A stretch of 64,000 nt of DNA from contig JAHHDT010000005.1 in assembly GCA_019739225.1 (NCBI GenBank), positions 372,001-436,000 of the forward strand. The letters run 5' to 3'. Within the stretch, counting starts at the first letter, position 1. Each line of letters begins with the position of its first letter. Below, piece by piece: positions 1-64,000 of this stretch. The position numbers and the translations under genes are program-made. The notes below the pieces were generated by a model. The model searched no databases. It was not told the DNA's origin and saw only the letters and a list, made by a program, of their open reading frames with translations. Origin of the DNA: Aquamicrobium sp. Lineage in GTDB: Bacteria > Pseudomonadota > Alphaproteobacteria > Rhizobiales > Rhizobiaceae.

Positions 1-541
1 CGCCGGTTGTGGCGCGCGCCTGCGCGAACTGCTCGCTGAGGTGCATCATGCGGCGCAGGTCGGGTCCGAGGCGGGCGAAAAAGTGCGCTTCCTCGCGCGA
101 GAAATGCCCCTGGCTGTTCGAGCGCAGGAGCGGCAGGCACCAGCGCTGGCCTTCCACGCGGAAACCGATCGCGGCGAAGCCGGGATAGCCCCATTTCAGA
201 TAGAAGTCGTGGTAGTGGGCGAGCTTGCGGCGCTCGTCGTCGGTGGCGAGATCGTGCTCGATCAGCACGCCGGTCGGATGCGTCTCCAGCAGCGGCCAGC
301 CGCGTTCCGCGCGGTAGTGATTGTCATACCAGCCGCCGGAGACATAATCCTCGAGCAGGTCGGCATAATGAACGGATGAAGGCACGAGCGTCGCTCGCTC
401 GCCGACATCCTTGGGATAGAACATGGCGCAGGCGGAATCGAGCGAGGAGGCGAGCTCGTGTAGCGCGCGCTGCCAGAGTTCCGGCTCCGAAACCGCTTCG
501 TAGCAGGCGTCGAGCGCCGAATGTAAAGCGTCCGCGCGCAC
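1..541 (-). CDS. LuxR-type transcriptional regulator, N-terminal part (runs off window)
   Basis: The frame is open from a GTG start to the window edge, giving the first 180 residues of a larger protein. The start follows a GGGAGG ribosome-binding site at about 9 nt. The visible part is an aromatic- and Trp-rich sensor-like region (motifs LEDYVSGGWYDNHYRAERG and FYLKWGYPGFAAIGFRVEG) of the kind found ahead of LuxR-type helix-turn-helix domains in rhizobial regulators. The DNA-binding domain itself lies outside the window, so the family call rests on the N-terminal region only. No LuxI-type synthase is next to it. It is transcribed the same way as the ArsR-type gene upstream, with an 83-bp gap. 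Confidence 0.6.
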   Translation of the reverse strand, partial: MRADALHSALDACYEAVSEPELWQRALHELASSLDSACAMFYPKDVGERATLVPSSVHYADLLEDYVSGGWYDNHYRAERGWPLLETHPTGVLIEHDLATDDERRKLAHYHDFYLKWGYPGFAAIGFRVEGQRWCLPLLRSNSQGHFSREEAHFFARLGPDLRRMMHLSEQFAQARATTG

Positions 542-624
542 GAAACGCCACCTCCCACCGAAAAGCTCTTCCGGTCCACGCGCCCAGATTGAAGTGCCCG
601 GCCCGCAGGGTCAACCTGCGATGG

Positions 625-1305
625 TCAATCGGCCAGCAACTGCTCGAACGCGCGGCGGCCCGTCGGGGTGAAGACCACGGCGCGGCTGTTCTTGTCGCGC
701 CGCGCCCAGCCGCGCGTCGTTATGGTGTCGAGCATGGCCGCGCCCAGGCTGCCGGAAAGATGCGAGCGGCGCACGCTCCAGTCGAGGCAGGCGCGGCACA
801 TCGGACGTCGCGCCTGCCTGAGCGCGCCGACATCGATGTCGAGCGCCTCGAACCAATGCCGGCCGGCGTCGCTGGGCGCCAGCCTTTCCGCGTCCTCGAC
901 CAGCAGCCCGCGCGCCAGAAGATGGTCGAACAGCGCCACGCCACGCTCGCCGGCAAGATGGTCGTAGCAGACCCGCGCCTCGCGCATCGCCTTGTCGCGC
1001 GGGCCGGGGCGGGTGCGCTGGGGGCCGACCGCCTCGGCCACCCCGGAGATGGCCTCTATCATCAAGGCAACCTGCGTGCCGGCAAGCGCGAAATAGCGAT
1101 GACGGCCCTGCGCGGCGACACGCACGAGGCCGCCATCGCACAGTTTTGCCAGATGCGAGCTGGCCGTCGGCAGGCTGACGCCCGCTTCCAGCGCCAATTC
1201 GCTGGCCGTGAGCGCCGTGCCGCCCATCAGCGCCGACAGCATGTTGGCGCGGGCGGGATCGCCGACAAGCGCTGCGACGCGCGACAGATCCGGACCTTCC
1301 CTCAT
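625..1305 (-). CDS. ArsR-family winged-helix transcriptional regulator
   Basis: A 226-residue protein. An N-terminal ArsR-type winged helix covers roughly residues 8–85; the recognition segment is LTASELALEAGVSLPTASSHL, followed by the wing GRHRYFAL. The C-terminal half contains a Cys-containing segment (RRPMCRACLDWSVRRSHLSG), a possible metal or redox site seen in long ArsR-type regulators. An in-frame start 63 nt upstream exists, but the chosen ATG has a GGAGG site 6 nt ahead. It is divergent from the DUF1127 gene, and the 98-bp gap between them probably holds both promoters. The ligand is unknown. Confidence 0.85.
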   Translation of the reverse strand: MREGPDLSRVAALVGDPARANMLSALMGGTALTASELALEAGVSLPTASSHLAKLCDGGLVRVAAQGRHRYFALAGTQVALMIEAISGVAEAVGPQRTRPGPRDKAMREARVCYDHLAGERGVALFDHLLARGLLVEDAERLAPSDAGRHWFEALDIDVGALRQARRPMCRACLDWSVRRSHLSGSLGAAMLDTITTRGWARRDKNSRAVVFTPTGRRAFEQLLAD

Positions 1306-1403
1306 CGGTGCCTCCTGGCTGGCTGATCTGCGATCATGGTTCGATGGTAGTCGAAGCGTTGTCGTCACGCAATCGGTAGGGTGTTGTTCAAAGGAGCTTC
1401 ACC

Positions 1404-1628
1404 ATGCCGACCACTTCCGTGCCCCTCTCGCCGATCCGTTCCGCTGCCGAGGCCAGGTCGGGATCGCCGGATCGCGGCGTGATTGCGCTGCTGCGCCGGC
1501 TTTGGCGATGGAACGATCGCCATCGGCAGCGTCTGGACCTCGCAGACCTCGACGACCGGATGCTGCATGACATCGGCATCACCCGCCGCATGGCCGAGCG
1601 CGAGTGCCGCAAGCCGCCATGGCGTTGA
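1404..1628 (+). CDS. DUF1127 domain small protein
   Basis: A 74-residue Arg-rich protein with the DUF1127 (YjiS-like) signature in its C-terminal half: a run of basic and aromatic residues, then LDDRMLHDIGITRRMAERE. Some family members in alphaproteobacteria affect RNA turnover and phosphate or carbon metabolism, but this one cannot be assigned a role. An AAGGAG site sits 8 nt before the ATG. It is a single gene divergent from the ArsR-type regulator and lies 72 bp before the NIPSNAP gene. Confidence 0.85.
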   Translation: MPTTSVPLSPIRSAAEARSGSPDRGVIALLRRLWRWNDRHRQRLDLADLDDRMLHDIGITRRMAERECRKPPWR

Positions 1629-1700
1629 ACCATAGGCCGGCACGATGCCGGAACGCTTCGTTCCGCGTCGAAGCATAACCGAAGGAAAAAGGGAGACGAC

Positions 1701-2033
1701 ATGACGATTACCTGTTTCATCCGCTACGAGATCGATCCTTTCGGCAAGGAGGACTTCGAGACCTATGCCCGCAACTGGGGTGAGGCGATCCCGCGCTGCG
1801 GAGCCGAGCTGATCGGCTATTTTGCCCCGCACGAGGGCTCCGCAACGACGGCCTACGGTGTCTATTCGATCGGCAGTCTGGCCGAATACGAGGCCTATCG
1901 GGCGCGGCTCGCGGCCGATCCGCTCGGCAGGGAGAACTACCGCTTCGCGCGCGAAAAGCGTTTCATCCTCAAGGAAGACCGCATCTTCCTGAAGCTCGCC
2001 TCCGCGCCGCAAGGCGAAGAGCGCGCGCCATGA
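1701..2033 (+). CDS. NIPSNAP family protein
   Basis: A 110-residue protein of the NIPSNAP family, which has a dimeric ferredoxin-like alpha/beta fold. Family features visible are the early MTITCFIRYEIDPFGKEDFETYA strand-helix and the GCGAELIGYFAPHEGS loop region. It overlaps the next gene by 4 bp (ATGA), and that neighbour is also a ferredoxin-like ABM protein, so the two are probably translated together and may form a heteromer. The molecular role is unknown for most bacterial members. A GGGAGA site precedes the ATG. Confidence 0.85.
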   Translation: MTITCFIRYEIDPFGKEDFETYARNWGEAIPRCGAELIGYFAPHEGSATTAYGVYSIGSLAEYEAYRARLAADPLGRENYRFAREKRFILKEDRIFLKLASAPQGEERAP

Positions 2034-2380
2034 TCGCGGTGATCTTCGAGGTGGAGCCTGCCGCCAGCCGGCGCGATGCCTATCTGTCGCTCGCCGCGGA
2101 ATTGCGCCCGCTGCTCGACGGGGTCGACGGTTTCGTTTCCATCGAACGCTTCCAGAGCCTTTCGGACCCCGACCGCATCCTGTCGCTCTCGTTCTGGCGC
2201 GATGAGGAAGCGGTGAAGGCATGGCGCAACACGCGCGAGCACCGGCTGGCGCAGAAGGCCGGCCGGGGCGGCATCTTCGACGGTTACAGGCTGCGGATCG
2301 CCCATGTCGTGCGCGACTATGGGCTGGAAGAGCGCCGCGAACAGGCGCCCGCCGACAGCAGGGCGGTACATCGGGCCTGA
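2030..2380 (+). CDS. ABM-type (antibiotic biosynthesis monooxygenase-like) protein
   Basis: A 116-residue protein with the ABM/dimeric alpha-beta barrel pattern: an N-terminal beta strand (IAVIFEVEP), a helix with LRPLLDGVDGFVSIERFQS, then the typical ILSLSFWRDEEAVKAWRN segment and a paired His (REHRLAQ). The family includes cofactor-free oxygenases and heme-degrading or detoxifying enzymes, so a substrate cannot be named. Its start overlaps the NIPSNAP stop by 4 bp. A 129-bp inverted-repeat element follows about 50 bp downstream. Confidence 0.85.
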   Translation: MIAVIFEVEPAASRRDAYLSLAAELRPLLDGVDGFVSIERFQSLSDPDRILSLSFWRDEEAVKAWRNTREHRLAQKAGRGGIFDGYRLRIAHVVRDYGLEERREQAPADSRAVHRA

Positions 2381-2432
2381 CGCGGAGCTGCCGCAGGGAA
2401 ACGAGCCCAGGTCAACGGGCGGAGCCTTCCAT

Positions 2433-2561
2433 CCCGTCATTCTCGGGCTTGTCCCGAGAATCTGCCGGGTATGGCGAGTTTGCTGCGCCGGTATGGGCAC
2501 GGTCGAAAGGCCTGGAATCTCCGATCTGCGCAGATTCTCGGGACAAGCCCGAGAATGACGG
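2433..2561. repeat. Terminal-inverted-repeat element, family A
   Basis: A 129-bp element whose ends are inverted copies of one hairpin unit (core TTCTCGGGCTTGTCCCGAGAA at the left end, its complement at the right end). The spacer contains a conserved TTTGCTG…GGAATCTCCG stretch. A copy of the same length and layout is at 36145–36273. It fills most of the gap between the ABM gene and the CYTH gene. It is probably a REPIN/MITE-like non-autonomous element. Confidence 0.8.
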
Positions 2562-2622
2562 TGGTGGGTGGGATGACCGATGGCCGCTTGCCATGCCAGC
2601 CGTCTCGGGCTTTCATGCCGCG

Positions 2623-3084
2623 ATGGCCAAGGAGATCGAGCGCAAATTTCTGGTGAAGACCTCCGGCTGGCGGGCGGCGGCGGAGCATGCCACCGCCATC
2701 AGCCAGTTCTACGTGACCGCCGGCGAGGACCGCTCCGTGCGCGTGCGCATCGTGGACGGTGAAAAGGCGAAACTGACGATCAAGTTCGGCGGGGCCGCGC
2801 GCGCGCGCGACGAGTTCGAATATTCGCTACCGCTGGCCGATGCGCGCGACATGGAGCGCTTCGCGCTCGGCACCGTCATCCAGAAGACGCGCCACAAGGT
2901 GCCCCACGGCGGGCGCGACTATGAGGTCGACACGTTCGAGGGAGCGCTGGCGGGACTGGTCATCGCGGAACTTGAGACGCCCGACGACGTGCCGGACCAC
3001 GAACTGCCGGACTGGCTCGGTGAGGAGGTGACCGGCGACCGGGCATTCTACAACCTCTCGCTCGCGCTGGAGGGCGCACCGTGA
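2623..3084 (+). CDS. CYTH domain protein (triphosphate tunnel metalloenzyme)
   Basis: A 153-residue CYTH protein, close to the minimal single-domain length. The signature ExExK is intact (Glu4, Glu6, Lys8 in MAKEIERKF), and alternating charged beta strands typical of the tunnel follow (SVRVRIVDGEKAKLTIKFG, RDEFEYSLPL, DYEVDTFEG, VIAELETPDD). Bacterial stand-alone members usually hydrolyse inorganic tripolyphosphate. The frame is open further upstream through repeat family A, but the ATG before AKEIERKF matches the family N-terminus. The stop overlaps the CHAD gene start by 4 bp, so the two act as one transcriptional unit. Confidence 0.88.
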   Translation: MAKEIERKFLVKTSGWRAAAEHATAISQFYVTAGEDRSVRVRIVDGEKAKLTIKFGGAARARDEFEYSLPLADARDMERFALGTVIQKTRHKVPHGGRDYEVDTFEGALAGLVIAELETPDDVPDHELPDWLGEEVTGDRAFYNLSLALEGAP

Positions 3085-3989
3085 CTTCGCAGCCGGTCTT
3101 TCGCATCGATCCCTCGAGGCCGCTTAGCGCGGAGATGACGCGCATCCTTGACGAGACCGGCGGCCGTGTCGTCGGGCATCTCGAAGACAGTAACGGTGAC
3201 CACGGAAGATCGCTGCACGAGGCCCGCAAGGGCATCAAGAAGCTGCGCGCGCTGCTGCTTCTGGCGCGTGCCGCCGACAAACCCCTGATGAAAGAGGAAG
3301 GACGGCGCCTTCGCGACGCCGCGCGGCTGATCGCGGGGCCGCGCGAGGCGACGGCTGCGGTGGAGACCGTCGACCGTTTCATCGCCGCATTTCCGGGGAA
3401 GGTCGAGTCGTGCCGTCTGGCGCAGATCCGCGATAGTCTCGATGCGCGGCACACCAGGATCGCTGGACAGGCTCTCGACGACGCACGCGCCGAGGCCGCC
3501 GCCATGTGCCGGATGGCGCTTGAACGGCTGCGCGGGAACGCGCCCTTTGCCGGGGTGGCCGACAGCGGCATCCTTGCAAAGGGCTTCGCAAGGACATTGA
3601 GACACTGGAGCGAGGCGCTTGAGCGCGCGCGCGACCGTGGCGACCCGGACGACCTTCACGAGTTGCGCAAGACCGTCAAGGCACACGGCGCGCAACTGGG
3701 GCTCATGCGCGACTACCTCGACGCCAGCATGAAGAAGCGGCGATCCGACGTGGACGCGCTTGGCGAACTGCTCGGCGAGATCAACGACATTCACGTCATG
3801 CGCGCCGGGCTGGCCGGTGGCACCTACGGCCTGCCGCCGGAGATCGATACGAAGCCGTTCGACAGGCTCTTGAAGAAGCACGCAAGGACCCTGTCGAAGA
3901 TTGGCCTCCAGGAGGCCGGGAGGCTTCTGGCCAGTGCGCCTGAAAAGCCGGGAAAGCGTCTGCGCAGGAGGCTCGCCAAGGCGGCGTGA
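3081..3989 (+). CDS. CHAD domain protein (polyphosphate-binding)
   Basis: A 302-residue protein with the conserved histidine alpha-helical domain. Two copies of the His-x-x-Arg-Lys pattern are visible (His46 in [15 protein letters not shown] and His193 in [15 protein letters not shown]), embedded in basic helices. CHAD domains bind inorganic polyphosphate. The GTG start overlaps the CYTH stop (GTGA). In many bacteria CYTH and CHAD are fused in one polypeptide; here they are separate genes joined by translational coupling. It lies 104 bp before lnt on the same strand. Confidence 0.87.
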
Positions 3990-4093
3990 ACCGACACCGC
4001 CCCATCTTGGAATTCCCGGCGTCCAAAGGTTTCCCCATCCAGGGAAAGGCTCTAGAACAACGTCGGGGTGATTCACTCAATTCCGGGGATCTG

Positions 4094-5677
4094 ATGGAGC
4101 GCCTAGCCGGCAGGGTCATATTGCTGTGGGGGTGGCGCAGGGCGCTGGCTGCTTTTCTGGCCGGTGCTGTCGCGGCCCTCGGCCAGCCGCCATTCGATTT
4201 CTTCGCCGCCTGCCTGATCGCCTTTCCGGTGTTGGTGTGGCTGCTGGACGGCGCGGCCAGCGCCCCCGGCGAAAGGCTTTTGCGGCGCGTCTTCCGGCCG
4301 TTCCTGACGGGCTGGTGGTTCGGCTTCGGCTACTTTCTGGCCGGTCTGTGGTGGACCGGCAACGCGCTGCTGGTGGAGGCGGACCTCTTTGCCTGGGCAC
4401 TGCCGCTTGCCGTCTTCGGCCTGCCGGCGCTGCTCGCGGTCTTCCATGGCCTCGCAGCCGTGATCGCGCGGCTTTTGTGGAGCGACGGCCTCGGCCGCAT
4501 CGCGGCCATCGCCTTCGCCTTCGGCGCTGCCGAATGGCTGCGCGGAGTGGTGCTGACCGGCTTTCCGTGGAACGCCATCGGTCAGGCGGCGATGCCCATT
4601 CCGCTGCTCATGCAATCCGTCGGCGTGGTGAGCATGACGGGCATGAACGCGCTGGCCGTCTTCGTGTTTGCGATGCCGGCGCTGCTGGCCTCGCCCAGGG
4701 GTCGACTCGCGGGCTTCGGCCTCGTCGGCGTTCTGATCGCCGCTCATGTCGGCTACGGCGCGTGGCGGCTTTCGACGGCGGATGCCGCGCCCGACACGCT
4801 CGTCAACGTGCGCATCGTGCAGCCGTCGATCGACCAGACCGAGAAATGGGACGCGACCGTGCGCGACCGCATCTTCTCGACCTATCTCGACCTTTCGGCG
4901 CGGCCCCAGGCGGAGGGAGCGCCACGGCCCGACCTGATCGTCTGGCCGGAGACCTCTGTGCCGTTCATTCTGGCTGATCGTCCGGATGCGCTGGTGGCCC
5001 TCGGCGAGCTCGTTGCGGACGGCCAGACGTTGCTGGTCGGCGCCGTGCGCGTGGAGGGCGGTGCCCGGCCGCAGGACGCGCGCTACTACAACGCCGTCGT
5101 CGGCATCAACGCGGCCGGCGAGACCTACGATGCCGTCGACAAGATCAGGCTGGTGCCGTTCGGCGAATACCTGCCGTTCACCGACCTGCTGGGCCGGCTC
5201 GGCATGACGCGGCTGGTGCAGTCGGTGTCGGACTTTTCGTCGGGCGGGCCTCGCAGGAGCATCGAGACGGCGGGCGGGGTGAGGGCGCTGCCCTTCATCT
5301 GCTACGAGATCATCTTTCCGGGCATCGCAGGCTACGGCACCGCAGACGCGGACCTCATCCTCAATGTCACCAACGACGCCTGGTTCGGCGACACACCCGG
5401 CCCCTACCAGCATTTCCGGCAGGCGCAGATACGCGCCGTGGAAGCGGGCCGCCCCATGGTGCGCGCCGCCAACAACGGCATCTCGGGCGTCGTTGATGCC
5501 TATGGCCGCGTAATCGACGCATTTGCGGTGGATGCGGTGGGCGTGCTCGATGTTGCGGTGCCAAGTCAAAGGGTTGCAAGTTTGGGCTCGCCACCACTTG
5601 CGGGCGCATCCTTTCTGGTGATTTTAGGCCTTTGGGCGGCCTTGACCTGTCTGATTTCCGCCTACCGGACTGATTGA
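4094..5677 (+). CDS. lnt: Apolipoprotein N-acyltransferase
   Basis: A 527-residue inner-membrane enzyme that adds the third acyl chain to lipoproteins. About six N-terminal membrane segments lead into a periplasmic nitrilase-like domain. The catalytic triad is visible: Glu286 in IVWPETS, Lys350 in [15 protein letters not shown] and Cys403 in FICYEIIFP, followed by [10 protein letters not shown] hydrophobic segment closes the C-terminus. The frame is open 36 codons upstream, but the ATG before [13 protein letters not shown] fits the family start. It precedes the XRE regulator, metK and trmB, an order often seen in Rhizobiales. At least six lipoproteins are encoded in this window. Confidence 0.95.
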
Positions 5678-5703
5678 CATCGCATATATTAGAGATTCAT
5701 AGT
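5674..5703 (+). promoter_or_regulatory. Possible sigma-70 promoter for the XRE gene
   Basis: A TTGACA hexamer overlaps the lnt stop codon, with CATAGT 18 bp further on as a weak -10. It is placed about 110 bp ahead of the XRE start. The -35 is perfect and the -10 is poor, so this is tentative. Confidence 0.3.
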
Positions 5704-5814
5704 GCACCGCCGTCTGCCGAGGGATTCGCAGCGCTGGATCGATGGGGGATCCAGCCGAACCATCCCGGCGAGGAGTGTTGAAGTGTAGCCTTTGCAGGCA
5801 ACGGCGAGGGAACA

Positions 5815-6219
5815 ATGCCGGAAAACAAAAAGAAGCCGAATCCGATCGACATTCATGTCGGAGGTCGCATTCGTCTCAGGCGCAACATGCTGGGCCTGAG
5901 CCAGGAAAAGCTTGGAGAAAGCCTCGGGATCACGTTCCAGCAGATCCAGAAATACGAGAAGGGGACGAATCGCGTCGGCGCGAGCAGACTTCAGGCGATC
6001 GCCTCGATCCTTGAGGTTCCGGTTGCCTTCTTTTTCGAGGATGCGCCGGGGGGACCTGCCGCGGAAGGCCTGTCGGAGGAGAGCCAGACCACCTATGTGG
6101 TCGATTTCCTGTCGAGCACCGAAGGACTGCGGCTCAACCGCGCTTTCGTACGCATCTCCGATCCGAAGGTCCGGGCCAAGATCATCGATCTCGTGAGGGC
6201 ACTCGCCGACGAGGAGTGA
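5815..6219 (+). CDS. XRE-family helix-turn-helix regulator
   Basis: A 134-residue protein with an N-terminal lambda-repressor-type helix-turn-helix (residues about 16–72: IRLRRNMLGLSQEKLGESLG, ITFQQIQKYEKGTNRVGASR) and an alpha-helical C-terminus ending RAKIIDLVRALADEE. Closely similar regulators sit between lnt and metK in many Rhizobiales, and related proteins (PhrR/SdrA-like) respond to stress. A GAGGGAACA site precedes the ATG. The conserved position ahead of metK suggests a link with S-adenosylmethionine supply, but no operator could be identified. Confidence 0.9.
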   Translation: MPENKKKPNPIDIHVGGRIRLRRNMLGLSQEKLGESLGITFQQIQKYEKGTNRVGASRLQAIASILEVPVAFFFEDAPGGPAAEGLSEESQTTYVVDFLSSTEGLRLNRAFVRISDPKVRAKIIDLVRALADEE

Positions 6220-6311
6220 CCCGGCTCGTCACCACGTGGCCGCACGGCAACGCCTCGGCTTTGCGACGCCCTTTTTCTCCATTTCGCCGCTCCGACGCCT
6301 GTTTGTTTGCT

Positions 6312-6340
6312 TGACGGCACAAGGCGCGCGTCGATAACAG
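6312..6340 (+). promoter_or_regulatory. Candidate metK promoter
   Basis: TTGACG (-35) and a GATAAC/ATAACA -10 are separated by 16–17 bp, within the alphaproteobacterial CTTGAC consensus. It lies 50–80 bp before the metK start. No SAM-II riboswitch core was recognised in the leader. Confidence 0.5.
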
Positions 6341-6390
6341 ATTGCGTGTTTGCCGGGTCGCTCCGGCTTTTCTTTCGAGAGGGGATACCC

Positions 6391-7641
<1,251 letters not shown>

Positions 7642-7660
7642 GGCCGGTCTGCAAAATGGT

Positions 7661-7721
7661 GGCTTTCTGCGCTGCCGGCGCTCACGTACCTGGGTACGCT
7701 TTGCTCCGGTTCTCGAAAGCC
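7661..7721. repeat. Imperfect palindromic repeat, family F (copy 1)
   Basis: A 61-bp imperfect palindrome that begins GGCTTTCTGCGCT and ends TTCTCGAAAGCC. It contains GCTCACGTACC and its near-complement GTACGCT in the centre. A second copy at 8551–8612 lies on the other side of trmB in the same orientation. It sits in the metK–trmB gap and could fold in the transcript. Confidence 0.7.
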
Positions 7722-7777
7722 ATCTTTTCGACTCGCCCTGACGCATTGCAGGGGCGGGACTGAAGGAGCATCGGGGA

Positions 7778-8476
7778 ATGGCGGAAGAGCGGCGCAAGCG
7801 CGCCACCGAGGCGTTTTTCGGACGCAGGCGGGGCAAGTCGTTGCGCCCCGCCCAGGCGGAAACCGCCGCGCGGTTGCTGCCCGAGCTGATGATCGATCTC
7901 GCCAGCCCAGCCCCGGAGGACCTCACCCGCCTGTTCGGCGTGCCGGTTGAGGGCGTGCGGCTCGAAATCGGCTTCGGCGGCGGGGAGCATCTGCATCTGG
8001 AGGCCGGTCGCAACCCGGCAATCGGCTTCATCGGTGTGGAGCCGTTCGTCAACGGCATGGCCAAGCTGGCGTCGCATCTCGACGAGGAGCCGCGCCGGAA
8101 CCTGCGGCTTTACGACGACGATGCCACCCGCCTGCTCGAGTGGCTGCCGGATGCCTCGCTGGACGGGATAGACCTTTTCTATCCCGACCCGTGGCCGAAG
8201 AAGAAGCACTGGAAGAGGCGCTTCGTCAACGAAACCAATCTGGATCGCTTCGCGAGGGTGCTGAAGAAGGGCGGCGTGTTCCGCTTCGCATCCGACATCG
8301 ACACCTATGTCGACTGGACGCTGCTGGCGTGCCGGAAACACGATGCCTTCGAGTGGCGCGCCGCTTCAGCGGAAGACTGGCGCACGCCCTATGAGGGCTG
8401 GCCTGGCACGCGCTATGAAGCGAAGGCGATCAGGGAAGGAAGGACGCCGGCCTACCTCGCATTTCTGCGCCGATAG
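7778..8476 (+). CDS. trmB: tRNA (guanine-N7-)-methyltransferase
   Basis: A 232-residue Rossmann-fold methyltransferase that forms m7G46 in the tRNA variable loop using S-adenosylmethionine. The SAM-binding motif EIGFGGGEH is at residues 63–71, and the TrmB signature [17 protein letters not shown] begins at 132. The C-terminal segment [19 protein letters not shown] is also characteristic. A GGAG site lies upstream of the ATG. It is the last gene of the lnt–metK group; repeats follow in place of the rimP–nusA genes often found next in relatives. Confidence 0.96.
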
Positions 8477-8550
8477 GCCGGTCATCCTTTGCGGGCGCGT
8501 GCCCGCTTCAGAGACTGCTCGATAGTTCTACTCCGGCGGGCATCTGACGC

Positions 8551-8612
8551 GGCTTTCTACGCTTCCGATGCTCACGTACCGAATGTACGCTGCGCGTCGG
8601 TTCTCGAAAACC
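8551..8612. repeat. Imperfect palindromic repeat, family F (copy 2)
   Basis: A 62-bp copy of the element at 7661–7721, sharing GGCTTTCT, GCTCACGTACC, GTACGCT and CGGTTCTCGAAA. The two copies flank trmB as direct repeats 890 bp apart. Confidence 0.7.
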
Positions 8613-8652
8613 ACGCCATCTGCCTCGCCGGAGCGAACTCTCGAACGGTCTC

Positions 8653-8817
8653 TCAGAAGCGCTTGATCCCGCGGAACCGAACCGGATCGATGCCGAGACG
8701 CAGAAGGTCTGCGTCCCTTGCGGGCCGGTGTTCACGCGTAGCCGCCGATACGGCGATTGCGCTTCCCACTATGTCGAGGAATTCGGCGATTCCCCTCGTC
8801 AATGATCTGTTGGACAT
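8653..8817 (-). CDS. Small hypothetical protein (54 residues)
   Basis: A short frame starting ATG with an ACAGGAACA ribosome-binding site. The product begins MSNRSLTRGIAEFLDIVGSA, then AIAVSAATREHR, and ends ARDADLLRLGIDPVRFRGIKRF. The final LLRLGIDPxxFRxI stretch resembles the C-terminal motif of small Arg-rich DUF1127-like proteins of Rhizobiales. The N-terminal half could form one amphipathic or short hydrophobic helix. It sits between repeat elements and faces away from them. A longer in-frame start exists 22 codons upstream but lacks a ribosome-binding site. Coding status is likely but unproven. Confidence 0.5.
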   Translation of the reverse strand: MSNRSLTRGIAEFLDIVGSAIAVSAATREHRPARDADLLRLGIDPVRFRGIKRF

Positions 8818-8982
8818 TGTTCCTGTCTCATCGGCTGTGCGATGCACAGTAGATAAGAAGCCGTCTGCCGCAGCGGAAGCCACGTTTCAGCATGGCCGCC
8901 ATGCATTTTTGTGCAGTGCAGCATGATGGCTGGAAGGTTCCGCTCTCGTATTTGGCGGTGGTGATTTGCCGGTGCCTCTCCG

Positions 8983-9160
8983 CCGTCATCCCGGCCAAGG
9001 GAGCGGAGCGACCGGAGAGCCGGGACCCATTGGTCCGATAATCGTGAAGCGCGGCCGTAAGTAACGGATGTCGCCGTCGCCGCTGGAACCCGCAACCCGG
9101 CCGTGCTGCTCAATGGGTCCCGGATAGCCTGCGCTGCGCTCCGGCTTCCGGGATGACGGA
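8983..9160. repeat. Terminal-inverted-repeat element, family B (copy 1)
   Basis: An element of about 178 bp. The left end (GTCATCCCGGCCAAGG, then GCCGGGACCCATTGGTCC) is inverted at the right end (CAATGGGTCCCGG then CCGGGATGACGG). Other copies or halves occur at 9237–9306, 9720–9902, 33469–33705, 58688–58892 and 58976–59168. The rest of the 8.5–9.4 kb gap holds only the small gene at 8653–8817 and repeats. Confidence 0.75.
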
Positions 9161-9236
9161 AGAGAGATGACGCCGTGTGTGCTGCACTTGGCGTCGGTGA
9201 CGGCGATCGTGACGAATGTCGGGGTGAGAGCCGGGC

Positions 9237-9306
9237 CATGCTAGACGATTTTCGGACCAATGGGTCCCGGCTCGGCGGTCGCTTCGCTCCCTTGGCCGGG
9301 ATGACG
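9237..9306. repeat. Family B half-element
   Basis: A single inverted arm of family B (GACGATTTTCGGACCAATG, then GGGTCCCGG, then CCGGGATGACGG) without its partner arm. It lies about 110 bp ahead of the broken GIY-YIG gene. Confidence 0.65.
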
Positions 9307-9414
9307 GTGCGTGACGAACCCGCTTCAACCGTCAGCGTCGACGGTGGAGGCGACAGGAATGCGCGCCGCCAAATCCTGCTTGCCGCAAGAACAGGTTTCT
9401 GGTCCCATCCCAAG

Positions 9415-9703
9415 ATGGGGGGCTATGTCTACATTCTTGCATCGCGAAAGCATGGAACGCTCTACACCGGGGGTGACGGCGGACCTCGAACGTCGCATCT
9501 GGCAGCATCGCGAAGGGCTGATGCCGGGCTTTACCCGCAAATACGGTGTCGATCGGCTGGTCTGGTATCGCGACTATGATGACATCCGCGATGCGATCGA
9601 CGACGAGAAGCGCATCAAGAAATGGCGCCGCAAATGGAAGCTCGATCTTGTCGAGGCGATGAACCCGGACTGGAACGATCTCTACGAGATATTGAACGGC
9701 TGA
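9415..9703 (+). pseudogene. GIY-YIG nuclease family gene, frameshifted
   Basis: The 5' part reads MGGYVYILASRKHGTLYTG in one frame. The rest (VTADLERRIWQHREG, FTRKYGVDRLVWYRDYDD, DEKRIKKWRRKWKLDLVE, NPDWNDLY) is in the frame one base over. The switch is in a run of five G at 9469–9473; with four G the protein is continuous and matches the UPF0213/GIY-YIG family at about 95 residues. All landmarks (GYVYIL, the YTGVT segment, RxxxHR, the final WN-LY) are then present. Either the gene is inactivated by a 1-bp insertion, or this is a homopolymer sequencing error. Family B elements flank it on both sides. Confidence 0.85.
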
Positions 9704-9719
9704 GGCGCCGTGCCTCTCC

Positions 9720-9902
9720 ACCGTCATCCCGGCCGACCGAGCTTGCGAGGGAGAGCCGGGACCCATTGGTCCGGAAATCGTCAAGCACGGCCCGCTTCTC
9801 GCCCCGACACGCGCCACCGCAGCCGCAAGCACCCGCCGACCGGCCACACCGCCCATGCTTCCGGATAGCCTGCACTTCGCTTCGGCTTACCGGATGACGG
9901 CG
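9720..9902. repeat. Terminal-inverted-repeat element, family B (copy 2)
   Basis: Begins CCGTCATCCCGGCCGACCGA and ends ACCGGATGACGG, with inner GGGACCCATTGGTCCGGAAA. It fills the gap between the GIY-YIG remnant and the sigma-54-like promoter of the first GNAT gene. Confidence 0.7.
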
Positions 9903-9946
9903 GGGAGGTCGTGGCCCAAACTTAATCTCCTGTCTCCCTTTGGGAC

Positions 9947-9960
9947 GGCACGATCCTTGC
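9947..9960 (+). promoter_or_regulatory. Sigma-54 (RpoN)-type promoter, GNAT gene 1
   Basis: GGCACGATCCTTGC gives the invariant GG and GC dinucleotides separated by 10 bp and matches TGGCAC-N5-TTGC except for the first T. It ends 38 bp before the GNAT start. A near-identical element precedes the second GNAT gene. Confidence 0.65.
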
Positions 9961-9998
9961 AACCCGGTTGCCAAGGGTGAGAATTCGGGGAGATCGCC

Positions 9999-10709
9999 AT
10001 GAGCATGCAAACCACCGTCGGCGACACGGCAACCTCACCGCGTCCCTGGCAGCATCTGGCCGTGCTTCGCGAGCGCGCCCGCGGCCGGTTCAAGCCGACA
10101 CTGCTCACCCGCATCGAGCGATACGGCATCAGGCGCGATCTTTCGGTGCCGCGCGATATGCTCCCCACGCGGGTTCCGATCGCGCTGCGGTCCATGACAC
10201 CCGCCGACGTGAACATATTGTTCCCCGACGATGCGACCGCGCTGTCCCCGAAGGACCAGCAAGAGGTCGTTTGGCGGCGCATGTTCATCGACAAGGCGGG
10301 CATCGCCAACGGCATCGTCGGCGTGGACGAGCGCAACGGCCGGCTGTGCGCGGCGTTGTGGCGGTTCGGGCATTCCGACAACGCGCTCGTGCGACACATC
10401 GGTGGCTTCCCGCATCTCTGCCCCGACGATATTCTCATAGAAGGTCACTACGCGCCGCGTACCTATCGTGGCGTCGGGGTCATGCCGGTGGTGACCGAAA
10501 TGGTGGCCCGCGAGGCGGCCGCCGCCGGTCTGCGCTACATGCACGGCTTCGTCGGCACCCGAAACCGGCCGTCCCTCAAAAGCGCGCGCCGCATCGGTTT
10601 CGAGCCGCATCTGCTGCACACGCGCCGCTTCCGCCTGTTCGGGCTGCTTGTCGACGACCGCTTCGATGTCTTTCCCGACGAAGACCCGCGCCGTCGCTGG
10701 GAACTCTGA
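9999..10709 (+). CDS. GNAT-like N-acetyltransferase, paralogue 1
   Basis: A 236-residue protein with a GNAT-type core in the C-terminal half: an acceptor-side beta strand with HYAPRTYRGVGVMPVV (the place of the acyl-CoA pyrophosphate loop) and the final GFVGTRNRPSLKSARRIGFEP helix-strand common in GNATs. The N-terminal 70 residues (RARGRFKPTLLTRIERYGIRRDL) are basic and shared only with the paralogue. It is roughly half to two-thirds identical to the next gene over its whole length. GGGGAGATC precedes the ATG. Its own sigma-54-like promoter suggests nitrogen- or stress-linked expression. The substrate is unknown. Confidence 0.75.
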   Translation: MSMQTTVGDTATSPRPWQHLAVLRERARGRFKPTLLTRIERYGIRRDLSVPRDMLPTRVPIALRSMTPADVNILFPDDATALSPKDQQEVVWRRMFIDKAGIANGIVGVDERNGRLCAALWRFGHSDNALVRHIGGFPHLCPDDILIEGHYAPRTYRGVGVMPVVTEMVAREAAAAGLRYMHGFVGTRNRPSLKSARRIGFEPHLLHTRRFRLFGLLVDDRFDVFPDEDPRRRWEL

Positions 10710-10716
10710 TGTCCGC

Positions 10717-10735
10717 CCGTCCCGCAACGGGACGG
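10717..10735. repeat. Short perfect inverted repeat overlapping a promoter
   Basis: CCGTCCCG and CGGGACGG are separated by CAA. It begins 7 bp after the first GNAT stop and overlaps the GG of the second sigma-54-like promoter. It may act as a weak terminator hairpin or a protein-binding site. Confidence 0.5.
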
Positions 10736-10747
10736 CACGGAAGTTGC
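10734..10747 (+). promoter_or_regulatory. Sigma-54 (RpoN)-type promoter, GNAT gene 2
   Basis: GGCACGGAAGTTGC has GG-N10-GC spacing and shares the GGGACGGCACG upstream sequence with the promoter of the first GNAT gene. It ends 44 bp before the second start. Two paralogous genes each retaining this motif supports function. Confidence 0.65.
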
Positions 10748-10791
10748 TTAGGCTTCGAAAGGGGCATGAAACGATCCCCGGAGGAACCGTC

Positions 10792-11502
10792 ATGAGCATG
10801 GACACCGCCAAGTCACTGAACGGCAAATCGACCGACATTCTCCATACGCTCGATCATCTCGGGCAACGCATTCGCGGCCGGCTGAAGCCGACCCTCGTCG
10901 CGCGTACCGTGCGCTACGGGCTTCGCCGCGACCTCGCGGCGCCGCTGGAGCATGTCAGCGCCAAGATCCCGATCTCGTCGCGCCGCATGACCCAGGCCGA
11001 CATCGACATCATGCTGCCGGAGGACGCCTCCGCGCTGCCGCCTGCCGATCAGCTCGAGGTCAAGTGGCGCCGCCTCTTCCTCGACAAGGCCGGCATCGCC
11101 AACGGCTTCGTCGCCGTCGACGAGCGCGACGGCTCGCCCTGCTACATGCAGTGGCTGTTCGGCCGTACCGAAGCCGACATCGTCGCCGATCTCGGCGGCT
11201 TCCCGCGCTTCGGCCGGGACGAGGCTCTGCTCGAATGCGCCTATACGCCGCCAAGCCATCGTGGGCTCGGCATCATGTCGGCGGCGATGGCGCTGTTCGC
11301 CGAGCACGCGACCGATTTCGGCGCACGCTACGTGCACACCTTCGTCGGCACCGAAAACATACCGTCGCTGAAGGGATGCAGGCGTGCCGGCTTCGACCCG
11401 CACATGCTGCACACCCGCCGCTTCCGGCTGTTCGGCCTGCTGCGCGACGACACATTCGACGTGATGGCCGACGACGACCCGCGCCGCCGCTGGGAGATGT
11501 GA
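10792..11502 (+). CDS. GNAT-like N-acetyltransferase, paralogue 2
   Basis: A 236-residue paralogue of the preceding gene. Shared segments include GRLKPTLVARTVRYGLRRDL, the DKAGIANGFVAVDERDG strand, PSHRGLGIMSAAMALFAEHA (acyl-CoA loop position), FVGTENIPSLKGCRRAGFDP and the nearly identical tail HTRRFRLFGLLRDDTFDV…DPRRRWEM. The start has a CCGGAGGAACC site. It is separated from paralogue 1 by 82 bp with its own promoter, so it is not a simple operon partner. It could form a heteromer with the paralogue or acylate a different substrate; neither is shown by sequence. Confidence 0.75.
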   Translation: MSMDTAKSLNGKSTDILHTLDHLGQRIRGRLKPTLVARTVRYGLRRDLAAPLEHVSAKIPISSRRMTQADIDIMLPEDASALPPADQLEVKWRRLFLDKAGIANGFVAVDERDGSPCYMQWLFGRTEADIVADLGGFPRFGRDEALLECAYTPPSHRGLGIMSAAMALFAEHATDFGARYVHTFVGTENIPSLKGCRRAGFDPHMLHTRRFRLFGLLRDDTFDVMADDDPRRRWEM

Positions 11503-11513
11503 CCGAAAGGCGA

Positions 11514-12383
11514 TCAGACGCTGCGAAGCACCTTGATGACGGCGGTATGGTCCTCGGCACCGTGCCCCGCGTCCGATGCGCGGCGGAAAATATCGGCAGC
11601 CAGCGCCGGAAAAGCAGTTCCAACCCCGAGATCGCCGGATGCCTCCAGCAATCGGGCGATATCGGCGCCGGCTGTGCCGATCGTGCTTTCGGGATCTTCG
11701 AAGCGATCCATCGCGATTACGCTTCCCATGTGCCGCATGTCCTCGGCGAAGGCAGGAGCAAGCCCCGCCATTGTCTCACCGAACATGGCGGGATCGATCC
11801 CTTCGGCTTCGCAGATCGCCGCGCCCTGATTGAAGCCGAGCCAATGGCCGGCGAAGTAGGCGAGGCCCGCGTTGAACCGCGCCGAGGCGTGGCCGATGTC
11901 GGTTCCCAAATAGGTGACGCTTCCGGCGAGCAGACCCAGCAGGGATTCGGCTTGCCGAAAGGTGGCCTGCGGGCCGACGACGGTGATCGCCGCTTCAGCT
12001 CCGCCGATGTGGCGTGGCCAGGCGGCAATCGCGCCATCGAGGTAGTCGGCGCCGCGGTCGCGAACCCAGGCGTCAAGCGCCCGTGCCTGCTTGGGTGTCC
12101 CAGAGGTGAGCTGGATGACGAGCCGGCCGGCCAATGCGCCGGCAACGTCGTCTGCACCCAGTACCTCGGCGGTTGCCGTGTAATCCGTCAGGCAGGCTAC
12201 CACAACCGGACTGGCAGCAACGGCAACTCCCGCTGAGGCAGCCGCTACACCTCCTAGGCTTTCGAGCTGCGCGGTTCTGGCCGGGCTTCGGTTCCACACC
12301 GTGACCGTCTTTCCTGCTAGCAAAAATGCACGAGCCAGCGCGCTACCCATATTGCCGAGGCCGATCACGGTTACGTCGCTCAT
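11514..12383 (-). CDS. NAD(P)-dependent beta-hydroxyacid dehydrogenase / imine reductase-like protein
   Basis: A 289-residue protein. The N-terminal Rossmann fold begins MSDVTVIGLGNMGSALARAF and is followed by VWNRSPAR, which suggests NADPH preference (Arg after the second strand). The helical C-terminal domain fits the 6-phosphogluconate dehydrogenase-like/imine reductase group (IGHASARFNAGLAYFAGHW). GGAGAAAATCA lies before the ATG. A TetR-type gene diverges from it across 77 bp that include a 27-bp palindrome, so the TetR protein probably controls this enzyme. The substrate is unknown. Confidence 0.8.
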   Translation of the reverse strand: MSDVTVIGLGNMGSALARAFLLAGKTVTVWNRSPARTAQLESLGGVAAASAGVAVAASPVVVACLTDYTATAEVLGADDVAGALAGRLVIQLTSGTPKQARALDAWVRDRGADYLDGAIAAWPRHIGGAEAAITVVGPQATFRQAESLLGLLAGSVTYLGTDIGHASARFNAGLAYFAGHWLGFNQGAAICEAEGIDPAMFGETMAGLAPAFAEDMRHMGSVIAMDRFEDPESTIGTAGADIARLLEASGDLGVGTAFPALAADIFRRASDAGHGAEDHTAVIKVLRSV

Positions 12384-12409
12384 TGATTTTCTCCAGTTGG
12401 AACTATAGG

Positions 12410-12436
12410 CTACGATATGTAACTTACAATTTGTAG
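12410..12436. promoter_or_regulatory. Palindromic operator between reductase and TetR genes
   Basis: A 27-bp imperfect palindrome running from CTACGATATGTAAC to TTACAATTTGTAG, centred between the divergent starts. Ten of the thirteen outer base pairs are symmetric. Its position and size fit a TetR-family dimer site. Confidence 0.55.
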
Positions 12437-12460
12437 GTTTCAAGAAGGAGGTGAACCGCC

Positions 12461-13036
12461 TTGAAGCTGCCGAAGGCCGAGCGTCGCGATCAACTGCTTG
12501 CGGTAGCGATGACGATCGTTCGCGAAGAAGGGGCTGACGCGCTCACCCTGGGCACGCTGGCGACAAGGGCCGGCGTCAGCAGACCGATCGCGTACGATCA
12601 CTTTTCGACGCGTCCCCGGTTGCTTCTCGCGCTCTTCCAGCAATTGGAGGACCGCTACATCCAGTCGTTACGAACCGCGCTCGCCGCTGTGCCAGGCCGT
12701 CTGTATTCGGTCGCCGACGTGATGAGCAGCGCCTACTTCAACTGTCATGCCGAAATGGGTCCGGAAGGTCCATCCATCTCGGCAGCGCTCAAAGGCAACG
12801 CCGAAATGGCCCGGCGTCAGCAGGCGATGATCGATGAGTATGTCGATCTGATGCGCGATGCGTTGCGGCCCTTCGCATCTGTTGACGATGAACGGCTACG
12901 CCTCATCTGCAACGGCCTGCTCGGCGCGGCCGAGGCCATGGCGCGCGAAGTGCACGCCGGGCGCAGCTCCACAGCCGCCGCCACGAGCGCGTGGTCTTCC
13001 CTCATCGTCAGAAGCGTCGCAAAGCCTTCGAGCTGA
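12461..13036 (+). CDS. TetR-family transcriptional regulator
   Basis: A 191-residue protein with an N-terminal TetR helix-turn-helix (residues about 8–55: RRDQLLAVAMTIVREEGADAL, LGTLATRAGVSRPIAYDHFS). It is followed by an all-helical ligand-binding region. Translation appears to start at TTG, because a strong AAGGAGGTG site lies 8 nt ahead and no ATG fits the family N-terminus. It is divergent from the NAD(P)-dependent reductase gene and probably represses it and itself through the shared 27-bp palindrome. The ligand is unknown. Confidence 0.87.
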   Translation: MKLPKAERRDQLLAVAMTIVREEGADALTLGTLATRAGVSRPIAYDHFSTRPRLLLALFQQLEDRYIQSLRTALAAVPGRLYSVADVMSSAYFNCHAEMGPEGPSISAALKGNAEMARRQQAMIDEYVDLMRDALRPFASVDDERLRLICNGLLGAAEAMAREVHAGRSSTAAATSAWSSLIVRSVAKPSS

Positions 13037-13067
13037 CAGGCTGCAGGAAACGGCTACGCGTCCGCGT

Positions 13068-13937
13068 CTAGTCCTCGTCCACGCTCTGCGTCGCCCGGAA
13101 CGGATGGGCGGGATAGACGCCGAGGATACGGACCTCGCGGGAGAAGAACGCCAGTTCTTTCAGCGCCTGGGCGACGTTCTTGTCGTCCGGGTGGCCCTCG
13201 ATGTCGGCGTAAAACTGCGTCGAGAAGAACTTGCCGCCGAGCTGGTAGCTCTCCAGCTTGGTCATGTTGACACCGTTGGTGGCAAAGCCTCCCATCGCCT
13301 TGTAGAGCGCGGCGGGGATGTTGTGTACGCGGTAAACGAAGGTCGTCATCATGAGCTGGTCGGGATCGACGCGCGGCGCCCAGCTCTTTTCCTTCGACAG
13401 AACGACGAAACGGGTGACGTTGTTTTCGGCGTCCTCGACATTCTCGGCCAGGATGTCGAGCCCGTAGAGCGACGAGGCCAGGCGCGGCGCGAGCGCTGCC
13501 CAGCTCCGGTTGCCCTCTTCGGCCACCAGACGCGCGGCCCCCGCCGTATCGCCCGCCACGACCGGCTTCCAGCGATGGCGGCGAATCACCTTGCGGCACT
13601 GGCCGAGCGCGTGGATATGGCTGTGGACCGACTTGATCTCCTCCATCTTCACCCCCGGCAGCACCATGAGCTGGAAGTGGATGGGCAGGAAATATTCCGC
13701 GACGATGTGCAGCCGCGATTCAGGCAGCAGGTAGTGGATGTCGGCTACGCGGCCCGCCAGCGTGTTCTCGATCGGGATCATGGCGAGGTCGGCCTTGCCG
13801 CTCTCCACCGCGTTGAACGCATCCTCGAAGGTCGGGCACGGCATCGGCTCCATGTCGGGATACATGTCGCGGCAGGCGGTGTCGGAGTTCGCCCCCGGTT
13901 CGCCCTGGAAGGAAATCCTGTTCGTCTTTGCAATCAT
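13068..13937 (-). CDS. pheA: Prephenate dehydratase
   Basis: A 289-residue monofunctional enzyme converting prephenate to phenylpyruvate for phenylalanine synthesis. The catalytic domain starts [21 protein letters not shown], contains the [11 protein letters not shown] segment, and carries the conserved Thr-Arg-Phe (NVTRFVVL). A C-terminal ACT domain ([39 protein letters not shown]) should give feedback control by phenylalanine. No chorismate mutase domain is present. The start overlaps the kdsB stop by 4 bp (ATGA), so it is translated from the kdsB transcript. Confidence 0.95.
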
Positions 13938-14674
13938 TTCGGCAGGCCTTGTGAAATCAATGTGCGGGCGCGTTCGAGGTCGCGCGGCGTGTCGACGCCC
14001 AGCGGCACGGCATCGACGATGCGCGCGTCGATGCGCATTCCGGCTTCCAGCGCCCGAAGCTGCTCGAGCTTCTCGCGCTTCTCCAGCGTTGAAGGTTGCA
14101 GGGCGACGAAGCGTGCAATTGCTGCGCGGCGATAGGCGTAGAGACCGACATGGTGGTAGTGCGGCCCCTCGCCCCAGGGCGCGGTCGCGCGCGTGAAATA
14201 GAGCGCGCGCAGGCGCCCCGGCTCGACCGGCGAGCCGACGATCTTCACGACGTTCGGGTCGGTTCGCTCCTCGTCATGGGTGATCTCGACGCCGAGCGTG
14301 GCGATGTCGACGGAGGGGTCCGCCAGCGGCTCGAGTGCCGCGCGCACGATGCGCGGCTCGACGGTCGGCAGATCGCCCTGCACGTTGACGACGGTCTCGA
14401 CCTTTCCGTCCGGGTCCAATATCCGCAGCGCCTCGAAGATGCGGTCCGAGCCCGACTGGTGGTCGCCGTCGGTCATCACCGCCTCGTGTCCGCTGGCCAC
14501 GACCGCATCGCGAATCTCGGCCGAATCGGTTGCGACAACCACGCGCCCCACGCCGCTTTTCACCGCCCGGTCTGCAACGTGCGCGATCATCGGGCGGCCG
14601 CAAATGTCTGCGAGCGGCTTGCCCGGCAGACGGGTCGCCGCCATGCGCGCGGGGATCAGGACAAGGATGGACAT
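13934..14674 (-). CDS. kdsB: 3-deoxy-manno-octulosonate cytidylyltransferase
   Basis: A 246-residue enzyme activating Kdo as CMP-Kdo for lipopolysaccharide core synthesis. Visible family motifs are [24 protein letters not shown] near the N-terminus, [28 protein letters not shown], and [18 protein letters not shown]. The ATG before [10 protein letters not shown] was chosen; the frame is open 13 codons further but those residues do not fit the family. It is co-transcribed with pheA and divergent from the cytochrome c gene, a common arrangement in Rhizobiales. Confidence 0.95.
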
Positions 14675-14885
14675 GGCTGGGAAACGGGTCTCCGGCGCGA
14701 ATGGCGAGGGCATTCCCGAGTGGCAAAAGGTCTCACTGGGAAGTGCCCTTATATGTGTTGCAAGGACCGAGCAAAAGACCTAGTTTCCGCGCGATTTCAC
14801 CGGCATCTACCGCACGGGGGATGTGGCTTGCGCACGAGAAGGGGGCAAGCCCGACGGAGCGGTCGGACAAGGGAGCCTCGGATAG

Positions 14886-15707
14886 ATGATGGATTCGTTT
14901 GAACTCAACAAGCTGATCGGCGCGTTTCTCGCGGTGGCGTTCGTGGTCTTTTCGGTCAGCATTGTGTCCGATTCCATCTTCGCTACCCACGCACCGGAAA
15001 ACCCCGGCTACGCCATCGAGGTGGTGGAGCAGGAAGCGGGCGGCGCGGAACCGGCCGAGGCGGGCCCGTCGATCGCCGAGCTGCTGCAGACGGCAGACGC
15101 CGCCGCCGGCGAGTCGGCCTTCCGCAAGTGCCAGGCCTGCCACACGCCCGACGAAGGCGGCGCCAACAAGGTCGGCCCCAACCTGTGGGACATCGTCAAC
15201 CGGCCCGTCGCCTCGCATGAAGGCTTCAGCTACTCGGCCGGCATGCGCGAATTCGCAGCCGACGGCACCGTGTGGGACTACGATCACCTGAGCGAATTCC
15301 TGAAGGCGCCGCGCTCCTACGTCTCCGGCACCGCCATGGCATTTGCCGGCATAAAGAACCCGGAAGAAGAAGCCAACCTGATCGCCTATCTGCGCACGCT
15401 CTCCAGCGATCCGGCTCCGCTGCCGGAAGTCGCGGCCGAAGAGGAAGCGCCGGCCGAGGATGCGGCAGCACCCGCCGCCGAAGGCGAAGCCGCCCCGGCG
15501 GCAGGGGAGGACGCTGCTCCAGCCGAGGATCAGGACGCTGCTCCTGCCGACGAACAGGAAGCCGCTCCTGCCGACGAGCAGACTGCCCCGGCTGAAGAGA
15601 CCGAGGCCGAGCCGGCCCAGCCGGAAACGCCCGGTGACGGCAGCGCCGCCTCGCCGGAAACCGACGCTGGTTCGCAGAGCGGTGAGACGCCCCCTCAGCA
15701 ACAATGA
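14886..15707 (+). CDS. Membrane-anchored class I cytochrome c with acidic Ala/Pro tail (CycM-like)
   Basis: A 273-residue protein. An uncleaved N-terminal anchor (residues about 12–29) is followed by a cytochrome c domain with the heme site CQACH at 82–86 and probable axial Met151 in GTAMAFAG. This fits CycM-type cytochromes that carry electrons from the bc1 complex to the aa3 oxidase. The cytochrome domain ends near residue 175. The remaining roughly 95 residues are an Ala/Pro/Glu-rich low-complexity tail with repeats such as EAAPADEQ and DAAPAED; CycM homologues usually stop near 180–190 residues. It is divergent from kdsB, and a clear terminator follows 24 bp after the stop. Confidence 0.88.
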
Positions 15708-15731
15708 CAAAGATGTAATCTCAGCATCACG

Positions 15732-15759
15732 AAAAAGCCGGGTTTCGCCCGGCTTTTTT
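15732..15759 (+). terminator. Rho-independent terminator after cytochrome c gene
   Basis: AAAAAGCCGGG and CCCGGCTTTTTT form a stem with a 5-nt loop, followed directly by T residues. It ends the cytochrome c transcript before the yej operon. Confidence 0.9.
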
Positions 15760-15859
15760 GTTAATCTGCGGCGCGCGGAAACTTGCCTGCGCAGGGTTTT
15801 CATATGCGCCGCAGAGGCTAGTTTAGGAATTCGTGGACCACACGCTGAATGAGGATGGC

Positions 15860-17737
15860 ATGGGATTGAAGCGCTTTCGCACTCTGGCTCTTTCGATGAT
15901 CGCCACGGCCGCGCTGACCGGCGCGGCCGGAGCGCAGGAGGAACCGGAATGGCGCACAACCTCGTCGCTGATCAGCGAGGCAGCCGAGACCGAGACGTTT
16001 GAGCGCTACGACCACGTCAACCCCGATGCGCCCAAGGGCGGCACGCTGAACACGGTGACGTCCGGCACATTCGACAGCTTCAATCCGTTCATCGTGCGCG
16101 GCACGGCGGCGGCCGGCCTAAACTATTTCGGCGGCCTGCTGTGGGAAACGCTGATGCAGCAGTCGATCGCCGATCCCGGCACCAGTCATGCGCTGATCGC
16201 CGAGGCCTTCAAATATCCTGACGACTATTCGTCCGCGACCTACCGGATCGACCCCGATGCGCGCTGGCATGACGGAGAGCCGATCACCGCGGAGGATGTC
16301 GTCTGGTCGTTCGACATGCTCAAGCAGCACAGCCAGACCCACAATCGCTACTACGTCAACGTCACCGAAGCGGTCGCGCTGTCCGACCACGAGGTCGAGT
16401 TCAAGTTCGATCAGGCCGGGAACCGCGAGCTGCCGCACATCATGGGCGACCTGCCCATCCTGCCCAAGCACTGGTGGGAGGGTGAGAACGCGCAGGGCCA
16501 GAAGCGCGACTTCACCCAGCCGACGCTGGAGCCGCCGCTCGGCTCCGGCCCCTACCAGATCGAGACCTTCCGTCCCGGTGCCGACATCACCTGGAAGCGC
16601 GTCGAGGACTACTGGGCGGAAAATCTGCCGGTGAATGTCGGTCGCTACAATTTCGACCGGCGCAAATACACCTACATCCAGGACGAAAACGCCGCCTGGC
16701 AGGCGTTCACCAAGGGCGGGCTGCACGACATCCGCCTTGAAAATCGCGCGTCGCGCTGGGCGTCGGAATATAACTTCCCCGCCTTCGAGCGCGGCGACGT
16801 GCTCAAGCGCACATACGAAACCACCTCGGGCGAACCGATGCAGGGCTTTGCGCTCAACACGCGGCGCCCGCAGTTCCAGGACAGGCGGGTGCGCGAGGCG
16901 CTGACCCTCGCCTACGATTTCGAAAGCCTCAACCGCGTTCAGTTCCACGGGCTCTACGCGCGCACCGACAGCTTCTTCGAAGGTGGCGAACTGGCGTCGA
17001 GTGGCCTGCCCGAGGGGCTGGAGCTCGAAATCCTCGAAACCGTCCGCGACGAGGTTCCGCCGGAGGTCTTCACCGAGGAGTTCAAACTGCCGGTCTATGA
17101 CAGCCGCGAGGCCCAGCGCGACCACCTTCGCCGCGCCTCGCAACTGCTCGCCGAGGCGGGCTGGCGCCAGCAGGGCAGGCAGCTGGTCAACGAGAAGGGC
17201 GAGCCTTTCCGCATCGAGTTTCTCTCCTTCAATCCCGACAGCGAGCGCCTCACCGGCCCCTATATCAACACGCTGCGGCGGCTGGGCATCGATGCCTCGC
17301 TTCGCATCGTCGACAGCAGCCAGTATGTAAACCGGGTTCGCGACTACGACTTCGACGTCATCACCGGCCTGATGATGCAGTCGCAGTCTCCCGGCAACGA
17401 GCAGCGGGAATATTGGGGGTCGGAAGCCGCCGACCTCCCCGACACCCGCAACTATGCCGGCATCAAGGATCCTGCCGTCGACAAGCTCATCGAGCGTGTC
17501 ATCTTCGCCAAAGACCGCGAAGAGCTGATCGCGGCCACCCACGCCCTCGATCGTGTTCTCCTCTGGGGCTACTACTACGTGCCGCAGTTCCACAATTCCG
17601 AGGTGTGGGTCGCCTACTGGAACAAATTCGGCATCCCCGAAGAACAGCCCTCCTATGTCGGCGTGGACATCGAATCATGGTGGATCCGTCCCGACCAGGA
17701 AAAGGCGATCGAGCGCAGCTTCGAGGAGACGCAATGA
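15860..17737 (+). CDS. yejA: YejA-type oligopeptide/microcin C-like ABC transporter binding protein 1 (Sec signal)
   Basis: A 625-residue family 5 extracellular solute-binding protein. A Sec signal peptide (MGLKRFRTLALSMIATAALT, cleavage near AAGAQ) precedes the mature protein. YejA-like features include YDHVNPDAPKGGTLNT, IDPDARWHDGEPITAEDVVWSF, LPPHWW-type PILPKHWWEG and LGSGPYQIETF. The ATG chosen has a GAGGATGGC site; a GTG 9 codons upstream lacks one. Its stop overlaps the next gene by 4 bp. In enterobacteria YejABEF imports microcin C and peptides; in rhizobia and Brucella it is linked to tolerance of host antimicrobial peptides. Confidence 0.92.
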   Translation: MGLKRFRTLALSMIATAALTGAAGAQEEPEWRTTSSLISEAAETETFERYDHVNPDAPKGGTLNTVTSGTFDSFNPFIVRGTAAAGLNYFGGLLWETLMQQSIADPGTSHALIAEAFKYPDDYSSATYRIDPDARWHDGEPITAEDVVWSFDMLKQHSQTHNRYYVNVTEAVALSDHEVEFKFDQAGNRELPHIMGDLPILPKHWWEGENAQGQKRDFTQPTLEPPLGSGPYQIETFRPGADITWKRVEDYWAENLPVNVGRYNFDRRKYTYIQDENAAWQAFTKGGLHDIRLENRASRWASEYNFPAFERGDVLKRTYETTSGEPMQGFALNTRRPQFQDRRVREALTLAYDFESLNRVQFHGLYARTDSFFEGGELASSGLPEGLELEILETVRDEVPPEVFTEEFKLPVYDSREAQRDHLRRASQLLAEAGWRQQGRQLVNEKGEPFRIEFLSFNPDSERLTGPYINTLRRLGIDASLRIVDSSQYVNRVRDYDFDVITGLMMQSQSPGNEQREYWGSEAADLPDTRNYAGIKDPAVDKLIERVIFAKDREELIAATHALDRVLLWGYYYVPQFHNSEVWVAYWNKFGIPEEQPSYVGVDIESWWIRPDQEKAIERSFEETQ

Positions 17738-19611
17738 GGGTCGGTGGAATGATTGCCCGGCGCGACTTTCTTGCGCTGGGCGGCGCGGCCGTCGCTGCGC
17801 CACTGCTGGTTCGAGACGCCTTCGCCCAGTTGCCGACGGACACGCCGCTTCACGGCATATCGGTCTTCGGCGACCTGAAATACGGACCCGACTTTGCGCA
17901 TTTCGACTATGTGAACCCCGACGCCCCCAGCGGCGGGCGCATCGTCACCCAGTCGCCGGTACGCATCTACAACCAGAACTTCGACACGTTCGATACGCTC
18001 AACATGTACGTGCTGCGCGGCAACGCGGCATTCGGCATGGACCTCACCTACGCCTCGCTGCTGGCGAGTTCGTCCGACGAGACCAGCTCGATGTACGGCT
18101 ATGCGGCGGAGTCGGTGGTCGTCAGCGAGGACAGGCTGACATGGCGCTTCACGCTGCATCCCGACGCAGCGTTCCACGACGGCACGCCGATCAAGGCCTC
18201 AGACGTCCTCTTTACCCTGACGACGCTGCGCGATCTGGGTCATGAAAACATCGCCAGCACGCTGCGCGAAGTCGAGACAGTGGAAACGCCCGACGAGCGC
18301 ACCGTCTCGGTAACGCTGAAACCGGATGCCGGCATATCGGTGCTTTTGACCGTCGCCGGCGCGCCGATCTTTTCGGAAAGCTGGTGGGAAGGCCGCGATT
18401 TCCAGGCAACGCTCTCCGAAGCGCCGCTGGGTTCCGGACCGTATCGGGTCGGCCGCTTCAATTTCGGCAGCTTCATCGAGTTCGACAGGGTCGCCGACCA
18501 TTGGGCGGTCAAGCGCCCGGTCATGGTCGGGCGCTACAATTTCGATCGCATCCGCTACGAATATTATCGCGACAGGACCGCCTCTTTCGAGGCGTTCAAG
18601 GGTGGCAACATCCTCTTCCGGGAGGAATTCACGTCGCGCAACTGGGCGACGGACTACAATTTCCCGGCCATCAACGACGGCAGGGTCAAGATCGAGGACT
18701 ATCCCGACGAGACGCCGTCCGGCGGCCAGGGCTGGTTCTTCAACACGCGCCGGGAAAAGTTCGCGGACCGGCGCATCCGCCAGGCCATCGGCATGCTGTT
18801 CGATTTCGAATGGACGAATGCCAACATCATGTACGGCCTCTACGAGCGCTCCAATTCCTTCTTCGAGAAGTCGGACAATAAGGCGTCGGGCCTGCCGAAC
18901 GAGGCGGAACTTGCGCTGCTGGAACCGTTTCGCGACCAGCTTCCGCCTCAGGTCTTCGAGGAGCCCTATGTCGCGCCCGTCACCGACGGCAGCGGCCGCG
19001 ACCGCAACCAGATGCGCGCTGCACTGGCGATGTTCACCGAGGCCGGGTGCAAGCTCGATGGCCGCCGCCTGCTGCTGCCTTCCGGCGAGCAGCTTACGAT
19101 CGAGTTTCTCGGAAACTCGGACTCGTTCGAGCCGCACCACAACGCCTTCATCCGCAATCTCGGCCAGCTCGGCATCCGCGCCAGCTACCGCATCGTGGAC
19201 GCCGCGCAATATTCGCTGCGGCTGCGCGAGTTCGATTTCGACATGGTGGTGTCGCGATTCACCATGTCGCTCTTCCCGTCGCGTTTCATCAGGCAGGTGT
19301 TCGGCTCGGTCAGCGCCAATTCGCCGGGCTCGTTCAACATGGCCGGCATGGCCAATCCCGCCATCGACGCCGTACTGGAGAAGATCATCGCGGCGAAGAC
19401 GCAGGAGGAATTCACCATCGCCACGCGCGTGCTCGACCGGATCATCCGCGCCGAGCATTACGTCGTCTTCCAGTGGCACAAGGCAGCACGCTGGCTCGCA
19501 TACTGGGACTATTACGACCGTCCGGCGGTCAGTCCCAAATACGCCACCGGCGTGCTCGACACATGGTGGACGCGCCCGGACAAGGTCCAGGCAACCGGCA
19601 TGACCGGCTGA
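17734..19611 (+). CDS. YejA-type oligopeptide ABC transporter binding protein 2 (Tat signal)
   Basis: A second full-length 625-residue family 5 binding protein, paralogous to its upstream neighbour ([56 protein letters not shown]). Its N-terminus differs: [18 protein letters not shown] with a twin-arginine motif (RRDFLAL) points to Tat export, whereas the first copy has a Sec signal. The ATG overlaps the previous stop (ATGA), so both binding proteins are made from one message ahead of a single set of permeases. This suggests two substrate specificities feeding one YejBEF channel. Confidence 0.92.
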
Positions 19612-19678
19612 CGCAAGCTTCCCATGTGATGACAAAGCCGGTTACAGACGTGTCCAGCTCGAAACCCGAAGGAAACTG

Positions 19679-20770
19679 ATGGGCGCCTATATCCTCCGCC
19701 GCCTGCTGCTGATGATCCCGACGCTGTTCGGCATCATGGCCATCTCCTTCATCGTCATCCAGTTCGCGCCGGGCGGACCGGTGGAACAGGTCATCGCGCG
19801 CATGACCGGCGACGGCGGCGGCGCGACCGACCGCCTCTCCGGCGGCGGGGCCGACGTCTCGCAGAACTTCGATGCCGGAAACGACTACAAATATCGCGGC
19901 GCGCAGGGGCTGGACCCCGCCTTCATCGCCCAGCTCGAAAAACAGTTCGGCTTCGACAAGCCGCCGCTCGAACGCTTCTTCAACATGCTTTGGAACTATG
20001 CCCGCTTCGATTTCGGCGAGAGCTATTTCCGCGACATATCTGTCATCGACCTCATCATCGAGAAGATGCCGGTGTCGATCTCGCTGGGGCTCTGGATCAC
20101 GCTGATCTCCTATGCGATCTCGATACCGCTCGGCATCCGCAAGGCGGTCAAGGACGGCACCGCCTTCGACGTGTGGACCAGCGGCATCGTCATCGTTGGC
20201 TATGCCATACCGGGCTTCCTGTTCGCGATCCTGCTGATGGTGCTGTTTGCCGGCGGCTCGTTCTTCGACTGGTTTCCGCTGCGCGGGCTCACCTCCGAGA
20301 ACTGGGGCGACCTGTCCTGGCCGGAACGCATCCTCGACTATTTCTGGCACCTGGCGCTGCCGCTGACGGCGATGGTGCTGTCGGCCTTCGCCACCACCAC
20401 GCTGTTGACCAAGAACTCCTTCCTGGACGAAATCCGCAAACAATATGTCGTCACGGCGCGGGCCAAGGGCCTGTCCGAGCGGCAGGTGCTCTACGGCCAC
20501 GTCTTCCGCAACGCCATGCTCATCATCATCGCCGGTTTTCCGGGGGCCTTTATCTCGGCCTTCTTCACCGGCTCGCTGCTGATCGAGAATATCTTCTCGC
20601 TCGACGGGCTGGGGCTCCTGGGCTTCCGTTCCGTGCTCGACCGCGACTATGCCGTGGTGTTCGCCACCCTCTACATCTTCTCGCTGATCGGGCTGTTCGT
20701 CAGCCTTCTCTCGGACCTCACCTACACGATGATCGATCCGCGGATCGATTTCGAAAGGCGGGAGGTCTAG
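19679..20770 (+). CDS. yejB: Yej-type ABC transporter permease (OppB family)
   Basis: A 363-residue permease. The first membrane segment ([21 protein letters not shown]) is followed by the long periplasmic insertion typical of YejB (residues about 35–100) and then five more helices. The cytoplasmic EAA-type loop is [24 protein letters not shown]. It ends in the same base where yejE begins, so the two are tightly coupled. It works with YejE as the membrane pore served by the two binding proteins upstream. Confidence 0.93.
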
Positions 20771-21922
20771 ATGTCCGACGTGATCGCCAAGGGCGAAGTG
20801 GAGAAGGTGCGCGAGCGCACGGCGCGGCCATGGCTGTCGCCGCTGAACCAACGCCGCTGGCAGAACTTCAAGGCCAACCGGCGCGGCTACTGGTCGCTCT
20901 GGATTTTCCTGGTCCTGTTCGTGCTGTCGCTGTTCGCCGAGTTCATCGCCAACGACAAGCCGATTATCGCTTCCTACAAGGGCGAGATCCTGTTCCCGGT
21001 CCTCGTCGACTACCCCGAAGAGAAGTTCGGCGGCTTCCTCGCCGTCACCGATTATCGCGATCCGATCATCAGCGAGGAGATCGAGGCGAATGGCTGGCTG
21101 ATCTGGCCGCCGATCCGCTATTCCTACCGCACGGTCAACAACGACATCCCCGAATCCGCGCCCGCCAAGCCCTCATGGCTCTATGACGCTGAGACGCGCT
21201 GCGGCCGCTATTTCGACGGCGCCGCAGACCCCGCCTGCACGGTCGGCAACTGGAACTGGCTCGGCACCGACGACCAGGCGCGCGACGTGCTGGCGCGCAT
21301 CATCTACGGTTTCCGCATATCGGTGCTGTTCGGCCTCGTGCTCACGCTGGCATCGGCCGTCATCGGCGTGTCGGCCGGCGCCGTGCAGGGCTATTTCGGC
21401 GGCTGGACCGATTTGATCTTCCAGCGCGTGATCGAGATCTGGTCGTCGATCCCGGTGCTCTACCTGATCCTCATCATAGCAGCCGTGCTGCCGCCGGGCT
21501 TCTTCATCCTGCTCGGCATCATGCTCCTGTTCTCGTGGGTCGCCTTCGTCGGGGTGGTGCGCGCGGAATTCCTGCGTGCGCGCAACTTCGAATATGTCAA
21601 CGCCGCACGCGCGCTCGGTGTCTCCAACGGCACGATCATGTTCCGCCACCTTCTGCCCAACGCCATGGTGGCGACGCTGACCTTCCTGCCCTTCATCCTC
21701 AACGGCTCGATCACGACGCTGACCTCGCTCGACTTCCTCGGCTTCGGCCTGCCGCCGGGCTCCGCCTCGCTGGGCGAACTCCTGCGGCAGGGTCAGCGCA
21801 ACCTCAACGCGCCATGGCTCGGCATCACCGGCTTCCTGACGCTGTCGATCATGCTGTCGCTGCTGATCTTCATCGGCGAGGCCGTGCGCGACGCCTTCGA
21901 CCCGCGGAAGACGTTCAAATGA
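20771..21922 (+). CDS. yejE: Yej-type ABC transporter permease (OppC family)
   Basis: A 383-residue permease. An N-terminal cytoplasmic stretch with SPLNQRRWQNFKANRRGYWSLW leads into the first membrane helix, then a periplasmic region of about 100 residues with the YejE landmarks EFIANDKPI and HWLGTDDQARDV-like NWLGTDDQARDVLARIIYG. The EAA loop is YVNAARALGVSNGTIMFRHLLPNA. The stop overlaps the yejF start by 4 bp (ATGA). Confidence 0.93.
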   Translation: MSDVIAKGEVEKVRERTARPWLSPLNQRRWQNFKANRRGYWSLWIFLVLFVLSLFAEFIANDKPIIASYKGEILFPVLVDYPEEKFGGFLAVTDYRDPIISEEIEANGWLIWPPIRYSYRTVNNDIPESAPAKPSWLYDAETRCGRYFDGAADPACTVGNWNWLGTDDQARDVLARIIYGFRISVLFGLVLTLASAVIGVSAGAVQGYFGGWTDLIFQRVIEIWSSIPVLYLILIIAAVLPPGFFILLGIMLLFSWVAFVGVVRAEFLRARNFEYVNAARALGVSNGTIMFRHLLPNAMVATLTFLPFILNGSITTLTSLDFLGFGLPPGSASLGELLRQGQRNLNAPWLGITGFLTLSIMLSLLIFIGEAVRDAFDPRKTFK

Positions 21923-23550
21923 GCGACACACCCCTCCTTTCCGTGCGCGATCTTTCCGTGGCCTTCACGCAGGGCGGCGCGCAGAATCTCGCCGTCGACC
22001 ACGTCTCCTTCGACATCGCGCGCGGCGAGACGGTCGCGCTCGTCGGCGAATCCGGCTCCGGCAAGTCGGTCACCGCGCTGTCTGTCCTCAAGCTCCTGCC
22101 CTACCCGGCCGCCAGCCACCCCTCGGGCGAAATCCTGTTCCACGGCGAGAACCTGCTTGCAGGCGGCGAGAAGGACCTTCGCAAGGTACGCGGCAACAAG
22201 ATCACCATGATCTTCCAGGAGCCGATGACCTCGCTCAACCCGCTGCACACGATCGAGCAGCAGATCGGCGAGATTCTGAAGATCCACCGCGGCATGGGCG
22301 ACAAGCAGGCCCGTGCCCGCACGCTGGAGCTGCTGCACGAAGTCGGCATCCAGCAGCCGGAGCGCCGCCTCGGCGCCTATCCGCACCAGTTGTCGGGCGG
22401 CCAGCGCCAGCGCGTCATGATCGCCATGTCGCTCGCCAACGAGCCGGAGCTGCTGATCGCCGACGAGCCGACCACCGCGCTCGACGTGACGGTGCAGGCG
22501 CAGATCCTCGAATTGCTGGACGAGCTGAAGAAGAAGAACGGCATGTCGATGCTGTTCATCACCCACGATCTCGGCATCGTCCGGCGCATCGCCGACAAGG
22601 TCTGCGTGATGACCAAGGGTCGGATCGTCGAGGCCGGCCTGACCAGCGAGATTTTCGAGAACCCGCAGCACGAATACACCCGCCACCTGCTCGCCGCCGA
22701 GCCGAAGGGCACCGCCCCCAAGGCGAACCCGGACGCCGAGACGGTCATGACGGGCGACGACATCAAAGTCTGGTTCCCGATCAAGCAGGGCTTCTTCAGG
22801 AATACCGTGGACTACGTGAAGGCGGTCGACGGCATCGACGTCGTGGTCAAGGCCGGCCAGACGCTCGGCGTCGTCGGCGAATCCGGTTCCGGCAAGACCA
22901 CGCTCGGCCTCGCCCTGTCTCGCATGATCTCGTCGGAAGGCAGGATCATGCTCGGCCAGAAGGAAATCGACGGCTATTCCTTCAAGCAGATGCGCCCGCT
23001 GCGCCGCGAGATGCAGATCGTCTTCCAGGACCCGTTCGGCTCGCTATCGCCGCGCATGTCGGTCTCCGAGATCATCGAGGAAGGCCTGAAGATCCACGAG
23101 CCGAACCTGTCCGTCGACGAGCGCGACGCGATGGTCGTCGACGTGCTCGGCGAGGTCGGGCTCGATCCGGCCACCCGCTTCCGCTACCCGCACGAATTCT
23201 CCGGCGGCCAGCGTCAGCGCATCGCGATCGCGCGCGCCATGGTGCTGAAGCCGCGCTTCGTCATGCTCGACGAGCCGACCTCGGCGCTCGACATGAGCGT
23301 GCAGGCGCAGGTGGTGGACCTTCTGCGCGACCTGCAGAAGAAGCACGACCTCGCCTATCTCTTCATCAGCCACGACCTCAAGGTGGTGCGCGCCCTGTCG
23401 AACCACGTCATCGTCATGCGCAACGGCAAGGTAGTGGAACAGGGTTCGACCGAGCAGATTTTCGAGAACCCGCAAACCGACTATACCAAGGCGCTGATCG
23501 CCGCCGCCTTCGACATCGCCACCGCGCCCGCCGGCGTCGTCAGCCAGTAG
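21919..23550 (+). CDS. yejF: Yej-type ABC transporter ATP-binding protein (double ATPase)
   Basis: A 543-residue cytoplasmic protein with two complete ABC ATPase modules in one chain. Module 1 has Walker A GESGSGKS, signature LSGGQRQRV and Walker B LLIADEPT; module 2 has [17 protein letters not shown] and FVMLDEPT. Each is followed by the oligopeptide-transporter C-terminal extension ([28 protein letters not shown]). It completes the yejA–yejA–yejB–yejE–yejF operon and overlaps yejE by 4 bp. The GhrA-type gene begins 23 bp downstream and is probably in the same operon. Confidence 0.95.
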
Positions 23551-23573
23551 CTTCACTTTCAGGAATTCCCGCC

Positions 23574-24515
23574 ATGTCTTCACCTGCGCGCAGCCGCATC
23601 CTGCTTTCGGTTACCGGCTACGACCCGAAGCTGTGGAAGGAACTGCTGTCGGCCGAACACGACGTCGTCACCCAGCCGGACGGCGAAGCGATCGACTATG
23701 CCGTCGTCTGGAAGCATCCACACGGCGCTCTCGACGGTCTGACGGGCCTCAAGGCAATCTTCTCGCTCGGAGCAGGGGTCGACCACATCCTCGCCGATCC
23801 AGGTCTGCCCGACGTGCCGATCGCGCGCATCGTGGCCGACAATTTGACCCAGCACATGGTCGAATACATGACCTGGCGGGTGCTCGACCATCACCGCAAC
23901 GGCATGATCTACCGCGCCAATCAGGCGCAGATGATTTGGCGCGAACCGCCGCAGCCGGTCGCCGGCGAGATCAGCGTCGGCATCATGGGCCTGGGTCAGC
24001 TCGGCCGCGCCTGCGCCTCCGCCTTTCTGCCGCTCGGCTTCAAGGTGAATGGCTGGACGCGCACGCCGCGCCCTATGGAAGGCGTCACGACCTTCCACGG
24101 CGAAAGCGGGCTGCGCGACTTCCTCGCCGCGACCGACATTCTGGTGGTGCTGCTGCCGCATACCCCGGCCACGGAAGGCATCATCGACCATGCGCTCCTG
24201 CGCGGCCTGCGCCGCGAAAACCGGCTGGGCGGCGCGATCCTCATCAATGGCGGCCGCGGCAAGCTGCAGAAGGAGGCAGACATCCTTCAGGCGCTCGACG
24301 ACGGCACCTTGAAGGAAGCAAGCCTCGACGTCTTCCAGCAGGAGCCGCTGCCTCCGCAGAGCCCGCTATGGACCCACCCGCGCGTCTTCGTGACCCCGCA
24401 CTCGGCGGCCACCTCCGACCCCGTCCACCTCGCCCCGCTGATGCTCGAACAGATCGCCCGCCACCAACGCGGCGAGGCGCTGCAGAACGTCGTCGACCGC
24501 GCGGAAGGGTATTGA
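23574..24515 (+). CDS. ghrA: Glyoxylate/hydroxypyruvate reductase A-like D-2-hydroxyacid dehydrogenase
   Basis: A 313-residue NAD(P)H-dependent reductase. The substrate-binding half contains FSLGAGVDHIL; the dinucleotide site is GIMGLGQLGRACASAF, followed by WTRTPRPMEGV where an Arg suggests NADPH use. Catalytic residues fit the family: Arg in NGGRGKLQ, Glu in FQQEPLP and His in TPHSAA. AGGAATTCCCGCC precedes the ATG. Its placement right after the yej genes recurs in rhizobia, but no metabolic link to peptide uptake is obvious. Confidence 0.9.
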   Translation: MSSPARSRILLSVTGYDPKLWKELLSAEHDVVTQPDGEAIDYAVVWKHPHGALDGLTGLKAIFSLGAGVDHILADPGLPDVPIARIVADNLTQHMVEYMTWRVLDHHRNGMIYRANQAQMIWREPPQPVAGEISVGIMGLGQLGRACASAFLPLGFKVNGWTRTPRPMEGVTTFHGESGLRDFLAATDILVVLLPHTPATEGIIDHALLRGLRRENRLGGAILINGGRGKLQKEADILQALDDGTLKEASLDVFQQEPLPPQSPLWTHPRVFVTPHSAATSDPVHLAPLMLEQIARHQRGEALQNVVDRAEGY

Positions 24516-24522
24516 GCCGGCG

Positions 24523-24829
24523 TGCGTCCTTCGAGGCTCGCTCTGCTCGCACCTCAGGATGAGGGCGGTTGGCTCTCGGATCTCTAGTGTGGCGGGCTCG
24601 ATCCGTTTGCATTTAAGAGAAAAAGGGAACGAACCCACTGAGTAGTGGTTCGATGCACAACCTCCCTCATCCTGAGGCGCGAGCAGAGCGAGCCTCGAAG
24701 GACGCAGCAGGCTCGACGCGTTTGCGCCTCAGCTTGATGGTTGTCGCGCATCAGGCCCATAGGCGGCTGGCTCAATCAAACCACCTCCCTCATCCTGAGG
24801 TGCGAGCGCAGCGAGCCTCGAAGGACGCA
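24523..24829. repeat. Family C inverted-repeat element plus a third copy of its arm
   Basis: A composite of about 184 bp (24523–24706) has a left arm TGCGTCCTTCGAGGCTCGCT…CACCTCAGGATGAGGG and the inverted arm CCCTCATCCTGAGG…CCTCGAAGGACGCA at the right. Its spacer includes CGAACCCACTG and TCGATGCACAACCTCC. A third arm lies at 24787–24829, just before the stop of the NlpC/P60 gene. It fills the whole ghrA–NlpC/P60 gap; no gene is seen here. Related copies are at 40376–40567, 45097–45327 and 50541–51013. Confidence 0.8.
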
Positions 24830-24836
24830 CCACCCA

Positions 24837-25697
24837 TCACACCCGCCGAAAGCCCGTCGGCGGGCCATAGAGATAGGCTATGCGCTTCACGGCTGCGGCA
24901 AGCGGCTCACGCGACACCATCATAGTGTGGCCGTTGGCGTGGATGATGCTGTTCGCGTCGGTCATGATCGCCACATGGCCCTTCCAGAAGACCAGATCGC
25001 CGCGTCGTAGGCCCGCGAGATCGCTGCCGATCTCCAGCGCCGCGCCGATCGTCGCCGCCTGCATGTCGGTGTCGCGGCGCACGTCGCTTCCCGCCATGCG
25101 CATGGAAAGCTGCACTAGACCCGAACAGTCGATGCCGAAGGCGCTCGACCCGCCCCACAGATAGGGCGTGCGCTCCAGTTCCTCGGCCACGGCGACATAG
25201 TCACCACCGACCGCGCCCACCGGCCGCAGATGCGCCGCCACCAGCGCCTCGCCGCTTTCAAGAAGCGCGTAGTCCGTCCCCCGCGTCGTCGCATTGCCGA
25301 CCACCGTCAGCCGACTGCCCATGGAGAAGGCGCCCGTGGCCGGCTTCTTCATGTCGGCTTCGCGATAGCTGAAGGTACGCGGCACGGCGACGACATGTGT
25401 TGGTGCCGCACCCGGCGCCTCCAGCCCCGTTGCGGGCGCGTAGCCGACATAGCCGTCGCGCGCGGCCTGCACCCAGGCGAAGCCTTCCGCTTCCTCGAAG
25501 ACCATCACCTCGTCGCCGGCCAGAAGCTGGGTGTCGAGCCCGGCATCGGGCCGCGGCGCATTGCGCAGGTCGAGAACGGGCGCGGCGACCCGCGCCCGGC
25601 GGCCAGCAACGAAACGCTGCGCCTCCACCCTGCCTCGCAGCCGCTCGTCGGCGAGATCGGGCCGGAAGGCCTGCAGCCTGCGGTCGAGGGCGTTCAT
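24837..25697 (-). CDS. NlpC/P60-family C40 peptidase with SH3-like domains
   Basis: A 286-residue protein. Two SH3-like modules (about residues 35–165) precede a C-terminal NlpC/P60 catalytic domain with Cys191 in GIDCSGLVQL, His241 in FWKGHVAIMTD and a polar third residue near His253 (IIHANGH). It should cleave gamma-D-Glu/diaminopimelate-type bonds in murein peptides. No signal peptide is visible, so it probably acts in the cytoplasm on recycled muropeptides. It overlaps the MarR gene by 4 bp. In relatives it neighbours the M17 aminopeptidase, which here is about 5.4 kb away beyond the efflux genes. Confidence 0.88.
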   Translation of the reverse strand: MNALDRRLQAFRPDLADERLRGRVEAQRFVAGRRARVAAPVLDLRNAPRPDAGLDTQLLAGDEVMVFEEAEGFAWVQAARDGYVGYAPATGLEAPGAAPTHVVAVPRTFSYREADMKKPATGAFSMGSRLTVVGNATTRGTDYALLESGEALVAAHLRPVGAVGGDYVAVAEELERTPYLWGGSSAFGIDCSGLVQLSMRMAGSDVRRDTDMQAATIGAALEIGSDLAGLRRGDLVFWKGHVAIMTDANSIIHANGHTMMVSREPLAAAVKRIAYLYGPPTGFRRV

Positions 25698-26044
25698 ATC
25701 GGCAGCTCCGCGGCCTTGTCGATGACGAGGTCACCGAAGCGTTCGACGAACAGCGCCCCCTCCACGGTGCGCTTGACCAGCACGTTACGCCTGTCCTTCT
25801 CGTCGCGGTGGCGCGACAACAGCTTGAGCGAGCCCATTGTGTCGAGCGCGCGGGTGATGACCGGCTTGGTCACCGCCAGCTTTTCAGCCAAACCGCGCAC
25901 GGTGTGCGGCGGCGGATCGAGATAGACCGTCAGCAGGATCGCCATCTGGCGCATGGTCAGGTCGTGCGAGGCCGCCTGCACCTCCGCCAGCGTGACCTGC
26001 TGCCAGAGCCGCAGCGACTGGCTGGGACGCATCGCGATGGCCAT
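25694..26044 (-). CDS. MarR-family transcriptional regulator
   Basis: A 116-residue winged-helix protein, short for MarR. The DNA-binding region is LTMRQMAILLTVYLDPPPHTVRGLAEKLAVTKPVITRALDTM with wing SRHRDEKDRRNVLV. A GGAGCGCCG site precedes the ATG. Its stop overlaps the NlpC/P60 start (ATGA), and a terminator separates it from the RND efflux operon upstream, so it belongs with the peptidase and not with the pump. Confidence 0.88.
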   Translation of the reverse strand: MAIAMRPSQSLRLWQQVTLAEVQAASHDLTMRQMAILLTVYLDPPPHTVRGLAEKLAVTKPVITRALDTMGSLKLLSRHRDEKDRRNVLVKRTVEGALFVERFGDLVIDKAAELPI

Positions 26045-26088
26045 CGGCGCTCCACGGAAGGTCGTTTCGGTTCCGTTTCATTCAAGCG

Positions 26089-26120
26089 AAAAAAAGTGGC
26101 CGGCGCAAGGCACCGGCCAC
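26089..26120 (-). terminator. Rho-independent terminator of the RND efflux operon
   Basis: Read on the minus strand, GTGGCCGG and CCGGCCAC form a perfect 8-bp stem with a 9-nt loop, followed by a run of seven T. It isolates the MarR–NlpC/P60 pair from the pump genes. Confidence 0.9.
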
Positions 26121-26145
26121 GCTTCGTTTCTTTCGCTCCTGCGCC

Positions 26146-29100
26146 CTACTCGGCCGCCGGCGCGGCCTGCGGCTGGGGCGCGTCGCCTTGGACTTGGCCC
26201 ATCTCCTTCCTGGAGATGAAGGTATAGAACATCGGTACCACGAACAGCGTGAACATCGTGCCGATGATCAGGCCGGTGAAGATGACGAGGCCCATCGAGA
26301 AGCGCGCCGCCGCCCCGGCGCCCGAGGCGACGATGAGCGGCACCACGCCCAGCGACATCGCCGCCGTGGTCATCAGGATTGGCCGCAGGCGCACCTTGGC
26401 CGACGCGACGATCGCCTCGAAGCGGTCGAGCCCGTGCGCCTCGCGCTGCTGGTTGGCGAACTCCACCATCAGGATGCCGTGCTTGGTGATCAGCCCGATC
26501 AGCGTGATCAGACCCACCTGCGTATAGATGTTCAGCGTCGAAAGCCCGAGGTTCAGCGGCAGCATCGCGCCGAAGATCGAGAGCGGCACCGTCATCATGA
26601 TGATGAACGGATCGCGGAAGCTCTCGAACTGCGCTGCGAGCACCAGATAGATCACCACCACGGCCAGCGCGAAGGCGATGACGATCGTGTTGCCCTGCTC
26701 GATCTCCAGCCGCGACTGGCCGGAATAATCGATGAAGAAACCGTCCGGCAGCAGGGGCCGTGCGATGTCCTCGATCAGCGCGAGACCGTCGCCGGTGGTC
26801 ACGCCCGGCAGCGGCAGCGCGGAGATCGTCGCCGAGTTGAGCTGGTTGAACTGCTCGATGGCCGCCGCGCTGACGCCGGTGGAGATCGTCACGACCGCCG
26901 AAAGCGGCACCATCTGGCCGGTGGCGCTGCGCACGAAGAAGTCGCCCAGCCGCTCCGGATTCTCGCGGTACTCCTGCGGCACCTGCATGATGATGTCGTA
27001 GCTGTTGGAGTCGCGGTCGAACTGCGCGATCGCACCGCCGCCGACGAGAAGGCTCAGCGTGGAGCCGATGTCGCGCACCGGCAGGTTGAGCGCGGCCGCG
27101 CGGTCGCGGTCGACGGTGATGACTACCTGCTGCGCGTTGAAGGCGAGCGAGTTCTGAACGACGATGAAGCGTCCGCTTGCCTGCGCCTCCTGACGCACCT
27201 GCTCGGCCACCTCGTAGACCTGGCTCGGATCGCCCGTCGACTGGATCACCAGCGAGATCGGCAGGCCGCCGCCGGCGCCCGGCAGCGAGGGCGGCGCGAA
27301 GACCAGTGCCTCGACGCCGGCGATCCCGGACAGCCGCGCCTGGATGTCCTGCTGGATTTCCTTCTGCGACCGCTCGCGTTCGGCCCAGTCCTTCAGCGCC
27401 CAGACCGAGATGCCGGAATTGGTCTGGCCGCCGAAACCGACGATGGAGAAGTTGGCGTCGAGCTCCGGCAGATCCTCCGTCAACGCGCGCATCTGGTCGG
27501 TGTACATCTTGGTGTATTCGGTCGTCGCATAAGGTGGCGCGGTGACCAGCGAGAAGAGCGCGCCCTCGTCTTCTTCGGGCGCGAGTTCGCTCGACGTCTT
27601 CATGAACATGAAGCCGGTCAGCCCCACCAGCACCAGCACGATCAGCACCGTCACCGGCCGATAGTTCAGCGAGCCGTGGACCAGCCGCTCGTAACGCGCC
27701 GAGACGCGATCGAACGTGTTATCGACGATCTGCTGGAAGCGGCTATGGCCGCCGCGCTTGAGCAGCCGCGCCGACATCATCGGCGTGATCGTCAGGGCGA
27801 CGAGGCCGGAGATGACCACGGCGCCGGCGAGCGTCATGGCGAATTCGCGGAACAGAGAACCCGTCAGGCCGCCGATGAAGGCGAGCGGCGCGAACACGGC
27901 CGCCAGCGTGATCGTCATCGCGACGACCGGCCCGGTGATCTCCTTCATGCCGACGAACGCGGCTTGTCGCGGTTCCAGTCCCTCCTCGATATGGCGGTGG
28001 ATGTTCTCCACCACCACGATCGCGTCGTCGACCACGAGGCCGATGGCAAGCACCATCGCCAGCAGCGACAGAAGGTTGATCGAATAGCCGAGCGCGAACA
28101 GCGCGAAACAGACACCGATCAGCGACAGCGGAATGGTCACGATCGGCATCAGCACCGAGCGGAAGGAGCCCAGGAACAGGAGGATGATGACGATGACGAT
28201 CACCACCGCTTCGGAGATCGTCGTGAACACCTCGCGGATCGATGCGCTGATCTGCTCGGTGGCGTTATACATCATCGTCAGCGTCATGCCCTCGGGCAGG
28301 CTGGCCTGAATTGCCGGCAACTCGTCAAGCACGGCCGAGGCGGTATCCAGAGGGTTGGCCGCCGGGGTCGGGAACACGCCGATGAACGTGCCGGGCTGGC
28401 CGTTGAAGGTGACGACCATGTCGCTGCTTTCGGCGGCGAGCTCCACCTCTGCGACATCGCGCAGCCGAACGACATCGTCGCCGGCGGCCTTGAGCGGCAA
28501 CTGGCCGAACGCCTCCGGGTTCTGCAGCGTGGATTCCATCGTCACCGAATAGGTGACGAACTCGTTCTTGGTCTTGCCGGGGGCCGCGAGGAAGTTGGCG
28601 GAGTTGATGGCGTTCATCACCTCGGCGGCCGTCATGCCGCGGGCGGCCAGCCGCACCGGATCGACCCAGACGCGCATCGCGTAGTTGGCCGCGCCCATGA
28701 TCTGGACCTCGGCAACGCCCGGAATGGTCGACATGCGCGGGCGTATGACGCGCTCGATATACTCCGTCACCTGCTCATTGGTCATGTTCGGGTTCTGCAG
28801 CGCCAGATACATGGTGGCGAACTGCATGCCCGTGCCCTTGACGATGGTCGGATCCTCGGCCTCGCTCGGCAACTGGCTGCGCACCTGCTGAACCTTCGAC
28901 ATCACCTCGGTGAGCGCGATGTCGGGGTTGGAGCCGAGTTTCATCTGAACCGACACGACGCTCGCCGAGGGGCGGCTCTGCGAGGTCACGTAGTCGACGT
29001 TCTCCGTCGTGGCGACCGCCGACGAGATCGGCGCGGTGATGAAGCCCTGGATCAGCTCCGCGCTGGCGCCCGGATACACCGTGGTGATGGTGATCACCGT

Positions 29101-29226
29101 CTCCTCGACCTCCGGATACTGGCGCACCTGGAGGTTGAAGAGACCCTGGAAGCCCAGGAGCAGGATCATGATGCCCAGCACCGTCGACAGGACGGGCCGG
29201 CGAATGAAGATGTCGGAGAAGCTCAT
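26146..29226 (-). CDS. RND multidrug efflux permease (HAE1/AcrB-like)
   Basis: A 1026-residue inner-membrane drug/proton antiporter of the full AcrB length. It begins MSFSDIFIRRPVLSTVLGIM and shows the RND landmarks: first TM helix then a large periplasmic loop with VTSQSRPSASVVSVQM, the TM4 proton-relay acidic pair in AIGLVVDDAIVVVENIHRH, and the repeated C-terminal half with FINIYTQVGLITLIGLITKHGILMVEFAN. It overlaps the adaptor gene by 4 bp, and the pair lacks an outer-membrane channel gene nearby, so it must use one encoded elsewhere. Substrates are unknown. Confidence 0.95.
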   Translation of the reverse strand: MSFSDIFIRRPVLSTVLGIMILLLGFQGLFNLQVRQYPEVEETVITITTVYPGASAELIQGFITAPISSAVATTENVDYVTSQSRPSASVVSVQMKLGSNPDIALTEVMSKVQQVRSQLPSEAEDPTIVKGTGMQFATMYLALQNPNMTNEQVTEYIERVIRPRMSTIPGVAEVQIMGAANYAMRVWVDPVRLAARGMTAAEVMNAINSANFLAAPGKTKNEFVTYSVTMESTLQNPEAFGQLPLKAAGDDVVRLRDVAEVELAAESSDMVVTFNGQPGTFIGVFPTPAANPLDTASAVLDELPAIQASLPEGMTLTMMYNATEQISASIREVFTTISEAVVIVIVIILLFLGSFRSVLMPIVTIPLSLIGVCFALFALGYSINLLSLLAMVLAIGLVVDDAIVVVENIHRHIEEGLEPRQAAFVGMKEITGPVVAMTITLAAVFAPLAFIGGLTGSLFREFAMTLAGAVVISGLVALTITPMMSARLLKRGGHSRFQQIVDNTFDRVSARYERLVHGSLNYRPVTVLIVLVLVGLTGFMFMKTSSELAPEEDEGALFSLVTAPPYATTEYTKMYTDQMRALTEDLPELDANFSIVGFGGQTNSGISVWALKDWAERERSQKEIQQDIQARLSGIAGVEALVFAPPSLPGAGGGLPISLVIQSTGDPSQVYEVAEQVRQEAQASGRFIVVQNSLAFNAQQVVITVDRDRAAALNLPVRDIGSTLSLLVGGGAIAQFDRDSNSYDIIMQVPQEYRENPERLGDFFVRSATGQMVPLSAVVTISTGVSAAAIEQFNQLNSATISALPLPGVTTGDGLALIEDIARPLLPDGFFIDYSGQSRLEIEQGNTIVIAFALAVVVIYLVLAAQFESFRDPFIIMMTVPLSIFGAMLPLNLGLSTLNIYTQVGLITLIGLITKHGILMVEFANQQREAHGLDRFEAIVASAKVRLRPILMTTAAMSLGVVPLIVASGAGAAARFSMGLVIFTGLIIGTMFTLFVVPMFYTFISRKEMGQVQGDAPQPQAAPAAE

Positions 29227-30413
29227 TTCGAGGCCGCCTGTGTGTCCGCCTGTCCTGCAGGATCGATGGTGTTGTCGATGGCGACCGGCGTGCCGTTGTT
29301 GAGGCGGTTCTGACCGGCGGTCACAACCATCTCGCCGCCTTCGAGGCCGGACACGATCTCGACCTGGCTGCCGGACCTGCGTCCCACCGTCACGAAGACC
29401 TGCCGCGCCTCGAGCTTTTCTTCCTCACCTTCGGCCTCGGCCTGTTCTTCGCCTTCGGGCTGTTCCTGGCCTTCTGCCTCGGCTTGCTCGTCACCTTCGG
29501 CTTCAGGCTTGCGCGCGACATAGACATAGTCGCCGTAAAGGCTCGTCACGACGGCCGTCTGCGGCAGCGCGATGACGTCGTCCTCCTGCGGCATGTCGAC
29601 ATAGATGCGCGCGAACTGGCCCGGGGTCAGGCGCTCGTCCGGATTCTCGATCGCCGCGCGCACCGACACCAGACGGCTGGACGGGTCGACCTTCGGATCG
29701 ATGCCCACGATCTCGCCGGTCAGCTCGTTGTCGTCGCCATCCACGGTCAGGCGCACCGGCTGGCCGATGCTGAGCTGGCTCAGCCGCTGCTCCGGCACGG
29801 TGAAGTCGGCGCGCATCGTTTCCAGGTCCTGCAGCGTCACCACGCTGGTTCCCGGCGACAGATACTGGCCGATGTCGACGCGCGGGATACCGACGGTCCC
29901 GGCAAAGGGCGCGCGCAACTGCTTCTGCTGCAGCACCGCTTCGAGCTTTTCGGCCTGCGCGCCGGACGCGGCGGCCGCGGCCTCCGCGGCCTGCAGCGAC
30001 ACCGTCGAGCCGACGCCGCGCTGCTGCAGTTCGATCGCGCGGTCGAGCGCCTGCTTGTCGAGATCGGCCTGGGTGCGTGCGGCGAACAGGTCGGCCCGCT
30101 GCACGGCATCATCGAGCTGCACCAGCACCTCGCCCTGCTCGACCCGCTGGTTGGCGCTAAAGTGCAACTCCTTGACGATGCCCGTCGTCTCCACCGTCAG
30201 GTCCACGCCCCGGATCGCGTTGACCGTTCCGATCGCATCGATCGACGGGGTCCACGATTCCGGCTTGACCTCCACCGTGGAGACTGTGACGGTCGCAACC
30301 GGCATGTTGGCGAAGAAATTCTCGATCGCCTGATCGCGGAACATGTTGAATCCGACCACACCTGCCGCAAGGACAGCCAGCAGTACGATTGCGATGAGGA
30401 GGCGCTTGATCAT
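29223..30413 (-). CDS. RND efflux periplasmic adaptor (membrane fusion protein)
   Basis: A 396-residue adaptor. An N-terminal anchor (MIKRLLIAIVLLAVLAAGVV) precedes the lipoyl/barrel-sandwich and alpha-hairpin regions (DLTVETTGIVKELHFSANQR, VEQGEVLVQLDDA, LRAPFAGTVGIPRVDIGQYL), then the beta-barrel and membrane-proximal domain. Residues about 303–333 are a highly acidic Glu/Ala/Gln low-complexity insert (EAEGDEQAEAEGQEQPEGEE) within the membrane-proximal region, unusual for this family. The stop overlaps the RND gene start by 4 bp. It is divergent from a TetR gene with a shared operator, which most likely represses it. Confidence 0.92.
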   Translation of the reverse strand: MIKRLLIAIVLLAVLAAGVVGFNMFRDQAIENFFANMPVATVTVSTVEVKPESWTPSIDAIGTVNAIRGVDLTVETTGIVKELHFSANQRVEQGEVLVQLDDAVQRADLFAARTQADLDKQALDRAIELQQRGVGSTVSLQAAEAAAAASGAQAEKLEAVLQQKQLRAPFAGTVGIPRVDIGQYLSPGTSVVTLQDLETMRADFTVPEQRLSQLSIGQPVRLTVDGDDNELTGEIVGIDPKVDPSSRLVSVRAAIENPDERLTPGQFARIYVDMPQEDDVIALPQTAVVTSLYGDYVYVARKPEAEGDEQAEAEGQEQPEGEEQAEAEGEEEKLEARQVFVTVGRRSGSQVEIVSGLEGGEMVVTAGQNRLNNGTPVAIDNTIDPAGQADTQAASK

Positions 30414-30504
30414 GGGTCTTGGGCTTTCTAGCTGGAACCGACGAGCGGAGGCGACGGCATCCCGAGGAACGGCCGCAATAATAACCTTGCAAATCGAGGG
30501 CGAT

Positions 30505-30533
30505 CTACTGTACCGTCTGGACGGTATTGTCAA
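30505..30533 (-). promoter_or_regulatory. Candidate promoter of the RND efflux operon
   Basis: On the minus strand a perfect TTGACA is followed after 17 bp by CAGTAG, a weak -10. The TetR-type palindrome lies exactly in the spacer, the expected arrangement for steric repression. Confidence 0.45.
30511..30526. promoter_or_regulatory. Palindromic operator for TetR regulator of the efflux pump
   Basis: TACCGTC and GACGGTA are perfect 7-bp arms around TG, with further outer symmetry (AC…GT). It sits between the divergent TetR and adaptor genes and inside the spacer of the candidate efflux promoter. Confidence 0.65.
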
Positions 30534-30550
30534 CCCCGATTGTAGGTGAA

Positions 30551-31105
30551 ATGGCAGAGAAACGACCCAACACCAGGCAGCGTCTCCTTGAAGCGGCGGC
30601 GGAAATCTCCCGTGAATCGGGAGCCGGCAGCCTGTCCCTCGACGCCGTCGCCGCGCGAGCCGGCACATCCAAAGGCGGACTTCTCTATCATTTTCCCACG
30701 AAAGCCGCGCTCATGGAAGGCGTGGTGGAGATGTTCGTCTCCTCCTTTGCGGAAACCCTGTCGACGCGCGCTGCCGAAAAGCAGGACGAACCCAACGGCC
30801 TCGCCGAAGCCTATCTCGAGCTTTTCGTGGAAGACCACGATTGCAGCAAGCCGCCGCCCTCCGGCCTGCTGGCGGCACTTGCCGAGAACCCGGATTTCCT
30901 AAAGCCCGTACGGCGCTTCGAGCGCGAGCTGCTCGACCGCATGAAGGAAAACAGCGCCGATCCGGCGCTGTCGATCGTCATCTTCCTGGTCGCGCTGGGC
31001 GTGCGCAATTCGGCCCTCATCAGCCTCGATGTACTGACCGACGAGGAGTTCCACCTCGTCACCGAGAGGCTCAAGAAGCTGCTGGAAGCCCAGCCGGACC
31101 AGTAA
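30551..31105 (+). CDS. TetR-family regulator of the RND efflux operon
   Basis: A 184-residue protein with an N-terminal TetR domain (TRQRLLEAAAEISRESGAGSL, LDAVAARAGTSKGGLLYHFP) and a helical ligand-binding domain that fits the TetR C-terminal family with PSGLLAALAENPDFL. The ATG follows TAGGTGAA; an upstream GTG in frame would start inside the operator region and is less likely. It is divergent from the adaptor gene across 137 bp holding a perfect operator palindrome, so autoregulation together with pump repression is expected. Confidence 0.9.
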   Translation: MAEKRPNTRQRLLEAAAEISRESGAGSLSLDAVAARAGTSKGGLLYHFPTKAALMEGVVEMFVSSFAETLSTRAAEKQDEPNGLAEAYLELFVEDHDCSKPPPSGLLAALAENPDFLKPVRRFERELLDRMKENSADPALSIVIFLVALGVRNSALISLDVLTDEEFHLVTERLKKLLEAQPDQ

Positions 31106-31112
31106 CGCGCCT

Positions 31113-32489
31113 TCAGCCGCCGTAGCGACGCGCTAGCACGTCCTCGATGGCGCGGATGCCCTGCGCCTCGCCGCCCACCGGGCAATGGGGCCGTTCCACC
31201 GGGCTCCAGCCGAAGACGTCGAAATGCGCCCAGCTTGCCGCCTTCTCGACGAAGCGGCGCAGGAACAGGGCTGCCGTCACCGCACCTGCAAAGCCGTCCG
31301 GCGTCACGTTGTTGAAGTCGGCGACCTTGGAAGCGAGCTTCCTGTCATAAGGCGTCCACAGCGGCATGCGCCACAGCGGATCGGCCGTCCGCATCGAGGC
31401 TTCGGCGAGGTCGGAGGCGAACGCCTCGTCGTCGGTGAAAAAGGGCGGCAGGTCGGGCCCGAGCGCCACCCGCGCGGCACCCGTCAACGTCGCCATGTCG
31501 ATCAACACCTGCGGCTCCTCCTCGTCGGCGAGCGCCAGCGCGTCGGCGAGCACCAGCCGGCCTTCCGCGTCGGTGTTGCCGATCTCCACCGTCGGCCCCT
31601 TGCGGCTCTGGAGCACGTCGCCCGGCCGGAAGGCGTTGCCCGCGATGGAGTTCTCGACTGCCGGCACCAGCACGCGCAACCTCACCTTCAGGCCGGCCGC
31701 CATGATCATCGACGCAAGGCCGAGCACGTTTGCGGCCCCGCCCATGTCCTTCTTCATCAGCAGCATGCCGGAGGCCGGCTTGATGTCGAGCCCGCCGGTG
31801 TCGAAGCAAACGCCCTTGCCCACCAGCGTCACCTTGGGCGCGCCCTTCGGCCCCCATGTGAGGTCGACGAGCCGCGGCGCCTGCGCGGATGCGCGTCCCA
31901 CGGCGTGGATCATCGGGAAGTTTTTCTTCAGGAGATCGTCGCCGGCAATCACCTTCACGCTCGCCTTGTGCGCCTTGGCCAGCTTGCGCACGGCCGCCTC
32001 CAGCGCGTCAGGGCCCATGTCGCCCGCCGGCGTGTTGATGAGGTCGCGCACGAGGTAGACCGCATCGGCCCGGCGCTGCACCGCCGCTAGGTCCGAGCCG
32101 TCGGCAACGGCGAATTCCAGTCTGGGTGTCTCGTTCTTGCGATAGCGGGAGAAGCTGTAGCCACCCAGCGCCAGACCCAGTGCCGCCAGTTCCGGTTCCT
32201 CGACCTGCCCGGCAAACCGCCATGCCCCATCGGGAAGCTGGCGCGCGAGTGTTCCCGTTTCCAGCGGCGCGAAGCCGCCGCGCTCGGCGGCCACACCGAA
32301 CAGCGCGCCGGCTACGGCGCCACCTTCGCCCGGCAGCACCAGCAGCTTGCCCGCCTGCCCCGAAAACCCGTTTGCCGCCGCCCAGGCGCGAAACCGGTCG
32401 TCGAGTTCGAGCTGCTCGAAACCCTGCTTGGTGACAAGGTGGACGGGACGGGCATCGCGCGCGGGCTTTTCAGTCAGTTTCAGCGGCAT
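31113..32489 (-). CDS. Leucyl aminopeptidase family protein (M17)
   Basis: A 458-residue cytoplasmic di-metal exopeptidase. The M17 signature NTDAEGRLVLADAL is intact, and metal-ligand segments VGKGVCFDTGGLDIKPASGMLLMKKDMGG and DMATLTGAARVALG are present. The N-terminal 130 residues form the usual macro-like hexamer-contact domain but are shorter than in PepA, which is typical of the alphaproteobacterial 'leucyl aminopeptidase family' branch. It converges with the TetR gene across only 7 bp. In relatives it lies next to the NlpC/P60 peptidase for murein peptide recycling. Confidence 0.93.
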   Translation of the reverse strand: MPLKLTEKPARDARPVHLVTKQGFEQLELDDRFRAWAAANGFSGQAGKLLVLPGEGGAVAGALFGVAAERGGFAPLETGTLARQLPDGAWRFAGQVEEPELAALGLALGGYSFSRYRKNETPRLEFAVADGSDLAAVQRRADAVYLVRDLINTPAGDMGPDALEAAVRKLAKAHKASVKVIAGDDLLKKNFPMIHAVGRASAQAPRLVDLTWGPKGAPKVTLVGKGVCFDTGGLDIKPASGMLLMKKDMGGAANVLGLASMIMAAGLKVRLRVLVPAVENSIAGNAFRPGDVLQSRKGPTVEIGNTDAEGRLVLADALALADEEEPQVLIDMATLTGAARVALGPDLPPFFTDDEAFASDLAEASMRTADPLWRMPLWTPYDRKLASKVADFNNVTPDGFAGAVTAALFLRRFVEKAASWAHFDVFGWSPVERPHCPVGGEAQGIRAIEDVLARRYGG

Positions 32490-32627
32490 GGACTAGACTT
32501 CCTGATGCCGGACGGAACGCGGGCGCCGGTGCCGGCGCCTTAACCGTCCGTTAGGGTTAACAGACTATTGCTCGTCTCTGCACAGGCCCCATCGCGGGGC
32601 GCGGAACGGCATGGAGACACGGTGCAG

Positions 32628-33443
32628 ATGTTGACCAACCGCGAGACGAACGCAACGGGAAAACAGCTTCGCACCGCTGCGGCCGCGATCGTGCTGGCGC
32701 TGGCGGTTGGCGGTTGCGCCACCAAGGACCGGATCACGACCGGTTCTGTCAGCCGTCCGTCCTCCGCCCCCGTCGAGACCATGTCGACGCAGCAGCTCGC
32801 GTCCGAGGCGCAGACGCTGGGCCAGATTTACGCCAAGAACCCCAAGGACGTGAACACGGCGATGCGTTATGCCTCCGTCCTGCAGATGAACGGTCGTACC
32901 GACCAGTCGCTCGCGGTGATGCGCAAGCTTGCGATCGACTATCCGAAGGAACGCCAGGTGCTGGCGGCCTACGGCAAGGCGCTCGCGGCGGCGGGCGAGC
33001 TGGAGCCGGCGCTCGACGCCGTGCGCCGCGCCCAGACACCTGAATATCCAGACTGGAAGCTCGTTTCGGCCGAGGCAGCGATCCTCGACCAGCTCGGCAA
33101 GCCGCAGGAGGCCCGCCAGCTTTATCGCCGCGCGCTCGAGATGAAGCCCGGCGAACCCTCCATCCTGTCCAACCTCGGCATGTCGCATCTGCTTGAAGGC
33201 GACCTCAAGACGGCCGAGAACTACATGCGACAGGCCGTCGAGACGCAGGGCGCCGACAGCCGCGTGCGCCAGAACCTTGCCCTCGTCGTCGGCCTGCAGG
33301 GGCGCTTCAAGGAAGCCGAAGAGATCGCCAGCCGCGAACTCTCGCCCGACCAGGCCCAGGCCAACGTCGCCTACCTGCGCTCCATGCTCTCCCAGCAGAA
33401 CGCCTGGAACCAGCTCGAGCAGGAAGAAAAGAACACCAACTGA
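32628..33443 (+). CDS. Tetratricopeptide-repeat lipoprotein (TadD-like)
   Basis: A 271-residue protein with a lipoprotein signal peptide (TAAAAIVLALAVGGC, acylated Cys near residue 30) and three to four TPR units (for example YGKALAAAGELEPALDAVRRA, AAILDQLGKPQEARQLYRRALEMKPGEPS, NLGMSHLLEGDLKTAENYMRQAVE). Such proteins resemble TadD pilus-assembly scaffolds, but no tad genes are near, so a general scaffold role is more careful. An in-frame GTG two codons earlier has better spacing to GGAG and may be the real start. Family B repeats follow directly. Confidence 0.85.
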   Translation: MLTNRETNATGKQLRTAAAAIVLALAVGGCATKDRITTGSVSRPSSAPVETMSTQQLASEAQTLGQIYAKNPKDVNTAMRYASVLQMNGRTDQSLAVMRKLAIDYPKERQVLAAYGKALAAAGELEPALDAVRRAQTPEYPDWKLVSAEAAILDQLGKPQEARQLYRRALEMKPGEPSILSNLGMSHLLEGDLKTAENYMRQAVETQGADSRVRQNLALVVGLQGRFKEAEEIASRELSPDQAQANVAYLRSMLSQQNAWNQLEQEEKNTN

Positions 33444-33468
33444 CGGCGCCGGCATCCGCCGTTCCCAT

Positions 33469-33705
33469 CGTCATCCCGGCAAAGGGAGCGAAGCGACCGC
33501 CGAGCCGGGACCCATTGGTCCGAAAATCGTCAAGCATGGCCCGGCTCTCGCCCCGACACGCGCCACCACCGCACCGAGCACCCACCACCCGGCCGTGCTG
33601 CTCAACAGGTCCCGGGTCGGCCCTTGCTTCGCGCGGTCGTCCGGAATCACGCCTTCCTTGGAGACGAGAGCAGGCGTCGGTGCTGGTCGCCAGCTTCCCG
33701 GATAG
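33469..33705. repeat. Terminal-inverted-repeat element, family B (copy 3)
   Basis: Begins GTCATCCCGGCAAAGGGAGC with inner GGGACCCATTGGTCCGAAAA. The right arm is degenerate (CAACAGGTCCCGGG, then CTTCCCGGATAG). It fills the gap between the convergent TPR and nudC genes and touches the nudC stop. Confidence 0.65.
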
Positions 33706-34647
33706 CTAACCGTGTTCGGCCCAGGCCCGGATGAGGTGGTTGGCGATGGCGCCGTCGGGTGGGACGCCGAGGCCGTCGGGATGGGCGCCGGCGATCATGG
33801 TCAGCACCTCGTCGCGTGCGAACCAGCGGCAATCCTCGAGTTCCTTGCCATCGAACGCGATGTCGTCGTTGAGCGCCTCGCCAAAGCAGCCGATCATCAG
33901 CGAGTGCGGAAACGGCCATGGCTGGCTGGCGTGGTAGGCAACGCGGCCGAGGCGGATGCCCGATTCCTCCAGCGTCTCGCGCCGAACCGCGTTCTCGATC
34001 GTCTCGCCGGGCTCGATGAAGCCGGCGAGGCACGAATACATGCCGGGCGCGAAATGCGGGCTGCGGCCGAGCAGGCACATGTCCTGCCTGACCGTCAGCA
34101 TGATGGCGACAGGATCGGTGCGCGGGAAATGCTCGGCCCCGCAGGCGGCGCAGGAGCGCTTGTAGCCGCCGATGCGCGTCTGCGTTTCCGCGCCGCACCG
34201 ACCGCAGAAGCGGTGATTGCGGTTCCACGCAAGAAGGGCGGCCCCCTGCGCCAGTTCGCCAAGCATGTCGGGGCCGATCAGGCCCTGCACATAGACCGAG
34301 CGATGGTCGATGGCCTTGATGCGTTCGGGCAGGTCGTCGGGCTCGATCGCGCCCGGCGCCATCACCACGGGGCCATCTTCCGACAGGCCCAGAAGCACGC
34401 CGTCGCCGAGTTTGGCGCCCATGTCCCGCGCTTCGGCCAGGGCGAAATACGGATCGAAGCCGGAACCGTTCAGCTTGAGATAGAGCCGGCCGCCGCGCGT
34501 CTGCATGATGCGCAGGCGCGGATCGGCGAGCGCAACCTCCAGCGCTTCGTCAGTGCGGTTTTCCGACTGGCGGTCGATCCGGTTGCCGGCAAAGCCGACA
34601 AACTGGCTCGGCTCGCGCTCGGGCGCTGAAAACAGAAAAAAGCTCAT
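33706..34647 (-). CDS. nudC: NAD(+) diphosphatase
   Basis: A 313-residue Nudix hydrolase that splits NAD(H) and can remove NAD caps from RNA. A four-Cys zinc ribbon is visible (CGRCGAETQTRIGGYKRSCAACG) ahead of the Nudix box GFIEPGETIENAVRRETLEESGI, which has the full GX5EX7REUXEEXGU pattern. The NudC-specific motif SQPWPFPHSLM follows the box. The HIT gene lies 15 bp upstream on the same strand, so the two nucleotide hydrolases are likely co-transcribed. No strong ribosome-binding site is visible. Confidence 0.95.
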   Translation of the reverse strand: MSFFLFSAPEREPSQFVGFAGNRIDRQSENRTDEALEVALADPRLRIMQTRGGRLYLKLNGSGFDPYFALAEARDMGAKLGDGVLLGLSEDGPVVMAPGAIEPDDLPERIKAIDHRSVYVQGLIGPDMLGELAQGAALLAWNRNHRFCGRCGAETQTRIGGYKRSCAACGAEHFPRTDPVAIMLTVRQDMCLLGRSPHFAPGMYSCLAGFIEPGETIENAVRRETLEESGIRLGRVAYHASQPWPFPHSLMIGCFGEALNDDIAFDGKELEDCRWFARDEVLTMIAGAHPDGLGVPPDGAIANHLIRAWAEHG

Positions 34648-34662
34648 CGGGGAAACTGGATC

Positions 34663-35085
34663 CTATGGCGAGAGCGCCGACCTTATCGTGTCGACGAAGC
34701 GGTGCAAATCCTCGCGGCGGTAGGGCTCGCGGTTCCCGAAACCCCAGACCGGGCCGGGCCATGCGGGATCGCCTTCGTTGCGCGCGACAAGATGCACGTG
34801 GAGCTGCGGCACGACGTTGCCCAGCGCGCCCATGTTGATCTTGCGGCAGCCCGTCACGCGCTTGAGCGCCTGGCTGACCATGTTGATCTCGAAGGTGAGC
34901 ATGGTCTGGTCGAGCGGCGTGAGTTCGTGCAGTTCGATGACGCCCGGACGCTGCGGCACCAGCATCAGCCATGGCCAGCGGCGGTCGTCCATCAGCCGCA
35001 ATTCGCACAGACCCAGCCACATCAGCGGGCAGGTATCGCGCTCTATGCGCGGATCGAGTTCGAATCCGGCCGGCACGGCGGGCAT
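34663..35085 (-). CDS. HIT-family nucleotide hydrolase/transferase
   Basis: A 140-residue histidine-triad protein. The active-site stretch is QLHVHLVAR: the catalytic middle His and the last His are present, and the first position of the triad is Gln, as in a rhizobial branch of the family. The start MPAVPAGFELD was chosen; the frame is open upstream but those residues resemble non-coding sequence. Members act on dinucleoside polyphosphates or AMP-linked substrates. It lies just upstream of nudC, which fits a nucleotide clean-up pair. Confidence 0.88.
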   Translation of the reverse strand: MPAVPAGFELDPRIERDTCPLMWLGLCELRLMDDRRWPWLMLVPQRPGVIELHELTPLDQTMLTFEINMVSQALKRVTGCRKINMGALGNVVPQLHVHLVARNEGDPAWPGPVWGFGNREPYRREDLHRFVDTIRSALSP

Positions 35086-35192
35086 GGCGTTTCCTCTTTT
35101 TGTCGTTCCTGCGGAGGCTAGAGGCGCGGTCCCCCGGCTGCAAGCGAATCGTGCCGGCTTGGCCGTCCTGCGGAAAGAATGTTCGCGGGGTG

Positions 35193-35221
35193 TTGACTTA
35201 ATATACACGGTAATGCATATA
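35193..35221 (+). promoter_or_regulatory. Candidate promoter of the ArsR–SRPBCC pair
   Basis: TTGACT and CATATA are separated by 17 bp. ATATACACGGT and its partial repeat ATATACACAGT follow at the -10, just before the start codon, and may be the ArsR operator. The -10 is only 8–10 bp from the start, implying a very short leader. Confidence 0.45.
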
Positions 35222-35228
35222 CACAGTC

Positions 35229-35564
35229 ATGCAATTAGATGCTTTCCAGACACTGGCCGACCCCACCCGCCGCCGCATCGTCGAGGCGCTGCTTGGCGGC
35301 GAGCGGCAGGTCAACGACATCGTCGAGGATGCGGGGGTCCACCAATCCGGAGTCTCGCGACATCTGAAAATCCTGAACGAAGCTGGCTTCGTGGTGATGC
35401 GGCCGGACGGGCAGCGCCGGCTCTATTCGTTGAAGCCGGAGCCGTTTCGCGAACTCGACCAGTGGCTGGCGCAGTATCGCAGCCTGTGGGAGGCGCGGCT
35501 CGATCGCTTCGCCGCCGCACTCGAAGTTCGGCAAAAAGCCACAAGAAAGGAACCGGAAACATGA
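35229..35564 (+). CDS. ArsR-family regulator
   Basis: A 111-residue winged-helix protein of the type that regulates SRPBCC partners: AFQTLADPTRRRIVEALLGG, then the recognition region VNDIVEDAGVHQSGVSRHLKIL and wing DGQRRLYSLKPEPF. No Cys metal site is visible. It overlaps the next gene by 4 bp (ATGA), a very common ArsR–AHSA1 arrangement. A direct-repeat motif near the -10 may be its binding site. Confidence 0.9.
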   Translation: MQLDAFQTLADPTRRRIVEALLGGERQVNDIVEDAGVHQSGVSRHLKILNEAGFVVMRPDGQRRLYSLKPEPFRELDQWLAQYRSLWEARLDRFAAALEVRQKATRKEPET

Positions 35565-36046
35565 ACGACAGGGCAAACATCGTCATCGAACGCACCTATG
35601 CGGCTGAGCCCGAGGAATTGTGGGGCCTGTGGACGACGAAGGCCGGTTTCGAATCGTGGTGGGGGCCGCAGGGGTTCCGCTCCGATGTCCACAAGATCGA
35701 GGCGCGCCAGGACGGCGCACTGCACTACGACATGGTGGCGGATGCGCCGGAGGTGGTGGCGGAGATGGCAAAGCTGGACAGGCCGCCTTCCCATGGGATC
35801 AGAGGCACCTTCAGCGAGTTCAAGCCGCACGAACGCCTCGTGCTCAGCCAAATCATCGACTTCCTGCCGGGCGTGGAGCCCTACAACAGTACCATCGAAG
35901 TGGAATTCTTTCCCGCCGGCGAGGGGCATGTCCGCATGGTCGTGACACTGTGGCCGATGCACGACACCGAGACATCCGCCATGCAGAAGGAAGGTTTCCT
36001 GAGCCAGCTCTCCAAGCTCGACGAGCGTTATGGCTGGACGGGTTAG
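35561..36046 (+). CDS. SRPBCC (AHSA1-like) domain protein
   Basis: A 161-residue START/Bet v1-like protein with the AHSA1 pattern: VIERTYAAEPEELWGLWTTKAGFESWWGP near the start, HYDM strand, GTFSEFKPHERLVLSQIID, and the closing helix AMQKEGFLSQLSKLDERYG. The family binds hydrophobic ligands, but none can be named. It is translationally coupled to the ArsR gene. A family A repeat begins about 100 bp downstream. Confidence 0.9.
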   Translation: MNDRANIVIERTYAAEPEELWGLWTTKAGFESWWGPQGFRSDVHKIEARQDGALHYDMVADAPEVVAEMAKLDRPPSHGIRGTFSEFKPHERLVLSQIIDFLPGVEPYNSTIEVEFFPAGEGHVRMVVTLWPMHDTETSAMQKEGFLSQLSKLDERYGWTG

Positions 36047-36144
36047 GCCGCGCGGCGGCGAGGCATCATGATCGGAACGGGCGTTCGCTTGATGCTGCCG
36101 CGTGACGACAGAGCTCCGGACTCGGGTGAGGAGGGAGCCTTCAT

Positions 36145-36273
36145 CCCGTCATTCTCGGGCTTGTCCCGAGAATCTGCCGGGGTTGGTGGGTTTGCTGCCC
36201 GGGTGCGGCCACGGTCCAAAGATGTGGAATCTCCGTTCCGCGCAGATTCTCGGGACAAGCCCGAGAATGACGG
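36145..36273. repeat. Terminal-inverted-repeat element, family A (copy 2)
   Basis: The same 129-bp length and layout as the element at 2433–2561: TTCTCGGGCTTGTCCCGAGAA at the left, its complement at the right, and a similar spacer. It lies between the SRPBCC gene and the promoter of the SRP RNA. Confidence 0.8.
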
Positions 36274-36291
36274 GCCGTGACAACGCTCCCC

Positions 36292-36320
36292 TTGCATTCG
36301 CAGCGCGAATTGCCGATATG
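36292..36320 (+). promoter_or_regulatory. Candidate promoter of the SRP RNA gene
   Basis: TTGCAT and GATATG are separated by 17 bp and lie about 6 bp before the predicted 5' end of the RNA. Confidence 0.5.
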
Positions 36321-36325
36321 GGGAT

Positions 36326-36424
36326 TGGGAGGTTGGTGGTGGACGAGCCACTCGCCAACCGGGTCAGGTCCGGAAGGAAGCAGCCCTAACGAGCCACGGC
36401 ACGGGTCATCGTGCCAGCCTCCCA
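36326..36424 (+). ncRNA. ffs: Signal recognition particle 4.5S RNA (small type)
   Basis: A roughly 99-nt RNA recognised by the near-universal SRP helix 8 core GGTCAGGTCCGGAAGGAAGC followed by AGCCC. The outer ends pair (TGGGAGG with CCTCCCA), and the intermediate segments form the long hairpin typical of bacterial 4.5S RNA. Ends are set from pairing and could be a few bases off. With Ffh it targets membrane proteins. It stands just upstream of dnaX, its usual place in alphaproteobacteria. Confidence 0.95.
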
Positions 36425-36549
36425 CCCTTCCCCCATCCATCGGGCCCCATCCACAGGAGACCATGGAACGGAGCGGTTGACGCCGCCGGTTCGCGGGGGC
36501 GAAACTCGATACTTCGGTGCCGCCGCCGCAGGGAGCTGGTTCAAGCGTC

Positions 36550-38385
36550 ATGGAGACAAGCGGAACAGACGGGACGAAAAGACCCGCCGCCTACCGCGTG
36601 CTGGCGCGGAAATACCGGCCGCGCGACTTCACCGCGCTCATCGGCCAGGAGCCGATGGTGCGCACGCTCACCAACGCCTTCTCGACCGGCCGAATCGCCC
36701 AAGCCTGGATGCTCACCGGCGTTCGCGGCGTCGGCAAGACCACCACGGCGCGCATTCTCGCGCGCGCGCTCAACTACAAGACCGACGAGATCGACCAGCC
36801 GTCGGTGGACCTGACGGTGCCGGGCGTCCACTGCGAGGCGATCATGGAGGGCCGCCATGTCGACGTGATCGAGATGGACGCGGCCTCCCACACCGGCATC
36901 GACGACATCCGCGACATTATCGAGCAGGTACGCTACGCGCCGGTTTCCGCGCGCTACAAGGTCTACATCATCGACGAGGTCCACATGCTGTCGAACCAGG
37001 CTTTCAACGGCCTGCTGAAGACGCTGGAGGAGCCGCCGCCGCATGTGAAATTCATCTTCGCCACCACCGAAATCCGCAAGGTGCCGATCACCATCCTGTC
37101 GCGCTGCCAGCGCTTCGACCTGCGCCGCATCGATGCCGCGCTGATCAAGCAGGACCTGGCACGGATCGGCGGGCTGGAGGGTGTGGAGGCCGAGGACGAC
37201 GCGCTGGCGATGATCGCGCGCGCGGCCGAAGGCTCGATGCGCGACGCGCAGTCGATCTTCGACCAGGCGATCGCGCATTCCTCCGGCAAGGTGACGGCCG
37301 AGACCGTGCGCGACATGCTGGGGCTGGCCGACCGCGCCCGCATCATCGACCTGTTCGAGACGCTGATGAAGGGCGACGTGGCGGCGGCGCTCGGCGAGTT
37401 CCGCGCGCAATACGACGCCGGCGCCGACCCGGCGACGGTTCTGACGGAACTGGCGGAATTCAACCATCTCGTGACGCGCATGCGCTTTGTGCCGGCAGCC
37501 GCCGACGATCCTTCGCTGTCGCAGGACGAGCGCACGCGGGGGCTGGAATTTTCCACGTCGCTGTCGGTGCGCGTCTTGTCGCGTACCTGGCAAATGCTGC
37601 TCAAGGGCATTTCGGAAGTGCAGACGGCGAATCGGCCGATCAACGCCGCCGAGATGGTGCTGATCCGCATTGCCCATGCGGCGACGCTGCCGACGCTGGA
37701 CGAGGCGCTGAAGGCGATCGAAAGCGGCGCCGCGGCCGCGCCCGCCAGCGCCCCGCGCGGCAATGGCGGCGCGCCCGTGCCATCATCGTCGGGGCCTGCC
37801 GCCTCCGTCGTGGGGCAGCAATATATGCCGGCGTCCAGCAATGGCGGCGGACAGGCGATGCGGCTGGTCTCCTCGCAGCCGGCGGCCGAAAGCGCGCCTG
37901 TCTTCGAGGCGCCTCAGGCTGCCCCCGAGCCCGAAGCCGAGCCGCAGGCGCGCATCAGGTCGCTGGCCGACATTGCAGCGCTTGCTGATGCGAACCGCGA
38001 CAAGCTCTTCGAGATCAACCTCAAGAAATATGTGCGGCCGGTGAGCATCCAGGATGGCCACATCGAGGTGGCCCTCACGCAGGATGCGCCGAAGAGCCTG
38101 CTCAACGATCTGTCCGTGCGCCTGAAGGTATGGACGGGCCGGCGGTGGCTGATAACGACGTCCAAGGAGCCCGGCGGGCAGACGCTGTCGGAAATCGCGA
38201 CGGCCAGGCGCGATGCCCAATTCACGGACGCGCGCAACGATCCGGCTGTGGCCGCGATCCTGTCGCGCTTTCCCGGCGCCAAGGTGATCGACGTGCGCAT
38301 ACCCGACGCGCCGGAAGACAATGACGACGAAACGGCGGAGCCGATGCCGGACCCCGGCGTTGGTGACGAAGACGACGAACTCTAG
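36550..38385 (+). CDS. dnaX: DNA polymerase III subunits gamma/tau
   Basis: A 611-residue clamp-loader ATPase. YRVLARKYRPRDFTALIGQE opens the AAA+ domain; Walker A is GVRGVGKT at 57–64, the DExx box is IDEVHML, sensor 1 is FATTEIRKVP, and the Arg finger is in SRCQRFDLRR. Between Walker A and HVDVIEMDAAS only one Cys (Cys95) remains, so the four-Cys zinc module of E. coli DnaX is absent, as in other rhizobial homologues. A Pro/Ala-rich linker (about 400–480) precedes the tau C-terminus. The start follows family-typical spacing though the ribosome-binding site is weak. ybaB follows after 18 bp. Confidence 0.95.
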   Translation: METSGTDGTKRPAAYRVLARKYRPRDFTALIGQEPMVRTLTNAFSTGRIAQAWMLTGVRGVGKTTTARILARALNYKTDEIDQPSVDLTVPGVHCEAIMEGRHVDVIEMDAASHTGIDDIRDIIEQVRYAPVSARYKVYIIDEVHMLSNQAFNGLLKTLEEPPPHVKFIFATTEIRKVPITILSRCQRFDLRRIDAALIKQDLARIGGLEGVEAEDDALAMIARAAEGSMRDAQSIFDQAIAHSSGKVTAETVRDMLGLADRARIIDLFETLMKGDVAAALGEFRAQYDAGADPATVLTELAEFNHLVTRMRFVPAAADDPSLSQDERTRGLEFSTSLSVRVLSRTWQMLLKGISEVQTANRPINAAEMVLIRIAHAATLPTLDEALKAIESGAAAAPASAPRGNGGAPVPSSSGPAASVVGQQYMPASSNGGGQAMRLVSSQPAAESAPVFEAPQAAPEPEAEPQARIRSLADIAALADANRDKLFEINLKKYVRPVSIQDGHIEVALTQDAPKSLLNDLSVRLKVWTGRRWLITTSKEPGGQTLSEIATARRDAQFTDARNDPAVAAILSRFPGAKVIDVRIPDAPEDNDDETAEPMPDPGVGDEDDEL

Positions 38386-38403
38386 AATAGCGCGGAGACT
38401 GCG

Positions 38404-38727
38404 ATGAAAGACCTTCTCGGCATGATGAGCAAGGCGAAGGAGATGCAGGCCAAGTTCCAGGCCATGCAGGAAGAGATCGCCAACATCGAGGCCAGCGGCC
38501 AGGCCGGCGGCGGGCTCGTGCAGGTCACGCTTTCCGGCAAGTTCGAGATGCGCTCGCTGAAGATCGACCCCTCTCTCTTCAAGGAAGACGACGTCGAGGT
38601 GCTGGAGGACCTGATACTCGCCGCGCACAACGACGCCAAGTCCAAGGTCGAGGCGGTGATGCAGCAGAAGACGCAGGAGCTCACCGCCGGCCTGCCGATC
38701 CCGCCCGGCATGAAGTTGCCTTTCTAG
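38404..38727 (+). CDS. ybaB: YbaB/EbfC nucleoid-associated protein
   Basis: A 107-residue DNA-binding protein that starts [32 protein letters not shown] and has the central strand [20 protein letters not shown], then the acidic [20 protein letters not shown] helix and [11 protein letters not shown] tail, all standard for the family. GGAGACTGCG precedes the ATG. It is co-transcribed with dnaX. recR, usually immediately next, is displaced by about 1.9 kb here. Confidence 0.95.
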
Positions 38728-38886
38728 TCGGGATAGGACGGCCACTACGAAGTGTGGTGGGGGGCCTTCGGGTCGCAAAAGGCCCAAATGAGGCGCCGGT
38801 AACCATTTTGCCACGCTTTTGCCCGATTGGTCCGGCTCTGATGGACGCTCCGAAGTGGCGGGGACCGTTCGGAGAGGGTCAGTTTC

Positions 38887-39540
38887 GTGTACCAGAAATC
38901 CCGTAGGCTGCGGCTCGCGCCCGTGTGCGTCGTCGCGTTTTCATCCATCCTTGGTGCCTGTTCGCAAAGCGTCGAAGCGCTCGACAGCGTGACGACCTCA
39001 TCGCTTCGTGCGAAGCCGATGGCGTATTCGATGAAGGACAAGGAGTGCCTGACGCGCGCGATGTTCTTCGAATCGCACCGGTCGAGCCGCGAAGGCATGG
39101 TCGCGGTCGGCACGGTCGTGATGAACCGGCTCGATTCGGGCAAATATGCCGATACTGTCTGCGGCGTGGTGGGCCAGAAGAACCAGTTCGCGCCGGGCGT
39201 GCTCAGCCGCAAGATGAATTCCAAGGCACTGCCGGATGTGCAGGCGGCCGCCGAAGCCGTGCTCAAGGGCGAACGGCATCCCGCCGTGAAGAAGGCCCAG
39301 TTCTTCCATCAGGCGGGCCTGAAATTCCCCTACAAGAACATGCACTACGTGCTGGAAGCCGGCGGCAACGCCTTCTACGAGAAGCGCAGCCGCAGGAGCC
39401 AGCAGATCGCCGAGGCCGAAAAGCCAGCCGAGACGGTGGTGACGGACACGACGATGATGTCCTACAGCGTCGAGCCGCAGGCCGCCGATGCGATCGGCGC
39501 CATGCTTGCGGGCCAGACACGGCCTTTGGCTGGAGAGTGA
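38887..39540 (+). CDS. SleB-type cell wall hydrolase, lipoprotein
   Basis: A 217-residue protein with a GTG start after GGAGAGGGT. The N-terminal signal (RLRLAPVCVVAFSSILGAC) ends in a lipobox with Cys25. The Hydrolase_2/SleB domain spans residues about 50–165: LTRAMFFESHRSSREGMVAVGTVVMNRL holds the catalytic Glu, and KNQFAPGVLS and NMHYVLEAGGNAFYEK complete the fold. Rhizobial members are linked to murein remodelling. It lies between ybaB and recR and is followed by a large D-type repeat. Confidence 0.88.
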   Translation: MYQKSRRLRLAPVCVVAFSSILGACSQSVEALDSVTTSSLRAKPMAYSMKDKECLTRAMFFESHRSSREGMVAVGTVVMNRLDSGKYADTVCGVVGQKNQFAPGVLSRKMNSKALPDVQAAAEAVLKGERHPAVKKAQFFHQAGLKFPYKNMHYVLEAGGNAFYEKRSRRSQQIAEAEKPAETVVTDTTMMSYSVEPQAADAIGAMLAGQTRPLAGE

Positions 39541-39565
39541 TCTTCTAGGGTTTGGGCGGCTTCAT

Positions 39566-39796
39566 ACCCCCACCCCTTGTTGGGGCGAGCCGCTTGTCTC
39601 GCCCGTCCTTCGGACCCCCACAAGGGGGAGGGTGACTTTAACGCGTCGCCCATTCCGGCAAGGCTCATGTCTAGCGGCACGTCTCAGAATCCCCCTCCCT
39701 CTTGTGGAGAGGGGTAAGGGGTGGGGATTATTGCCATCCGCGACGATCCTGCCGTTGAGGGCTAAGGCTGGGGCGAGACAAGCGACTCGACCCCAT
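39566..39796. repeat. Terminal-inverted-repeat element, family D, degenerate and extended
   Basis: Outer arms ACCCCCACCCCTTG and GGGGTAAGGGGTGGGGAT bracket inner arms CCCCCACAAGGGGGAGGG and CCCTCCCTCTTGTGGAG. A second inverted pair, GCGAGCCGCTTGTCTCGCCC and GGGCGAGACAAGCGACTCGA, overlaps it, so two insertions may be nested. The 305-bp sleB–GNAT gap holds nothing else. Confidence 0.7.
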
Positions 39797-39845
39797 GGGC
39801 CTTGCGAGGGGTGAGAGATGATTAGCTTGGGCGAGTAGCCGGCCG

Positions 39846-40355
39846 TCAGGGCAGGGCGCGTTCCATTTCGACCGCGGGCAGCATCACGCCGGTGCCCATC
39901 TCGACCTCGATTGCGCCGATGCGCCGGAAGCCGGCGGCGGCATAGAAGGGCTCGGCCGGCAGCGTCGACTGGCTCTTCATGGTCTTGATGCCGGCGCTCG
40001 CTGCCTCGCGCAGGCAGTGCTGCAGCAGCGTTTGCGCCACGCCCTTGCGCAGATGCGCGGGGTGCGTGGCGAAATGGCGGATATGCGCGATCCCGTCGAC
40101 CACCTCGCCGCTGCCCGGCTTCTGCCTCGTCCAGCCACCGCAGCCGGCCGCCTCGCCATCGATCTCCGCGACGAAATAGGTGCCGCTGGCGAGCAGCACC
40201 GGGTTGGCCTTCGACATCGCAGGCATGGCGGCCGCGATCCGCTCCGGCTCGTAGGAGCCGTCGTCCAACCCGGCATAGGACGCGGCGATCAGCCGCCCGA
40301 GCGTGTCGAAGTCGTCCGGGGCGGCGACGCGGATGGTGATTTCTGCGCGGGGCAT
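39846..40355 (-). CDS. GNAT-family N-acetyltransferase
   Basis: A 169-residue stand-alone GNAT enzyme. It begins ITIRVAAPDDFDTLGRLIAASY, contains the motif A acetyl-CoA loop after IRHFATHPAHLRKGVAQTLLQHC, and ends with PAEPFYAAAGFRRIGAIEVEM. A GGAGCC site lies 6 nt before the ATG. It is unrelated to the tandem GNAT pair at 10–11.5 kb. The gene opposes its neighbours and is boxed in by repeat elements on both sides. The substrate is unknown. Confidence 0.88.
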   Translation of the reverse strand: MPRAEITIRVAAPDDFDTLGRLIAASYAGLDDGSYEPERIAAAMPAMSKANPVLLASGTYFVAEIDGEAAGCGGWTRQKPGSGEVVDGIAHIRHFATHPAHLRKGVAQTLLQHCLREAASAGIKTMKSQSTLPAEPFYAAAGFRRIGAIEVEMGTGVMLPAVEMERALP

Positions 40356-40375
40356 AGGGGGCTCCGTGTTCAGGT

Positions 40376-40567
40376 GCGTCCGTCGAGGCTCCCCTTCGAC
40401 AAGCTCAGCATCGCACCTCGGGATGAGGACCTTTGTGCGTCACGCTGGCAAGCTCGTGGGCTCGAGGATCGTTCTGTCGACGTAAATCGAGGCCACTACA
40501 TTGTAGGGCAAGTCAAACTACCGTCCTCATCCTGAGGTGCGAGCGCAGCGAGCCTCGAAGGACGCAT
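40376..40567. repeat. Terminal-inverted-repeat element, family C (divergent copy)
   Basis: The left arm GTGCGTCCGTCGAGGCTCCC carries an extra TTCGACAAGCTCAG insert. The right arm CCTCATCCTGAGGTGCGAGC, then GCCTCGAAGGACGCA, is canonical. It lies between the GNAT gene and recR. Confidence 0.7.
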
Positions 40568-40631
40568 CAACTTAATGCGCCGTGCCATTCCTGCGCTACC
40601 CAATTTCGCCGTTCCCCGCTAAACCGGCGTC

Positions 40632-41237
40632 ATGTCGAAACGAATCGCAGGCCCGGAGATCGAACGCCTGATACAGCTTCTGGCCAAGGTGCCGGGGCTG
40701 GGGCCGCGCTCGGCGCGCCGCGCCGCGCTGCACCTTATCAAGAAGAAGGAGCAGCTCCTCGTGCCGCTCGCCGCCTCCATGGGCGAGGCGGTGGAGAAGG
40801 TGCGGGTGTGCTCGACCTGCGGCAATGTCGATACCAGCGATCCCTGCACGATCTGCACCGATCCGCGCCGCGACGGCGCGACGATCATCGTGGTGGAGGA
40901 CGTGGCGGATCTGTGGGCGCTGGAACGCGCCTCGGCGATGAACGTGCGCTACCACGTGCTGGGCGGCACGCTGTCGCCGCTCGACGGGGTGCGGCCGGAG
41001 GATTTGAACATCCGTTCGCTGATCGCGCGCGTTGCCGAAGACGGGGTGCAGGAGGTGATCCTCGCCGTCAACGCGACAGTCGAGGGCCAGACCACCGCCC
41101 ACTACATCACCGACCAGCTTTCGGGCATGGAGGTGAAGGTGACGCGGCTTGCACACGGCGTGCCGGTGGGCGGCGAGCTCGACTATCTCGACGAGGGAAC
41201 GCTTGCCGCTGCGCTGCGGTCGCGGACGGCGTTTTGA
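40632..41237 (+). CDS. recR: Recombination protein RecR
   Basis: A 201-residue DNA-binding protein of the RecFOR pathway. The N-terminal helix-hairpin-helix is [20 protein letters not shown], the zinc finger is [16 protein letters not shown], and a Toprim domain follows ([33 protein letters not shown]), with [16 protein letters not shown]-like [19 protein letters not shown] at the end. Length is the family norm. It is preceded by a family C repeat in place of ybaB, so it must have its own promoter. Confidence 0.96.
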
Positions 41238-41262
41238 GTATCTCGCTAACAAGGAGCACGTG

Positions 41263-42678
41263 ATGAGAGGTTTCACCTTACGTCGCCCCCCTCTGTCCTG
41301 CCGGACATCTCCCCCACAAGGGGGGAGATCGGCAGCGTTGCGCTCATCGCTCCTTCTGCAACGATGGCGATTAGCGAAAGCCGAGACGAAAGCTGATCTC
41401 CCCCCGCGCGGGGGAGATGTCCGGCAGGACAGAGGGGGGCAACGTAGGGCGCCGTTGCTCGCAGGCGTCTTGCTTTTCATGTCGTTCCTTGCAGCACTTC
41501 CGGCATCCGCGCAAAACGTGACGTCGCAGTTCCAGACATGGCTGCAGAACGATCTGTGGCCCGATGCGCGCGCCCGCGGCGTTTCGCAGGAAACCTTCAA
41601 CGCGGCGTTCGGGGGCGTGAGCCCGAACCTGAAGCTGCCGGACCTCGTGATGCCGGGGCAGTCGTCGCAGACGCCGAAGGTGCAGCATCAGGCAGAGTTT
41701 GGCGCGCCGGGCAACTATTTCGCCGAAAACATCGTCTCGGGCGTTACCGGCGGCGGGCGCAGCCGTGCCGGACAGCTTGGCCAGGCGCTCGGGGCCATCG
41801 AGGGACGCTTCGGCGTTCCGTCCGGCATATTGCTGGCGATCTGGGGACGCGAATCCGGCTTCGGCAACGCCAACATACCGCACAATGCTTTTGAGGTGCT
41901 AGGCACCAAGGCGTTCATGGCGACGCGCAAGGACATGTTCCGCGAGGAGGTGCTGGCCGCGCTCGAAATGGTCCAGCGCGGCCATGTTTCCGTGGCGGCG
42001 ATGAAGTCGTCCTGGGCCGGCGCGCTGGGTCAGCCGCAATTCCTGCCGACCTCATACCTGAAATATGCCGTCGATGCCGATGGAAACGGTCGCGCCGACA
42101 TATGGGGCTCGCAGGTCGATACGCTCGCCTCGATCGCCAACTATCTGGCGAGCCACGGCTGGGTGAAGGGCCGCGACTGGGGCTTCGAGGTCACCGTGCC
42201 GGAAAGCGTGTCCTGCGCGCTCGAAGGTCCGGACCGGGGCAAGCGGATTTCCGAATGGGAGGCGATGGGTGTAGCGCGCGTCAGCGGCCGGCCGTTCCCG
42301 GAACACGAGGCGCGGCAGGAGGGTTTCCTGTTGATGCCGGCCGGGCGCTCGGGCCCGGCCTTCATCGTCACACCCAATTTTTATGTGCTGAAGGAATATA
42401 ACGAGAGCGATCTCTACGCGCTGTTCGTCGGCCACGCGGCCGACCGCATCGCCTATGGCGACCGGCGTTTCGCGGGCTCCTGGGGGCGGGTGGCCAAGCT
42501 CTATCGCTCCGACATCGCCGCCATGCAGCGCGGACTGGAGCGTCTCGGCTACGATGTCGGCGGCGCCGACGGCCTGCCCGGCTTCCGCACGCGCCGCTCG
42601 ATCGGCGAGTGGCAGGCGAGGGACGGGCGGGCGCCGACCTGCTTTCCAGACGCCGAACTGGTGCGCGCGCTCGGCTGA
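41263..42678 (+). CDS. Lytic murein transglycosylase (MltB-like) with a repeat element inside its N-terminal coding region
   Basis: A 471-residue protein. The SLT3/MltB catalytic domain has Glu197 in LLAIWGRESGFG, then KSSWAGALGQPQFLPTSYLKYAVDADGNGRADIW. A C-terminal peptidoglycan-binding domain ends the protein (AAMQRGLERLGYDVGGADGLPGFRTRRSIGEWQ). The ATG has a perfect AAGGAG site 7 nt ahead, but codons 8–63 are a 168-bp inverted-repeat element. The hydrophobic core of the signal peptide (LLAGVLLFMSFLAALPASAQ) begins only after it, near residue 65. Without the 56-codon insert the N-terminus would be a normal signal peptide. Translation could instead restart at TTG 41455. Confidence 0.9.
   Translation: MRGFTLRRPPLSCRTSPPQGGRSAALRSSLLLQRWRLAKAETKADLPPRGGDVRQDRGGQRRAPLLAGVLLFMSFLAALPASAQNVTSQFQTWLQNDLWPDARARGVSQETFNAAFGGVSPNLKLPDLVMPGQSSQTPKVQHQAEFGAPGNYFAENIVSGVTGGGRSRAGQLGQALGAIEGRFGVPSGILLAIWGRESGFGNANIPHNAFEVLGTKAFMATRKDMFREEVLAALEMVQRGHVSVAAMKSSWAGALGQPQFLPTSYLKYAVDADGNGRADIWGSQVDTLASIANYLASHGWVKGRDWGFEVTVPESVSCALEGPDRGKRISEWEAMGVARVSGRPFPEHEARQEGFLLMPAGRSGPAFIVTPNFYVLKEYNESDLYALFVGHAADRIAYGDRRFAGSWGRVAKLYRSDIAAMQRGLERLGYDVGGADGLPGFRTRRSIGEWQARDGRAPTCFPDAELVRALG
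41279..41446. repeat. Terminal-inverted-repeat element, family E, inside a coding sequence
   Basis: 168 bp with 37-nt terminal arms (outer ends TACGTCGCCCCCCTCTGTCC and GGACAGAGGGGGGCAACGTA) that differ at one position. The length is exactly 56 codons, and the frame through it has no stop. It lies between the start codon and the signal-peptide core of the lytic transglycosylase. A related intergenic copy is at 48081–48248. Confidence 0.85.
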
Positions 42679-42694
42679 TCGGCGGGCTCGCGCG

Positions 42695-42723
42695 ATATGC
42701 GGGCTTGCAATTTGCCCGCATAT
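42695..42723. repeat. Perfect 10-bp inverted repeat between transglycosylase and Kazal genes
   Basis: ATATGCGGGC and GCCCGCATAT surround a 9-nt loop. It begins 16 bp after the transglycosylase stop. There is no T run behind it, so it is either a weak terminator or an operator for the Kazal gene. Confidence 0.6.
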
Positions 42724-42782
42724 GGGGATCGAATGCGGTACTGACGCATTGTGATGATCGAGGGACATCTGGAGGACCGGGA

Positions 42783-43349
42783 ATGCGTTTCCTTTCAATT
42801 GCGAAGATTGCGGCCGGGCTGGCCGTCGTTGCCACCGTGTTGGCAGCCTGTGTCGTGGTGGAGGAGGGTCCCGGACCGGGACCGGGTCCACGCCCGCCGC
42901 GTCCCGACAGGCCGCCGGAGATGTGTACGCGTGAATACGCCCCGGTTTGCGGCGAGCGTCGCGGCCAGCGCGAAACCTTCTCGAACGCCTGCCTGGCGCG
43001 ATCGGACGGCTATCGTGTCGTCTATGGCGGCGAGTGCCGCCGCGAGCGCCCGCCGCAGCGGCCGCCGGAAGTCGGCTGCACGATGCAGTTCGATCCGGTC
43101 TGCGCCGTGCGCGGCCGCGAGCGCCGCACCTTCGGCAATGCCTGCTCGGCACAGACCGAAGGCTACCGCGTGGTCAGCCAGGGCGAATGCCGTGGCGGCG
43201 GAGGCGGTGGTGGAGGCCGTGAAGAGCGGGCCTGCACGCGCGAATATGCGCCTGTCTGCGGAAGCAGGCGGGGTGAGCGCCGGACCTTCGGCAATGCCTG
43301 TGAAGCCGAAAACGCCCGCTACCGCATCGAGCGTCCCGGCCCCTGCTAA
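42783..43349 (+). CDS. Three-domain Kazal-type protease inhibitor lipoprotein
   Basis: A 188-residue protein. A lipoprotein signal (MRFLSIAKIAAGLAVVATVL then AAC, Cys23) is followed by a Gly/Pro linker and three Kazal-like units near residues 48–85, 99–136 and 150–187, separated by Pro/Arg and Gly-rich linkers. Each unit has PVCGxRRGxRxTFxNAC or PVCAVRGRERRTFGNAC and a closing GEC or GPC, with four Cys instead of the six of classical Kazal domains. The Arg-rich reactive region suggests inhibition of trypsin-like proteases. It should sit on the outer membrane. A terminator follows. Confidence 0.87.
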   Translation: MRFLSIAKIAAGLAVVATVLAACVVVEEGPGPGPGPRPPRPDRPPEMCTREYAPVCGERRGQRETFSNACLARSDGYRVVYGGECRRERPPQRPPEVGCTMQFDPVCAVRGRERRTFGNACSAQTEGYRVVSQGECRGGGGGGGGREERACTREYAPVCGSRRGERRTFGNACEAENARYRIERPGPC

Positions 43350-43376
43350 GGCGCTGGCCTGACCGAAAATCGACTG

Positions 43377-43412
43377 AGGCCCTCTCCGTTTTGTGCGGAG
43401 AGGGCCTTTTTC
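43377..43412 (+). terminator. Rho-independent terminator after the Kazal gene
   Basis: AGGCCCTCTCCG and CGGAGAGGGCCT form a perfect 12-bp stem with a 7-nt loop, followed by five T. Confidence 0.92.
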
Positions 43413-43483
43413 GTCTTGAATTGCGGCCGTGGAGCCATCAATAAGGCCCCTCGAATAAAACCTCGCAACCGAGAAGGCGAAGA

Positions 43484-43867
43484 GTGGCAATTTACAAGGA
43501 ACAGAGTTTCGCGGAACGCAGACAGGCCGCGATGGACGCCCGCAAGGCGCTGCTGGAAAAGGCGAAGGCCAAGATGCCGTCCGCCGACGATCCGGCCGCG
43601 CAGGCAAGGCGGGCCGAGCGCAAGGCTGCGGCCGAGGCGCGCGCGCAGCGTCAGGCTGAGCGCGAGCGCGAAAAGCGCGAGAAGGCCGAACGAGAGGCCC
43701 GTGAACGCGCCGAGCGCGAGGCTGCGGCGGAAGCCGCTGCAAAGGCCGAGGCCGAAGCCAAGGAAAACGCGGAGAAGGACATGGTTTCGCGGCTGCTGGC
43801 CGACGAGGCCGAACGCAAAGCCAAGCGCGATGCGCGCTATGCCGCCCGCAAGGCCCGCAAGCGCTAA
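43484..43867 (+). CDS. DUF6481 family charged coiled-coil protein
   Basis: A 127-residue protein with a GTG start. After a conserved MAIYKEQSFAERRQAAMDARKALLEKAKAKMP opening, it is almost entirely Ala, Glu, Arg and Lys and should form one long charged helix or coiled coil (AEREREKREKAEREARERAE). It ends YAARKARKR. The family is common in Rhizobiales and has no known function; the basic tail could bind nucleic acid. It is a single gene between a terminator and the PotD-like gene. Confidence 0.85.
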   Translation: MAIYKEQSFAERRQAAMDARKALLEKAKAKMPSADDPAAQARRAERKAAAEARAQRQAEREREKREKAEREARERAEREAAAEAAAKAEAEAKENAEKDMVSRLLADEAERKAKRDARYAARKARKR

Positions 43868-44021
43868 AGCTGCCAACGGCGATCGGCAAGGAAAGCGGCA
43901 TGCCTGGTTGTGCGCTGCACATTCTTTGGGCTTGCGGGGCTTTGGCTGTCAAAATAAGCTTTTGCTGAACATCGAGTCCGGGATGAACCCGGTTCCGACC
44001 ATCCAGAAGAGGCGCAAAAAA

Positions 44022-45050
44022 ATGACCACTCCCCGCAAGACGATCCTGGCCGCAGCATCCGTGCTTGCCATGACGGCCGGCGCGGCGCAGGCCGAAACCC
44101 TGACCATTTCGTGGTGGGGCTTCAACGGCGAGAAACTCGACCAGTACATCGTCCAGCCGTTCCAGGAAAAATGCGGCTGCGAGCTGGTGTTCGAGACCGG
44201 CAACAACGCCGACCGCCTCAACAAGGTGAAAATCCGTGGCGGCGCAGGCGTCGACGTCATCTACCTGACCGATTCGTTCTCGCAGCTCGGCGTCGAGGAA
44301 GGCCTCTTCCAGAAGATCGACCGCTCGAAGATCCCGAACATCGACGGGCTCTACGAGCTGGCGCAGGACCCGCAGGGCGGCTACGGCCCGGCCTATACGA
44401 TCGGCCGCGTGGGCATCGTCTACGATTCGGAGAAGGTGAACCCGCCGATCGCGAGCTGGGCCGACCTGTGGCGCGAGGACCTTGCCAGCCAGGTGTCGCT
44501 GCCGGGCATCACCACCACCGCCGGCCCGATGGTCGTCATGATCGCCGGCGAGAAGGCCGGCACGAACGCCTTCGACGACGCCGACCCCGCCTTTGTCGAG
44601 ATCGAGAAGATCAAGCCCAACGTTGTGAAGAACTACAACACCGGCTCGGAGATGATCAATCTGTTCTCGACCGGCGAGATTACCGTGTCGCTGGCACAGG
44701 ATTTCGCGCTGGGTCAGCTTCAGGCTGCCGTGCCGAGCGTGGTCTGGGCCGATCTCGAGGACGGGGCGATCGCGACGCTGAACACGGTCAACATTCCGAA
44801 GGGCGCGGCCAATGTCGAGCTGGCGCACGAGTTCATCAACTTCATCCTCGATCCCGAGCTGCAGAAGACGCTGGCGCAGAACGGCGTCGACGCCCCGGTT
44901 GCCGCTTCCGTCGAGCTGACGGAGGAGGAAGCTGCGCAGTGGACCTACGGCAAGGAGATGATCGACGGCCTCAAGCGCGTCGACTACTCCAAGATGAACC
45001 AGGCCAAGAACGCCTGGGTGGACCGCTGGAACGAGATTTTCGGGATGTGA
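44022..45050 (+). CDS. PotD/PotF-like ABC transporter substrate-binding protein
   Basis: A 342-residue periplasmic binding protein with a Sec signal (MTTPRKTILAAASVLAMTAG, cleavage after AAQA). It belongs to the spermidine/putrescine-type extracellular binding family: TISWWGFNGEKLDQYIVQPFQEKCGC, DVIYLTDSFSQLGVEEGLF, YTIGRVGIVYDSEKVNPPIASWADLW. Polyamine binding is the family default, but the nearby deaminase, nucleoside hydrolase and phosphoribosyltransferase genes make a nucleoside or base a possible ligand. A 311-bp gap with a family C element separates it from its permease genes. Confidence 0.87.
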   Translation: MTTPRKTILAAASVLAMTAGAAQAETLTISWWGFNGEKLDQYIVQPFQEKCGCELVFETGNNADRLNKVKIRGGAGVDVIYLTDSFSQLGVEEGLFQKIDRSKIPNIDGLYELAQDPQGGYGPAYTIGRVGIVYDSEKVNPPIASWADLWREDLASQVSLPGITTTAGPMVVMIAGEKAGTNAFDDADPAFVEIEKIKPNVVKNYNTGSEMINLFSTGEITVSLAQDFALGQLQAAVPSVVWADLEDGAIATLNTVNIPKGAANVELAHEFINFILDPELQKTLAQNGVDAPVAASVELTEEEAAQWTYGKEMIDGLKRVDYSKMNQAKNAWVDRWNEIFGM

Positions 45051-45096
45051 CATCGACGGCTGGCGGGGGTTGTGCCTTGCCAGCCATGGTTTTGGG

Positions 45097-45327
45097 TGCG
45101 TCCTTCGAGGCTCGCTGCGCTCGCACCTCAGGATGAGGGAAGTGGTCTGCCGAATCCATGACGCCGTGAGTTCGATCCGGTGGCACTTCAAGATGAAGAT
45201 GGCGGTTTGTCGAACCCACTGCTCTGTTGCTCGATGCACGACCTCCCTCATCCTGAGGTGCGAGCCCACGGGTCTTGCCCTTGGCAGGCCCGAGGACAGG
45301 CTCCGCGAGCCTCGAAGGACGCAACCA
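45097..45327. repeat. Terminal-inverted-repeat element, family C, expanded right arm
   Basis: The left arm TGCGTCCTTCGAGGCTCGCT, then CACCTCAGGATGAGGG, is inverted at the right. There the arm is interrupted by about 40 bp (ACGGGTCTTGCCCTTGGCAG…). The spacer shares CGATCCGGTGGCA and CGAACCCACTG with the copy at 24523. It lies inside the transporter operon between the binding-protein and permease genes; no gene is seen in this gap. Confidence 0.78.
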
Positions 45328-45361
45328 TGACATACGCGATGACGCGAAGGGAAAGACCGCA

Positions 45362-46189
45362 GTGCTGAAACGCTTCGCCGGATGGACGCTTTCCGCGCCG
45401 GCCACGACCCTCGTCGTGGTGTTCCTGGTGCTGCCGGTGGCTGCCACCATCACCGCGACCTTCGTCGAGCCCGCCGGCATCATCGCGCCCTATATGGAAT
45501 TCTTCTCCAGCGGCTTTCGCCGTACCGTACTGTGGCGCACGCTGGAGATATCGTTGATCACCACCATTATCTCCGTGGGGGTCGGCTTCCTGACGGCCTA
45601 CGTCGTTGCCCGCTCGCCGGGTCGCATCAAGAGCCTGCTCATCATCGCGGCCGTCTTCCCGCTGCTGACCGGCGTGGTGGTGCGATCCTTTGCCTGGCTC
45701 ATCATCCTCGGGCGCAACGGCATCCTGAACAACTTCCTCATCGGGATGGGCATCACCGACGAGCCGTTCTCCATGCTCTACACGCAAGGCTCGGTGATCG
45801 TAGCCATGGTGTATCTCTTCGTGCCGCTGATGGTGCTGACCCTCGTCGGCGTCTTGGAAAACATCCCTGACGACGTTGTGCAGGCGGCAGCCTCGCTGGG
45901 CGCATCGCCGGCGGCGACCTTCAGGCAGGTGATCTTCCCGCTGGCGGTGCCGGGGCTGATCGTCGGCGCGGTTCTCGTCTTCACCGGCTCGTTCACCGCC
46001 TATGCGACGCCGCAGCTTCTCGGCGGCGAAAGCCAGATGGTGATGGGCACGCTGATGTACCAGCGCGCCATGGTCGCCTTCGACTGGGTCAGCGCCTCCA
46101 CCATCGCCGCCATCATGGTCGTGGTGACGGTGGCCGTGGTGCTCTTCATGACGCGGGCCGCCCGCCGTCTCAACCCGATGGCGACCTGA
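45362..46189 (+). CDS. ABC transporter permease (PotB-like)
   Basis: A 275-residue inner-membrane protein with about six helices. The EAA loop reads VVQAAASLGASPAATFRQVIFPLAVPG. It starts at GTG with AAGGGAAAG about 8 nt upstream; the frame is open further but through the repeat element. Its stop and the next start share one base (TGATG). With the second permease and the ATPase downstream it forms the importer for the binding protein upstream. Confidence 0.9.
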   Translation: MLKRFAGWTLSAPATTLVVVFLVLPVAATITATFVEPAGIIAPYMEFFSSGFRRTVLWRTLEISLITTIISVGVGFLTAYVVARSPGRIKSLLIIAAVFPLLTGVVVRSFAWLIILGRNGILNNFLIGMGITDEPFSMLYTQGSVIVAMVYLFVPLMVLTLVGVLENIPDDVVQAAASLGASPAATFRQVIFPLAVPGLIVGAVLVFTGSFTAYATPQLLGGESQMVMGTLMYQRAMVAFDWVSASTIAAIMVVVTVAVVLFMTRAARRLNPMAT

Positions 46190-46977
46190 TGCCCAACCGT
46201 CTTCATCCTGCCCTGATCGGCTTCGCCGTCCTCGTCTACCTGTTCCTGATGGGGCCGCTGGTGATCGTCTTCGGCGCAGCACTCTCGGACACAACCTTCC
46301 TGACCTTTCCCCCGCAGGGTCTGACGCTGCGCTGGTTCGAGCGCATCTTCGAGATCGGCGCGTTCCGGCGCACCATCGTCACGAGCGTCGAGATCGCATT
46401 CCTAGCGACCGCGCTGGCGCTGCTGATCGGCATTCCGGCGGCCTATGCGCTGAACCGCTACCGCATCCAGCTTCCGGCGTGGCTGTCGACGCTGTTCGTG
46501 CTGCCGATCCTGGTGCCGGAAATCGTGCTGGGCTTCTCGCTGCTGCGCTCGGTCGCCGTGGGCCAGTCCGCTCCGATCTTCCTGACGCTGCTGATCGGCC
46601 ACACGCTGATCGTGCTGCCCTATTGCGTGCGCGTGATCTCGGCGAGCCTCGCCTCGTTCGACTTCTCCATCGAGGAAGCGGCGATCAGCCTCGGCAGCCA
46701 TCCGGTGAAGACCTTCTTCACGATCGTGCTGCCGAACGTGCGCTCCGGCGTGATCGCGGCCTTCATCCTCGCCTTCATCACCTCGATCAACGACGTCTCG
46801 GTGTCGCTGTTCCTCACCGGACCCGGCATTTCGACGCTGCCGATCCAGATTCTCGCCCATGTCGAGCAGTTCTTCGACCCCGTCATCGCGTCGGTCTCCG
46901 TGCTGCTCATGCTGCTGACCGTCGCCGTGATGGCGATCGTCGAGCGCACGCTGGGCCTGACCTTCCTCGCCAAGTAG
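46189..46977 (+). CDS. ABC transporter permease (PotC-like)
   Basis: A 262-residue inner-membrane protein with six predicted helices and the EAA-type loop SIEEAAISLGSHPVKTFFTIVLPNVRSG. The N-terminus (LHPALIGFAVLVYLFLMGPLVIVFGAALSD) and the WFERIFE motif fit the PotC branch. It is coupled to the previous permease by an overlapping stop/start and lies 9 bp before the ATPase gene. Confidence 0.9.
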   Translation: MPNRLHPALIGFAVLVYLFLMGPLVIVFGAALSDTTFLTFPPQGLTLRWFERIFEIGAFRRTIVTSVEIAFLATALALLIGIPAAYALNRYRIQLPAWLSTLFVLPILVPEIVLGFSLLRSVAVGQSAPIFLTLLIGHTLIVLPYCVRVISASLASFDFSIEEAAISLGSHPVKTFFTIVLPNVRSGVIAAFILAFITSINDVSVSLFLTGPGISTLPIQILAHVEQFFDPVIASVSVLLMLLTVAVMAIVERTLGLTFLAK

Positions 46978-46986
46978 AAACAGCCA

Positions 46987-48048
46987 ATGACCCATCCCCT
47001 CGCCGTCGAACACCTGACCGCCCATTACGGGACGACCAAGGTTCTGGACGACCTCTCACTCAGCGTCGGCGCGGGCGAGCTCGTCTCGCTGCTGGGCGCT
47101 TCCGGCTGCGGCAAGACGACGACGCTGCGGCTGATAGCCGGCTTCCTGGAGCCGACGGCAGGCACCATTACGCTGGGCGGCGAAGACCTGACGCGGCTGC
47201 CCGCCTATAAGCGCCATATCGGCCTCGTCTTCCAGAACTACGCATTGTTTCCGCATCTCTCGGTGCTGGACAATGTCGCCTTCGGCCTGAAGCAGCGCGG
47301 CATCGCGACGGCCGAGCGCAACAAGCGGGCGCGCGCGATGCTGGAGCGCGTCGGCCTCGACCAGCTCGCCGACCGGCTTCCCGGCGCGCTCTCCGGCGGC
47401 CAGAAGCAGCGCGTCGCGCTCGCCCGCGCGCTGGTGATCGAACCGCCGCTGCTGATGTTCGATGAGCCGCTGTCCAACCTCGACGCCAAGCTGCGCGTCG
47501 ACATGCGCGTGGAAATCCGCCAGCTCCAGCGCGCCAACAACACCACCGCCGTCTACGTGACCCACGATCAGGAGGAGGCGTTCTCGATCTCCGACCGGGT
47601 GGCGATCATGCATCAGGGCCGCATCATGCAGCTCGACACGCCCGAGGTGCTTTATCAGCGGCCGGCCAACGCCTTCGTGGCGCGCTTCGTGGGCTTCGAG
47701 AACCTGATCCCGATGAAGGTGACGGCGCGCGACGGCGACGACGTGACGGCGCAGGCGCCGGGCGGCGTGGCGCTTGCGCTCCCCAAGGCGCGCTTCGGCG
47801 ACATCCCGGACGATTTCGTGCTGGCAGCGCGCGCCGATGGCCTGGCGGTGACGGCCGACCCGGACGCGAAGGGCCTGCCCGCCACGCTCGGCCTGCGCAC
47901 CTATCTGGGCCGCGCCTATCAGTACCAGTGCGAGACGGAGGCCGGCCCGCTGATCGCCAACGGCCCGCTGTCCTCGCCGCTGGAGCCCGGCTCGACGGCA
48001 CGGCTGGTGCCTGTTCCCGACCAGTGCTGCGTGCTGAAGCCGGAATAG
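46987..48048 (+). CDS. ABC transporter ATP-binding protein (PotA-like)
   Basis: A 353-residue ATPase with a C-terminal TOBE-type regulatory region. Walker A is GASGCGKT, the Q-loop VFQNYALFPHLSV, the signature LSGGQKQRV and Walker B LLMFDEPLSNLD; the H-loop is THDQEEA. The regulatory domain begins near residue 240. It belongs to the polyamine/iron/molybdate type importers. It completes the four-gene importer (binding protein, two permeases, ATPase). A family E repeat follows after about 30 bp. Confidence 0.93.
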   Translation: MTHPLAVEHLTAHYGTTKVLDDLSLSVGAGELVSLLGASGCGKTTTLRLIAGFLEPTAGTITLGGEDLTRLPAYKRHIGLVFQNYALFPHLSVLDNVAFGLKQRGIATAERNKRARAMLERVGLDQLADRLPGALSGGQKQRVALARALVIEPPLLMFDEPLSNLDAKLRVDMRVEIRQLQRANNTTAVYVTHDQEEAFSISDRVAIMHQGRIMQLDTPEVLYQRPANAFVARFVGFENLIPMKVTARDGDDVTAQAPGGVALALPKARFGDIPDDFVLAARADGLAVTADPDAKGLPATLGLRTYLGRAYQYQCETEAGPLIANGPLSSPLEPGSTARLVPVPDQCCVLKPE

Positions 48049-48080
48049 AGACGTGGATATTCTACCGAGTCGTCGCGCTC

Positions 48081-48248
48081 CTTCGCGCCCCCCTCTGTCC
48101 TGCCGGACATCTCCCCCACGAGGGGGGAGATCGGTCGGCCGCCCGGCCTTCGCTGACCGCGAGCATTGCAGAACAAGTGGTGCGCGCGAAGCTGCCGATC
48201 TCCACCCTCGTGGGGGAGATGGCTGGCAAGCCAGAGGGGGGCAACGTA
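48081..48248. repeat. Terminal-inverted-repeat element, family E (intergenic copy)
   Basis: Left arm CGCCCCCCTCTGTCCTGCCG then GACATCTCCCCC; right arm GGGGGAGATGGCTGGCAAGC then AGAGGGGGGCAACGTA. It is the same family as the 168-bp element inside the transglycosylase gene, with more diverged arms. It ends 40 bp before the deaminase start. Confidence 0.78.
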
Positions 48249-48288
48249 GAGCGCGGCCTTTGCGATCAGCGATCGGGGCGCGTTTCCC

Positions 48289-49620
48289 ATGACTATCCTC
48301 ATCACCAACGCCACACTTCTTACCTGCACGCCGGACATGCCGGTGATCGAGGGCGGGTTCGTACACGTCGACGGTGAGCGCATCGTCGCGGCCGGCGCCG
48401 GCCCCGCACCGCGGGTCGAAGGAGCAGAAACCATCGACGTCCGCGGCGACATCGTCATGCCCGGCATGGTCAATCCGCACTGCCACATGGCGATGACGCT
48501 GTTTCGCGGGCTGGGCGAGGATGTCGACGACCGGCTCTACCGCTACGTGCTGCCGATGGAGCGCAAGTTCGTGACGCCGCAGATGGTGCGCGCGGGAACG
48601 GCGCTGGCAGCACTCGAGCTGATCGAGGGCGGCGTCACCACCGTCGCCGACATGTATTACTTCGAGACCGAAGTCGGCCGCGTGGTCGATCAGGCGGGCA
48701 TCCGTGGCGTCGTCGGGCAGACCATCGCCGATTTCAACCCGCCCGATCACAAGACGACCGACGAGGGCTTCGCGCTGACGGAAGCGCTGGTGGATGAATT
48801 CGCCGGCCATCCGCGCGTGACCGCGTCGATCGCGCCGCATGCGCCTTATTCGACCAACATCGCGGTGATGAACCGCGTCGCGCGCTGGGCCGACGATCAC
48901 CCAGACGTGCCGGTGCAGATCCATCTGGCCGAGATGGATTCGGAGATGGAGTGGTGCGCGAAGAACCACAACATGCGCCCGGTCGAGGTGGTGGAGAAGG
49001 CGGGTCTGCTGCGCAAAGGGCTGATCTGCGCGCATTGCCTGCATGTCAGCGACAGCGACATCGAGAAGATGGCGCACGCTCAGGTCTGTGTCGCGCACAA
49101 TGCGCGCTCCAACGCCAAAGCGGGGCGCGGCATCGCGCCAGTGGAGGCGATGCGCGCGGCGGGCATTCCGGTCGGCGTCGCGACGGACGGGCCGATGAGC
49201 GGCAACACGCTCGACCTGTTCTCGCAGTTCGCGCCGGTGACGATGTTTCAAAAGCTGCTGGGCCACAGCCGCAAGCCGATGCCGGCGAGGGAAGTGATCC
49301 GCATGGCGACCATCGAAGGCGCGAAGGTGCTGGGCATGGATGGCAGGATCGGCTCGCTGGAGCCTGGCAAGCAGGCCGATCTGATCCGCATCGACGTGTC
49401 GGCGGCGCGCATGCAGCCGATCTACGATCATTACGCGACGCTGGTGTTCTCGGCGATGCCGGTGGACGTGCGCGACGTGATGGTGGCGGGCGCGTGGCTG
49501 ATGCGGGACCGCGACGTGAAGACTCTGGAGCGCAGGAAGGTGATGCGCGACGCGCTGCAGGTCGCAGGTGAATTCAAGGCGGAGATGGCGCGCATCGACG
49601 CCGCCGACGGGCAGGCATGA
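48289..49620 (+). CDS. ATZ/TRZ-family amidohydrolase (adenosine/MTA/SAH deaminase-like)
   Basis: A 443-residue metal-dependent hydrolase of the TrzA/AtzA type. Metal ligands are His64 and His66 in NPHCHMAM, His212 in QIHLAEMD with Glu215, His249 in ICAHCLHV, and Asp300 in GVATDGP. Bacterial members with this pattern often deaminate 5'-methylthioadenosine, S-adenosylhomocysteine or related purine nucleosides; melamine-type substrates are possible but less likely. It overlaps the nucleoside hydrolase gene by 4 bp, which favours a nucleoside substrate. No strong ribosome-binding site is seen. Confidence 0.88.
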   Translation: MTILITNATLLTCTPDMPVIEGGFVHVDGERIVAAGAGPAPRVEGAETIDVRGDIVMPGMVNPHCHMAMTLFRGLGEDVDDRLYRYVLPMERKFVTPQMVRAGTALAALELIEGGVTTVADMYYFETEVGRVVDQAGIRGVVGQTIADFNPPDHKTTDEGFALTEALVDEFAGHPRVTASIAPHAPYSTNIAVMNRVARWADDHPDVPVQIHLAEMDSEMEWCAKNHNMRPVEVVEKAGLLRKGLICAHCLHVSDSDIEKMAHAQVCVAHNARSNAKAGRGIAPVEAMRAAGIPVGVATDGPMSGNTLDLFSQFAPVTMFQKLLGHSRKPMPAREVIRMATIEGAKVLGMDGRIGSLEPGKQADLIRIDVSAARMQPIYDHYATLVFSAMPVDVRDVMVAGAWLMRDRDVKTLERRKVMRDALQVAGEFKAEMARIDAADGQA

Positions 49621-50540
49621 TGAGCGATGCAATCATCCGGGCCGTGATCGACACCGATCCCGGCATCGACGACGCGGTCGCGATTCTGCATGCGCTGTCG
49701 TCGCCCGCTTTCGACATTCTCGGCCTCACGACGGTGGCCGGCAATATCGGCATCGAGACGACAACCCGCAATGCCGGCCGTATCCTGGCGCTGGCCGGGC
49801 GCGGCGACATCCCGGTGATTGCGGGCGCGCCGGCGCCGCTGTCACGCAAGGGCTTCGACACGGCAGACATCCACGGCAATGACGGCCTCGGCGGGGTACG
49901 GTTTCCCGAGCCGGCCGTGCCGCCGCTGGCGGATGCGGTCGAATGGCTGGCGGGCCTGCTGATGCGCGAGCCGGAAGGCAACATCGACATACTGGCGCTC
50001 GGCCCGCTGACAAACATCGCGCGGCTCGTGAGCGACCACCCCGAAGCGGCGCGGCGCATCCGGCGGCTGATCGCCATGGGAGGCGCCGTCGACGAGCCGG
50101 GCAATGTCGGCCCCCGCGCCGAGTTCAACATCGCCGCCGACCCCGAGGCCGCCGACATCGTCTTCCGGGCAGGGCTCGAGACGGTGCTGGTGCCGCTCGA
50201 CGTGACGCGCAAGGTGCGCGCGACTCGCGCCTATACGGCTGCCCTGCGCGAGACTGCCGTGGCCGCCGCTGCCGCCTCGGCCGACTTGATCGACGCCTAT
50301 TTCCTGTCGACCTCCGGTGGCGAGAGCCGGCCGCTGCATGATCCCTGCGTCATGCTGTTTGCCGAACGGCCAGACCTTTTCAAGCTGGAGACGCTGCCGA
50401 TAGCCGTCGACCTGGGCGAGGCACCCGACGCAGGTGCGCTCGACGTCGACCGGAAGGCGGGAAGTGCGATCTCGGTGGCGATGAAGGTCGACAGCGCGGG
50501 TGCGCTGGAGCTATTGGCGGCGCGGTTGTCAGGCGAGTAG
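49617..50540 (+). CDS. Nucleoside hydrolase (inosine-uridine preferring type)
   Basis: A 307-residue enzyme splitting ribonucleosides into base and ribose. The calcium site DTDPGIDDA is at residues 12–20, followed by TTVAGNIGIETTTRNAGRIL, the NDGLGG loop, LALGPLTNIARL, MGGAVDEPGNVGPRAEFNIAADPEAA, and PLHDPCVMLF holding the catalytic His. It begins in the stop codon region of the deaminase gene (ATGA), so deamination and glycosidic cleavage are encoded as one unit. An alternative ATG lies one codon later. Confidence 0.95.
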   Translation: MMSDAIIRAVIDTDPGIDDAVAILHALSSPAFDILGLTTVAGNIGIETTTRNAGRILALAGRGDIPVIAGAPAPLSRKGFDTADIHGNDGLGGVRFPEPAVPPLADAVEWLAGLLMREPEGNIDILALGPLTNIARLVSDHPEAARRIRRLIAMGGAVDEPGNVGPRAEFNIAADPEAADIVFRAGLETVLVPLDVTRKVRATRAYTAALRETAVAAAAASADLIDAYFLSTSGGESRPLHDPCVMLFAERPDLFKLETLPIAVDLGEAPDAGALDVDRKAGSAISVAMKVDSAGALELLAARLSGE

Positions 50541-51013
50541 GTGCGTCCTTCGAGGCTCGCTACGCTCGCACCTCAGGATGAGGGAGGCTGGGCGCGCCTT
50601 AATGCGAAAGCGTAGGCTCGAAGCATGCTGCTCTCCTCACGGGGCTGCTTCGCGACCATCCTCTGCCCGGCTGTAGAGGGCAATCGGATATGGCGTTACC
50701 CCCACCCCTTACCCCTCCCCACAAGGGGGAGGGGGATTCTGGACCGTGAGCGCTCGGGACTGAGATTCCCGGGAATGGCGAAACATCAAGGTCTCCCTCC
50801 CCCTTGTGGGGAGGGGTAAGGGGTGGGGGTATGGGGTCGCCGTGCCGCTGACCGTTTCCGCACATGATGGCCCTGCCCGCGCATGGCAGAGGTGGTCGCG
50901 AAGGGCCGGTGAGGGAGAAATGATAAAGCTCGACGCCCCTCATCCCGAAATGCACCGGCGTCCCTCATCCTGAGGTGCGACCCTGAGCTTGTCGAAGGGG
51001 AGCCTCGAAGGGC
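50541..51013. repeat. Family C arms enclosing a family D element
   Basis: A left family C arm (TGCGTCCTTCGAGGCTCGCT, from 50542) and a degenerate right arm (CCCTCATCCTGAGGTGCGAC, then CTCGAAGGGCGG, to 51013) enclose about 380 bp. Inside, 50698–50830 is a complete family D element. The 482-bp gap between the nucleoside hydrolase and the M20 gene contains no recognisable gene. Confidence 0.75.
50698..50830. repeat. Terminal-inverted-repeat element, family D, perfect arms
   Basis: 133 bp with perfectly complementary 36-nt ends (outer ACCCCCACCCCTTACCCCTC and GAGGGGTAAGGGGTGGGGGT). The lack of any mismatch suggests a recent insertion or ongoing correction. It lies inside a larger family C structure. 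Confidence 0.85.
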
Positions 51014-51022
51014 GGACCACCT

Positions 51023-52195
51023 TCACCCCGGCTGCAGTTCCTGCTCCACCAGTGTGGTCCAGAAGCGGACGCCGGGCTCGATCGCGGCGTCGTTGAAATC
51101 GTAGCGGGTGTTGTGGTGCAGCGCGCCGTCTTCCGCAGGCCCGTTGCCGAGCCAGACATAGGCGCCGGGGACTTTTCCCGAGAAAATCGCGAAATCGTCG
51201 CCCGCCGTCGATGGCGGATAGGCGGTCGCCACGTTTGCGGTGCCGAGCGCGGCCTGCGCGGCCGCCAGCGCGCGCTGCGTTGCGTCCACATCGTTGATGA
51301 CGGGCGGCATGCCGCGCCGGTAGTCATAGGTAACGCCGATGCCGGCAGCCGCAGCTATGCCGGCGGCAATACGGCCGATCTCCGCTTCAATCAGGTCGCG
51401 CACTGTGTGGCTGTAGGCGCGCGCCGTGCCGCCGATGCGCACCTCGTCGGGAATGACGTTGAGCGCCTTGAAATCACCGGCCTCAATCGCGCAGGCGCTG
51501 ACGACGGCAGCCTCAACCGGATCGACCTTGCGCGAAACGATGGTGTGGATCGCGCTGAGGAACTGGCCGGCGGCGACCGTCGGGTCGAGGCCGAGATGCG
51601 GCTTGCCGCCATGCGTGCCGACGCCCTTGAAGGTCACTTCCCAGCGGTCGGACGAGGCGAGCTGCGGGCCGGGCACGACCGCCATCTCGCCGATCGCGAT
51701 GCCGGGCATGTTGTGCAGGCCATAGAAACGGTCGATCGCGAACCGCTTGAACAGGCCGTCATCGACCATTGCCTGCGCGCCGCCGCGGCCTTCCTCCGCC
51801 GGCTGGAACACGAAATGCACGGTGCCGGAAAAGGAGCGGCTGCGCGCCAGCTTGCGGGCAGCGCCCAGCAGCATGACGGTGTGGCCGTCATGGCCGCAGG
51901 CGTGCATCTTGCCGGGGAATTTCGAGCGGTAAGGCCGCTCGGTTGCGGTCTCCGGCATGGCGAGCGCATCCATGTCGGCACGCAACGCGATCGATGTGGT
52001 ACCGTTGCCCCGCTTGAGCGTGCCGACCACGCCGGACTTGCCGATGCCGTCCTCGACCGCGATGCCGCAATCGGCAAGAAACGTCTTCACGATGGCGCTG
52101 GTGCGCTCCTCCTCGAAGCCGAGCTCCGGATGGGCGTGCAGGTCGCGGCGCAGCGCAACCAGGTCTTCGAGGTGCGGGTCGAGGAAATCGCTCAT
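51023..52195 (-). CDS. M20-family amidohydrolase (hippurate hydrolase-like)
   Basis: A 390-residue di-zinc hydrolase of the M20D aminoacylase/amidohydrolase group. Motifs: LRRDLHAHPELGFEEERT, MHACGHDGHTVMLLGAAR (metal Cys and His), FQPAEEGRGGAQAM (catalytic Glu), LHNMPGIAIGE, and STAGDDFAIFSGKVPGAYVWLGNG near the end. Substrates are N-acyl amino acids, indole-acetyl conjugates or similar. It is divergent from the phosphoribosyltransferase gene across 83 bp and convergent with the nucleoside hydrolase across the repeat region. Confidence 0.93.
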   Translation of the reverse strand: MSDFLDPHLEDLVALRRDLHAHPELGFEEERTSAIVKTFLADCGIAVEDGIGKSGVVGTLKRGNGTTSIALRADMDALAMPETATERPYRSKFPGKMHACGHDGHTVMLLGAARKLARSRSFSGTVHFVFQPAEEGRGGAQAMVDDGLFKRFAIDRFYGLHNMPGIAIGEMAVVPGPQLASSDRWEVTFKGVGTHGGKPHLGLDPTVAAGQFLSAIHTIVSRKVDPVEAAVVSACAIEAGDFKALNVIPDEVRIGGTARAYSHTVRDLIEAEIGRIAAGIAAAAGIGVTYDYRRGMPPVINDVDATQRALAAAQAALGTANVATAYPPSTAGDDFAIFSGKVPGAYVWLGNGPAEDGALHHNTRYDFNDAAIEPGVRFWTTLVEQELQPG

Positions 52196-52278
52196 CTCTG
52201 GACACGTCCCGTGATGCGGTTAGAAGGTGGTGCTCGCCTTTGCAGGTCGCCCTTTTTATTCCGGAAAGCAAGTCGCCG

Positions 52279-52983
52279 ATGCTCGCTCCACACCAGTTCT
52301 GGCAGGAAATCCACGCGCCGGGCACCTTTGCCGATGGCATCGCGGAAGGGTTCGCCGATCTTTATCCGGCTACGCTGCCGGACGGGCGGCAGGTGGCGCT
52401 GCCGATCCGGGTTCTGCCCGGCGGGAGCGACCGCGCCGTCGCCTCGCTGATCGTCAACCAGGCAAGCTTCGCCGTCGAGGACGCGCTGGCCGAAGCGATG
52501 ACGAAGGCGGCGCGGCACTATCATCCTGCGGCGGTGGTCGGCGTGCCGACGCTGGGCCTGCCGCTGGCGGCCAACGTGGCGCGGCGGCTTGGCCACCCGC
52601 GCATGGTCGCGCTCGGTACCTCGCGCAAGTTCTGGTACGACGAGGCACTGTCGGAACCGCTGCGCTCTATCACCAGTCCCGGCGGTGAAAAGCGCATCTA
52701 TGTCGACCCGCGCATGCTGCCGGTGCTGGACGGGCGACCCTTCGTGCTGGTGGACGACGTGGTCAGCACGGGGGCGTCGCTGGTTTCGGTGCTGAGGCTT
52801 TTGGAGCGCGCCGGGCTGCGGCCCGCTGCGGCGATCTTCGCGATGCTGCAGGGCGAAAGCTGGCGCAATGCGCTCGCCGAAGCCGGCATTGGCGACCTGC
52901 CCATCCATGGCGCGATGGCGACGCCGCTTCTGGCGCGCGGGCCGGACGGGCGGTGGCGTCCGCAGGGCGTCAGCGCTGCGTGA
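52279..52983 (+). CDS. Type I phosphoribosyltransferase domain protein
   Basis: A 234-residue protein with a PRPP-binding motif VLVDDVVSTGAS at 156–167 and the upstream VVGVPTLGLPLAANVARRLG segment typical of purine phosphoribosyltransferases. GTSRKFWYDEALSEPLRSIT is a marker of this uncharacterised branch. The ATG after GGAAAG was chosen over a TTG 13 codons upstream. It could recycle a purine base to its nucleotide, which would fit the nucleoside hydrolase about 1.7 kb away. Its 3' end overlaps the convergent adaptor gene by 14 bp. Confidence 0.85.
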   Translation: MLAPHQFWQEIHAPGTFADGIAEGFADLYPATLPDGRQVALPIRVLPGGSDRAVASLIVNQASFAVEDALAEAMTKAARHYHPAAVVGVPTLGLPLAANVARRLGHPRMVALGTSRKFWYDEALSEPLRSITSPGGEKRIYVDPRMLPVLDGRPFVLVDDVVSTGASLVSVLRLLERAGLRPAAAIFAMLQGESWRNALAEAGIGDLPIHGAMATPLLARGPDGRWRPQGVSAA

Positions 52984-54175
52984 TCTCCACGCCCTCGGTG
53001 ATCCTGTCGCTCGGGTGCATGATCACCTGCTCGCCTTCCGAAAGGCCGGACAGGACGACAGCGTTGCGGGCGTCGCGTGCGCCGACCTCGACGGTGCGCA
53101 GCGCGGCCTTGTTTTCCGCGCCGGCGACAAAAACGGCCCAGTCCGCGCCTTGCCGGAAGAGCGCGCCGAGCGGCACCAGCAGCGCGTCCTCGTGGCGCTC
53201 GATGGTGATCCGCGCCGTCACCCGGTAGCCGTGGCCGAGCCCCGGGCGATCCTCCGGCGGGGCGAGAAGGTCGAGGATCGTGCGTACCCGCTGCTCCTCG
53301 ATGCCGAGTGCGGAGACCTTGGTGAAGCCGGTCGGCTCGACGCGGCGCACGCGCGCCTCCAGCGGCGGGCCGCCCCAGCCTTCGATCCGGGCGTCGGCAT
53401 CGGACGGCACGCGCACGGCATCCGCCGAGAGAAGCTCGGCCACCACTTCCAGTTCGGTGGGGTCACCGATCTCGACGAGCGGCGTGCCGGCGGCCACTAC
53501 CGCCTCGCTCTCATGGTGGATGGTCAGGATTTCGCCGTTCACCGGCGACTCGACGGTGATGCAGCAGCCGCCACTGCCGTTGCTGACACTGCTTTCGGGG
53601 TCGTCCAGCCGCGCCTGTGCGCTTTCGCGTTCGCGCCTGCGCATCTCGACGCTCGCGGCGGCACTGGCAAGCCGGGCCTCGGCCTGGGTGACGGCTCCCC
53701 GCGCCTCCTGCAGCGAGCGATCGGAGACGATGCTGCGGCGGCTGAGTTCCTCGTTGCGGGCAGCTTCCGCCCTTGCCAGCTCCAGCGCGGTTTCCGCCTC
53801 GCGGTACTGGGCTTCGGCAAGCCGCACCGCCGCGCCGGCCGCCGCAAGCGCGGCTTGCGCCTCGCGTCGCGAACGGGTGTCGAGCAGAGCCGGCGCGGCC
53901 GGGCGAACCACGCCGACGATAGTTTCGCCAGCGACTACCTGGTCGCCGACGTGGCCGGGCGTGCGCTGCACCGTGCCGGCCACGGGTGCGGAGACGGTAT
54001 AGACGTCGCGGATGCGCGTGCGCGCGTCATCGCTGACGGTCACCTCCAGCGTGCCGCGCTCCACCGCGGCCATGTCGACCGCCACCGGCTGCGCACGGAA
54101 CGCCCACCACGCCGCCGCGCCGGCCAGCGCCAGGCCGGCCACGATCCAGGCAGATTTTCGAAGCGGAATCGCCAT
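52970..54175 (-). CDS. HlyD-type periplasmic adaptor of an ABC exporter
   Basis: A 401-residue adaptor. An N-terminal membrane anchor (WIVAGLALAGAAAWWAF) is followed by a barrel-sandwich (VSAPVAGTVQRTPGHVGDQV), a long alpha-hairpin with AAVRLAEAQYREAETALELARAEA, and returning beta domains (VESPVNGEILTIHHESEAVV). An unusual GSGGCCITVES with two adjacent Cys lies at the hairpin exit. It starts 3 bp after the permease stop and works with the FtsX-type permease and the MacB-like ATPase upstream. The export substrate is unknown. Confidence 0.9.
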   Translation of the reverse strand: MAIPLRKSAWIVAGLALAGAAAWWAFRAQPVAVDMAAVERGTLEVTVSDDARTRIRDVYTVSAPVAGTVQRTPGHVGDQVVAGETIVGVVRPAAPALLDTRSRREAQAALAAAGAAVRLAEAQYREAETALELARAEAARNEELSRRSIVSDRSLQEARGAVTQAEARLASAAASVEMRRRERESAQARLDDPESSVSNGSGGCCITVESPVNGEILTIHHESEAVVAAGTPLVEIGDPTELEVVAELLSADAVRVPSDADARIEGWGGPPLEARVRRVEPTGFTKVSALGIEEQRVRTILDLLAPPEDRPGLGHGYRVTARITIERHEDALLVPLGALFRQGADWAVFVAGAENKAALRTVEVGARDARNAVVLSGLSEGEQVIMHPSDRITEGVEITQR

Positions 54176-54178
54176 CGG

Positions 54179-56536
54179 TCACTCTCTCGTCTTCAAGACT
54201 TCTATCAGGTCGAGCCGGTCGATGCGCCGACGCACGATCAGAGCCGACAGCGCCGAGGCCACCAGCACCACGACGCTCGCCCAGGCATAGGTGGAGCGCT
54301 CGATGACCAGCGGCAGACGGAACATCTCGGTCGCCAGCCCTTCGGCGGTCGAATAGGCCATGCCGTAACCGAGCAGCCAGCCGAGCGGCAGGGCGGCAAC
54401 AGTCAGGATCGCGAACTCGCCGAGCAGGATCCACGACACCTCGCCGCGGGTGAAGCCCAGCACCCGCAGGCTCGCAAGCTCGCGCCCCTGCTCGGAAAGC
54501 TGGATGCGCGCGCCGTTGTAGACGACGCCGAAGGCGATGATGCCGGCAAGCGCGACATAGATGGTCACCATCATGGTGAGGTTTTCGGCCATGGTCTCGC
54601 GGAACTTGGCCACCGAGGCGCGTTGCAGTGTGATCGAGCCGACCATCGGCAGGTTCTTCACCGCCTCGTAGAGCGCCGCGATCTGCGAGGCGTCGGTGGT
54701 GACGTGCACGGCCGAGATGGACGGCCCCTCGCGCATCAGCCGGTTGAGCGCTTCGATCTCCATGAAGGCGCCGAGGCCGATATAGCTTTCGACGATGGCC
54801 GAAACGGGTAGCTGCACGGTCTCGCGGTGCTCCTCCATCAGCTCGATCTCGATCGTCTCGCCGCGACCGATCTCGAGGATGTCTGCGAGCGCCGTGGTCA
54901 GCACGACGCCCTCGCGCGGCATGGTCACCTCCTGACGGTCGACGTCGAGCAGGCGCGACAGGTTCGAGCCGGCCGGCTTGCCGGTGATCGAGAGGCGGCG
55001 TTCGAGGTGGCCGTTGCGGAACCGCGCCGCCACCATCCGCGCCGGCTCGGCCGCCATCACACCGGGCAGGCGCTCGACCTCGTAGAGCGCGTCGGCAGGC
55101 AGCTTGTGTACGAAGCTGATCGTCGCATGCTGCCGCTCGGCGCTGAAGAAGGTGATGTCGATCATCTCCTCGACCGCGTCGAGAGAGAACAGCGATCCGA
55201 CCAGCACGGCGACCGACAGCGCGATGCCGACGCTGGTGAAGAGCGAGCGCAGCGGCCGGCGCACGATGTTTCGCCCGATCATCACCGTGGTCTGCGGCAG
55301 CAGCGATATGAAGGGCAAGCCGCCGCCGAAGAGCCGGCGATAGCGCGCAGGCGCAGGCGGGCGCATCGCAACCGCGGGCGGCAGGGCGGCCGCGGCGCGC
55401 ACCGAGCGCAACGCGCCCAGCGTCGCGGCCGCCACCGAAACAGTGATGGCGATGACGTAGACGTCGAGGCTGAGCCGGAAGATCAGGAAGGGGAAGTGGA
55501 AGAAGTCGCCATAGAGGCGGGTCAGGCCGCGCCCGAGATACGTGCCGGCGGCGATGCCGATGGCGACGCCGATCAGCGCGATGACGATGACGAGCTTCAT
55601 GTAGTGCCAGGCGACGCCGGCGCCGGTGTAGCCGACGGCCTTCATGAGGCCGATCTGCTCGCGCTCCAGCGCGATCAGGCGCGACAGGATCATGTTGACG
55701 AGGAAGCCGGCGACCAGCAGGAAGATCGGCGGCAGCACGTAGCTCATCGCCTGAAGCTGCGTCAGTTCCGCGTCGAGGAAGGCGTGGCTCTGCTGGTCGT
55801 CCCGGTCATGCGCGCCGCGTCCGCCAAAGGGTTCGAGTAGCCGGTCGATCTCGTCGATCACCGGCTCGGGCGGCTGCCCGCGCAGGAGCTTGACGGAAAC
55901 CGCGTTGAACGCGCCGTCGAGGTCGAACGCGGCGGCGAGCGCCGTCTGAGACATCCACACCACGCCCAGCCGCCGGTCGTCCGGCATCAGGTCTGGCACG
56001 ACGTAGATGAACTCGGGCGACAGTGCGACGCCGACGATGGTGAGCGCGCGTTTGCGGCCGTTGATGATGGCGCTGAGCGTGTCGCCGGGCTCGAAGCCAT
56101 GGGCGTTGGCGAAGGGCTCGTTGACGACGATCTCGGCCGGATGGCCGGGCGAGGGCAGGCGGCCCAACCGCATAGAGAGCTGGTTCAGCACCTGCTGGCC
56201 GTCGTCGGGCACCGAGACCAGCATGCCGCTGGCCGGTTCCAGCATGTCCTCTATGTCGAGCACCGCGTTCTCGCGGATGCGGGTCTCGACGCTCGCGATG
56301 CCGGGAATGGCGGCGATGTCATCGGCGAGCCGTTCCGGGGCGCGGGTGGCGGTGGCGAAGATGTCGGCGAAGGCGTTGCGCTCGTAATAGGCTTCGCGCG
56401 TCTCGAACAATGAACGCTGCGCGCCGACGGCCAGCACCAGCGTCATCACGCCGGCGGCCATGACCAGGGCGATCGCCGCGACCTGCGCCCACAGCCGGAC
56501 GAGATCGCGCATCAGCTTGCGGTCGAGCACACCCAT
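54179..56536 (-). CDS. ABC exporter permease with two FtsX domains
   Basis: A 785-residue membrane protein. One N-terminal helix (LWAQVAAIALVMAAGVMTLVLAV), a large periplasmic region, an FtsX domain at about 270–400 (LPPIFLLVAGFLVNMILSRLIALEREQIGLMKAVGYTG), a second helix and periplasmic domain, and a C-terminal FtsX domain (GVVYNGARIQLSEQGRELASLRVLGFTRGEVSWILLGE). This duplicated layout is that of large LolC/MacB-related mechanotransmission exporters. GGAGAACCG precedes the ATG. It lies between the ATPase and adaptor genes of the same operon. Confidence 0.92.
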   Translation of the reverse strand: MGVLDRKLMRDLVRLWAQVAAIALVMAAGVMTLVLAVGAQRSLFETREAYYERNAFADIFATATRAPERLADDIAAIPGIASVETRIRENAVLDIEDMLEPASGMLVSVPDDGQQVLNQLSMRLGRLPSPGHPAEIVVNEPFANAHGFEPGDTLSAIINGRKRALTIVGVALSPEFIYVVPDLMPDDRRLGVVWMSQTALAAAFDLDGAFNAVSVKLLRGQPPEPVIDEIDRLLEPFGGRGAHDRDDQQSHAFLDAELTQLQAMSYVLPPIFLLVAGFLVNMILSRLIALEREQIGLMKAVGYTGAGVAWHYMKLVIVIALIGVAIGIAAGTYLGRGLTRLYGDFFHFPFLIFRLSLDVYVIAITVSVAAATLGALRSVRAAAALPPAVAMRPPAPARYRRLFGGGLPFISLLPQTTVMIGRNIVRRPLRSLFTSVGIALSVAVLVGSLFSLDAVEEMIDITFFSAERQHATISFVHKLPADALYEVERLPGVMAAEPARMVAARFRNGHLERRLSITGKPAGSNLSRLLDVDRQEVTMPREGVVLTTALADILEIGRGETIEIELMEEHRETVQLPVSAIVESYIGLGAFMEIEALNRLMREGPSISAVHVTTDASQIAALYEAVKNLPMVGSITLQRASVAKFRETMAENLTMMVTIYVALAGIIAFGVVYNGARIQLSEQGRELASLRVLGFTRGEVSWILLGEFAILTVAALPLGWLLGYGMAYSTAEGLATEMFRLPLVIERSTYAWASVVVLVASALSALIVRRRIDRLDLIEVLKTRE

Positions 56537-56596
56537 CGGTTCTCCTGCAGCATGATGTGTTCCGAAAACCGGCTTCCACTTGTCGGCATCATGCTC

Positions 56597-57310
56597 TCAC
56601 CACGCGATCGAGGCCGGCGCCTCGCGCTTCTCGTTCTCCTCGATCCGCGCGACGGTGCCATCGGCGAAGTGGATCACCCTGTCGGCCATGCGGCCCACCG
56701 CCATGTTGTGGGTGATGACCAGCACCGTGGTGCCGAGGTCGCGGTTGACCTGCGCCAGCGCTTCCAGCACCCGGATGCCGGTTTTCGAATCGAGCGCGCC
56801 GGTCGGCTCGTCGCACAGAAGCACTTCTGGCTTCTTGGCGATGGCGCGGCCGATGGCGACGCGCTGCTGCTCACCGCCGGAAAGCTGCGCGGGGAAATGG
56901 TCGTGTCGGTCGCGCGGCAGGCCTGCGATCTCCAGCGCCTCGCCGGGGTCCATCGGATCGCGTGCGATCTCGGTGACGAGCGAGACGTTTTCGCGCGCCG
57001 TCAGGCTGGGCACGAGATTGTAGAACTGGAAGACGAAGCCGACATGGTCGCGGCGGTATTTCGTCAGTTCGCGGTCGCCGAAGCCGGTGATCTCCTCGTC
57101 GCGGAAGAAGACCTTTCCTTCGGTGGCCGTGTCGAGCCCGCCGAGAATGTTTACGAGCGTCGACTTGCCGCTGCCGGACGGGCCGAGCAGCACGATGAAC
57201 TCGCCAGCCCCGATCTCGATGTCGACGCCGCGCAGTGCCCGCACCTCGACCTCCCCGGTGCGGTAGACCTTGGTCACCCCCTCGACGGTGTAGATCGGCC
57301 CGGCGTTCAC
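56597..57310 (-). CDS. ABC exporter ATP-binding protein (MacB/LolD-like)
   Basis: A 237-residue ATPase: Walker [11 protein letters not shown]-loop [14 protein letters not shown], signature LSGGEQQRV, Walker [13 protein letters not shown] and H-loop ITHNMAV. The GTG start (product [19 protein letters not shown]) has a GGGAGG site 4–5 nt ahead; the frame continues upstream without family similarity. It is the first gene of the ATPase–permease–adaptor operon. About 200 bp of gene-free sequence separates it from the first LLM flavoprotein gene. Confidence 0.93.
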
Positions 57311-57509
57311 ACGGCCTCCCTCATTCGCGAACGAATGATCTCTAGAGCAGCGGGCGTTCTGAAGAACGCAGTTCCGCTGCTCCAGACTGATTCTCTTAGC
57401 CGCATTTCTGCGACGCCAGACGATTCCGTCTGGCTGCAAAATGCTTTAGCCCAAAATCAGCCCGGCCCGTTGATACACGTCAAAGGTGCATGTTGACAGC
57501 CCCGGTCGC

Positions 57510-58520
<1,011 letters not shown>

Positions 58521-58687
58521 CGGTCGGATATAGGATGTCAGCACGCGTTCACCAACCGTCTGCCGCTTGTGCCAATGTCGGTTTGTGGAAAGCTTCCATG
58601 AAGGCGTCATCCCGGCCGAGCGAGCCTTCGAGGGAGAGCGGGGAAGCGCTGCGGCCTCTCCATGTCAGGGGTGTGCCGCGATCTCTC

Positions 58688-58892
58688 ACCGTCATCCCGG
58701 CCAAGGTCGCGAAGCGACCGCCGAGCCGGGACACATTGGTCCGGAAATCGTCAGGCGCGGCCCGGTGCTTACCTTGGCGCATGAAAGCGCCTGCCGTGCG
58801 TGATCTGCGCGGCGCTACCTGCGGAGACCGGCCGCGCCTCTCAATGGGTCCCGGGTCTGCCCTCGCTCCGCTCGGTTGCCCGGGATGACGGC
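58688..58892. repeat. Terminal-inverted-repeat element, family B (copy 4)
   Basis: Begins CCGTCATCCCGGCCAAGGTC with GCCGGGACACATTGGTCCGG and ends TTGCCCGGGATGACGG. Its right 136 bp (58758–58893) are repeated almost exactly at 59035–59170. A further partial left arm lies at 58610–58660. No gene is seen between 58521 and 59242. Confidence 0.75.
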
Positions 58893-58975
58893 GGGAGGGT
58901 CGCGGGTGTACCTTCAGCGTTGGCGACTGGCAGGTGACACCGCCGTCGGCGATTTGCGGGACACATCCATGACGG

Positions 58976-59168
58976 CGTCATCCCGGCCGAGCGGAGCGAG
59001 AGCCGGGACCTATTGGTCGGGACATCGTGGAGCACGGCCCGGTGCTTACCTTGGCGCATGAAAGCGCCTGCGGTGCGTGATCTGCGCGGCGCTACCTGCG
59101 GAGACCGGCCGCGCCTCTCAATGGGTCCCGGGTCTGTCCTCGCTACGCTCGGTTGCCCGGGATGACGG
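58976..59168. repeat. Terminal-inverted-repeat element, family B (copy 5)
   Basis: Begins GCGTCATCCCGGCCGAGCGG with GCCGGGACCTATTGGTCGGG and ends TTGCCCGGGATGACGG. It shares with copy 4 a 136-bp stretch with three mismatches, offset by 277 bp, so the pair arose by local duplication. Confidence 0.75.
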
Positions 59169-59242
59169 CGAAGAGGTCGCGGTTCCGACTTCAACGTCCG
59201 CGATTCGTGGCGACATCCATGAAGGCGGGAAGGTCGAAGGCG

Positions 59243-60307
59243 CTATGCCTCCGCTGCGGCTGTTTTCTTCGCCGCCACGGCCTTCTTCACCTCTGGCGCG
59301 ACCTTCGTGCCGAACAGTTCGATGGCCTTCATGAGCTTCGCATGGTCCATGACGCCGATTGCCATCTGGATGACGAAGCGGTCGAAGCCGAAGATCTCGT
59401 GGTTGGCGAGGATCTTGTCGGTGACTTCCGCCGGGCTGCCGGCGAAATTGGCGCCGCGCGGAGCGGCGGAGGCGGCGAACTGCTCCTTGCCCGTCGGCCC
59501 CCAGCCACGCTCGCGCCCGATGCGGTTCATCACGTCGGTGTGCGCCGGAAAGGCTGTGTCTATCGCCTCCTGCGTCGTTTCGGCGACGAAACCATGCACG
59601 TTGATGGAGGTCTTCAAGGTTGCCGGGTCGCGCCCGAACTTGGCTGCCGCCTCGCGATAGAGCTTGAACAGCGGCGCGAAACGGTGCGGCTCGCCGCCGA
59701 TGATGGCGAGCGCCAGCGGCAGGCCGAGCATCGCCGCGCGGCCGACCGATTGCGGCGTGCCGCCGACGGCGATCCATAGCGGCAGCTTCTCCTGCAGCGG
59801 GCGCGGATAGACGCCGCGATTGTCGACCTTCGGCGTGTGCTGGCCACCCGGCCACGAGAAGATCTCGCCCTCGTTCAGCTTGATGAGCATCTCGAGCTTT
59901 TCCGCGAACAGCGTATCGTAGTCCTCGAGCGCGTAGCCGAACAAAGGGAAGGATTCGATGAAGGAGCCTCGGCCCGCCATGATCTCGGCACGGCCCTCGC
60001 TCAGATTGTCGAGCGTGGCGAACTGCTGGAACACGCGAATCGGATCGTCCGACGACAGAACCGAAACCGCGCTCGACAGGCGGATATTCTTCGTGCGCGT
60101 GGCGGCGGCCGCAAGCGCGACGGCGGGCGAGGAGACCGCATAGTCGGGGCGGTGATGTTCGCCGAGCCCGAAGAAGTCGAGACCGAGCTGGTCGGCAAGC
60201 TCGATTTCCTCGACGAGATTGCGCAGCCGTTCCGCCGGCCCGACCTTTGCGCCGGTAACCGGGTCGGTGCCGATATCGGCGAACGTGTAGAGGCCGAGTT
60301 CCATCAT
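59243..60307 (-). CDS. LLM-class flavin-dependent oxidoreductase 2
   Basis: A 354-residue luciferase-like flavoprotein: [15 protein letters not shown] at the start, [50 protein letters not shown], and [37 protein letters not shown], characteristic of the Atu2307-like group. The C-terminus is Lys/Ala-rich ([20 protein letters not shown]). Two adjacent ATG codons are possible; the outer one has GGGAG at 6 nt. It belongs to a different branch from the LLM gene about 1 kb away. Confidence 0.92.
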
Positions 60308-60458
60308 GAAGTCTCCCGAATTGTCTCCGACAGATAGGCTGCCGATCCGCCGCGCGCAAAGCGGTTTGCTGTGAACAGTCCATCCTCCGGCGCGCGACGG
60401 GGGAACCGGGGACGCCGCCCGTCGTTCCCCTGACGTGGTTTCCAGCCAGAGGCGCTTC

Positions 60459-61133
60459 ATGACCTTTTCCATAGTCGCCCGCTGCCCGCGAACGGGCGAG
60501 TTCGGCATTGCCGCCATCACCGCGCTTCCGGCCGTCGGCAAGCTTCTGACGCACGCCGCGCCTGGCGCTGGCGCGATCGCCACACAGGCACGACTCAATC
60601 CGTATCTCGGCATCGACGGCATAAGGCTGCTGCAGAGCGGCATGTGGGCCGACGAGGTGATCGAGGCGCTGCGCCAGCATGATCCTCGCATGGATCGGCG
60701 GCAGCTCGGCGTAATCGACCGCGACGGCCGCGCCGCGATCTGGACCGGCGAGGGCTGCAAGCCTTGGGCCGGCGGGCAGGCGCATCGCGATTTCTGCGTG
60801 CAGGGAAACCGGCTCGAAGGGCCACAGGTAATCGAGGCGGCAGTGCGCGCCTTCGGCGAGAAGCCGAACACGCCGCTGGTGGAACGGCTGATCCGTGCGC
60901 TTGCTGCGGGCATGGCCGAAGGCGGAGACCGGAAGGAGGAGCGCTCCTCGACAGTCTATGTGGTGGCCAGCGAGGAATATCCGCTTTGGGACATTCGCGT
61001 GGACGACCACGACGACCCGGTGGGCGAGCTGATGCGGCTGCATTCGGTCTTCGCCGAGAAGCTGCTGCCGCATATCCGGCGCATGGCGACACGCGCCAAC
61101 CCGGCCGGCATCTTCGAGGACGGCGATGTCTAG
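60459..61133 (+). CDS. DUF1028 family protein (predicted Ntn-hydrolase-like)
   Basis: A 224-residue protein. The start [33 protein letters not shown] is the family signature, followed by [53 protein letters not shown] and [17 protein letters not shown]1028 proteins resemble Ntn hydrolases; if so, Thr2 after Met removal would be the candidate nucleophile (inference). It overlaps the N-formylglutamate amidohydrolase-like gene by 8 bp, so the two probably act in the same amide or carbamoyl breakdown step. Confidence 0.88.
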
Positions 61134-61998
61134 GCAGGGCGAACCCGAAGACCTGCCGCAGGCGGTATCGGTGCGACGACCGGATGGCGAGGAACTGCCG
61201 CTACTCTACGATTCGCCGCATAGCGGCCGGGTCTATCCCGAGGATTTCCTGCCGGCGGCCGAGATGCGGCTGCTGCTGGGCGGCGAGGACCGGTTCGTCG
61301 ACGACCTCGTCATCGACGCGCCGAGCCATGGCGCGACGCTCATCAAGGCGCTGTTTGCCAGAACCTATATCGATCCCAACCGCACCGCCGACGATCTCGA
61401 CCCTCATCTCCTGCCGGAGGACTGGGCGGAGGAGACCGCGCCTTCGGTCAATTCGGAGCGTGGCGTCGGGCTGATCTTCCGCCTGATTGGCGACGCGGTG
61501 CCGATCTACGACCGGCTTCTGAGCGCGGACGAGATACGGCGACGCATCGATGCCTACTGGCGGCCCTATCACGCGGCGCTGGAAGACGAGATGGCGCGGC
61601 TGACGGAACGATTCGGCGAGGTGCTGCACATCAACTGGCATTCGATGCAGCCGGTCGGCAATGCCCTGGCGCCCGACCCGGGCCGAACGCGTCCGGACTT
61701 CGTGCTGGGCGATCTCGACGGCACGTCATGCGATCCGGCGCTCACACGCTTCGTCGCGGACCACCTGTCGGCGCTCGGCTACAGCGTCGGGCTCAACGAT
61801 CCGTACAAGGGCGCGCTGATCGTGGAGCGCTACGGGAAGCCGGAGGAGGGGCGGCACACGCTGCAGATCGAGATCAACCGCGCCCTCTACATGGACCACG
61901 GCACGCTCGACCGCACCGGCGGGTTCGCCGACCTCAAGGACGACCTGTCGACGTTCACGGATGAACTCGCCGGCTTCGCCCGCGCGCGGCTGAACTGA
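61126..61998 (+). CDS. N-formylglutamate amidohydrolase family protein (HutG-like)
   Basis: A 290-residue zinc-dependent hydrolase. The family motifs are LLYDSPHSGRVYPEDF near residue 27, RFVDDLVIDAPSHGATLIKALFARTYIDPNR, VLHINWHSMQPVGNA and LQIEINRALYMDHGTL. It belongs to the N-formylglutamate deformylase superfamily, but no other histidine-utilisation gene is near, so the actual substrate may be another N-acyl or N-formyl amino acid. The start lies inside the DUF1028 reading frame (8-bp overlap). Confidence 0.9.
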   Translation: MSRQGEPEDLPQAVSVRRPDGEELPLLYDSPHSGRVYPEDFLPAAEMRLLLGGEDRFVDDLVIDAPSHGATLIKALFARTYIDPNRTADDLDPHLLPEDWAEETAPSVNSERGVGLIFRLIGDAVPIYDRLLSADEIRRRIDAYWRPYHAALEDEMARLTERFGEVLHINWHSMQPVGNALAPDPGRTRPDFVLGDLDGTSCDPALTRFVADHLSALGYSVGLNDPYKGALIVERYGKPEEGRHTLQIEINRALYMDHGTLDRTGGFADLKDDLSTFTDELAGFARARLN

Positions 61999-62006
61999 CG
62001 CTGCTG

Positions 62007-62489
62007 CTATTTGCCCAGCACAAGCGTCCAGTAACGCCGGTCGTCATCGGTGCCCGCATAGGCGAGACCGAAGCGGGTGAAGCGCTCGTCAAGCATGTTG
62101 CGGCGGTGGCCGGAGGAGGCCATCCACATCTGGAACAGCCGCTCCATCTCCATGCGACCATGGGCGAGGTTCTCGGCCGCCGGCGCGGCGACGCCGTCCG
62201 CCTTCATCCGGGTGGCGAAATCGCGCCGCCAGCCGGTGTCGTGCGCCATGCGGCCCGATTGCGCCATGTAGCCGGACTGGCGCAACGCCGCCTTCTCCAG
62301 TGTCGGATCGGGTCTCAGCGCCGGCAGGCCGGCTGAGGTGCGAATCTCGGCCAGATAGGCCTGCCCGGAGCGTGACGCCCCGGCCGAAGCGCCGGGCGTG
62401 GTTCCCGTCTGGCAGCCGGCGACCAGTAGCGCTCCTGCCAGCATGACGGCCGCGCCGGCGGCGCTGACTGCTCTTGCGATGCGGTTCAT
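62007..62489 (-). CDS. CAP-domain lipoprotein
   Basis: A 160-residue protein. The lipoprotein signal ends LAGALLVAGC (Cys26). The CAP/SCP-like domain follows: YLAEIRTSAGLPALRPDPTLEKAALRQSGYMAQSGRMAHD, ENLAHGRMEMERLFQMWMASSGHRRNMLDERFTRFGLAYAG, which retains the two His and Glu positions of the CAP cavity. GAAGGGC precedes the ATG. Bacterial members are exported and have no firm function. It converges with the N-formylglutamate hydrolase across 8 bp. Confidence 0.92.
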   Translation of the reverse strand: MNRIARAVSAAGAAVMLAGALLVAGCQTGTTPGASAGASRSGQAYLAEIRTSAGLPALRPDPTLEKAALRQSGYMAQSGRMAHDTGWRRDFATRMKADGVAAPAAENLAHGRMEMERLFQMWMASSGHRRNMLDERFTRFGLAYAGTDDDRRYWTLVLGK

Positions 62490-62551
62490 GGATGCCCTTC
62501 GAATTTGCGACGGTGGGCTTCTTCAAACAGGATCGTGGCAGGATGCGGGCA

Positions 62552-63799
62552 TCATTCGCCGTCTTCGACCACATGCAGACGCAACTGCCCGGTGCGCGAC
62601 GAGGCCGTTCGCGGCGCGGGCTCTTCCGTCTCCGGCGCGCCGCCCTCGATGCCGAACTCGAGCGCCTCGATCTTGGCACCGCGCCGCGTGACCTTGTCGA
62701 CCGAGGTCAGGATCGTCTCGACGTCGCGGCTCGCCTGCGAGAAATGCGTCTGCAGCTTGCGCACGCGATCGTCAAGGCGGCCGATATCTTCCATCAGCCG
62801 CACCACCTCGTGCTGGATAAGGTGTGCCTGCTCGCGCATGCGCGCATCCTTGAGCACGGCCTGGATCACCTGGATCGACAGCATCAGCAGCGACGGCGAG
62901 ACGATGACCACGCGGGCGCGGTGCGCCTTCTGCACGACCGCCTCGAAGTTCTCGTGGATCTCGGCGAAGATCGATTCGGACGGCACGAACATGAAGGCCG
63001 TGTCCTGTGTTTCGCCCGCTATCAGGTACTTCTCCGCGATGGCGCGGATGTGCACCTCCACGTCGCGGCGAAAGGCCTGCGCGGCGACCTTCTGCGCGTC
63101 CGCTCCCTCGCTCTCGGCCGCCGCCCGGATCGCGTTCCACGATTCCAGCGGGAACTTGGCGTCGATGACGAGGTCGGGCGCGCCGTTGGGCATGCGCACG
63201 AGGCAATCGGGGCGGTTGTTGTTCGACAGCGTCGCCTGGAACTCGTAGGCGCCGTGTGGCAGGCCGTCGGCGACGATCGCCTCCATGCGGCTCTGGCCGA
63301 ACGCGCCACGCGTCTGCTTGTTGGACAGGATCTGCTGGAGCTGCACGACCTGGCCCGCCAGCGACTGGATGTTGGACTGCGCCGTGTCGATCACCGCCAG
63401 CCGCTCCTGCAGCTTCGCCAGGTTCTCATGCGTCGACTTCGTCTGCTCGGTAATCGAATGGCCGAGCCGCGCGCTCATCCCGTCAAGCCGCTCGCCGATC
63501 GATTTCGTCAGTTCCGCCTGCCGACTGCCGAAGACCTCTGCGATGGTGCCCATGCGGCCCTGCATCTCGGCCTGCGCGCGGGCGATCTCGGCCATGCGGG
63601 CTTCCGCCTCGCGGGCGCGCTGCGTCGCTTCGGCTGCCGCCTCGGCGCGGGAGCGGGCGGAGCGCAGCAGGGCGAGCGTGAGAAACAGGAGCAGCAGCAG
63701 CACCAGCGCGACCGCACTCGCAAGGGCCTGGCCCAGCGTGATCGTAGTCGCGCCGAGGTGGGCGACGGGGAGCGAAAGCAGTGCGGCCGGATCATTCAT
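62552..63799 (-). CDS. rmuC: DNA recombination protein RmuC
   Basis: A 415-residue protein. A single N-terminal membrane helix (ASAVALVLLLLLFLTLALL) is followed by a long coiled coil (about 40–150) and the RmuC nuclease-like domain with GAFGQSRMEAIVADGLPHGAYEFQ, PDLVIDAKFPLESWNAI and TAFMFVPSESIFAEIHENF. It is thought to limit recombination at inverted repeats. An ATG 11 codons upstream is possible; neither start has a good ribosome-binding site. It is divergent from def. Confidence 0.93.
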   Translation of the reverse strand: MNDPAALLSLPVAHLGATTITLGQALASAVALVLLLLLFLTLALLRSARSRAEAAAEATQRAREAEARMAEIARAQAEMQGRMGTIAEVFGSRQAELTKSIGERLDGMSARLGHSITEQTKSTHENLAKLQERLAVIDTAQSNIQSLAGQVVQLQQILSNKQTRGAFGQSRMEAIVADGLPHGAYEFQATLSNNNRPDCLVRMPNGAPDLVIDAKFPLESWNAIRAAAESEGADAQKVAAQAFRRDVEVHIRAIAEKYLIAGETQDTAFMFVPSESIFAEIHENFEAVVQKAHRARVVIVSPSLLMLSIQVIQAVLKDARMREQAHLIQHEVVRLMEDIGRLDDRVRKLQTHFSQASRDVETILTSVDKVTRRGAKIEALEFGIEGGAPETEEPAPRTASSRTGQLRLHVVEDGE

Positions 63800-63900
63800 C
63801 CCTTCAGGATAGACGATTCGGCTGGCCGGCATAAGACCAAAACGTGAACATTCTCGCCAAAGCCGTTGACGCCTCTGGGGTTACCGATTACCTGACGGGC

Positions 63901-64000
63901 ATGATCAGACCTCTTGTCATCCTCCCCGATCCCGTCCTGCGCCAGGTTTCCGAGCCGGTGGAGCGGGTCGACGACGCGCTGCGGCGCTTTGCCGACGACA
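63901..64000 (+). CDS. def: Peptide deformylase, N-terminal part (runs off window)
   Basis: The first 33 residues are visible, starting [20 protein letters not shown] and continuing [13 protein letters not shown], which matches the opening of bacterial peptide deformylases (the Pro-Asp-x-x-Leu-Arg motif). An in-frame GTG 19 codons upstream gives residues not typical of the family, so the ATG was chosen. The metal-binding and catalytic motifs lie beyond the window. It is divergent from rmuC. Confidence 0.9.

Follow-up and report, generated by a model that had tools for sequence, protein, structure and literature searches.

How does the gene of an exported cell-wall enzyme come to carry a long palindromic repeat within its signal-peptide sequence, and what does the cell make of it? 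The question is raised by an mltB-type gene of Aquamicrobium sp., in a window (the whole stretch of DNA that was analysed, 64,000 nt) on a 1.70-Mb contig of a 5.35-Mb genome. The repeat sits behind the start codon, ahead of the signal peptide's hydrophobic core. It might be translated, as an addition to the n-region; translation might restart behind it; or the hairpin in the transcript might be what is kept. The answer favoured here, and considered probable, is that a rhizobial palindromic repeat has been captured repeatedly in signal-peptide n-regions, to be translated and then discarded with the signal peptide.

A palindrome inside the mltB reading frame

Translation from the ATG at 41263 would give MRGFT, 56 residues encoded by the element, RAPLLAGVLLFMSFLAALPASA and then the presumed mature enzyme (Table 1). 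A preliminary description, made from the sequence alone, had set out this layout (AAGGAG, ATG, five codons, element, hydrophobic core) and had named the host gene as a lytic transglycosylase; both points are borne out, the second by the profile matches. Likewise, the element is exactly 56 codons long, free of stops in the mltB frame, and would encode a basic peptide, with 13 K/R against 4 D/E among the 56 residues. The inverted repeat is there as well, with longer arms than the 37 nt first given: the repeat finder returns arms of 58 nt, 90% complementary and 58 nt apart. A very long hairpin next to the ribosome-binding site had also been foreseen, and the RNA from 41238 to 41480 is predicted to fold at -155.2 kcal/mol, a stability reached by none of 200 shuffles (z -13.4).

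Table 1. Features of the mltB region and of the window
Feature	Position	Strand	Basis
Upstream neighbour, which we take to be recR; anchors orthologous loci	40632..41237	+	translation; neighbour conserved among relatives
Shine-Dalgarno-like AAGGAG, 5' of the start	41251..41256	+	sequence
mltB-type lytic transglycosylase gene, 471 codons + stop; element in signal-peptide n-region	41263..42678	+	SLT_2 PF13406 1.5e-90, PG_binding_1 1.5e-07, TIGR02283 (MltB_2) 2.3e-104
First five codons (MRGFT), beginning of n-region; corresponds to start of insertion-free relatives	41263..41277	+	comparison with relatives
Inverted repeat, left arm, 58 nt	41276..41333	+	repeat finder
Palindromic repeat element, 168 nt, multi-copy in genome	41279..41446	+	repeat finder and genome search
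Inverted repeat, right arm, 58 nt	41392..41449	+	repeat finder
Hydrophobic core and presumed signal peptide end, LLAGVLLFMSFLAALPASA; 41455 is a possible TTG restart	41455..41511	+	sequence; cleavage site inferred
Another member of the element family	48087..48248	-	genome search

The upstream start and the recurrence of the repeat

Close relatives tell which start came first. A close mltB ortholog is found in seven of eight genus genomes; three carry the element (the genome itself, G000, with G003 and G006) and four lack it (G001, G002, G004 and G007). The element-free genes, such as those of G002 (MRHLAYALCLSLAG) and G001 (MRHLAHALCISLSA), start at the corresponding codon after recR, with TTG as the start in G007. 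From the recR stop to the mature part there are 265 nt in the window against 85 nt in Mesorhizobium microcysteis (G002), a difference of 180 nt or 60 codons. Since all four element-free relatives start at the corresponding upstream codon, the start at 41263 is, on this comparison of sequences, the ancestral one, and the element would have been added behind it. The preliminary description had asked for such an alignment, and had named relatives that start only at the downstream TTG/ATG region as the outcome that would speak against a translated insert; the four insertion-free versions show the opposite. Gene starts of this type can thus be settled by comparing start sites among relatives.

The two other element-bearing orthologs differ from the copy in the window. 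In G003, which is Mesorhizobium (now Neoaquamicrobium) sediminum of the Phyllobacteriaceae, the element has the opposite orientation. In G006 the gene starts with TTG and holds a shorter version of 126 nt, identical to that of the window in place and frame class. This version belongs to a subtype of about 120-126 nt that G006 carries in several copies, whereas copies in the window's own genome are mostly 161-169 nt; the sequences thus suggest a separate insertion or a local conversion in G006 rather than plain inheritance.

A wider sample shows how often the place is occupied. A match was present in 252 of 394 genomes of the family, part of which were fetched, and 190 loci were collected (80 named, then 30, 60 and 20); 131 of the first 170 and all of the last 20 were distinct, giving 151. 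The element or a remnant lies between the recR stop and the mature enzyme in 37 of these 151 and is absent in 114. One batch had been taken out of rank order, skipping 13 loci with mostly shorter open frames and so favouring element-bearing ones; when these 13 and the next seven were put to the same test none of the 20 had the element, and the share fell from 37/131 to 37/151. Without the out-of-rank batch 30 of 114 loci have the element, 28 of the 30 in an open frame; in the named set with the window, which is in rank order, the figures are 24 of 81 and 22 of 24. Two pairs of filled and empty loci have common flanks (L075 and L050, MKGR..KALA; L113 and L112, MIVARPS..LRQ).

To count the presences as so many independent insertions was tried and given up: Fitch parsimony on a tree of 420 nt of recR (130 loci) needs 26 changes, gains and losses being indistinguishable, for the 37 presences, against a mean of 32.8 and a minimum of 28 in 300 shuffles. 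Other long insertions occupy the same place, in frame, in L066, L090, L199 and L241; the insertion of L090 is clearly a palindrome.

Palindromic repeats are hard to assemble, and one of the loci, L070, is frameshifted; the whole arrangement might then be an artefact of assembly or gene model, with the repeat misplaced or the gene dead. That the same arrangement is seen in 37 distinct loci, and that the SLT_2 match of the product runs over profile positions 1-292 of 292, makes this explanation extremely improbable.

Frame retention and the competing readings

The frame is kept in nearly all element-bearing loci. In 35 of the 37 (including L130, scored open, which holds N) it runs without a stop from one codon or more ahead of the element through to the enzyme. 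Of the near-full copies, 32 lack N; 30 of these are open in the gene's frame and 16 in each of the other two forward frames, while the antisense frames are open in 21, 13 and 16 (50/96). For comparison, of the 204 frames offered by 34 copies elsewhere in the window's own genome, 123 are open. When the count is confined to the rank-ordered named set with the window, the gene's frame is open in 19 of 21 near-full copies, against 10 and 8 for the other forward frames. With kinship ignored, 30 of 32 has a probability of 4e-19 if the chance of an open frame of the right length is 0.2, and of 2e-5 if the chance of an open frame alone is 0.6. As the loci are related, copies were also grouped by identity: all members are open in 21 of 23 groups at 85%, in five of six at 80% (p 0.0016), in two of three at 75% (p 0.10) and in none of one at 70%.

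The frame that is kept is not always the same frame of the repeat. By frame class, 15 of the 37 copies are A, 18 B and one C, with three unclassified (for the two non-open loci, L070 and L147, the class is that of the enzyme's frame). The chosen start, where one was found, lies 9 to 48 nt before the element, and the best in-frame start scores at least as high as the best out-of-frame start in 33 of 37 loci.

The two non-open loci deserve separate mention. In L070, from Mesorhizobium (now Neoaquamicrobium) sediminum, the element lies in the opposite orientation and contains a stop; this locus weighs little, as its assembly also breaks the frame in mltB and a paralogue. L147, from a genome titled complete, counts against frame retention: the frame that begins at its upstream ATG passes along the element and is lost at the final G-run. 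The loss falls within a short run of G, which may be a slippage site or a sequencing error, the two being alike in appearance.

Selection on the peptide itself was considered and rejected: codon-position counts in five groups gave no general third-position excess within the element. Three close pairs (L080/L085, L236/L238 and L068/L082) lean that way, and were picked after the table had been seen.

On one competing reading, translation begins anew behind the element or within it (in the window, at TTG 41455), the element's G-rich end serving to bind the ribosome; that the frame is open would then be chance or history. There are codons for it in the window: in frame lie TTG 41338 (within the element), TTG 41455, TTG 41470 and ATG 41479. 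In L147, a GTG after the G-run would give a charged signal peptide. A third observation comes from a second gene. In the window's own genome the gene for UrtB (TIGR03409; urea ABC permease) begins ATG-CCC, continues in frame through the element and then enters a signal-peptide-like core; G006 has the same arrangement with its own short version of the element (loci L175:1994-3771 and L246, own genome and G006). An apparent remnant is seen in urtB of G002, and the element is absent from that of G003 and from a more distant match in G004. The own-genome urtB has little Shine-Dalgarno sequence at its ATG and, as an alternative start, a GTG right where the element ends. Yet a restart behind the element needs no upstream frame, and the frame is open in 30 of 32; in 20 of the 37 loci (the non-open L070 included) there is no in-frame start after the element, by the rule that such a start must lie 15 or more codons before the mature part; and the product from 41455 would have no basic residue ahead of its hydrophobic core. 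A restart is accordingly thought quite unlikely. Ribosomal bypassing of the hairpin was set aside on similar grounds, as a bypass would not require an open frame.

Another reading holds that what is kept is the hairpin as such, a translational brake on a cell-wall hydrolase, with in-frame reading as a by-product. The palindrome starts 13 nt downstream of the A in the mltB ATG and is extremely stable, the site is occupied in 37 of the 151 loci, and near-full copies there are about as self-complementary (0.873) as 33 genomic copies (0.878). Recent insertions would be expected to show equal self-complementarity just as well, though, and the 114 empty loci manage without any such brake; we regard this reading as unlikely.

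With the ancestral upstream start, 35 of 37 loci open and urtB holding the element in frame in two genomes, capture of a translated repeat in the n-region is the preferred reading, and the first option of the preliminary description, a basic 56-residue addition to the n-region, is the one favoured. The weighing of the readings rests on frame retention and is unchanged by the drop in share to 37/151.

The repeat family, comparable systems and a probably tolerant n-region

The mltB copy belongs to a large family. At least 85 matches, both strands counted, merge to at least 42 sites in the window's own genome, a lower bound from the 40 of 49 candidates that were scored; four of the 42 are second pieces of interrupted copies. 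Beyond this genome the element matches 183 of 72,556 plasmid records, 73 of them from Rhizobium and 69 from Sinorhizobium. The ends of the G000 copies are of at least two kinds, CTACGTTG and TTCCTTCGCG, combined differently. The element has terminal inverted repeats, a feature of MITEs, and is presumably mobile; comparison of filled with empty mltB loci brings out no clear target-site duplication, and the element ends are palindromic. Dating the insertions by element identity was attempted and abandoned: 20 of 33 genomic copies, with the strand as stored, average 82% alike. Searched against Rfam at gathering scores, the window yields the SRP RNA as sole match (bacterial small SRP RNA, RF00169, at 36328-36425).

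First codon scoring had suggested insertions in the middle of genes, a suggestion that was dropped, several of the ORFs concerned resembling antisense shadow ORFs. Once the scoring had been retrained, the two 300-nt flanks had different best coding frames in 28 of 38 own-genome copies (counting the mltB copy, entered 16 nt off); the other ten have a frame in common, which ahead of the element stays open for just 3 to 23 codons, and five of these ten have a stop within the element. Four G000 copies (L154, L156, L178 and L179), candidates for N-terminal additions, lead into a long open frame downstream and are preceded by 7 to 23 open codons.

Sites where an open element precedes a hydrophobic stretch were scanned for in G000, G006 and G222 (42, 17 and 25 unique sites). 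In G006 and G222 the scan covered the sites within best-match loci, and two loci, mltB of G000 and urtB of G006, were added by hand. An open element with an in-frame upstream start was found at mltB and urtB in G000, at mltB and urtB in G006, and at mltB and L293 in G222; the other hits have a stop in the element (six) or lack an upstream start (L167). Only two of the 42 own-genome sites thus precede an in-frame signal-peptide-like stretch with a nearby upstream start. L293 is a further gene in which the element is open ahead of a signal-peptide-like core, with a candidate start codon only.

Comparable systems exist. Rickettsia palindromic elements (RPE) are repeats of about 150 bp that lie in frame within unrelated genes and add a peptide to the product (PMC10969869); the preliminary description, too, had named Rickettsia for elements inserted in genes. 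As far as the published account extends, the present element is like RPE in being a multi-copy palindrome of nearly that size and in lying in frame within conserved protein genes, here mltB and, in two genomes, urtB. Its place sets it apart by description: a signal-peptide n-region, presumably cut off, and in the window's own genome such places make up the two sites of 42 just given. RPE copies are, it seems, read in one common frame; the element here is read in three forward frames.

Among enterobacterial small mobile repeats, RU-2 contributes to the predicted signal peptide of a Yersinia protein that is putatively exported (Delihas 2007; PMC2759123). The hydrophobic stretch of that signal sequence comes from the repeat; the present element instead lengthens the n-region, and does so for a conserved enzyme and in many species. 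The RIME (rhizobial intergenic mosaic element) and Sm repeats are multi-copy intergenic repeats of rhizobial genomes (PMC2573895, PMC2245857); the host range of the present element and its ends of mixed kinds would fit a RIME, a repeat of mosaic make-up, and its mltB copy departs from the intergenic position in lying within a gene. Long autotransporter signal sequences, in their summary description, share a common domain organisation; the extension here is a repeat read in any of three frames. The preliminary description knew of no account of this family at this position, and among the titles and abstract beginnings listed from the open-licence literature there is likewise no description of the element in signal peptides, though the Yersinia case shows that a repeat in a signal peptide has a precedent. 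Genes with palindromes in frame are likewise on record from Rickettsia; set against these descriptions, capture of a rhizobial repeat in the n-region would be a new variant.

The preferred mechanism may be put as follows. A multi-copy rhizobial palindromic repeat would have entered mltB in frame, behind the start codon and ahead of the part for the hydrophobic core; ribosomes would start at 41263, unwind the long hairpin and translate the element; the n-region would gain about 60 mostly basic residues; the Sec machinery would still recognise the hydrophobic core; and signal peptidase would remove core and extension jointly. The mature enzyme would be unchanged, as core and extension are cleaved off together. 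The n-region would then be a tolerant place, where repeats survive if the frame is kept. Such tolerance would explain why the same place is occupied in many relatives, and in three frames, and why UrtB looks alike; tolerance of a disposable n-region fits the pattern without a function for the peptide, and agrees with the missing general codon-position bias.

A more far-reaching possibility, for which the chances seem rather low, is that palindromic mobile repeats quite generally use signal-peptide n-regions as a landing pad: as this part is translated but thrown away, hyper-stable hairpins would settle there repeatedly and in any frame, and would then brake the translation of exported enzymes, a convergent tuning. 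On this view, changes in the length of the element's G/C runs might even turn the gene off and on. On the preferred reading, that of capture and disposal, mltB amounts to a natural, repeated experiment on the tolerance of a signal-peptide n-region for foreign peptide and RNA structure. The case also suggests that genes may house selfish palindromes where the cell cuts their product away.
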